The position numbers and the translations under genes were made by a program. A stretch of DNA of 27,691 nucleotides, taken from positions 1 through 27,691 of the IMG/VR virus record IMGVR_UViG_3300010379_001097, one strand, 5' to 3'. This DNA is from a virus. The first letter of the stretch is position 1, and each line of letters begins with the position of its first letter. Positions 1 to 27,691 of the stretch are shown piece by piece. The notes beneath the pieces are model-generated. The model did not search any database, was not told the DNA's origin, and saw nothing but the letters and a program-made list of their open reading frames with translations.

Positions 1-57
1 CTTCACCGCTTGCGAGTCCGGCCCGTGGCGTCGATCATCGCGGGGCAAGCTGGTCAT
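1..57 (-). CDS. Partial small CDS running off the left edge
   Basis: An ATG at 57-55 overlaps the stop of the next gene upstream as ATGA. It opens a frame with no stop for all 19 codons to the window edge (MTSLPRDDRRHGPD...). The overlap is the same coupling seen throughout this minus-strand operon, which is the main reason to call it. Nothing can be said about function from so few residues. Confidence 0.45.
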   Translation of the reverse strand, partial: MTSLPRDDRRHGPDSQAVK

Positions 58-380
58 CGACCTGGGACCGTGGCGAAACCGCCACGTGTGGCGATGCCGC
101 CCGTCATCGGGTCAGCCGGCGCGCATTGCTTCATTGCTCGCAAGCGGGAAAGTTCAAGGCCGGCCGATGTATCGAGTTCGTTCCCCGCGGCGATGTCGCC
201 CGCGGTCCCCTCAAAGCTGAATTCGCCGCACATCCCGTTAGCGTCAACCGGGGGTTGCGCCCATTGCCAAGGAATAGGGTTTTCCGGAAGGGAACAAAAA
301 CTTGGGGGAAAACGCCGGCACGTTCCCTCAGTCTGGTTTCTGGCTTTGTAGTAATAGCAGTTCCTACATTGAATCTGCAT
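54..380 (-). CDS. Small cysteine-rich protein, possible metal-binding phage accessory protein
   Basis: This is a 108-residue protein. Its first half carries CRNCYYY (residues 5-11), GTCRRFPP (about 19-26), a Trp-rich stretch and MCGEF (about 50-54). The spaced Cys residues ending in CGEF are a pattern I associate with short phage/mobile-element proteins that probably bind a metal ion. The second half is low-complexity Ala/Gly and probably unstructured. No clear ribosome binding site precedes the ATG at 380, and a strong hairpin lies just upstream. It is the next-to-last gene of the minus-strand series visible on the left. Function unknown. Confidence 0.6.
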   Translation of the reverse strand: MQIQCRNCYYYKARNQTEGTCRRFPPSFCSLPENPIPWQWAQPPVDANGMCGEFSFEGTAGDIAAGNELDTSAGLELSRLRAMKQCAPADPMTGGIATRGGFATVPGR

Positions 381-405
381 GACGTATTCTCAGTTCATAT
401 ATCGA

Positions 406-431
406 GGGCCGCGGGGAGATCCCCGCGGCCC
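406..431. other. Strong GC hairpin between genes
   Basis: GGGCCGCGGGG (406-416) and CCCCGCGGCCC (421-431) are perfect complements around the loop AGAT, giving an 11-bp stem. It lies between the stop of the coiled-coil gene (502) and the ATG at 380. No T-run follows on either strand, so it is not a standard intrinsic terminator. It may stall polymerase, stabilise a 3' end or mask translation of the next gene. Confidence 0.5.
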
Positions 432-501
432 CCTTCGGCCGGATCGCCGCTGTAAGGCCAAGAAGAACGAAACCGTCCAGAGTGTCCAGCCGACAAGAAA
501 G

Positions 502-1266
502 TTACAACGGGCTGGCCTCGGCTTCTTGCCACAAGCGGGCATCCTCGGCGCGCAGGGCTTCTATTCTCGGACGGATCGCCAGCAATGCCGCTTCGACCTG
601 GGGCAACTCCGCTTTGCATTGCTCGAAGGAACCCTTTGCCGCGGCATGTTCTCGCGCATTGTAGTCGCCCGGAACGTAGCTTAAGGCCGGCTCGCCCATC
701 CGCTTCCGGATTTCGCTCGCCTCATGCTCGGCAATCTGCGGCTCAAGGCGGCCAAGTTCGGTAATCAGAAGCTTGCGCCGCCCTTTGAGATCCTCCCCTT
801 GGTTCTGCACTGCCATGATTTCGTTGCCGATTTCACGGCGGCGCTTCGCGATTGCCGGGTCAAGGCATGTCTGCCGGAGTTGCGCCCGCGCGGTGCCGAT
901 GTTGTTCAGTAAGTTGTTCGCAGTTTGGATGGCCTCTTGCGCTGGGTTCCATGCGGCGATAAGTTCCTCCTTTGCCGCGTTGAATTTCGCTTCCGCCTCC
1001 TTCGCGACTTTTTCGGCGGCGGCCTTGCTCCGTACTGTCTCCGGCTCGCGGGCGATCGCGGCAAGTTGTCCGGCGCGGGTGCGGTAGTGTGCCACGCGCT
1101 TTGAAAACCAATCATCCGGCAAGCCGGCCGCGGCAACCATATCCAAGGCTTCCACGGGGTCAACGGCTTCTCCGTTCGCATCCTTGCGGGCCAGTTCGTC
1201 GGCGCGCATCTCGGCCGCGCGGCGGCGCTGTTCGCGCACTTCCTGCATTTGTTCGCAAACGCTCAT
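502..1266 (-). CDS. Coiled-coil protein, unknown function
   Basis: This is a 254-residue protein beginning MSVCEQMQEVREQRRR. The start at 1266 is chosen because AAGGAG sits about 9 bases upstream; the open frame extends further 5' but without such a site. Most of the protein is charged Ala/Glu/Lys/Arg-rich helix with heptad-like spacing (about residues 1-60 and 85-230), so long coiled coils are expected. There is no membrane segment or signal peptide. A scaffold or structural chaperone would fit a phage head region, but that is inference from composition and position only. Confidence 0.65.
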   Translation of the reverse strand: MSVCEQMQEVREQRRRAAEMRADELARKDANGEAVDPVEALDMVAAAGLPDDWFSKRVAHYRTRAGQLAAIAREPETVRSKAAAEKVAKEAEAKFNAAKEELIAAWNPAQEAIQTANNLLNNIGTARAQLRQTCLDPAIAKRRREIGNEIMAVQNQGEDLKGRRKLLITELGRLEPQIAEHEASEIRKRMGEPALSYVPGDYNAREHAAAKGSFEQCKAELPQVEAALLAIRPRIEALRAEDARLWQEAEASPL

Positions 1267-1330
1267 ACTTCTCTCTCCTTGCGGCTCTCGGCCGCTGTTG
1301 TTGGGGAAACGAAAAAACTTGGACCACGCG

Positions 1331-1627
1331 CTAGATTGGTTGCCGGGAAAGCGCGCGGATTTCCGCGGCAATTTTCCCGTTCGACCAGTTGCCCAGAATC
1401 GCGTTGTTGCTAATACCGGGGAATCCGGCGCAAAGCGACTCGATTTCCTGAATCCTCGCATGACGGTGCGTAGCGTCTACCTTGCGCAAATCGTCATTGC
1501 CGTCGGCTTCGCCGCCGCCTTGCATCGCGGCCGACGCCCAATGCCATTCGGCCATGCTGTCAAGCTGATCGTCGCTCAAGTCTTTGGGCTCGAATCCGCT
1601 TGAACGGATAAACTCGGAAAGCTTCAT
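1331..1627 (-). CDS. Small protein sharing a motif with the head-protease tail
   Basis: This is a 98-residue protein starting MKLSEFIRSSGFEP at 1627, with AAGGAG eight bases upstream. Residues about 4-30 (SEFIRSSGFEPKDL.DDQ..SMA) match the last residues of the head protease at 4331-4978 (SEFCKAAGFDPGTL.DKQ..SMA). The DNA aligns without gaps over about 70 bases (1550-1620 against 4352-4422), including two identical 10-mers at the same spacing. The remainder (GGGEADGNDDLRK... to the C-terminus) is unfamiliar. It may be a relic or module of a second head gene cluster. Confidence 0.6.
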   Translation of the reverse strand: MKLSEFIRSSGFEPKDLSDDQLDSMAEWHWASAAMQGGGEADGNDDLRKVDATHRHARIQEIESLCAGFPGISNNAILGNWSNGKIAAEIRALSRQPI

Positions 1628-1684
1628 TTCAAATGCTCCTTGCGGCATTGCCGCGCTTGATGGAAAACAAAAACAGAAAACAGA

Positions 1685-1906
1685 TTACTTGGCTTGCAAG
1701 CTTGTTGGGGCCGGTACTGCCTGAATTTTCAGGGGGGCCGTTTCGCCGCTGTCGATCTTGGCTTTGACGGCTTGCGTATCGCGGCGGAAGTCTGCCGCGG
1801 TACGCCTTGCGGCCTTGAGCACGTCGGCCAGTCCGCGCACGGTCCCGCCTTCGCCGGCGCAACGGACGGCGGTTTGATAGATTTTCTGCGCTTCGCTGCT
1901 GTTCAT
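1685..1906 (-). CDS. Small hypothetical protein
   Basis: A 73-residue, mostly helical protein (MNSSEAQKIYQTAVRCAGEG...). It lies 13 bases below the stop of the metallopeptidase-like gene and is probably co-transcribed with it. AAAGG lies 12 bases before the ATG, a weak ribosome binding site. No recognisable domain; the short Ala/Pro tail (IQAVPAPTSLQAK) suggests a loose C-terminus. Confidence 0.45.
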   Translation of the reverse strand: MNSSEAQKIYQTAVRCAGEGGTVRGLADVLKAARRTAADFRRDTQAVKAKIDSGETAPLKIQAVPAPTSLQAK

Positions 1907-1919
1907 GGTCTTGAACCTT

Positions 1920-2642
1920 TCAGGAAAAAAGGGCTATTGCCGCATCGCGCGCGGCAACGTCGGAAGGGGATGGAAGGGAAAGGGCTTGAAACCATCGCTC
2001 AACGTCGGCTTGCCAGAGTTCAATAAACGGTCTGGGTGGGCACGTCGCCCGGATGGCGGTAAACGGTTCGTTTAGCAGTTCGTCGGGTTCCGCGCCTAGA
2101 GCGCGGCGGTATAGGTGGACGTTGGAAAGTCCGTAGAACGTGGTATCAATCAAGGTCTCTGCGCCGATGGAGAGATTCAAAAGACGTTCGGCGCGGCGGT
2201 GGACGTGCAAGGCGGTGCGAATGAAGTCGGCCCGATGGTCATCCCACGGCGGATTGTCAACCGGCTCGGCTCGGTCTAACCACGTGGCGACGATGGCCAC
2301 GGCTTGCGCCGGCGGGCACGTCGGCGCAACAACGGGGGCCATAGCGACTGTCAGCGGGTGCGCGATTTCATGCAAGAGGATTCCAAGACTGTCGGCGATA
2401 AAATCGAAATGCCGGGGGCAAGCCTCTTCAATCTCGCTTAGGTTCAAGCGGATTCCTACGGTCTGACTGACGACGCCCCAATAGTCCTTGTTCAGTTTCG
2501 CATCGGCAACCGGATACGGTACGCCAAGCTGGGCCGCTAGCGCGGCCCCCCACTCGCAAAACTCCGCGCGGGTGCGGAGCTTGAACGGGCTTCCGATCGT
2601 CGCGGCGCTCGCTTGCGGTTCGTCCTGTTGGCGTGTGTCCAT
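1920..2642 (-). CDS. Predicted zincin-like metallopeptidase
   Basis: This 240-residue protein carries HEIAH at residues 91-95 (preceded by SLGILL), the HExxH signature of zinc metallopeptidases. A second conserved-looking block, WDDHRADFIRTALHVH (133-148), could supply the third zinc ligand. I associate HExxH followed by W..H...FIR with proteins of planctomycete mobile elements. There is no signal peptide or membrane segment, so it should act in the cytoplasm, perhaps in virion maturation or on a repressor; the substrate is unknown. It follows the excisionase-like gene. The ATG at 2642 has no clear ribosome binding site. Confidence 0.65.
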   Translation of the reverse strand: MDTRQQDEPQASAATIGSPFKLRTRAEFCEWGAALAAQLGVPYPVADAKLNKDYWGVVSQTVGIRLNLSEIEEACPRHFDFIADSLGILLHEIAHPLTVAMAPVVAPTCPPAQAVAIVATWLDRAEPVDNPPWDDHRADFIRTALHVHRRAERLLNLSIGAETLIDTTFYGLSNVHLYRRALGAEPDELLNEPFTAIRATCPPRPFIELWQADVERWFQALSLPSPSDVAARDAAIALFS

Positions 2643-2695
2643 CTTGGCGTTGCTTGTGTGTGCGGGTTGATGGTTCGTTTCTTCGGAGCTTCCGG

Positions 2696-2998
2696 TTAGA
2701 AGTATTTCGCGCCGTCGGGTTCCGTCTTGGATCGTCGCCGATACCGGGGCCGCGGTGTTGACGGTTGAACCGTGCGGCGCTCCTCAAAGATGGCAACGTC
2801 CGCTAGGTCAATCAGGAAGCGGGGCCGGCCGCGGCTTACCGCTACGTCGATTGCGCGGAGTTCTCCCAGCCGGATAAGAGCAATGATGCTTTCCGGGTCT
2901 TTGCCCCATTGTGCCGCTAGTTCAGTCGGGGAAAGTTTCCTCCGGGCAGTCTTGGCGCTACGGGGTTCCTGCGGTGGGGTCTTGAACGACGTTTGCAT
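2696..2998 (-). CDS. Excisionase-like helix-turn-helix DNA-binding protein
   Basis: A 100-residue basic protein. Residues about 21-73 (LSPTELAAQWGKDPESIIAL...GRPRFLIDLADVAIFEERR) form a winged helix-turn-helix of the excisionase/MerR type. The basic tail (PRPRYRRRSK) fits DNA binding. Its ATG overlaps the integrase stop as TAATG, so translation of the two is coupled. That arrangement suggests a recombination directionality factor for the adjacent integrase, though a general repressor is possible. Confidence 0.7.
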   Translation of the reverse strand: MQTSFKTPPQEPRSAKTARRKLSPTELAAQWGKDPESIIALIRLGELRAIDVAVSRGRPRFLIDLADVAIFEERRTVQPSTPRPRYRRRSKTEPDGAKYF

Positions 2999-4233
2999 TA
3001 TGCGGTTTCCTTCTCATTCGCTAGGGCGCTGAAAATCTGCAAATAGTCGTCAGGGAAAAGCCAGCCGTGTACATAATCGGTGACGGCTCGCAAGCGGCCA
3101 TCGTCCACCGAATCGCGGTAGTTCGTTCCCATTCCTGGTGTGACATGGCCCATGATCGCATCAACGGCAATTTGGTCTTTGGCTGCGCCGCCGATCGTCT
3201 CAAACGTGTGGCGTAAGCTGTAGAACGAAAGTCCCTTGCGCTTCATGCCAAGGCGGGTAAGGAGCGTGTGGATTCTCGCGTTGATGCTGTCCTGCCAATT
3301 CAGGTGGTCAAGTCGGCCGGTGTCAAAGCTTCGCGCCGACGGTGCGCTAAATCGTACATACGGTAGCCCATTCTTCGTGAGAAACACCAGGTCCGAATTC
3401 AAGGGGTCTTTTGGTTTTCGCCGGGCCTTGAGCCACTCCCGGATAGCCGCGGTGGTCTCAGTCCAGAGTGAACATCGGCGCGGGACGCCGGTTTTCGGGC
3501 GCGGATGGGAATGCCAGCCGCCTTCCAAATCGAGGTTGGCAAAAGTGAGCGTTGCACAGTCGTTGTTACCGAATCCGCAATTGATTCCAAGAAGGACCAT
3601 CGCCGGCATCGCCCCATCGGTAGATGAAATAATCTTGCGAATTTGCTCTGCCGTGAATACTCGCCCTTCCCCTGCCTCTCGCTTGTGCCAGCGCGTCAGT
3701 TTTTGCTTGCGAAAGGCTGCCCCGAAAAGAACCGGTGCGGGAATCAAGCGTTGCTCGTCGTTGTGCGCGAATGAAAAAAAAGCGCGAATGTACTGCACCA
3801 AATCGCGGCGGGTGTTTGGGGCTTTGTCGATCAAACAGGTTTCCATCAAGCGTTGAAAATCATCGGGGCCGACATCCTCGACTGCCTGCTTTGCTCCAAA
3901 CTGCTCGACTAGCAGCGCGCAGACTCGATACCATGTGCGAAGTGAGCAAAGCTTGATTTCTCCCGTTCGCTGTTGGGTCATCTTCTGCGCAAGAATCCTG
4001 TTGGCAAGGTCGGCAACGGTCAGCGCACCGGTGTTAATAGCCCGTCGCTGGCGTCCGGCAAGAAGCAAATCCTTTTGGTCGATCCACTCATTCAGGGCGC
4101 GCTCGCCTTTGGGGTCGTCTTGGATTTTTCCAAAGTATTCCAATTTCCCTCGAACCTTCTTTGCCCACCGTCCGGTGGAATGAGGAAAGAGCGGAAAATC
4201 TGTGTATGGTTTGCGGTATTTTTGGGTTATCAC
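2998..4233 (-). CDS. Tyrosine-recombinase-family phage integrase with altered active site
   Basis: This 411-residue protein has the layout of a tyrosine integrase: N-terminal and SAM-like core-binding region (about 1-185) and a C-terminal catalytic domain. Visible catalytic elements are the beta-hairpin Lys (PRPKTG, about K247), YSLRH (338-342, second Arg with Tyr in place of the usual His), MGH (361-363) and the nucleophile candidate Y372 in NYRD. At the position of the canonical TGxRxxE box it reads CGFGNND (219-225), so the first catalytic Arg is absent. I recall similar sequences in planctomycete integrases. The start is GTG at 4233 with AAAGG upstream. It is followed by the excisionase-like gene. 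Confidence 0.85.
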   Translation of the reverse strand: MITQKYRKPYTDFPLFPHSTGRWAKKVRGKLEYFGKIQDDPKGERALNEWIDQKDLLLAGRQRRAINTGALTVADLANRILAQKMTQQRTGEIKLCSLRTWYRVCALLVEQFGAKQAVEDVGPDDFQRLMETCLIDKAPNTRRDLVQYIRAFFSFAHNDEQRLIPAPVLFGAAFRKQKLTRWHKREAGEGRVFTAEQIRKIISSTDGAMPAMVLLGINCGFGNNDCATLTFANLDLEGGWHSHPRPKTGVPRRCSLWTETTAAIREWLKARRKPKDPLNSDLVFLTKNGLPYVRFSAPSARSFDTGRLDHLNWQDSINARIHTLLTRLGMKRKGLSFYSLRHTFETIGGAAKDQIAVDAIMGHVTPGMGTNYRDSVDDGRLRAVTDYVHGWLFPDDYLQIFSALANEKETA

Positions 4234-4330
4234 GTTTGGCCTTTGGGTCTTAAATGGTTTCTAAGCGGGTGTCTAACTTTCTATCGCATCGCTGAAAAAG
4301 TGCTGAAAAAACGGCCAATTTATCGCCCCT

Positions 4331-4978
4331 TCACATCTTCGCGTGCATGTTGGCCATGCTGGCCTTTTGCTTGTCGTCGAGCGTGCCGGGGTCAAAGCCA
4401 GCCGCTTTACAGAACTCGGAAAAATCGGGCTTCTTGTCTTCAGCCATGACTGGCTTACTCCTTGCTGCAATGGTGGTCGAGGTCGTGGTGTCCGCGCCAA
4501 GCGATACGACGCTGATCTCGCCGAGGGTGGTTTCGTAACAGGCGTAGATAGGGCCAGCGAAGGTCTGGCCGTTCAGTTCGACCTCTCTTCCCGGCGGAAT
4601 AAAGTCCTTGCGGGCCGGCTCGCCGCCGATGCTCGCTTGGAACTGGTGGCCCGCCGCGGCCATGCTGAGCACGGCGCGAGGACCTGGTGATTCGCGGTTG
4701 GTGACTCTGCCGGCGGCGTTGACGTTGCCCTGCTCGATCGAGACGGCGATCTGGCCCAGGACGTCGGTCTCCAGTTGGCCATGTCCCACGCGGCATGGGA
4801 TCAATTCCGCGGCGGCGCGGATCGTGGCCACGTCGACGACGCAGGGATAGTCCCAGCCGGCCAGGTGCAGCAGTCCGCCGCTATAGGCGGGCTGCATCAC
4901 GATCGTCCCCTTTTCCAGGCCGCCGTTGCCCTCGGCCTGGATCGTGCATGGACCGGTGAATGTCAGCTTCGGGGTCAT
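4331..4978 (-). CDS. Phage head maturation protease (Mu gpI-like)
   Basis: A 215-residue protein whose ATG overlaps the portal stop as ATGA, fixing the start at 4978. The middle reads AAAGHQFQASIGGEP and then LNGQTFAGPIYACYETTLGE followed by ISVVSLGAD, resembling head proteases of Mu-like and lambda-like phages that cleave scaffold or capsid precursors. The C-terminus (FSEFCKAAGFDPGTLDDKQ then KASMANMHAKM) is the short helix-forming segment often seen at the end of such proteins. Position after portal agrees. The normal next gene, the major capsid protein, is missing; an integrase follows instead. Confidence 0.7.
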   Translation of the reverse strand: MTPKLTFTGPCTIQAEGNGGLEKGTIVMQPAYSGGLLHLAGWDYPCVVDVATIRAAAELIPCRVGHGQLETDVLGQIAVSIEQGNVNAAGRVTNRESPGPRAVLSMAAAGHQFQASIGGEPARKDFIPPGREVELNGQTFAGPIYACYETTLGEISVVSLGADTTTSTTIAARSKPVMAEDKKPDFSEFCKAAGFDPGTLDDKQKASMANMHAKM

Positions 4979-6657
4979 GCGGCCTCCGCAAGTTCGGGTT
5001 CGGAGCTGTCGGCCGGCGCGCGGCCGTCGGCCGGTTTGGGGGACGTGCCCTGGCTCTGGGGCAAGGGGAACTCGATGCCGTACTTGGCCTCGAGCTGCTT
5101 TTTGAAGGCCATCTCGCGGGCGATCTGCTCCAGGCCCTCTTCCCACTCGATGCCGTTTTTCTGCCACTCAATGGCCAGGTTGCTCGTGAGCGTGGCCAGC
5201 CGCGTCTCGGCGGCCGTCGATTCCTTGGTCGGATCGACGTGCTCTTCCTGGTCCCAGAGCCATTGGTGCGACATGTCGGCCTTGAGCCGGCGGGCGGCCT
5301 GCGGGAGGTAGCCTTCAATCAAGACCGCCTCATCGATCCACCATTGGAAGATCTTGTCCAGGACGGATGTTTCGCACTCGCTGCGATCGACCTCGATCGA
5401 CTTGCGATAGACCTGGAAGTCCAACCGGCCGGAGGCGTAGTTGTAGCCCGAGCTGTCGCCGGCGATCACACACAGCGGCATATTGATGCAGCGGCCGATC
5501 TCGCAGAGCAGCTCGCGCTTGAACTGCGGATACTTGGCGTCCGGCAGCGTGGGGTTCAGCCCGCTGGCCTTCCAGCCTTGGGGCATGGTCATCGCCATGC
5601 CATCTTCAAAGTCGAAGGTGTCCATCGGCGCCACGGCGGCGACTTCCTGCAGGCCGGCCGGGGCATTGGTCTCGACGGCGATGGCCCACGACGATTGGAT
5701 GCGGGCGCTCTTGAGAATCGAGGCGGTGTAGTCGCGCAGCTGCGCGAAGAGGTTCAGCGCGGGTGTCAGTTCGGGGATGCCGCGATGCAGCTCGGGACGG
5801 TCCTTGCGGTACCAGTGGCAGACCTTGGCCGCGGGGAACGTGTCATAGTCCCACGGCATGCCGACGTAGCCCGGCAGATAGACGTAATTGCCCGGATGGA
5901 TCCGCAGGATGAAATAGTTCTTGGGCTGGAAGTATTCATCCAACTCGATGCCGTCGACGGAGGGGACGCTGAACATCATGGCGCTGACGGTCGCGCACTG
6001 GTCAGCCTCGAAGATGCGGAGGTTCAGCCGCACCGGGCTGCCGCCGCGGTCGAGGCTGGCCTGGGTCACCCTGCGATTGCTTTGCACGCAGAATCCCTCG
6101 CCGTCCTGGGCCTTGGCCATTCGCATCGTGCGGAGCTTGCCGGCCAGGTCGATTTCCTTGGCCCACTGGCTGAACTTGGCCTTCACCTCGCGGTTCACGT
6201 CGGGGCCGGAGGTGGTCATGTGCAGCCGCGGTCCGCGGCCGATCGTGTCGTTGGCCAGCGTGGTGACAATGCCGCGGGCATAGCTGTTGTTGGCGACTTC
6301 GTAGCGCGAGCGGATGCGAAGGAGGTAGCGGACGCCGGGATTGGCCGCCGCGTCGGGGCCGAGATAGTCCGCGTTCGCCCAATGCTTGCGCATGTCGGCG
6401 TTGTATTGGGCATTGTCGAAGCGGGCCTTGACCGACTTGTTGCGGCCTTGCACCTCCGAGAGCTGCGGCGCGTTCCAGATCGGGCCGCTGAGGGCCATCG
6501 TGGCGGCCATCAGGTCGGGATCGTTGGGCCCATAGGGCGTCTTGCAGGTGTCGGAGAGGCGCAGGAGCTTCTTTTGGGGCGCGGGCTGGGCGGCCGGCTT
6601 TGGGGATTTCGTGCCAAGGCGCAAAGGCGCTAAGAGGCGAGAGAGCAGCTTCTTCAT
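4975..6657 (-). CDS. Phage portal protein, lambda family
   Basis: This 560-residue protein would form the dodecameric ring at the capsid vertex through which DNA is packaged. Family features are the YARGIVTTLANDTIGRG block near residue 125, long alpha/beta central region, and GDSSGYNYASGRLD (about 398-411), typical of lambda-family portals. GGAGG precedes the ATG by eight bases, and the ATG overlaps the upstream stop as ATGA. Order terminase-connector-portal-protease matches lambda-like head operons. Oddity: the N-terminal LAPLRLGT is encoded by a copy of the CGCAAAGGCGC genomic repeat. Confidence 0.9.
   Translation of the reverse strand: MKKLLSRLLAPLRLGTKSPKPAAQPAPQKKLLRLSDTCKTPYGPNDPDLMAATMALSGPIWNAPQLSEVQGRNKSVKARFDNAQYNADMRKHWANADYLGPDAAANPGVRYLLRIRSRYEVANNSYARGIVTTLANDTIGRGPRLHMTTSGPDVNREVKAKFSQWAKEIDLAGKLRTMRMAKAQDGEGFCVQSNRRVTQASLDRGGSPVRLNLRIFEADQCATVSAMMFSVPSVDGIELDEYFQPKNYFILRIHPGNYVYLPGYVGMPWDYDTFPAAKVCHWYRKDRPELHRGIPELTPALNLFAQLRDYTASILKSARIQSSWAIAVETNAPAGLQEVAAVAPMDTFDFEDGMAMTMPQGWKASGLNPTLPDAKYPQFKRELLCEIGRCINMPLCVIAGDSSGYNYASGRLDFQVYRKSIEVDRSECETSVLDKIFQWWIDEAVLIEGYLPQAARRLKADMSHQWLWDQEEHVDPTKESTAAETRLATLTSNLAIEWQKNGIEWEEGLEQIAREMAFKKQLEAKYGIEFPLPQSQGTSPKPADGRAPADSSEPELAEAA
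6611..6634. repeat. CGCAAAGGCGC repeat inside portal CDS
   Basis: GTGCCAAGGCGCAAAGGCGC followed by TAAG is a member of the repeat family seen at 13084, 13532, 14560, 16733, 24511, 24823 and 25028. Here it lies inside the first 20 codons of the portal gene, in frame. Confidence 0.6.
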
Positions 6658-7181
6658 GGTCCGCCTCCGATTTGCGCGCCGATGCTGGAGGGCGGGATCA
6701 TCTTGCGGGTTCGCAGCGCGCCCAGTGCCCCACCGGGCGAATTGACCGCGGCCTTGGCCGAGAGGTACTGATCGGCGGCGATCTGGTCCAATAGCGAGTG
6801 CGCGGTGAGCGAGCCGGCGGCGCTGGAGACGCTCTGCGCGCCGGCGGCGTTCTCGGCGATCGCCCGCGTGAGGTGATGGGCCAGCGGTTCATGGGTCAGA
6901 TGGCGCGGCGCTTCGGCGGCGGCCACGTCGACCTTGGTGAAGGTCTGGCCCATGAAGGTGACGATGCTCGTCGCCTGATAGGCATGCTCCGGCAGCGCCG
7001 AGGAGAGGTCATATTCGAATTGGCCGGTGATCGGGTTTCCGCTGCCGTCCAGGGCATTGGGCATCGCGGTGCCGTTGGGCACGACCTGCAGCCCGGCGGT
7101 CAAATCCAGAATGCCGATCGTGACCGACGTGGGATTCGTCGGCACGCCGTTGACGGACCAGGATCGTTTGAATTGGAGCAC
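6654..7181 (-). CDS. Probable head-completion or connector-like protein
   Basis: About 175 residues. The N-terminal half (KRSWSVNGVPTNPTSVTI... TGQFEYDLSSALPEHAYQ) reads as a beta-sandwich domain found in phage virion proteins; the second half is helical. The gene lies between terminase and portal and its stop overlaps the portal ATG. The open frame extends to a GTG at 7253, but that extension covers a perfect terminator hairpin, so I place the start at the GTG at 7181 just after it. No ribosome binding site supports either start, so the 5' end is uncertain. Confidence 0.6.
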   Translation of the reverse strand: MLQFKRSWSVNGVPTNPTSVTIGILDLTAGLQVVPNGTAMPNALDGSGNPITGQFEYDLSSALPEHAYQATSIVTFMGQTFTKVDVAAAEAPRHLTHEPLAHHLTRAIAENAAGAQSVSSAAGSLTAHSLLDQIAADQYLSAKAAVNSPGGALGALRTRKMIPPSSIGAQIGGGP

Positions 7182-7182
7182 G

Positions 7183-7222
7183 AAAAAGCCCGCGCAGGGT
7201 GGGTGCAGCCCCTGCACGGGCT
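7183..7222 (-). terminator. Intrinsic terminator upstream of the portal cluster
   Basis: On the minus strand AGCCCGTGCAGGG (7222-7210) pairs with CCCTGCGCGGGCT (7199-7187), 13 pairs with a single G-U, loop of 10, followed by five Ts. It separates the terminase-end small genes from the connector/portal/protease genes and should lower or control their expression. Confidence 0.75.
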
Positions 7223-7315
7223 TCTCTTCGCTCGGGTGCGCGGTGAAGCGCACCGATTCAAGGAAAACTCTAGGTCATGCCGGCGTCCGGCGTGATGGAT
7301 GAGGCGGGAAAGGTA

Positions 7316-7495
7316 CTAGGGGGTAGTACGCGCGGGAGCGGGAAGTGGGGCGAGAGAAGCATCGTCCATCGCGCGGCGGTACTCTTCGGCGGCTTCAGTC
7401 TGCCGCTGGAGGATCTCGCCGAGCGGATTCTCCGGCGGTTGAAACGGCGTGGGCGGGATGGCTTCAATCTTCTTCGGTGGTTTCTTGCGGGGCAT
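7316..7495 (-). CDS. Small Pro/Lys-rich phage protein
   Basis: A 59-residue frame, ATG at 7495 with GGAGAA nine bases upstream, beginning MPRKKPPKKIEAIPPTPFQ and containing PPENPLGEILQRQTEA and EEYRRAM. It overlaps the preceding gene by 32 bases. The Pro/Lys start and amphipathic second half look like a small structural or assembly factor. No function can be named; the start site and sensible composition support it as real. Confidence 0.55.
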   Translation of the reverse strand: MPRKKPPKKIEAIPPTPFQPPENPLGEILQRQTEAAEEYRRAMDDASLAPLPAPARTTP

Positions 7496-7646
7496 GCGCT
7501 TCTCCGAATGGTTGCGGGCGATGGTCGCAGAGGACTTCCACCGTCACGATGTTGGGTTGATCGACTTCCAGGTGCAGCGAAACCGATCGCAGGCGCTTGA
7601 CCGGCTGGCCATCGATCGAGCAAGTGAAACCCATCCCTTTCGCCAT
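7464..7646 (-). CDS. Small hypothetical phage protein
   Basis: A 60-residue protein, MAKGMGFTCSIDGQPVKRLR, then SVSLHLEVDQPNIVTVEVL. Alternating hydrophobic strands (FTCSIDG, SVSLHLEV, IVTVEVLC) predict a small beta domain; similar short proteins sit between terminase and portal in related phages. Only a weak AAGAG lies upstream. The last 32 bases overlap the next gene. Confidence 0.55.
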   Translation of the reverse strand: MAKGMGFTCSIDGQPVKRLRSVSLHLEVDQPNIVTVEVLCDHRPQPFGEAHAPQETTEED

Positions 7647-7708
7647 ACAAGTATCGATCTCTTGCTAACTCTTGCTCGTGGGTCATCTTTCTCTTTTGCT
7701 TTCTTGTC

Positions 7709-7741
7709 GTCGCCTTTGCGCGTTGGCGCCTTGGCGTGAGA
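7709..7741. repeat. Degenerate CGCAAAGGCGC repeat
   Basis: CGCCTTTGCGCGTTGGCGCC followed by TTGGCGTGAGA is a diverged copy of the repeat family, in the gap between the zinc-ribbon gene and the gene at 7646. The frames opened here look spurious. Confidence 0.5.
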
Positions 7742-7745
7742 TTTG

Positions 7746-7961
7746 TTATCCGATTCGTTCAAAGGTCCGCACCCGTGTGCGACAGTTGCGGCAGACGCGG
7801 TAGCGCTTCGCTTCGTCGAATTGCTGCCGCACCGTCTCGACGATCAGATGGCGGCAGCCGCAATTGGGACAGCGCAGGCCGACGGCCTCGCTGTTTTCGC
7901 GTTTGATTGCGCTTAAGACCAGCTCGGGACCTCGTTCGGTCGTGCTGCGGATCTCGCTCAT
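7746..7961 (-). CDS. Zinc-ribbon protein
   Basis: A 71-residue protein whose ATG at 7961 overlaps the terminase stop as ATGA. It contains CPNCGCRH and, about 24 residues later, CRNC, a four-cysteine zinc ribbon like those of Ogr/NrdR-type regulators, followed by a basic RTRVRTFERIG tail. In the late operon it could act as a small transcription activator or a nucleic-acid-binding helper of packaging; which one is not decidable from sequence. Confidence 0.7.
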   Translation of the reverse strand: MSEIRSTTERGPELVLSAIKRENSEAVGLRCPNCGCRHLIVETVRQQFDEAKRYRVCRNCRTRVRTFERIG

Positions 7962-10111
7962 TGGTTCTTTCTCCGCAGCTCGCTGAGGCGAATGATTTTT
8001 GCGCCGCGGCGGCGGTCGGGTTCGGCGGCGCCGGTCAGCTCGGCGCCCAGCGTGGCGGCGGCGGCGGCGCAACCGGCGATGCAGTCCAGTCCCTCGTTCT
8101 CGCGGCCGGGCGTCTGCTTCCACTCAGTGACCGTGCGATCGTCGCTCTTGTTGGCGACTTCCTTGGGCGTCTCGGCCGTCAGGTGATCGGCCAACAGGCC
8201 GTGATCGGTGCGCGGGTCGCCGTAGAGCGTGAGACTGCCGGGAAGCAGCCGGTCGACGAAGAGCTGCTTGTGGATGAAGCTCTTAAAGTGGTTCGTGTCG
8301 ATCTGCACCTCGCGGAGGCTTTTGCGGTCCTTGGGTTCCGGCGCGCACCAATGCCAGCCTGCCTCATCGCCGAGTTTCTTCGTCCGCTGGGACATCGGCT
8401 TCTTGGTCGCGCCGATGCCCACGCCGAAGCTCGGCATCACCAGCGGCATGCGGAGCTTCGGTTGCTCCAGCCGGCCGATCGCCGCGCAGACCGTGTCGCC
8501 CAGGTCGCCCGTGTCGCAGAGCACGCGCTGCAGCTTGTGTTCGTCGCCGGCGGGGTTCTTCCAAGTGCGCTTCAGCAGCTCCGGGAGGAACGTGTCCAGC
8601 GCGGCGGCCAGCATCGTCGCCTCGTTCGCGCCGGCCAGGGCGGGCCGATGCTCGGCAAAGTAGCTGGCGATCGTCGGGTTGGCGTCGCTTTTAGTGAAGT
8701 AGCGGCGGCGCTGGGCGGGGAACGTGCCGTATTCGATCACGCTGCCGGTAAAATCCTTGCTCCAGGCGGCGATGGCGTAGAAGAGATAGGCCTTGCCCAT
8801 ATCGATGAAGGCCGTCAAGTACTCCGCGCCGAGCGGGACGGTACCCAGGGGCAGGCCGCTGGTTTTGCGGGCGATCTCGTCGGCCGCAAGCATCAGCCCC
8901 GGCGCGAAGGTCGTGGTCAGCGGTTTGCACTGATATTCGACGAAGAAGGCCTGGCGGGAGCGAAAGTAGAGGTCCATCGCGTATTGCAGGACCGAGACCC
9001 GCTTGGAGGTCGGGCCTTCCGGCCAGGCCAGCACGGCGCCGGCGTCCATCTCCTCGCGATGGTCGAGGTAGAAGCGCGTGGCGGCCTGCTTATCGCCGTC
9101 GTTTTTGCGGGCCTCGTCGCCGATCTGCCGGTAGCGGTCCCAGAGCGTATCCAAGGCGTCGGGCATGCGATAGACCATCGGCGCGGTCTCGCCCTGCCAC
9201 TCCGGTTTCTCTGTGCGGCTGAGATAGGTGCAGGCCAGGTCGCCCTCGAAGATCGGCGTGATGGCCATCACGGCGGTGATCGGTTCGTCGTGACCGGCCA
9301 GGCCGAGCACGTCGCCGTCGATCGTCTGGATGAGATCCTCGGTGACGGATACCGACTTGGCCGTCTTGCGGGTTTGCGGATCGTCCAACAGCACCAGGTC
9401 GGGGCGGAAGAGCGTGCCATCGGGCGCGAGATAGTTGAGCCCTTTGATCTCGCCGCCCATGGCGCGGCAGACAATGACGGCCGGGTCGGGCCGCGGCGGG
9501 ATCGAGGCGAAGACGACCTGATCCGGATCCCACTGCACGTGGGTCGGCTCGCCGAGCCACAACTGGCCCTTGCAGCGGCGTCCGTTGTTCTCGATGCGCT
9601 GGAAGGGATAGCAGATCTCCGGAAAATCTTCACAGAAGAGCTTGTTGGTCCAGAGCTGCGTCTTGATCTGCTTCAGGACCCGGAGCGAGGCGCGGGCCGT
9701 AGCCGAGATCGGCACGACGAAGCGGCGGAACTTGTAGGCCGTGGCGTGCAGCGTGGAACATGAGAAAATCGATGTTTTGCCGCCGCCGCGGAACATGGCG
9801 CGGGCATAGAGCAGGCCCGAGCGCTCGGCCTCCTCGGTCTTGGCGATCAGCTTGCGGTGATCGGCACAAAACGGGCTGCGGAAGATTTTCGGAAAGTAGG
9901 TGCGGAGGAAGCGCTCGAGGTCGTCGCGGCAGGCCTCGCGGCGCTGCGGGTCTTTGGGTTCGCCCGGATAGCCGGCAGCGATGTCGCGGCTATCTTCGGA
10001 CTTGGCCTTGTGGTAGGCGTTCTGGGCGGAGCGCGTGTCGCCGCCGGCGCGCTGGCGCTTCGGTGCGTCGTCGTCGTCGGGCGCGGCTGCGGCGGGCGAA
10101 ATTTCGAGCAT
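7958..10111 (-). CDS. Phage terminase large subunit
   Basis: This 717-residue protein is the ATP-driven DNA packaging motor and nuclease. The N-terminal ATPase domain has a Walker A (RAMFRGGGKTS, about 104-114) and a Walker B with catalytic acid (DLVLLDDPQT, about 238-247). The C-terminal RNase H-like nuclease has acidic strands at about 434 (AFIDMGKAYLF) and about 530 (LCDTGDLGD), and a late Asp (DPRTDHGLLADH). It is longer than usual at the N-terminus (about 60 extra Ala/Asp/Lys-rich residues). No terminase small subunit is recognised upstream. No ribosome binding site is clear at the ATG. Confidence 0.92.
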   Translation of the reverse strand: MLEISPAAAAPDDDDAPKRQRAGGDTRSAQNAYHKAKSEDSRDIAAGYPGEPKDPQRREACRDDLERFLRTYFPKIFRSPFCADHRKLIAKTEEAERSGLLYARAMFRGGGKTSIFSCSTLHATAYKFRRFVVPISATARASLRVLKQIKTQLWTNKLFCEDFPEICYPFQRIENNGRRCKGQLWLGEPTHVQWDPDQVVFASIPPRPDPAVIVCRAMGGEIKGLNYLAPDGTLFRPDLVLLDDPQTRKTAKSVSVTEDLIQTIDGDVLGLAGHDEPITAVMAITPIFEGDLACTYLSRTEKPEWQGETAPMVYRMPDALDTLWDRYRQIGDEARKNDGDKQAATRFYLDHREEMDAGAVLAWPEGPTSKRVSVLQYAMDLYFRSRQAFFVEYQCKPLTTTFAPGLMLAADEIARKTSGLPLGTVPLGAEYLTAFIDMGKAYLFYAIAAWSKDFTGSVIEYGTFPAQRRRYFTKSDANPTIASYFAEHRPALAGANEATMLAAALDTFLPELLKRTWKNPAGDEHKLQRVLCDTGDLGDTVCAAIGRLEQPKLRMPLVMPSFGVGIGATKKPMSQRTKKLGDEAGWHWCAPEPKDRKSLREVQIDTNHFKSFIHKQLFVDRLLPGSLTLYGDPRTDHGLLADHLTAETPKEVANKSDDRTVTEWKQTPGRENEGLDCIAGCAAAAATLGAELTGAAEPDRRRGAKIIRLSELRRKNQ

Positions 10112-10236
10112 GTTTCGGAGGGCAAGCCGCGCACGTATGAATCAAATATGCTTCTGTTTGGCCGGCGTAGCCGTCACCGGTTTAGGGGGCGAGGTAGGAC
10201 CCTAGACCGGGGGGGGTAGGGTGAGGCAAATGCGGT

Positions 10237-10530
10237 CTAGTTGCTGACCGTCTGCGGAGAATCCTTGTGCGGATCCTGCCGATTCAGAAACGCGCGGATC
10301 CAACTCACGTCGTTCTTGGTCACACTCACGTCGGTGCGGATGGCGCTCACCACGCTCTCGATCGCGCGCAGTCGCCCTTCATGGTCGACGTCCGTTTGCA
10401 TGCTCGCTGTCGCGTCGCCGCGCAAGCGCACCTGGTAGCTGATGCCCGCGATGATCAGCGTCGCCGCGGTGAGCAGCGTGCCCGCGGCGATCAGCCAATC
10501 GGTAATAGGTCGTGTTGAGAAGAGCTTCAT
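10237..10530 (-). CDS. Single-pass membrane protein, possible holin/spanin-type
   Basis: A 97-residue protein with one transmembrane helix at about 13-31 (LIAAGTLLTAATLIIAGIS), followed by a hydrophilic helical tail (AIESVVSAIRTDVSVTKNDV). It starts three bases after the papain-like peptidase stop, so the two are probably made together. Membrane protein next to a candidate lytic peptidase suggests a lysis role, but a membrane anchor of another kind cannot be excluded. Confidence 0.6.
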   Translation of the reverse strand: MKLFSTRPITDWLIAAGTLLTAATLIIAGISYQVRLRGDATASMQTDVDHEGRLRAIESVVSAIRTDVSVTKNDVSWIRAFLNRQDPHKDSPQTVSN

Positions 10531-10533
10531 GGT

Positions 10534-11577
10534 TCATGCCGCTTCTGCCTGCATCATATAGGCGGGCATCGCCGCGACGCGCGACGGGAAGCCTTGATGC
10601 CCCGTGCTGGTCCAACAGTCGCGGGTCACCGTGCGCCGGTCCCACTGGCAGACGAGGATTTGGGCCAGGTCGGCCTCGCGGATCCAAAACGACCCGATCG
10701 GCTGATCGAGCCAATAGGGGCCGCTGGTCCACTCTTCGAACCAGCTCTGATGGACGAGGTACAGCCGGCCATACTTCGGCGACGTCCGCCGCGAGGAAAT
10801 CATCATGCAGTGCGGCCACTGATGGCCGGTCATGCCGATAACGCCCTCTTCGTTGCGCTGCCCCTCGAAGGAAATATTCGAGCAGATGAGGATCGGATAG
10901 CCGGCCCCCAGCACCGCCCAGGCCTGCGCGACCGTAGTCACGTTGGCATGCGCCACGCTCTTGTGCTGTGAAGCGACCGCGGCGATCGCCGGCGGCACGC
11001 CGTGGCTGGCGAAGCGCTCGATGCGCTGATACCAGCTCGCCAGGTCCGGGCTCCCCGCCCAGTTGCCTTCGATGAGCTCGTCGGTATCGCCGTCGACGTT
11101 CACCTCATACCACGTGCCATAGCGCTCGCTCCCCTCGACGATGCCGCTGCCGCTACAGCCGTCGTCGTGTCCCAAGGTGCCGTCGACCATCAGGCCGAAC
11201 GGATAGAGCACCTCGGGCGCGGGCATGGCCTTAAACAGTTCGGCCTGGCCGCGTGTGACGATATCGACGGCATCGCTGATGGCGATCTGCATCGCGCGGC
11301 CGTGCCCCGTGCAGGCGTTCGATTGACCCTGATCGTAGCAGTTCAGCCGCGTATAGCCATCGCGCTGGACGAGCCACTGCGAAAGCCGGCTGGCCTGCAG
11401 ACAGGCGACCAGCGCGCGGTAGGTGTAGCGGTCGCCGTTGTCGTCGGGGGCCTCGGCGAGGATGCGGAGGGCCATCTCCTGGGCCGCCATGCGGACGCGG
11501 AGATCTCCGGCGTGCTCGGCGTTGGGACGATAGCCGCAATGGACGACGTGGCCGCTGTGGGGAAGGAGTCGGGACAT
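10534..11577 (-). CDS. Papain-like cysteine peptidase-fold protein
   Basis: This 347-residue protein has CYDQGQSNACTGHGRA (80-95), matching the Q...C active-site region of papain-family peptidases with Cys89 as nucleophile and Gln83 or Gln85 as oxyanion residue. GHQWPHCMMI (251-260) would supply the catalytic His, and QSWFEEWTSG (277-286) resembles the NSWG..WG segment; PIGSFWI follows as in this family. No signal peptide. It sits with small membrane proteins, so an endolysin or virion peptidase role is plausible. Confidence 0.65.
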   Translation of the reverse strand: MSRLLPHSGHVVHCGYRPNAEHAGDLRVRMAAQEMALRILAEAPDDNGDRYTYRALVACLQASRLSQWLVQRDGYTRLNCYDQGQSNACTGHGRAMQIAISDAVDIVTRGQAELFKAMPAPEVLYPFGLMVDGTLGHDDGCSGSGIVEGSERYGTWYEVNVDGDTDELIEGNWAGSPDLASWYQRIERFASHGVPPAIAAVASQHKSVAHANVTTVAQAWAVLGAGYPILICSNISFEGQRNEEGVIGMTGHQWPHCMMISSRRTSPKYGRLYLVHQSWFEEWTSGPYWLDQPIGSFWIREADLAQILVCQWDRRTVTRDCWTSTGHQGFPSRVAAMPAYMMQAEAA

Positions 11578-11616
11578 GATCAGATTGGGAAGTGGGAAGT
11601 AATCAGAAGTCGGACG

Positions 11617-11751
11617 TTACGGGATAAATGCGATGGCCACGAGCCACCACCACGAATAGCTGATCAGCCCCGCCCATTTCATGCCGATGAACAGGATCGC
11701 CAAAGCCTGGCCATAGGTGAAAGGTTTCGATTCAAAAGGCGAAGTCTTCAT
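11617..11751 (-). CDS. Small membrane protein, holin-like (Fragile-X-F type)
   Basis: A 44-residue peptide: MKTSPFESKPFTYGQALAIL, then FIGMKWAGLISYSWWWLVAI and AFIP. One or two short membrane helices and the SWWW motif resemble the short phage membrane proteins often annotated transmembrane Fragile-X-F, found near lysis genes. The stop lies 40 bases before the peptidase gene. Too short for routine gene finders, but the motif is distinctive. Confidence 0.65.
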   Translation of the reverse strand: MKTSPFESKPFTYGQALAILFIGMKWAGLISYSWWWLVAIAFIP

Positions 11752-11766
11752 GGGGATTAGGATTTA

Positions 11767-11800
11767 GCGGTCAGAGATCAGCGGTCAGCGATCAGAGATC
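11767..11800. repeat. Short tandem repeat of GCGGTCAG(A/C)GATCA
   Basis: GCGGTCAGAGATCA is followed by GCGGTCAGCGATCAGAGATC, a run of near-identical 7-mers (GGTCAG/GATCAG). It fills the gap between the GroES-like gene and the small membrane protein; a third low-complexity repeat type in this window. Confidence 0.6.
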
Positions 11801-12197
11801 AGGCGTTGGGCATGATCGCCATAAGTTGGCTTTCAGGGAGGATGATCACTTCGCTCTGCTCATCGTCCATATCCAATTGCACGCGGTCCATCGTCTGCGG
11901 GATGATCACGCGGTCGCCCACCTTGCACTGCATCGGAATCAAGTCGCTGTATTTGCCTTGGCCCGTGGCGTCGACTTCCCAGAGCGGGGTGATGCGGCGC
12001 GAACCTGGCCCCACGGCGACGACCGTCCCCATGCGGCCGGCCCGCTTGCCGACGACCGAGTTGGGCAGCGCGATGCCGCCTTTGGTCAGCTCCGGCAGCA
12101 CGTCCGCCTGGATGGCGACGCGGTCGCCGATCGGAATGAGTGCCGGCGGGACGTAGGGTGTTTTGGGTTTGTCTTCGCTGCCGATGATGCGGGCCAT
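11799..12197 (-). CDS. GroES-like co-chaperonin (phage Cpn10)
   Basis: A 132-residue protein, start MARIIGSEDKPK at 12197 with AAGGA upstream. PIGDRVAIQADVLPELTKGG then IALPNSVVGKRAGRMGTVVA and VGPG is the Cpn10 core with its mobile loop; KVGDRVIIP and VIILPESQLMAIM close the barrel. GroES caps GroEL in the cytoplasm; phage versions such as T4 gp31 help fold the capsid protein, so a capsid dependence is a fair inference. Between the two halves is a segment (RRITPLWEVDATGQGKYSDL) longer than in typical GroES. Confidence 0.85.
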   Translation of the reverse strand: MARIIGSEDKPKTPYVPPALIPIGDRVAIQADVLPELTKGGIALPNSVVGKRAGRMGTVVAVGPGSRRITPLWEVDATGQGKYSDLIPMQCKVGDRVIIPQTMDRVQLDMDDEQSEVIILPESQLMAIMPNA

Positions 12198-12198
12198 T

Positions 12199-12537
12199 TC
12201 AGGGTCCTTGGGGTTGCAGGGTTGGTTCGGTTGGTGGTTGAATCGCGTGGGGATCAAGCATAGCTCGTTTCACGCTCAGGTCCCTGTATCGCTCGACGGA
12301 ATCGGAAAGCAGAAGGATGGCCTGGCTGAGCGCCTCCTCCCAGCTCATCTCCCCGCGTCGCCACGCCGATAGACAGGCACTTACCATCGGGCAGCGCATA
12401 CCAATTTCGATGACTCGCTCGCGTGACGGTGCCGCGCGGCGGGCCAGATCGCGAAACTCCCGCTCAAGATTAGAGCGCCAATCGCTCCAGGCGCTGGCGT
12501 CCATTCGGGCTGTGGCGTAGTTGTAGTCGCTGCTCAT
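12199..12537 (-). CDS. Hypothetical protein beginning with a portal-like motif
   Basis: 112 residues, helical with a Pro/Gln tail, directly upstream of the GroES-like gene (stop and next ATG almost touching). Its first residues SSDYNYATARMD resemble SSGYNYASGRLD of the portal at 4975-6657, with a shared 13-base run (12514-12526 and 5434-5446). After about residue 15 no similarity is visible. Either a recombined portal fragment reused as a gene start or chance. Function unknown. Confidence 0.55.
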   Translation of the reverse strand: MSSDYNYATARMDASAWSDWRSNLEREFRDLARRAAPSRERVIEIGMRCPMVSACLSAWRRGEMSWEEALSQAILLLSDSVERYRDLSVKRAMLDPHAIQPPTEPTLQPQGP

Positions 12538-12542
12538 AAGCG

Positions 12543-12797
12543 TCAGGGGCCCGAAAGATCGACGTGGGCATCCCGCCGGTAAATGCGCGCGGCCTCGGCG
12601 AGGCGCTTGATCTCTGCCTCGCGCTCGGCTTTGGCTTTAGCCGCTTGCTCGCGGCGGCGGCTGGTGGTGGCCTTGATCTTCTTGCGGAGCCGGCCGATCT
12701 CGGCGTAGGATTCCTTCACGGTCTCCTGCAGCTCCATCAGGCGCTCCACGTCTTCCAGCGTGGCGTCTTGGGTTTCGGCTATCGGGGCATCGCTCAT
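12543..12797 (-). CDS. Small coiled-coil protein
   Basis: 84 residues. A continuous charged helix from about residue 12 to 72 (LEDVERLMELQETVKESYAE... AKAEREAEIKRLAEAARIYR) predicts a coiled coil. The ATG follows the preceding stop after one base, with GAGG upstream, so it belongs to the same operon. No named function. Confidence 0.6.
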   Translation of the reverse strand: MSDAPIAETQDATLEDVERLMELQETVKESYAEIGRLRKKIKATTSRRREQAAKAKAEREAEIKRLAEAARIYRRDAHVDLSGP

Positions 12798-12798
12798 C

Positions 12799-13083
12799 TC
12801 AGACCTCGTTGGTAACGTAGCGGTTTTTCAGGGGGTTCCACGATTTGCGGATCGGCTGAAGTACTCCGCAGATGATCGGGCCGTGTTTGAGCCCCAGCGG
12901 CCGCTTGCGGCGCGGCTTTTCCATGCACTCCGGCAGATGCGTTCTCGGCCTCGGCACCCAACAGCGAAATGACGGCCACGGCTTCGTGCCGAGGAAGCCG
13001 CGCCCCAAGGCGATCATGCGGAACACGGCGAGCGTGAACCGCCGGCGATCTTCGGCGCGAAGGTCATCGTTTGGGTTTGTCAT
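12799..13083 (-). CDS. Small basic hypothetical protein
   Basis: 94 residues, rich in Arg, Lys, Pro and Trp (KPRRKRPLGLKHGPIICG, SWNPLKNRYV). Its stop lies one base before the next ATG. No Shine-Dalgarno is visible; the 5' side abuts a CGCAAAGGCGC repeat, so the true upstream signal may have been replaced by the repeat. Two or three Cys residues do not form an obvious zinc motif. Nucleic-acid binding is possible from charge only. Confidence 0.5.
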   Translation of the reverse strand: MTNPNDDLRAEDRRRFTLAVFRMIALGRGFLGTKPWPSFRCWVPRPRTHLPECMEKPRRKRPLGLKHGPIICGVLQPIRKSWNPLKNRYVTNEV

Positions 13084-13112
13084 TTTTCACGCAAAGGCGC
13101 TAAGGCGCAAAG
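13084..13112. repeat. CGCAAAGGCGC repeat
   Basis: TTTTCACGCAAAGGCGCTAA followed by GGCGCAAAG, a clean copy. It overlaps the end of the membrane gene at 13100-13288 and touches the ATG of the gene at 13083. Confidence 0.75.
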
Positions 13113-13288
13113 TATCTGGGAAGGTAGATCAGGGCGAAGGGCATCGCGATGAGCGCGGCGACGAAGAAGGACAGGAACATCATGGGCTTCCAATCGACCT
13201 CGTGGCCGCAGACCGCCTTGACTCCGTCCAAGCCAATCCACACACCGTAAAAGAGGAGAATCTGAAAGATGGAAAGACTGGTGTGCAT
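13100..13288 (-). CDS. Two-helix membrane protein
   Basis: 62 residues with two hydrophobic segments, about 6-20 (SIFQILLFYGVWIGL) and 38-57 (FLSFFVAALIAMPFALIYLP). It follows the next membrane protein gene after six bases. The paired tiny membrane proteins could be holin/antiholin, but this is by analogy. The last codons run into a repeat copy. Confidence 0.55.
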   Translation of the reverse strand: MHTSLSIFQILLFYGVWIGLDGVKAVCGHEVDWKPMMFLSFFVAALIAMPFALIYLPRYFAP

Positions 13289-13294
13289 CGCAGT

Positions 13295-13522
13295 TTACGG
13301 CTGAAAATGTTTCCAAAACGCCGGCAGCCATGGCAGACAGAACACATGCAGCCAAAGCGCCACGCTGCAGAGAGCGAAGAGTCCATCGCAAGTCCGGTTC
13401 AGTTCCCGGCAAGCCTGGCAGAAACTGTTGTCGTGGACGGTGCCTCCGGAACCGCAGACAATGTCCCATCCGATCGCCAACACGATGTAAGCGACGACAA
13501 TCCCCAGAGCGATCTTGTGCAT
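13295..13522 (-). CDS. Small membrane protein with Cys-rich loop
   Basis: 75 residues: a first membrane helix (about 4-22, IALGIVVAYIVLAIGWDIV), a loop with NSFCQACRELNRTC, and a second helix (FALCSVALWLHVFCLPWLP). The CxxC in the loop suggests a metal site or disulfide. Similar short membrane proteins recur in phage lysis regions. It is the first of the membrane gene pair; a repeat copy lies in its leader. Confidence 0.55.
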   Translation of the reverse strand: MHKIALGIVVAYIVLAIGWDIVCGSGGTVHDNSFCQACRELNRTCDGLFALCSVALWLHVFCLPWLPAFWKHFQP

Positions 13523-13531
13523 TTGCAGTTC

Positions 13532-13560
13532 TCCTTTGCGTCTCTGCGCCTTTGCGTGAG
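13532..13560. repeat. CGCAAAGGCGC repeat
   Basis: TCCTTTGCGTCTCTGCGCCT followed by TTGCGTGAG, reverse-oriented copy between the membrane gene at 13522 and the fusion gene stop at 13567. Confidence 0.7.
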
Positions 13561-13566
13561 TAGTCT

Positions 13567-14547
13567 TTACTGTCGCCGGCGCCCACGGCCCGTCTGCTCA
13601 GCTTGCGGTACCGGGCAGTGGCCGTTGGCGCACGGCGACGAAGAGACTTGGGCCTTGGGAGCTTTACTCCCTGCTCCCTGCTCCTTGCTCCCTGCTCCTT
13701 GCTCCCTGCTCTTCACTCCCTGCTCCTTGCTCCCTGCTCCCTGCTTCACCGCCGCCGCGATGGCGTGATAGGTTCGCGCATAGCGCTCCATGTGATCGGG
13801 ACTCAGCCGGCCCGTGCATTGCTGCGCATCGAGCCATCCGCTCACCGTGCCGATGAAGCCCTTGCAGGCGCCGAGCTGATCCGACGATAGCGCTAGGAGC
13901 TGCGCGCTGGTGGCCAGGTTCAATTGCAATGGGCTGACGATTGTGCCGGCGTCCAAGGCCTGGGCCATGCTTTCGTAGGCATTGGCGACGGCCGCAGCGG
14001 TGGCCGGGTCGACGCCGTTCAGCGAGGCCGAGACGGCCGTGCTCAGCGCGGCCAAGGGCAGGTCGTCGGCCGGTGGTGTCGGCGGTACCGGTCCAGGCGC
14101 CGAGGGCGAAAACGGCATGGCGGCGGAAACCGTAACGGTGGCGGTATAGATGCCACCGGCGGTGCCGTTCGATTCGGCCCACACGACCTGATACGTTCCT
14201 GCCGCGGATCCACTAGTGATGGCGTACTGTTTCCACGTCGCCGGCGAGTTGCTGGCCGCGGTGATTCCGGCCGGCCCGGCGGTGAAGGCCAGGGCTGGCG
14301 TTTGGGCCGAGAGCGGGGAGCAGGGAGCAAGGAGCAGGGAGCAAAGCAGGAGCAGTGCCACGCCGGCCTTCAATAGGACCGCCGTGTTGATCGAGCTGAA
14401 ATGCTCTTTCTTGTTGTCCGGCCGGCGGCCGAGCGTACTTTCCAGAGAGACGTTGCAGAAATCGTCGTTTGGATACAAATCCGTGATGACGGCCGGGATC
14501 AGGACCTTGTCGCCCTTGGCCAGCGGCGTGCCGTTACAATCATGCAT
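13567..14547 (-). CDS. Chimeric secreted protein built partly from genomic repeat
   Basis: A 326-residue frame with three parts. Residues 1-60 (CNGTPLAKGDKVLIPAVITD, NVSLESTLGRRPDNKKEHFS) look like a cytoplasmic phage protein family that normally stands alone. Residues about 60-83 (KAGVALLLLCSLLLAPCSPL then SAQ) form a signal-peptide-like hydrophobic stretch encoded by the CTCCCTGCTCC repeat. A Ser/Thr/Gly-rich Ig-like region follows (TYQVVWAESNGTAGGIYTAT), then a helical region, and a C-terminus KQGAGSKEQGVKSREQGAG encoded by the same repeat in the other orientation. It could be two genes, the second from a TTG at the KAGVALLLL boundary. Confidence 0.5.
   Translation of the reverse strand: MHDCNGTPLAKGDKVLIPAVITDLYPNDDFCNVSLESTLGRRPDNKKEHFSSINTAVLLKAGVALLLLCSLLLAPCSPLSAQTPALAFTAGPAGITAASNSPATWKQYAITSGSAAGTYQVVWAESNGTAGGIYTATVTVSAAMPFSPSAPGPVPPTPPADDLPLAALSTAVSASLNGVDPATAAAVANAYESMAQALDAGTIVSPLQLNLATSAQLLALSSDQLGACKGFIGTVSGWLDAQQCTGRLSPDHMERYARTYHAIAAAVKQGAGSKEQGVKSREQGAGSKEQGAGSKAPKAQVSSSPCANGHCPVPQAEQTGRGRRRQ
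13671..13746. repeat. GGAGCAGGGAGC-family repeat array (3' part of chimeric gene)
   Basis: About eleven runs of CTCCCTGCTCC/CTCCTTGCTCC units, seven bases each with small variations. They lie in frame in the gene at 13567-14547, where the minus strand reads EQGAGSKEQGVKSREQGAG. Confidence 0.85.
14311..14350. repeat. GGAGCAGGGAGC-family repeat (signal-peptide coding)
   Basis: AGCGGGGAGCAGGGAGCAAG followed by GAGCAGGGAGCAAAGCAGGA, opposite in orientation to the array at 13671. On the minus strand it encodes CSLLLAPCSPLSA, the hydrophobic core of the chimeric protein. Confidence 0.8.
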
Positions 14548-14559
14548 GGTTCTCTTCTC

Positions 14560-14582
14560 CTTCTTTGCGCCTTTGCGTGATC
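14560..14582. repeat. CGCAAAGGCGC repeat
   Basis: CTTCTTTGCGCCTTTGCGTG then ATC, in the 37-base gap between the HTH gene (stop 14585) and the start of the chimeric gene (14547). It also places AAGGAGAAGA-like bases before that ATG. Confidence 0.65.
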
Positions 14583-14584
14583 TT

Positions 14585-14857
14585 CTAGGGTTGCTCTACG
14601 CGAAACATCCGCATGAAGGCGTCGACGTGCTCGGCGTCCAGGACCGGCCGGCCTTCGAATGGGATGCCGTGTGCGCGGAGGAACCGGTGCAGGTTGGCGA
14701 TCGGGATGCGGCGAAAGCGGCTGCCGGGGATCTTGTAGCCCTTTAGCAGCCCCTTATCGAAGCAGCGTGCGATCGTGGCGTGCGACAGTCCGGAGATCCG
14801 CGCGGCCTCGCGCGGGCTGACGGCCGTCTGCATCGGGTTGTTGATTGGCGTCTTCAT
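14585..14857 (-). CDS. Excisionase/MerR-type helix-turn-helix protein
   Basis: 90 residues. SPREAARISGLSHATIARCF then DKGLLKGYKIPGSRFRR and IPIANLHRFLRAHGIPF is the excisionase-type winged HTH: recognition helix, wing with GSRFRRI, and the closing helix. In the late region it may regulate structural genes rather than excision. Start taken at ATG 14857; M9 (MQTAVSPREAA) is an alternative. No clear ribosome binding site. Confidence 0.75.
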   Translation of the reverse strand: MKTPINNPMQTAVSPREAARISGLSHATIARCFDKGLLKGYKIPGSRFRRIPIANLHRFLRAHGIPFEGRPVLDAEHVDAFMRMFRVEQP

Positions 14858-14895
14858 GGTCTGGGACGAAATGCCCGGCGTGCTGCCTTCTTACA

Positions 14896-14932
14896 CCACG
14901 CGGTCTTGCGACCGCGGCGGGACTTGAACCCG
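14896..14932 (-). other. tRNA T-arm-like element with acceptor-like hairpin
   Basis: On the minus strand GCGGG-TTCAAGT-CCCGC is a textbook tRNA T-arm (5-bp stem, 7-base loop). CGCGGTC follows as an acceptor 3' strand would, then G and CAA, and then GACCGCG, its perfect complement. No D-arm or anticodon arm can be folded upstream; that side is the end of a coding sequence. It is a tRNA-like remnant or mimic, not a functional tRNA in the usual order. Confidence 0.5.
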
Positions 14933-14963
14933 CACTGCCGGGACTTTGTTTGTCACCCGTCCG

Positions 14964-15452
14964 TCAGTTTGCGGCCGGGGCCGGGGTGACCTGCACCGTC
15001 CCGCCCAAGAGCGAGATGAGTTGCAGGATCTCCGGGAGGATCGCGGGCAGCTCGGCGGCCGCCGTCTTGAGGAATGAGGCCAAGGCGTTCAGGATCGCGC
15101 CGTTGGCGCCGACCGGCATGCCTACCTTGGTGCTGTCGGTCGTGCTGCCGAAGAGGCTGATGACGCCGAGGATCTCGGGCAACAGCGTGGGCAGCGACGC
15201 GGCGGCCTTCTGGAGCAACGTCGCGAGCAAGCTGAGGATCTGGCCGTTGGCACCGACTGCTTCGCCACAGTGGCAATCGTCACGATTGCAGGATACGGCG
15301 GCTGCGGTCTGCGCGGTTTCCAAGGCGGCCACGGCGGACGCTGCCGCGCTGGCCTGGGTCATCAGGCTCAGGCAATCGGGGATCGAACAAGCGCGGACTT
15401 CGACGGTGATGCCGTCTTCATCGCGGACGACGGCCAATAGAACTTTGGACAC
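14964..15452 (-). CDS. Hydrophobic protein with internal tandem duplication
   Basis: 162 residues. After an N-terminal domain (VLLAVVRDEDGITVEVR; CSIPDC) and an Ala-rich helix with CNRDDCHCGE, two copies of one unit follow. The first has VGANGQILSLLATLLQKAAA then SLPTLLPEILGVISLFG; the second has VGANGAILNALASFLKTAAA then ELPAILPEILQLISLLG. Each unit is about 45 residues, amphipathic and membrane-active-looking. GTG start at 15452, GGAG further upstream. It is the first gene of the late minus-strand series. Unknown function; a membrane-interacting or shell-type helical repeat is possible. Confidence 0.6.
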   Translation of the reverse strand: MSKVLLAVVRDEDGITVEVRACSIPDCLSLMTQASAAASAVAALETAQTAAAVSCNRDDCHCGEAVGANGQILSLLATLLQKAAASLPTLLPEILGVISLFGSTTDSTKVGMPVGANGAILNALASFLKTAAAELPAILPEILQLISLLGGTVQVTPAPAAN

Positions 15453-15639
15453 TTCTGGGCTCCGGTTAAAGGGATACTGTGCTTTGTGCGGCGCGTGACG
15501 CCGGCAAAAACTACTTCGTTAGAAAACCCTACGTTTCCCTTTCGCAGCACGCAAATCTTCCGCACGGAAATCAAGCAGCGAATGCACAGATACCAGGCGG
15601 ATGATGCCGAATGGCAACACTAACGGGTAAAGGGGACCG
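15453..15639. promoter_or_regulatory. Divergent intergenic region between the late operon and the plus-strand gene
   Basis: Gene-free. It must hold the start signals of the late minus-strand operon and of the plus-strand gene. I see a short hairpin GGCGCGTGACGCC and GCC-GAAT-GGC near 15606, but no convincing pair of -35/-10 boxes. Confidence 0.4.
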
Positions 15640-15671
15640 GCCGCAGGGAATTATCCCTCTGCGGCTTTTTT
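15640..15671 (+). terminator. Intrinsic terminator in the leader of the plus-strand gene
   Basis: GCCGCAG (15640-15646) pairs with CTGCGGC (15659-15665), with extra GG/CC pairs, followed by six Ts. It ends 16 bases before the GTG of the plus-strand gene and just before its GGGGAGG ribosome binding site, so it would act as an attenuator for that gene or end a small upstream RNA. Confidence 0.7.
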
Positions 15672-15687
15672 CGTCGGGGAGGGTTAT

Positions 15688-16551
15688 GTGGGCAGTTTCG
15701 TTTCGGACTCGATTTCCGGCCTGAACAGCCTTCTCCGTGGGGCGTCTCAGGCGACCGCGGCCGCAGTTGATTCCCAGCCACAAGCAAAGCCTCCTCCAAC
15801 TGTCTCCGCGGCGCCTCAGACGCCCCAAGTTCATAAGTCAGAGTTCGGCGACGCTCCTCCTGAAGGCGTGCCGTACCTCAAAGGCGCGGGCAAGTGGGTT
15901 CCACCTGGCACCGCCAACGGGCCGATCGTGGCGGAAAGCTGCGAGCAGGGAGCAGCGAGCAGGGAGCAAATAAAGGCGCTCGCCAAGAAGCCCGCCGATA
16001 TCGCCGCGGTGATCGGCGAGTACCGCAAGGCGGATCTGCGCCCGTTGTGGCTTGGCCAGGTGACCTATCGCTGGATCGCCGAGCAGCCCGATCGAGCGAA
16101 GGCCCTGCGCGAGGTGAAGTCTGCGCTAGTGCGTGAGGACCTGGCGACGGCCGCCGGCCGCGTCGATCGCTATGTGGCGATCTACTGGGTCGCGCGGCTC
16201 TTCGGCCTCGACGAGGCCCAGTCCCTTCGCGTGGCGGCCATCCGGGAGTTGGTGCGGCTGGTGGCCCGCAACCAGGCCGAAGAGACGTACTCGATCCGCA
16301 AAGGCTGTGAAGCGCCCGCCCGCGCGCTCTGGCGGCGCATGGTCCGGGAACGGCTGACCGCGGCCATTGTCCGCAACGAAGTGTTCAAGATTCGGCCGCG
16401 GCGATCGCTGAAGATGAAAGCCGGCGGCGTGAAGTTCGGTCAATGGCTGCGGGCCGTGCCTCAGCTCTCGGCCGAGCAGGCGCGAACCTTGATGGCGCGG
16501 CTGGCCGATCATTGCGAACGGCTCTCACGAGAACGAAAGCCGGCGGCGTAA
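15688..16551 (+). CDS. Hypothetical helical protein, only plus-strand gene of the element core
   Basis: 287 residues, GTG start with GGGGAGG upstream. Residues 1-75 are Ala/Pro/Ser-rich and probably disordered; VPYLKGAGKWVPPG (61-74) is a conserved-looking stretch. A copy of the GGAGC repeat encodes CEQGAASREQ (84-93). From about 95 the protein is helical and basic (YRWIAEQPDRAKALREVKSA, RVAAIRELVRLVARNQAEE, RRMVRERLTAAIVRNEVFK), which may bind nucleic acid. It is transcribed against all neighbours and has a terminator in its leader, suggesting separate regulation. No family recognised. Confidence 0.65.
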   Translation: MGSFVSDSISGLNSLLRGASQATAAAVDSQPQAKPPPTVSAAPQTPQVHKSEFGDAPPEGVPYLKGAGKWVPPGTANGPIVAESCEQGAASREQIKALAKKPADIAAVIGEYRKADLRPLWLGQVTYRWIAEQPDRAKALREVKSALVREDLATAAGRVDRYVAIYWVARLFGLDEAQSLRVAAIRELVRLVARNQAEETYSIRKGCEAPARALWRRMVRERLTAAIVRNEVFKIRPRRSLKMKAGGVKFGQWLRAVPQLSAEQARTLMARLADHCERLSRERKPAA

Positions 16552-16578
16552 GTCCTTCTTGCGAACCGACTTAACTGC

Positions 16579-16601
16579 AATTGTTCCCATTGGGAACAAT
16601 T
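16579..16601. promoter_or_regulatory. Perfect 23-base palindrome
   Basis: AATTGTTCCCA, one central T, TGGGAACAATT: 11-base perfect arms. No T-run follows in either direction, so it looks more like a protein-binding or recombination site than a terminator. Confidence 0.55.
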
Positions 16602-16732
16602 TGAAAAACGCGTGTTTCTGCTTGCTCTATTGGCGATTTTTCTGCTTGCCGCCGTCGCCCTGGCCTGCATTTCCTGGCTGGCGTGACGACGCAGCGGCGT
16701 GATTGACTAGGCTGAGCGGCGTGACAGGTCCT

Positions 16733-16763
16733 TCTTCTTTGCGCCTTCGCGCCTTTGCGTGAG
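16733..16763. repeat. CGCAAAGGCGC repeat
   Basis: CTTCTTTGCGCCTTCGCGCC then TTTGCGTGAG, intergenic copy downstream of the methyltransferase. Confidence 0.65.
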
Positions 16764-16823
16764 ATTCCCGCCCTGTGACCGTGCCAGGCGTGACGGATCG
16801 ACGCGTGACGACGCAGCGGGACT

Positions 16824-17687
16824 TCATCCCGCCCGTGAACGCACGTGGGACGGGCCCGCGGCGATCTCCGGCAACCCGACCGGCATCTGCGGCGTGTAAA
16901 CGGCCTTTTCGAGTGTGACTGACCACGCCATTTTTGCGGCGGTCCACTTCCGCCGCCGCTCCATCCGTTTGCGGCATGCAGCCCCCGCGTGACTGGCCGG
17001 CGGCGCGATTGGCCGCCCGCACAGGCAGATGCAATCGGCGTGAAGGTCTGGGCCGGAGCGTTGTGACACGGCCGCGGCGAGTGACCGGCCGATCGCCAGG
17101 GGCACGCCGTTGCCCACGGCTCGCACCTTCGCCTCGCGTGACCAGCCGGCGAGCGTGACGGGCCCGCTGAATCCCTGACGGCGGCAGATCTCGGCATAGG
17201 TGTGTGACGTCGCAGCGGTTGCCGCGGTAAGAATCGCCGCGTGACGATGCCGGCGGCGCTCGCGCTCCGGCCGGATGATGTGACCGCACGTGGAGAGAAA
17301 CTGCAGGTGCCGCCGGCGCAACTGCGTTCCGCCGCACTCGCAATCGGCGATATCAAGCCGCTGATGGCTGTAGGCCGGATGCGTGATGTCCGGGACCTGC
17401 GGAACGTTTTCGATGAGCACCCATTCCGGCCGTGCCTCATCGATGACGCGAAGCAGCTCGCCGAGCATCCGCAACCCGTGACCCGACGGCTTGCAGCGCC
17501 TCGCCTTGCTGAAGTCCTGGCACGGCGGCCCGGCGATGATGCCCGTGACACGGCCGTTGGGAATGTGAAACTCCTCGATGCGGCTGTTATAGAGCGGATC
17601 GGGGCCGCGGACCACGCTGAAACCCTGCTCGGTGAATGCGGTTCCGAGAAGATCGAGACCGGGAAAGAGGGAAAGGACCAGTTCCAT
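16824..17687 (-). CDS. DNA (cytosine-5-)-methyltransferase, orphan
   Basis: 287 residues. Motif I (LSLFPGLDLLGTAF, 5-18), motif IV with the catalytic Cys (GPPCQDFS, Cys56), motif VI (ENV, 93-95), motif VIII (QLRRR, 122-126) and motif X (AVGNGVPLAIGRSLA, 190-204) are all present and in order. The target-recognition region is very short. Beyond motif X a small zinc-ribbon-like domain (CICLCGRPIAPP...CRKRMERRR, about 219-245) follows. No restriction enzyme is adjacent, so it probably protects phage DNA or controls expression. No clear ribosome binding site; a GGAGC repeat lies just upstream. Confidence 0.85.
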   Translation of the reverse strand: MELVLSLFPGLDLLGTAFTEQGFSVVRGPDPLYNSRIEEFHIPNGRVTGIIAGPPCQDFSKARRCKPSGHGLRMLGELLRVIDEARPEWVLIENVPQVPDITHPAYSHQRLDIADCECGGTQLRRRHLQFLSTCGHIIRPERERRRHRHAAILTAATAATSHTYAEICRRQGFSGPVTLAGWSREAKVRAVGNGVPLAIGRSLAAAVSQRSGPDLHADCICLCGRPIAPPASHAGAACRKRMERRRKWTAAKMAWSVTLEKAVYTPQMPVGLPEIAAGPSHVRSRAG

Positions 17688-17723
17688 AAGGCATGGAGCA
17701 GGGAGCTAGGAGCGGGGAGCATC
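17688..17723. repeat. GGAGCAGGGAGC-family repeat
   Basis: GCATGGAGCAGGGAGCTAGG then AGCGGGGAGC. It forms the leader of the methyltransferase and the last codons (DAPRS, stop) of the preceding gene. Confidence 0.75.
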
Positions 17724-17978
17724 AAGCGGCGTCAGATAGGCCGGCTCAATCACGTCGCGGCCATCCTCCCGATGAATGCGGCCTTCCGTCCAGTGGAGTC
17801 TCATGCCGTCGCTTGTGCCGTCAAACGTGAGGCTCCTGCGCTCGGTGTCGCAAATCAGCGTGCCGGCCGCGGCCGTGATGCGCGTTCCGGTCTGATAATT
17901 TACCGTGATGCTGACGGAGACGAGCAGCCGGCTCAAGGTCTGCGTTTGCCGGCGTCTGCCGCATATTCCGCATTTCAT
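17706..17978 (-). CDS. Small hypothetical protein with CGICG start
   Basis: 90 residues, ATG at 17978 overlapping the preceding stop as ATGA. Starts MKCGICGRRRQ, then beta-rich (SVSITVNYQTGTRITAAAGT, ERRSLTFDG) and ends DVIEPAYLTPLDAPRS. One CxxC only. The final codons lie in a GGAGC repeat copy. Unknown function; likely an early accessory protein. Confidence 0.6.
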   Translation of the reverse strand: MKCGICGRRRQTQTLSRLLVSVSITVNYQTGTRITAAAGTLICDTERRSLTFDGTSDGMRLHWTEGRIHREDGRDVIEPAYLTPLDAPRS

Positions 17979-18166
17979 CTTCCTGTCTCCGATTTTTCTG
18001 TCTCTTTGGCCTCTCGGGCTAGCAGGGCCTCTTCGGCCAATTCGAGGATTTTCAACATCCGGTCACGTCCAAGGCTCACCGTCTCATGTGGGACGCCGGC
18101 CACCGCGCGGTGCAGGCACCGCACGCCCTGCACGTCGATCTCGGTGTTTCGCGCGCGTCTGGTCAT
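17975..18166 (-). CDS. Small hypothetical protein
   Basis: 63 residues (MTRRARNTEIDVQGVRCLHR...). ATG at 18166 overlaps the upstream stop (ATGA) and its own stop overlaps the next ATG. N-terminal half basic, C-terminal half a charged helix (RMLKILELAEEALLAREAKE). Possible small DNA-binding or partner protein of the replication genes; not recognised. Confidence 0.6.
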   Translation of the reverse strand: MTRRARNTEIDVQGVRCLHRAVAGVPHETVSLGRDRMLKILELAEEALLAREAKETEKSETGR

Positions 18167-19257
18167 TTCGCCCTCCGCTTCGGTTGCTCGCGCTGAAGTA
18201 CTTCCCACTGCGCGAAGAGTTCCTTGCGCAGCTCCTCGTGGGCCGCGGGGAACTGCCGCAGGATCGCGCCCACCCAGGACCGCAGGTAACAGCACGCCTG
18301 GCCGACGGTCTCGACGTGCGGAAAGAACGGCGACGGCTCATCGGGCACAACCTCCGCATATTCCCCGCTGATCGTCTCAGGCGCCAGCCGCGGGGCGTTG
18401 GCCTCGAAGCTCCGGCCGCTATCGAGCAGCTCAGCCGGCGGACTGGGCGACGGCTTGGCCTTTGGCTGACGGGCTTGCGGGCAGACCGCGGCAACTGCCG
18501 CAGCGACCTGCTTCGCGGTCGGATGCCGGACGCCCTCGCCATCGGGCTCGACCAGCGAGATCATCTCCAACACGATCGCCTTCGCCTGCTTCGCCGTCGC
18601 ATCGGCCGGGAACTGGCGGAAGTGGCTCTCGCGGTCCAGGGCGATCTTCCGCGGCTCGGCAACCGGCGCCGTCAGCCGGTAGAACTTCGCCGCCTTCATG
18701 CTGTCGTAGACCACACTGCGCGAATAGCGTTCCGAGCGGATCCAGTCGTCGAAGCTCGCGCAGCCTTCGCCATAGGCTTCCTGGTCGTGAATCGCGATCG
18801 CCTTCTCGCCCAGGTCGAGAAAACTATTTTGGAAGCAGTCGTACGAGCGGCGGAAATCTTCCAACAGCGCGCGGCACTCCTTCGCATTGAGGATTTTGGC
18901 GGACTTGGCGACAACCATCGCGGTGGACTCCTTTTGGGCTTGCTTCTGGAACGAATCGATCCAGGCGGTCAAAATGCTGATGACCTGGCGGAGCCAGCGT
19001 CGATCCGGGCAATGCGGCCGATCGGCGGCGTCGACCGCGCGGTTGACCAGGCCATCGACCGCGTCGCACACGCTGCGGCAGCGGTCTTGACGGGTCAAGC
19101 TCTGCGCGTGGGCCACGTGGTTGCCGCGGTGGATCGCGGCCGTGGTCCGCCAACCCGGAAGCCTCTCACGGGTGCGGGCGAAGCGGTCGACGCGAACGAT
19201 CGCCTTTGCGTCCGGCAGCGGGATCTCGATTATCTCGGAATCTGGCGTTGAGGTCAC
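18163..19257 (-). CDS. ParB/KorB-like DNA-binding protein downstream of the replication initiator
   Basis: 364 residues from a GTG overlapping the initiator stop as GTGA. The central part (EAYGEGCASFDDWIRSERYS, RSVVYDSMKAAKFYRLTAP, later HPTAKQVAAAVAAV) matches the helix-turn-helix pattern of plasmid/phage ParB- or KorB-like proteins. The C-terminal half is Pro-rich then helical. A strong AAGGAG lies before an internal ATG at 18918 (MVVAKSAKIL), so a shorter 250-residue product may be the main one and the first 113 residues could be a separate module. Location suggests a role in replication or copy control, comparable in place to lambda P but without sequence evidence for helicase loading. 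Confidence 0.65.
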   Translation of the reverse strand: MTSTPDSEIIEIPLPDAKAIVRVDRFARTRERLPGWRTTAAIHRGNHVAHAQSLTRQDRCRSVCDAVDGLVNRAVDAADRPHCPDRRWLRQVISILTAWIDSFQKQAQKESTAMVVAKSAKILNAKECRALLEDFRRSYDCFQNSFLDLGEKAIAIHDQEAYGEGCASFDDWIRSERYSRSVVYDSMKAAKFYRLTAPVAEPRKIALDRESHFRQFPADATAKQAKAIVLEMISLVEPDGEGVRHPTAKQVAAAVAAVCPQARQPKAKPSPSPPAELLDSGRSFEANAPRLAPETISGEYAEVVPDEPSPFFPHVETVGQACCYLRSWVGAILRQFPAAHEELRKELFAQWEVLQREQPKRRAK

Positions 19258-20576
19258 GGCACTCCGGCAAGCTGCCGCCTCCGTGCTTCGCGCTCCTGTT
19301 TCAGTTCGTGCGGAAGCTTGATATGAAACTGCTTGGCGATCTCGGTCACTCGCCGGTTAAACCACGCGCCGCGCGGGCTCCAAACCTGGCCATATTGGGT
19401 CTGCGCGTCGCGGATCTGTTTGAGCTCGCCGATCAGCCCCTGCATGCGGCCGAAGATGTCATGCGCGTCTTCGCGCGTCGTGTCCTGACCATGCACGACC
19501 ATCAGGTCCGCGGCGTAGCCGAACAGCCAATCGGCCGTGCCCGGATCGTTCACCAGCCCGCGCAGCCGAGTCACCAGCCGATCCTTCTGGGCGTCGGGCA
19601 GGAAGGCCGTTGCCGCGCCCTCGAACACGTCGCCGAAGGTGGGAGGCGGCGGCGGTTCGCGCCGTTGGGCCGCGGCCCGCCGCTGGTCGATCGCACGCTG
19701 CGCCGCCGCCAGCACGGCCGCATCGTCGCCCTCGCGTGCGTCTTTAAAGTCTTTAAGGATCATTGAATCATTAAGAACTTTTAATAGAGATTCTTCTTTA
19801 GAAGAATCTTTAAAGACGGGCGCGTGCGCGGGTATATTGCGCGATGGGGCGTTTTCGACCGTGGGGTTTTCCCCACGTGGGGTTTTCCCCACGCTTTCCG
19901 GCCGAGGCGTGGGGTTTTCCCCACGGTGCCGTGGGGAATTCCCCACGGCCTGTTTTCCCGCAGAATTCGGGGGTTTTTGGGGCGTGGGGTTTTCCCCACG
20001 GTCCGTTTCGCCGGGGCGTGGGGAATTCCCCACGGTCGAAACGGCAAGGGCGTGGGGTTTTCCCCACGGGTCGGCTGTCCCCGTGGGGTTTTCCCCACGC
20101 CCTTCATAGAGCGCGGCTTTCACCGTCGCCAGGCGTTGAGGTTCTCCGGCTATACCGGAGCGTTGAGGTTCCTGGCTGGCGGCCGGGCCGCTTCCTTGCA
20201 CTGCGGTGGGCTTTGCTAGCACTTCCGCAGCCGGCTCAAGTGTATCTTCGTCTGTGATCGCCGGCAAGCGGCGTTGCTTGTCCGGTTTTGCCGTGGCGTG
20301 AGAGGGGCACGGCCGGAAAACCCGCAAATCCATGCAGCCATCGGGGTAGCGGTGTTTGACGTCGAAAAGGTCGTAAAACTGGTTCAGCTTCTTGACGTGC
20401 CCCAGAACCGTCGCCCGATCTCGATTCAGCCGGCGGGCAAGTTCCTTGGTGGTGATGCCGCTGATTTCCCCCGGCGCGCCGCCGGCCATTTCCCAGACCT
20501 CGGCGAAGACGATCGCCGGCCCGAAGCCGATGCGCTTGTTTTTGATCAACGGTCGCAAGTCTGTCCAGATGTCCAA
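19254..20576 (-). CDS. Replication initiator with intragenic origin (lambda O-like layout)
   Basis: 440 residues from a TTG at 20576 preceded by AAGGA; the frame is open further upstream but overlaps the preceding gene. Residues about 15-85 form a winged helix (GITTKELARRLNRDRATVLG then HVKKLNQF), a typical initiator DNA-binding domain. Residues about 160-239 are low-complexity repeats of RGENPT, WGKPH and VGNSPR, encoded by eight palindromic iterons. Residues about 253-279 are encoded by an AT-rich block. The C-terminal domain (FGDVFEGAATAFLPDAQKDR onward, about 310-440) is helical and may contact replication partners. The order binding domain, iterons, AT block, C-terminal domain is that of lambda O. 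Confidence 0.7.
   Translation of the reverse strand: MDIWTDLRPLIKNKRIGFGPAIVFAEVWEMAGGAPGEISGITTKELARRLNRDRATVLGHVKKLNQFYDLFDVKHRYPDGCMDLRVFRPCPSHATAKPDKQRRLPAITDEDTLEPAAEVLAKPTAVQGSGPAASQEPQRSGIAGEPQRLATVKAALYEGRGENPTGTADPWGKPHALAVSTVGNSPRPGETDRGENPTPQKPPNSAGKQAVGNSPRHRGENPTPRPESVGKTPRGENPTVENAPSRNIPAHAPVFKDSSKEESLLKVLNDSMILKDFKDAREGDDAAVLAAAQRAIDQRRAAAQRREPPPPPTFGDVFEGAATAFLPDAQKDRLVTRLRGLVNDPGTADWLFGYAADLMVVHGQDTTREDAHDIFGRMQGLIGELKQIRDAQTQYGQVWSPRGAWFNRRVTEIAKQFHIKLPHELKQEREARRRQLAGVP
19739..19817. other. AT-rich block beside the iterons, candidate DNA-unwinding element
   Basis: About 79 bases, mostly A/T with runs such as TCTTTAAAGTC, ATTGAATCATTAAGAAC and TTTTAATAGAG, in a strongly GC-rich surrounding. 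It sits 44 bases from the first iteron. In lambda ori an AT-rich stretch beside the O-binding iterons is where strands open. Confidence 0.6.
19861..20098. repeat. Eight palindromic iterons, candidate replication origin
   Basis: Eight copies of a 16-base palindrome lie at 19861, 19877, 19909, 19931, 19984, 20018, 20052 and 20083 (start positions). Six read GTGGGGTTTTCCCCAC, all in the same orientation; two (19931, 20018) are the perfect palindrome GTGGGGAATTCCCCAC. Several spacings are 31-34 bases, about three helical turns. They lie inside the initiator gene. Confidence 0.8.
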
Positions 20577-20593
20577 GATGCATTCCTTCGCTT

Positions 20594-20845
20594 CTATGTG
20601 TCCGGCGTACCGGGCCAGGTGGCGGCTATGCGTTCCACACAGCCAGGCCGCGGGCGCACGCCGCGCCGCAGGCCATCGTTCAACAACTGCCGGCAGCGAT
20701 CGAGGTTGATCTCCGGTCCGCCGGTGACCAGGCCATATTGCCGCGCCGATTCGAGGTGCGTGAAAAACTCGGCCAGGTCGACCGCGTCCTGCCATTCGCC
20801 CGGCGTCGACGGGCATGCCGGCTTCCGCTTTTTAATGGTGCTCAT
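20594..20845 (-). CDS. Small hypothetical protein
   Basis: 83 residues (MSTIKKRKPACPSTPGEWQD then AVDLAEFFTHLESARQYGLV). ATG at 20845 overlaps the stop of the small membrane protein upstream. It ends 17 bases before the initiator's TTG, so its translation may feed the initiator. Helical middle, basic N-terminus; three Cys. Not recognised; early accessory gene. Confidence 0.6.
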   Translation of the reverse strand: MSTIKKRKPACPSTPGEWQDAVDLAEFFTHLESARQYGLVTGGPEINLDRCRQLLNDGLRRGVRPRPGCVERIAATWPGTPDT

Positions 20846-20973
20846 CGCTCGAACCTCGCTAAGAAAATTGCTCCCGCACCGACGGCCAACCCAGCGACGA
20901 TCAGCAGCGCGACATACGCCACTTCGTGCCAGTCGATCTTCTTCGCCTTGGTGGTCTTCTTGCGTTTAGCCAT
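20842..20973 (-). CDS. Tiny single-pass membrane protein
   Basis: 43 residues: a Lys-rich start (MAKRKKTTKAKKIDWHEVAY) and one membrane helix (VALLIVAGLAVGAGAIFLA). GGAG lies before the ATG at 20973 and the stop overlaps the next ATG (ATGA). Too short for standard gene finding but well supported by its coupling and start site. Role unknown. Confidence 0.6.
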   Translation of the reverse strand: MAKRKKTTKAKKIDWHEVAYVALLIVAGLAVGAGAIFLARFER

Positions 20974-20979
20974 CGCTCC

Positions 20980-21306
20980 TCAATTCCACCGATAGTTTTT
21001 CGCCCGCTTGCAGCGATCGCACTGGCACGCGCCCAGCTCGATTTTTCCGAACGGGACGATGTGCATTTGCTCCGGATCGAGCCCGGCCGCTTTGAACGCC
21101 GCTTTCACCGCGTCCATCACTGCCGGCGGCGGCGGTTCGCTGAGCGGTAGGATCTTCAGCGGCTTGATGCCGGCTGCCGCCTCCTCAATCGCCTTTACGG
21201 CGTCCGGCGGAATCTCTAGCGGTTTGAAAGGTTGAGTCAGCAGCTTCATCGTGAAGCAGCCCTTCAACCATTCCGCAAAACCGGCCTTCTTTGGTTCGTT
21301 GCTCAT
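20980..21306 (-). CDS. Hypothetical protein with C-terminal cysteine knuckle
   Basis: 108 residues, Pro/Ala-rich with helices, ending GACQCDRCKRAKNYRWN: three closely spaced Cys that may bind zinc with a fourth ligand elsewhere. The ATG at 21306 is preceded by AGGGAG, contributed by a GGAGCAGGGAG repeat copy, so the repeat appears to serve as the ribosome binding site. Unknown function. Confidence 0.6.
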   Translation of the reverse strand: MSNEPKKAGFAEWLKGCFTMKLLTQPFKPLEIPPDAVKAIEEAAAGIKPLKILPLSEPPPPAVMDAVKAAFKAAGLDPEQMHIVPFGKIELGACQCDRCKRAKNYRWN

Positions 21307-21322
21307 AACTCCCTGCTCCCTG
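21306..21322. repeat. Short GGAGCAGGGAG repeat supplying a ribosome binding site
   Basis: AACTCCCTGCTCCCTGCT on the plus strand. Read on the minus strand, AGCAGGGAGCAGGGAGTT ends just before the ATG at 21306. Confidence 0.65.
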
Positions 21323-21580
21323 CTATAACAGCCTCATCTGTCCCGGCAGATCGACCGGCACAAACGCCCGATCGATCCGCTTCCTCATTTCGATCCAGGC
21401 GGCCTCATCGAGCGTCACCGCCAGGCGTTCGCCATTTTCGGCGTATCCGAAAACCATTCGCACGGCCGAGACCTCGCCGTCACTGCCGGGGATCGGCTCA
21501 GCGCGCACGAGCGTCGCGCGGCGATCTTTCACCCGCAAAAGCTGTCTGGCCGGTCCGGCGATGTTCACGTCTCCACTCAT
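21323..21580 (-). CDS. Small hypothetical protein
   Basis: 85 residues. ATG at 21580 overlaps the preceding stop as ATGA. Alternating strands (RRATLVRAEPIPGSDGEVSA, VRMVFGYAENGERLAVTL) and a short helix predict a small alpha/beta domain. Part of the early accessory chain; no family recognised. Confidence 0.6.
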   Translation of the reverse strand: MSGDVNIAGPARQLLRVKDRRATLVRAEPIPGSDGEVSAVRMVFGYAENGERLAVTLDEAAWIEMRKRIDRAFVPVDLPGQMRLL

Positions 21581-21831
21581 CGCCGCTTCCTCCCGGTTTC
21601 GGCGTCGATCGCCTCGTTCAGCTCATCCTGCGCGGCGCGGAGAAGCCGCTCGCGCACCGGCGGCGGACAGGCGAGGCCGCGGTAGCTGGCGGCCACGGTG
21701 ACTGCCATGCCCAGAAAACTTTCCGCGATGGCCACGGCCTCGGCCTCGTTGTCCGGGCTCCACTTCCTGGCGATCGCTTCCAACTCCCGGCCTATCAACA
21801 TCAGCTTGGTTTGGTTGAGTTTGCCGACCAT
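21577..21831 (-). CDS. Small helical hypothetical protein
   Basis: 84 residues starting MVGKLNQTKLMLIGRELEAI. The ATG at 21831 shares bases with the upstream stop (TGATG), which decides the start. Entirely helical with a basic tail (DAETGRKRR). Early accessory gene, function unknown. Confidence 0.6.
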   Translation of the reverse strand: MVGKLNQTKLMLIGRELEAIARKWSPDNEAEAVAIAESFLGMAVTVAASYRGLACPPPVRERLLRAAQDELNEAIDAETGRKRR

Positions 21832-22181
21832 CAGACCATCCTCTCGGTTTCCGGGTCCCACTTGAGCCAACCGTTATCGGGCAACCAGGTCTTTTCCCCG
21901 CCCTCGCCGTCGGCATGCCGGCGGGGAAACAACGTCCCGCCCTCCTTGTGTACGCCCATTTGCAAGACCGCGCGGCAGTGCGGGCAAACGAGCTCGAAGA
22001 ACTCGTGGTCCTGCGCATTCTTCCGCACGCGGAAAACGATGTCCAGCGCGCGGCACTTGCCGCAACGCGACTCGCCGAAAACCTCCTGCGCGCTGGCCAA
22101 GAGTCGGAAGAGGTCCTTCTGTTGGGACGCCTCCAGTTCGAGCATCAGGTTCGGGCGCACGCGAAGCTGAACTTTCATCAT
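21831..22181 (-). CDS. Zinc-ribbon phage protein, possible ssDNA-binding accessory
   Basis: 116 residues. CGKC (about 40-43) and CPHC (about 66-69) make a four-Cys zinc ribbon around FRVRKNAQDHEFFELV. LQMGVHKEGGTLFPRR follows, a combination I associate with small phage proteins near recombination and replication genes. GGAGG precedes the double ATG (22181 and 22178); the first overlaps the recombinase stop as ATGA. Likely a nucleic-acid-binding helper. Confidence 0.65.
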   Translation of the reverse strand: MMKVQLRVRPNLMLELEASQQKDLFRLLASAQEVFGESRCGKCRALDIVFRVRKNAQDHEFFELVCPHCRAVLQMGVHKEGGTLFPRRHADGEGGEKTWLPDNGWLKWDPETERMV

Positions 22182-23338
22182 CCCGCCTCCTTCTGAAACA
22201 GCGATAGTTGGGGCCCCTGTGGCGCTGCCGGTGGCTGATCTTCCGGGATCAAGAGCGCCTCGCGGGTGATTGGCGTCGACTGCCGCGGGTCGAGATAATG
22301 CTTCTTTGTCACCGCCCGGCCGCTGTGCCCGCAGAGCTTCGTTCCGCTTCCGCCCAGGCTCTCCACGACCGTGGCCGCCGTCTGCCGAAAGACTTTCGTG
22401 ACCACGCCCTTGCGAAGCTCGATCCCCGCCGGCTTGAGGATCTTCTTCTTGAAATGGCGTAGCAACGTCTGCCAGCCCGGTTCCTGGCCCGGCTTCACCG
22501 CGTCGTAGGGCCAGGCGAACAACCGCGGCTCGTCATGCGCGGCCAACAGCTCTTCCACGGCCGCGGCGACGTAGTCCGGCAACTGGATCCGCTGCTCTTC
22601 GTGCTGCTTCTGATTTTCGGCCCGCAGCCTGAGCACGCCGTGCTCATAGTCGCCGCGCGGCGCGAGCATCAAGGCCGTCAGGCGATTGCCCGCGCGGCTC
22701 ATCACCTGGTACCAGGCGAACCACCAGATGCAGCCGGGCACCGTGCCGACGAATCCGCTCACTGCTTGGGCCGCCTGCCCGATCCGCCAGTATTCGGTCC
22801 GGTCCAGCGCCTTGGGCTCGGGCGTTTCTTCCGGAAGCCAGGCGTTGAACTCGGTCCGCCGCCGCAACAAACCTTCCTCGGCCGCCCGGTTGACGATCGC
22901 CTTTAACTGCCGCAGATTTTTATTGGCGTTCGCGGTGCCACACTCCTTGTCGGCGATCAGGCCCAAGAAGTAATCCCGCAACTCGCGAAGCAGCTCGTCC
23001 CCAAGATCGCGGACGAACGTCTGGCCACGGCAGCGGGCCAGATGCCCCAGCAAGGCGTTCACCAGCTTCACCGTCCGCGGCTTGAGGCGCTTGACCGCCA
23101 GGTAGTGGTTCCTCACGAACTCGCGTACCTGAAGCGATCTGAGGGCCTTTTGGCGATCCGTGTAGCGTGACTTCTTGTGCCGCGTTCTGGGGGTCCGGAC
23201 TTCCGCCGCGGACGGTCCGGACCTGTCGGCGGATTCATAATCCGCCGACAACCCCCCGCTTTCGCTTGGCGCTGGGTAAGGCTGGAAGAGTACGAAATCT
23301 TCCACGCCCGCCGCGCTGATCGTATAGCTTTCCGCCAT
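22178..23338 (-). CDS. Second tyrosine recombinase
   Basis: 386 residues from the ATG at 23338 (GAGG upstream). N-terminal 60 residues are linker-like; a SAM-like core-binding domain spans about 65-165; the catalytic domain has Arg I in AGNRLTAL (about R219), Lys in ENQKQ (about K244), FRQTAAT (Arg II, about R318), GHSGRAVTKKHYLDP (His about 338, Tyr about 348). The set is more complete than in the integrase at 2998-4233. A large inverted repeat lies 164 bases upstream. It may drive element integration or a different reaction such as dimer resolution or inversion. Confidence 0.8.
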   Translation of the reverse strand: MAESYTISAAGVEDFVLFQPYPAPSESGGLSADYESADRSGPSAAEVRTPRTRHKKSRYTDRQKALRSLQVREFVRNHYLAVKRLKPRTVKLVNALLGHLARCRGQTFVRDLGDELLRELRDYFLGLIADKECGTANANKNLRQLKAIVNRAAEEGLLRRRTEFNAWLPEETPEPKALDRTEYWRIGQAAQAVSGFVGTVPGCIWWFAWYQVMSRAGNRLTALMLAPRGDYEHGVLRLRAENQKQHEEQRIQLPDYVAAAVEELLAAHDEPRLFAWPYDAVKPGQEPGWQTLLRHFKKKILKPAGIELRKGVVTKVFRQTAATVVESLGGSGTKLCGHSGRAVTKKHYLDPRQSTPITREALLIPEDQPPAAPQGPQLSLFQKEAG

Positions 23339-23645
23339 CCTAGCCTCATTCCTCACGTACACTCGAACACGGATATCCACGGCTGCAACTCCCAGGTGTG
23401 TGTCTTGGGGCGTCGATTGCCCTCCACCCTGGCCAACTTGCAAGCGTGAATCCGTGCCTATCTTCGCGCCCCAGGGAAGCCTACCATTTCGGCCTCAATT
23501 TCAACGGTGCGCTCTGCCGCGCCGACGGATCTCGCACCGACGGCTACAAGCCGGCGGGAATGGGATGCGAGGGTCAACAATGCACTGCCGTTCGGCGCGG
23601 CAGAGCTAACCGTTGCAAAAGGTCTTAGGACTTAGGTCTTAGTAT
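23339..23645. other. Gene-free leader region of the recombinase
   Basis: No credible gene; the plus-strand frames here have no supporting start sites or family look. It contains the inverted-repeat structure at 23502-23615 and a CTTAGGACTTAGG repeat at 23624-23648. Confidence 0.55.
23502..23615. repeat. Large nested inverted repeat upstream of the recombinase
   Basis: The 24-base arms at 23502-23525 and 23592-23615 match in 22 positions, with 15 contiguous (GCTCTGCCGCGCCGA). Inside them are CTCGCA/TGCGAG (23531-23536, 23566-23571) and CGGCT-ACA-AGCCG (23541-23553). The whole 114 bases can fold as one arm. Confidence 0.75.
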
Positions 23646-23930
23646 TTAGGGGCGGAAACCGCGATTGACCATCTCGCGCATGGCGGGCGGAAACTCTTCG
23701 GCCACCTTCGCCACAAACAATCTGGATCGCTCGCTGACCTCGCCAACGTTGCCGGGATGGCGGAGGCCGACTTGGATGCAGGCGATAACCGACAGCGCCG
23801 TAACGGCGTCGAGGCTAAGCCGGAGCGTCTTGCCGCGCAGCGCCAGCAGTTCCGCGTGGACGGAGTCCATCAGTTCGTCTTCTTCTTCAGTTGTCGGTTC
23901 CATCGCAATTCCCAAGATCTAAGTCCTAAG
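23624..23930. repeat. CTTAGGACTTAG repeats in opposite orientation flanking a small gene
   Basis: CTTAGGACTTAGGTC at 23624-23638 and its near-complement GATCTAAGTCCTAAG at 23916-23930 (14 of 15) bracket the gene at 23646-23903. Confidence 0.55.
23646..23903 (-). CDS. Small hypothetical protein
   Basis: 85 residues from ATG 23903 (GGGA upstream), acidic start MEPTTEEEDELMDSVHAELL, then KTLRLSLDAVTALSVIACIQ and VGLRHPGNVGEVSERSRLF, ending PPAMREMVNRGFRP. The LRHPGN segment followed by a helical tail resembles short conserved proteins I associate with planctomycete genomes. It stands alone between repeats, so it may be a passenger gene. Function unknown. Confidence 0.55.
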   Translation of the reverse strand: MEPTTEEEDELMDSVHAELLALRGKTLRLSLDAVTALSVIACIQVGLRHPGNVGEVSERSRLFVAKVAEEFPPAMREMVNRGFRP

Positions 23931-24064
23931 TTCCAAGTTTTCCTTCCTGAAGGCGGCGGCCGGGCTGCTCTCCCGGCCGCCGGCCATAGGAAGATCATCA
24001 AGTGCGTTTCAAGTCATGCGCCTCCTTTCGTTGAAGCCTGTTGACAGGTATCGTAGCGTTGGAA

Positions 24065-24313
24065 GGCAGGGAGCGGGGAGCATGGAGCCCAAGCAGATTC
24101 TCCCTGCTCCCCGCTCCATGCTCCCTGCCTTTTCGCCGCGCGACGGACGGCCCTGGCGCGAAAACAACAGACTCTCGATTCGCTGGCGTGAAAGGAAGCA
24201 AGCGCCAGAGAACCAGATCCAGGGCCGCCCGTGGCGGGGCGAAGAAAAGCATGGAGCAGGGAGCAAGGAGCCCAAGCAGTTTGCTCCCTGCTCCCTGCTC
24301 CTCGCTCCCTGCC
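24065..24313. repeat. 249-base near-palindromic element made of GGAGC repeats
   Basis: The left arm begins GGCAGGGAGCGGGGAGCA and ends CGGACGGCCCTGG; the complement of the right arm begins GGCAGGGAGCGAGGAGCA and ends CGGGCGGCCCTGG. Each arm contains its own small hairpin around GGAGCCCAAGCAG(A/T)TT. The centre (about 24160-24210) is unique, with CTGGCG/CGCCAG pairs. Confidence 0.65.
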
Positions 24314-24510
24314 TTTGCTCCCTGCCCTTCCCCCCTGCCCTACAGCTTGCCCATATTACCCTGTCTGCGCAAGAAATAGGCGGCATAGTTGGTATAATCC
24401 ACACTAGCCGCCAGAGGGGTATTATCGGCCCAAGCCGGGATGAGAGATGAGGGCTGAGGGATGAAAGACCAAATAGCGAAGCGTGGTAAGATAGGTAAAG
24501 GGCAGGGGGC

Positions 24511-24572
24511 CTCACGCAAAGATGCAAAGCCGCAAAGCCATCGACCTTCGCGCCTTCGCGCCTTCGCGTGAG
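24511..24572. repeat. Head-to-head CGCAAAGGCGC repeat hairpin
   Basis: CTCACGCAAAGATGCAAAGC with CGCAAAG, and after eight bases CTTCGCGCCTTCGCGCCTTC with GCGTGAG; about 20 of 27 positions pair. Two opposed copies of the repeat family form a long stem downstream of the gene ending at 24587. Confidence 0.7.
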
Positions 24573-24586
24573 ACTTGATCGTGCGT

Positions 24587-24811
24587 TCACGTCCTGACCT
24601 CCTTCGCTAAGAGTGCGTCCATTTGATCCAAACCGAGCATGATCGCAGACCAGAGAATCGATTCCACATCTTGCTGTAGCTCCTCGGGGTGTCGGCAGTT
24701 GACCGTTTCGGCCAGCGCCTTGGCCCGCTCAACGAACTTCGGCGTACACCGCAGCGCCGCCGCGATCGTCGGCTCGCTCTTGTGCGCGGACGCTGCTCGC
24801 TTCGCCGTCAT
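24587..24811 (-). CDS. Small hypothetical protein
   Basis: 74 residues (MTAKRAASAHKSEPTIAAAL then RCTPKFVERAKALAETVNCR). ATG at 24811 with GGAAGGAAG upstream overlaps the preceding stop as ATGA. Basic N-terminus and a helical bundle-like remainder, ending GLDQMDALLAKEVRT. Last gene of the four-gene overlapping chain. Not recognised. Confidence 0.6.
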   Translation of the reverse strand: MTAKRAASAHKSEPTIAAALRCTPKFVERAKALAETVNCRHPEELQQDVESILWSAIMLGLDQMDALLAKEVRT

Positions 24812-25011
24812 GCTTCCTTCCTTTGCGTCTTGGCGCCTTCGCGTGAGGTCAACAGTTTCTGATACCGCATTTCGACAAGTTGTCGCAGCACGTCGAGGCT
24901 CCTCGCGGCCTCTTGGTCGAAGACGTGTGCCTGCGTGTCCAACCAGGCGACGTCGGTCAGGTGGGCCGAAATTTCCTGTACCTGCTCCAGCCGGCTCAAT
25001 CGTCCGTTCAC
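24808..25011 (-). CDS. Small helical protein with repeat-encoded tail
   Basis: 67 residues from a GTG overlapping the upstream stop as GTGA. One long helical protein (RLSRLEQVQEISAHLTDVAW, SLDVLRQLVEMRYQKLL) whose last 13 residues (TSREGAKTQRKEA) are encoded by a CGCAAAGGCGC repeat copy, so the original stop was probably displaced by repeat insertion. Function unknown. Confidence 0.6.
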   Translation of the reverse strand: MNGRLSRLEQVQEISAHLTDVAWLDTQAHVFDQEAARSLDVLRQLVEMRYQKLLTSREGAKTQRKEA

Positions 25012-25388
25012 GGCGCCGCCTCCTGAGTCTCACGCAAAGGCGCAGAGGCGCAAAGCCCCTCGTCAAAAGCGAACGCGTGCAGCTCTTCCCCATCGATGAT
25101 CACGCGGACCGGTGAAAGTCGGAAAAGTCCGTACCCGGCGTAATTGCAGGGACCTTCGCCCCGCGGCTTCATTTCGCGGGCGCCCGTGTAACGCCCAATG
25201 CACTCCTGGTAGGCGCTAGTGGGCGTCGCTCCGCGCTCCTTGTACGGCCGGAAGTCATCGGCCTTTTGGACGTGCCCGCAGAGGGGGCAGACAAAACGCC
25301 ACTGGAATTCGTCCTGCCCGAAAAGTGCGATGGCTTTTGCCCTCCACTCCTCTAAGGTCATCGCCTTGGCTTGGGTCGCGTTCGTCAT
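25008..25388 (-). CDS. Phage zinc-binding protein with repeat-encoded tail
   Basis: 126 residues starting MTNATQAKAMTLEEWRAKA; the ATG at 25388 overlaps the upstream stop (ATGA). CPLCGHVQKADDF, ECIGRYTGA and PCNYAGYGLFRLSPV form a pattern common in short phage proteins: CPxCG, CIGR, then PC(N/D)...YGLF, probably one zinc site. The C-terminal GLCASAPLRETQEAAP comes from a CGCAAAGGCGC repeat copy. Role unknown; often found among early phage genes. Confidence 0.7.
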   Translation of the reverse strand: MTNATQAKAMTLEEWRAKAIALFGQDEFQWRFVCPLCGHVQKADDFRPYKERGATPTSAYQECIGRYTGAREMKPRGEGPCNYAGYGLFRLSPVRVIIDGEELHAFAFDEGLCASAPLRETQEAAP

Positions 25389-25705
25389 GGGGTGGCGTCC
25401 TCCCTGGCCCATTGCGAGATTCTCGGCCACAACTCTTCTTCGGCCGCCTCGTAGCCGGCCGCGCCAATCGTGGCTTTGACCGCTGCCAGTTCGCTCCGTT
25501 GAAAAACCTCCACCATGATGGCCATTGCCCGCTCAATCAGTGGCTTTTCTCGCCTGTCGGCGCTATACCACGCGGAGCAAAGATGGCACCATGCGCCAAA
25601 CGCTTCCCATGTCGAGCCGACGAACGGCGCGCTCCAATGCTTTCCGAGTCTCTGATCCAGATAAGCGATGAAATGCTTGCAGGTCGGTTTGGTTGTCGTT
25701 TTCAT
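25385..25705 (-). CDS. Hypothetical protein, first of an overlapping four-gene chain
   Basis: 106 residues from ATG 25705 with GGGAG upstream (a TTG at 25711 is less likely). CKHFIAYLDQRLGKHW and GAWCHLCSAWY contain a possible Cys/His metal site; the rest is helical. It lies 30 bases below the csrA stop, so both are probably on one transcript. No family recognised. Confidence 0.6.
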   Translation of the reverse strand: MKTTTKPTCKHFIAYLDQRLGKHWSAPFVGSTWEAFGAWCHLCSAWYSADRREKPLIERAMAIMVEVFQRSELAAVKATIGAAGYEAAEEELWPRISQWAREDATP

Positions 25706-25735
25706 TTTCAATCTCCCTTTTTTCCAGGTCCTCTT

Positions 25736-25906
25736 TCACGCCGCCTCGGCCTCGGCGATCTGCCGTTGCACTTCCTCGCGGTGGACGGCCACTTCGGGCG
25801 GCGCCTCGACGCCCAGGCGGATCTTGCCGCCCTTGGTGGACAAAACGCGGATGGTGATTTTCCCGATCCGCAACGCCTCTCCCCGCTTCCTGCTGAGCAC
25901 TAACAT
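25736..25906 (-). CDS. csrA: Carbon storage regulator, phage-borne CsrA
   Basis: 56 residues: MLVLSRKRGEALRIGKITIR then VLSTKGGKIRLGVEAPPEVA and VHREEVQRQIAEAEAA. This is the complete CsrA/RsmA pattern: MLVLSRK start, five strands, GVEAPxxVxVxRxE with the RNA-contacting Arg (R43), and a short C-terminal helix. CsrA dimers bind GGA motifs in mRNA leaders and change translation or stability. AAGGAGG lies eight bases before the ATG and itself contains a GGA motif, so self-repression is possible. In an early phage operon it may retune host or phage mRNAs. Strong call despite small size. Confidence 0.92.
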   Translation of the reverse strand: MLVLSRKRGEALRIGKITIRVLSTKGGKIRLGVEAPPEVAVHREEVQRQIAEAEAA

Positions 25907-25939
25907 GATTTTCCTCCTTGCAATTTCGCCAGCGGATTG

Positions 25940-26152
25940 CTAAATTGCGCAACGAGGCTCCTGGCTAACCTCCTTGCGCTTCAGGCCGCCCGATCTACTG
26001 GAGAGTTCGGGCGACTTCTTTTTCTTGGGAGCTTCCCGCCGCACGCGACCCGCGCCGTCTGAAAAAACGGCCGTTCTTTTAGAATTGCAGCGCGGGCTCG
26101 CGGCGGTCATCCCACTGGGCGGGAAACCGATCGGCTGCCTCCTCCCGGTCAC
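25940..26152 (-). CDS. Doubtful small basic ORF in the csrA leader
   Basis: Up to 70 residues from a GTG at 26152 or 56 from an ATG at 26110. Lys/Arg/Ser-rich (REAPKKKKSPELSSRSGGLK). No good ribosome binding site for either start. The stretch has many GGA trinucleotides on the minus strand (GGGAGGAGG, CAGGAG, AAGGAGG), which may matter more as CsrA-binding RNA than as a gene. Confidence 0.3.
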   Translation of the reverse strand: MTGRRQPIGFPPSGMTAASPRCNSKRTAVFSDGAGRVRREAPKKKKSPELSSRSGGLKRKEVSQEPRCAI

Positions 26153-26164
26153 CGCGACCGAGCC

Positions 26165-26208
26165 AAAAAGAAGAAGCCGTTGTGAGGTGTTTCAACCTCA
26201 CTAACGGC
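26165..26208 (-). terminator. Intrinsic terminator after the XRE repressor gene
   Basis: On the minus strand GCCGTTAGTGAGGT pairs with ACCTCACAACGGC (13 pairs, one bulged base), loop of six, then TTCTTCTTTTT. It ends the repressor transcript 26 bases after its stop. Confidence 0.8.
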
Positions 26209-26209
26209 C

Positions 26210-26237
26210 ATTATAAGGGAACACGTATAATCGTCAA
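26210..26237 (-). promoter_or_regulatory. Strong sigma70-type promoter for the csrA operon
   Basis: TTGACG (26237-26232), 16 bases, TATAAT (26215-26210). The predicted start near 26203 lies inside the first arm of the terminator hairpin, so transcripts from here carry a shortened stem. The -35 box overlaps the repressor's stop codon. Confidence 0.7.
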
Positions 26238-26503
26238 GCCGACTTTTGAAGGATTTTTCCCTTTGGCTTTGGCGGCCGAACAGACATGATCTGATCGAAC
26301 GTGATGCCCATCGCTGTGGCGACATCGGCGACCGTCTCGATCGACGGGACGTAATCGCCCTTTTCAAGCTGCGCAATTACCGGCTGCTTGACGCCCAGGT
26401 TGTCGGCGACTTCCTGCTGGGTCATCCGTAGGAACGCCCGCCAAGCCTTCATCTGGTCGCAAAATTTCGCGTGAATCTCGGAACTGATTGCCACGTTGCT
26501 CAT
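26234..26503 (-). CDS. XRE-family HTH transcriptional regulator, probable repressor
   Basis: 89 residues. MTQQEVADNLGVKQPVIAQL then EKGDYVPSIETVADVATAMG (about 27-66) is a canonical XRE/Cro helix-turn-helix. The last third (IMSVRPPKPKGKILQKSA) is short, so it lacks a long oligomerisation or cleavage domain. GGAGG lies just before the ATG. It sits at the right end with divergent promoters behind it and ahead of the early operon, as a phage repressor or antitoxin-like regulator would; no toxin partner is adjacent. Confidence 0.8.
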   Translation of the reverse strand: MSNVAISSEIHAKFCDQMKAWRAFLRMTQQEVADNLGVKQPVIAQLEKGDYVPSIETVADVATAMGITFDQIMSVRPPKPKGKILQKSA

Positions 26504-26509
26504 GCCTCC

Positions 26510-26538
26510 ATCATATCGAATAGCCTATTGCCAGTCAA
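26510..26538 (-). promoter_or_regulatory. Promoter of the XRE gene with palindrome in the spacer
   Basis: TTGACT (26538-26533), 17 bases, TATGAT (26515-26510). The palindrome AATAGCCTATT (26519-26529) fills the spacer, a natural operator. The predicted start is at or next to the ATG, so the message could be leaderless. Confidence 0.6.
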
Positions 26539-26556
26539 TCCATCTGCCGCTACAAT
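26528..26556 (+). promoter_or_regulatory. Divergent promoter toward the plus-strand membrane gene
   Basis: TTGCCA (26528-26533), 17 bases, TACAAT (26551-26556). It overlaps the XRE promoter and its palindrome, so both could share control. Predicted start near 26563, giving a leader of about 207 bases. Confidence 0.5.
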
Positions 26557-26566
26557 GCCGTTTCCG

Positions 26567-26740
26567 GCCGGGAAACCGGCTGGAAAAACGCCAGTCCCGG
26601 CCCCACGCTTGGTAAAACGTGGCAACGGCTTTCTAAGGTCTCTGATACCGCGGCCGCGGGCAGAGACTTCCGTGCTGTGGGCCGGGACTGGCTTTGCTGT
26701 CAATGCCGGCCGGGGCGTGTGCATGTTCGCCCCGGTCGGC
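26567..26740 (+). ncRNA. Highly structured leader, candidate cis-regulatory RNA
   Basis: First GCCGG-GAAA-CCGGC (tetraloop hairpin, about 26567-26580). Then a 13-bp stem CCAGTCCCGGCCC/GGGCCGGGACTGG (26591-26603, 26679-26691) enclosing CCACG/CGTGG (26603-26622), ACGG/CCGT and GTCTCTG/CAGAGAC (26638-26667), a branched fold. Then GCCGGCCGGGGCG/CGCCCCGGTCGGC (26705-26740, one mismatch), shortly before the GGAGG of the next gene. I do not recognise a known riboswitch class. Confidence 0.45.
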
Positions 26741-26769
26741 GATGGTGTTTTGTTCACGGAGGCCTGGTT

Positions 26770-27075
26770 ATGGATTGGTTCCACGAGATTGTTAGCGGCT
26801 TGGCCTGGTCGATGGGTCTCGTCATCGGGATCGCCGTACTCGGACTCGTTCACCGCCGGTTTTTCCAGGACGGGGACAAGGCCGACGTCGACGCCCCAAG
26901 CAGCTCCGGCTCGAACTACTACGACCGCCGGTTCTGTCTCAGAAAGGCCATTGGCTTCCTTGGACATGGCGACGACCCGGAGACGGTCGTTGCCTGCGCC
27001 CGACGTTTCGAGTCCTATCTGATGGATGAATCGCATGTCAAATCCGCTGCACGGCCGTTAGAAGTTGCTGGTTGA
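26770..27075 (+). CDS. Single-pass membrane protein of unknown function
   Basis: 101 residues, ATG at 26770 with GGAGG upstream. Starts MDWFHEIVSGLAWSMGLVIG then IAVLGLVHRRFFQDGDKADV: one membrane helix at about 8-27, then a cytoplasmic tail with LRKAIGFLGHGDDPETVVAC. Chosen over the long antisense frame because of its start site and clear helix. It overlaps the end of the convergent zinc-ribbon gene by 38 bases. Probably host or flanking DNA. Confidence 0.6.
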   Translation: MDWFHEIVSGLAWSMGLVIGIAVLGLVHRRFFQDGDKADVDAPSSSGSNYYDRRFCLRKAIGFLGHGDDPETVVACARRFESYLMDESHVKSAARPLEVAG

Positions 27076-27367
27076 GATCGTCCACGAACGGGCCGCCGTC
27101 GAAGACCTGGTTGCAGAGCAGGCATCTTGGATTACCCTTCAAGCGTTCGATGCTGAAGTCGGAACTCCTTTCACAGAGCGGGCATTTCAGCCGCACCAGG
27201 CTTGTCTGGTTGATGGTCACGCGACTGACTCCGGACAATCCGCCGACCAGCTTTTGCCGGCCCAGGCTCTGCCAGATCTTGGCCATCGCCATTTTGGCGA
27301 GAGCCAGCGGCCATGCCGTTGCGAAGTTCCACCACGGGGTGAGGACCGCTCCAATCCATCCATTCAT
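27038..27367 (-). CDS. Zinc-ribbon protein with hydrophobic N-terminus
   Basis: 109 residues. N-terminal part moderately hydrophobic (WIGAVLTPWWNFATAWPLAL), then a four-Cys zinc ribbon, CPLC (about 64-67) and CLLC (about 84-87). The ribbon is flanked by RLK and VFDGG, like the zinc-binding ends of chaperone or signalling fragments. It lies just downstream of tRNA-Cys and probably belongs to the chromosome. No specific function. Confidence 0.55.
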   Translation of the reverse strand: MNGWIGAVLTPWWNFATAWPLALAKMAMAKIWQSLGRQKLVGGLSGVSRVTINQTSLVRLKCPLCERSSDFSIERLKGNPRCLLCNQVFDGGPFVDDLNQQLLTAVQRI

Positions 27368-27429
27368 GCCGTCGTTTAGCTCCGTTCCTGTTCACATAAG
27401 TGTCCGCTCCATCTGTTTTTCAGTTTCAG

Positions 27430-27501
27430 AGGCCCCGATCAGAGTCGAACTGATGATGGCGGATTTGCAATCCGCTGCCTTAGCCACTTGGCTACGGGGC
27501 C
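27430..27501 (-). tRNA. tRNA-Cys(GCA)
   Basis: Complete cloverleaf on the minus strand: acceptor GGCCCCG/CGGGGCC, D-arm GCC...GGC, anticodon stem GCGGA/TCCGC with loop TTGCAAA (anticodon GCA), T-arm ATCAG-TTCGACT-CTGAT, and U73 as expected for tRNA-Cys. CCA is not encoded. tRNA genes are common integration sites, but no copy of its 3' end was found elsewhere in the window. Confidence 0.95.
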
Positions 27502-27691
27502 TTGATGACGTAACTCTCTTGCAGAAAACGATTTACGTTCAAGGTCAAATGCTGTTGGCAGTAAATCCGGCCCTCTTGGTGCCTGGAAATACCCTCCGCA
27601 AACGGGTTTTGCTGTTGAAACGGCCGCCAATCGTTTGTCACCGGAACTAAATCGGCACTTCCGGTTGGTCGCGTTAATGGGAATCCTATCA
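27502..27691. other. Right end, nothing recognised
   Basis: About 190 bases upstream of the tRNA with no credible gene. The tRNA promoter should lie here, but no clear -35/-10 pair was identified. Confidence 0.4.

Follow-up and report, generated by a model that had tools for sequence, protein, structure and literature searches.

The results described here point to an array of eight perfect palindromes in a viral contig as the site where a tailed phage or prophage would start its replication, a candidate origin located inside the gene of its own initiator, with a probability of roughly 85%. The window (the whole stretch of DNA analysed) comprises positions 1 to 27,691 of the viral record IMGVR_UViG_3300010379_001097, that is, 27,691 bases with about 62% GC. 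The origin reading is based on the eight-site array, its confinement to the initiator gene, a symmetric change of the sites in a homolog, a constraint exerted at the DNA level, an adjacent AT extreme and a predicted winged helix. An earlier inspection of the letters alone (hereafter, the sequence-only reading) had proposed an intragenic iteron origin, and our analyses support that this interpretation was right in substance. Such origins are already known, as in lambda ori and pSK41 Rep, and they constitute a functional class rather than a homology family; the initiator family reported here is one without a name.

The array was built from the 16-base palindrome GTGGGGNNNNCCCCAC, which occurred in eight exact copies at 19861-20098 and in none elsewhere in the 27.7-kb contig. 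In gene order, the copies and their encoded peptides were as follows:

20083..20098, iteron 1, GTGGGGTTTTCCCCAC on the plus strand, read as RGENPT
20052..20067, iteron 2, read as PWGKPH
20018..20033, iteron 3, GTGGGGAATTCCCCAC, read as VGNSPR
19984..19999, iteron 4, read as RGENPT
19931..19946, iteron 5, GTGGGGAATTCCCCAC, read as VGNSPR
19909..19924, iteron 6, read as RGENPT
19877..19892, iteron 7, read as VGKTPR
19861..19876, iteron 8, abutting iteron 7, read as RGENPT

Six copies had a TTTT centre (GTGGGGTTTTCCCCAC) and two an AATT centre (GTGGGGAATTCCCCAC), which agrees with the eight palindromes that the sequence-only reading had counted inside the gene. From 19861 upwards, consecutive starts were separated by 16, 32, 22, 53, 34, 34 and 31 bp, and the spacing of 31-34 bases previously pointed out for several sites was thus confirmed. 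None of 200 first-order Markov simulations produced a single exact site. When up to two mismatches were allowed, the window contained 11 matches, compared to a shuffle mean of 1.97, and none of 100 shuffles reached 11. The linkers between the iterons were diverged and irregularly spaced, and a test at 10.5 bp detected no helical phase shared by the eight sites (R=0.13, P=0.88).

The palindromes were embedded in a gene for which two features were delimited:

19254..20576, minus strand, putative replication initiator gene of 440 aa, with a TTG start and the ribosome-binding site AAGGA, defined from the open reading frame and the start context of the homologs
20277..20576, minus strand, predicted N-terminal winged-helix DNA-binding domain (aa 1-100), defined from AlphaFold2 and fold matches

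The mechanical open reading frame extends to a far-upstream ATG at 20816; the TTG at 20576 is the likely start, since its ribosome-binding context, GAAGGANTGCATCTTGGAC, was identical in both homologs. The encoded protein comprised a predicted winged helix (aa 1-90), a linker encoded by the putative origin (around aa 160-280) and a helical C-terminal region (around aa 285-436), the iterons being placed some 480-700 nt into the coding sequence, between the winged helix and the helical C terminus. AlphaFold2 modelled aa 1-100 as a canonical winged helix (pLDDT 79.9) with the predicted elements H3-12, H18-30, E36-42, H43-50, H54-67, E71-76 and E81-86, in line with the previous proposal that the protein begins with this fold. 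The full-length model was too uncertain to be used beyond this N-terminal domain, and the C-terminal fold is left unclaimed. The N-terminal model aligned with the plasmid initiator Rep structures 4pql, 4pt7 and 5kbj with Z scores of 8.1-8.8 over 86-88 residues, values tied with those of many unrelated winged helices. Replication families in Pfam, PHROGs and NCBIfam gave no match for the window protein, which returned weak generic HTH matches only, and neither Pfam nor NCBIfam showed a RepA_N sequence match. Similarly, Phage_rep_O (PF04492) did not match P0003, P0002 or L027 at E<=0.1, while the lambda O control scored 123 bits. Searches with P0001 or L027 against annotated phage proteins, and with P0001 against plasmids, also yielded no match. 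Since no replication family matched, the term initiator rests on architecture and context.

Directly downstream of the iterons in the gene direction, we found the following features:

19737..19816, AT-rich block and candidate DNA unwinding element, with the top AT content of any 80 bp in the contig
19789..19808, 20-bp palindrome GATTCTTC-TAAA-GAAGAATC (minus-strand reading) within the AT-rich block, identical in the homolog G003

The block reached 73.8% AT and the interval 19741-19800 was also the highest-AT 60 bp of the contig, confirming the 79-base AT-rich stretch (19740-19818) that had been noticed beside the sites. At the equivalent place of G003, positions 4225-4284 constituted the highest-AT 60 bp in 44 kb. 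The AT-rich blocks of the window and G003 shared the 20-bp palindrome GATTCTTCTAAAGAAGAATC, and its flanks may form a further inverted repeat with matching changes (GTCTTTAAAG/CTTTAAAGAC versus GTCTTTGG/CCAAAGAC), a suggestive pattern from two records (n=2). GC skew was also considered. The cumulative skew of the window peaked at 17.7-20.5 kb, near the initiator gene, with a sign opposite to that of an origin with a G-rich leading strand, while G001 presented a minimum near its gene and G003 neither peak nor minimum there. Because of the opposite sign and the disagreement between records, skew was dropped as origin evidence.

Two homologs of the window protein were identified in other phage contigs (42-46% identity), the palindrome having been searched first and the protein second, and both presented the array at the same place; no homologous initiator lacking iterons was found between them. 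Specifically, L005 (IMGVR_UViG_3300035696_001570) encodes P0002, with 46% identity, and contains two GTGGGGAATTCCCCAC before the contig ends within the array. L027 (IMGVR_UViG_3300031241_000009) encodes a full-length homolog, with 42% identity, and contains six CGGGGAATTCCCCG sites distributed over three frames. All the L027 sites carry C/G where the window has T/A, in both arms, which constitutes a coherent and symmetric T-to-C/A-to-G change; the homolog palindrome GCGGGGAATTCCCCGC is the counterpart of the window GTGGGGTTTTCCCCAC. The window and its coherently changed homolog offer a natural pair for mapping the winged-helix residues that read the outer base pair of the iteron. As to confinement, GTGGGGNNNNCCCCAC was restricted to the initiator gene in G001, and GGGGWWWWCCCC in G003 (44 kb), G004, G005 and G008; in these phage records, the core was found in the initiator gene only, which answers the main check proposed by the sequence-only reading. 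The gene neighbourhood was partly shared, including a methyltransferase (84%) and the downstream gene (47%) in G003, while G001 shared an integrase (57%) and, upstream, four small genes (33-74%). The downstream gene was annotated as follows:

18163..19257, minus strand, possible partner of the initiator, overlapping the initiator stop by 4 nt (GTGA), with 47% identity in G003

This gene matched no family, recognised helicase loaders included. No DnaB_C helicase was encoded on the three records, where no loader was recognised either; together with the lack of a replication-family match, the sign of the skew and the absent helical phase, this weighs against the origin reading.

Two known systems provide precedents for an origin of this kind. 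In lambda, the iterons and an AT-rich tract occupy the central part of O, and the iterons number four in lambda and six in some lambdoid phages (PMC7466680). In the annotated lambda O gene, the iterons occupied nt 349-434 and the AT-rich tract started at nt 438. Like lambda O, the window gene contained, all within the initiator gene, a predicted winged-helix N terminus followed by palindromic iterons, an AT-rich stretch and a C-terminal domain; the iterons also had an A/T centre with G/C arms, and the downstream gene overlapped by 4 nt. Unlike lambda, with its four imperfect iterons spread over about 85 bp, the window presented eight perfect palindromes of 16 bp in an array of about 240 bp, a protein with no detectable sequence relation to O and a downstream gene with no recognised helicase-loader match. 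The label of lambda-O-like origin given by the sequence-only reading holds for the layout and the way of working, but not for membership, as lambda O matches Phage_rep_O and the window protein does not. Its count of eight sites versus the four of lambda was correct, although not remarkable, given that some lambdoid phages have six. The second system, pSK41 Rep, has four boxes in the centre of rep, a winged-helix N terminus that binds them, a dispensable linker encoded by them and a C-terminal domain of five helices (PMC5703833). The predicted N-terminal domain of the window protein aligned with plasmid Rep structures at the scores given above, tied with those of other winged helices; the window protein had no RepA_N sequence match, and pSK41 is a plasmid and not a phage. 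The window displayed two features of intragenic iteron origins, namely repeats confined to the initiator gene and an adjacent AT extreme. By analogy, a dimer of the N-terminal winged helix, which on the predicted structure is the likely iteron-binding domain, would bind each 16-bp palindrome, and several bound dimers would assemble a nucleoprotein complex over about 240 bp. This complex would destabilise the AT-rich block at 19740-19818, and the C-terminal helical domain would recruit the helicase or primase machinery of the host, either directly or via a loader. The iteron-encoded stretch, around aa 160-280, would act as a passive linker with residues dictated by the DNA sites.

In order to describe the core on a larger scale, viral contigs were scanned for three GGGGWWWWCCCC in a row, which returned ten contigs. 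L013 and L025 carried phrog_11233 initiators, the near-identical L022 and L026 a phrog_270 initiator, L027 the homolog described above, and the near-identical L029 and L030 an AAA+ ATPase with an HTH, while L023, L024 and L028 had no assignment to a known gene. Pair scans further returned L010 (phrog_11233) together with two ParB-like genes, L012 (202-798) and L018 (989-1609), with internal TGGGGATTTCCCCA palindromes read as GEIPT. Recognised PHROG initiators from unrelated phages (replication initiation, O-like or DnaD-like) had repeats of TGGGGAAAACCCCA or TGGGGATATCCCC in the corresponding position. Like the window, the phrog_11233, phrog_270 and phrog_391 initiators (e.g. L010, L013, L025 and L026), which are of the winged-helix type, carried GGGG-W4-CCCC arrays between their N- and C-terminal parts, with about three sites each versus the eight of the window; hhalign detected no homology between the window initiator and the phrog_11233 group (probability 4%). 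Because the core itself was the query and the scan included no scrambled-palindrome comparison (e.g. CCCCWWWWGGGG), we treat this wider recurrence as a lead. It is conceivable, though we lean against it, that GGGG-(A/T)4-CCCC is a recurrent iteron design of initiators with no detectable homology, which would have arisen convergently or through the exchange of a winged-helix specificity that they have in common. Its users would be the window family, the phrog_11233 group and the phrog_270 group, and possibly the AAA+ ATPase and ParB-like genes. The window also shows that palindrome arrays inside genes can serve to recognise unannotated initiators.

The presence of the same core at the same place in known initiators of other phages argues against the palindromes being operators, through which the winged-helix protein or a phage repressor would regulate the early operon while replication starts elsewhere. 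Winged-helix proteins commonly regulate transcription, the fold matches included many regulators and autoregulation is common among initiators. However, the sites lay about 480-700 nt within the coding region and not at a promoter, and they numbered eight and adjoined the AT extreme of the contig, so that we regard an operator function as improbable.

The ParB-like genes with internal TGGGGATTTCCCCA sites (L012 and L018) bear on another explanation, in which the array would be a centromere-like parS bound by a protein of the ParB type, its location within a winged-helix gene being incidental. The size of the 16-bp palindromes is parS-like, and the G001 contig opens within a truncated ParB-like frame (L008:2-1243), 413 aa or longer and recognised from its translation, the other end of this contig stopping within the iterons of the initiator. 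Nevertheless, ParB_N was missing from G000, G001 and G003, with a control that detected it in 11 of 14 genomes, an absence that is not decisive, since the window is a fragment and the G001 frame is cut at its N terminus. The adjacent AT extreme and the conserved place between two protein parts fit an origin better, and the chance that the array is a partition site appears very small.

We also considered whether the array could be without function, as a minisatellite or as an artefact of assembly or of a mobile repeat. Some Planctomycetaceae and Bacteroidota MAGs did carry tandem minisatellites of 21 bp, palindromic and with similar GGGG-N4-CCCC-type cores, outside initiator genes (L014:2602-2804, L017:16-155, L020:5206-5387 and L021:6766-6926). 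The window array, in contrast, combined irregular spacing and diverged linkers with perfect 16-mers, and its homologs, which came from other metagenomes, carried the array in the corresponding position, its sequence coherently changed. This explanation, to which we attach hardly any weight, was rejected on the basis of the homologs and of the frame usage described below.

The origin reading is further supported by the coding of the array, in which the constraint acts at the DNA rather than at the protein level. The eight iterons were read in all three frames, as RGENPT four times in frame 1, WGKPH once in frame 2 and VGNSPR or VGKTPR three times in frame 0, as the sequence-only reading had described (GENPT, GKPH and GNSPR) when it suggested selection on the DNA. 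Its suggestion gained support from 20,000 synonymous recodings of the gene with local codon usage, which never produced more than two sites, and, given the amino acids, the codons observed had a joint probability of about 1e-19. The 16-mer has no stop codon in any of the six frames, so it can sit in a gene at any phase, and this property could be one reason for the proposed recurrent palindrome design, which would fit anywhere in genes. That the repeats were selected as protein, as a GENPT-type peptide (e.g. a binding motif) palindromic by chance, has next to no probability: half of the eight copies encode RGENPT, and other initiators repeatedly contain GENP(K/N)/GDIPN peptides, but the window uses three frames with identical outer nucleotides, the recodings did not exceed two sites and L027 keeps the palindrome while encoding AGNSPR, RGEFPA and RGIPRA, so that frame usage and the different L027 peptides contradict it.

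Finally, we examined the possible host. Planctomycetota is the most plausible host phylum, a proposal which relatives of the other integrase of the window, detected in 4 of 294 Planctomycetota genomes at 34-49% identity, would fit without proving it. Two copies of GTGGGGWWWWCCCCAC within 40 bases were absent from 392 genomes of this candidate phylum, an outcome in favour of the sequence-only reading. The initiator protein was not found in the same 392 genomes either, an absence that means little because the search had no positive control. Altogether, these results provide a concrete origin candidate for a phage group, possibly infecting Planctomycetota, with an initiator that matches nothing in the current libraries of protein families.

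Other elements were observed along the window. A 7-bp unit (CTCCCTG/GAGCAGG) formed dispersed short arrays at 13667-13745, 14311-14343, 15937-15968 and 24282-24341; the exact probe GGGAGCAGGGAGC was absent on either strand from G001 and G003. Two different tyrosine integrase-type genes (2998-4233 and 22178-23443) coexisted in the contig, and a GroES-like co-chaperonin gene (11799-12257) was located amid phage genes. Near the contig end, a tRNA-Cys (gca) at 27429-27501 could represent an attachment site or host flank.
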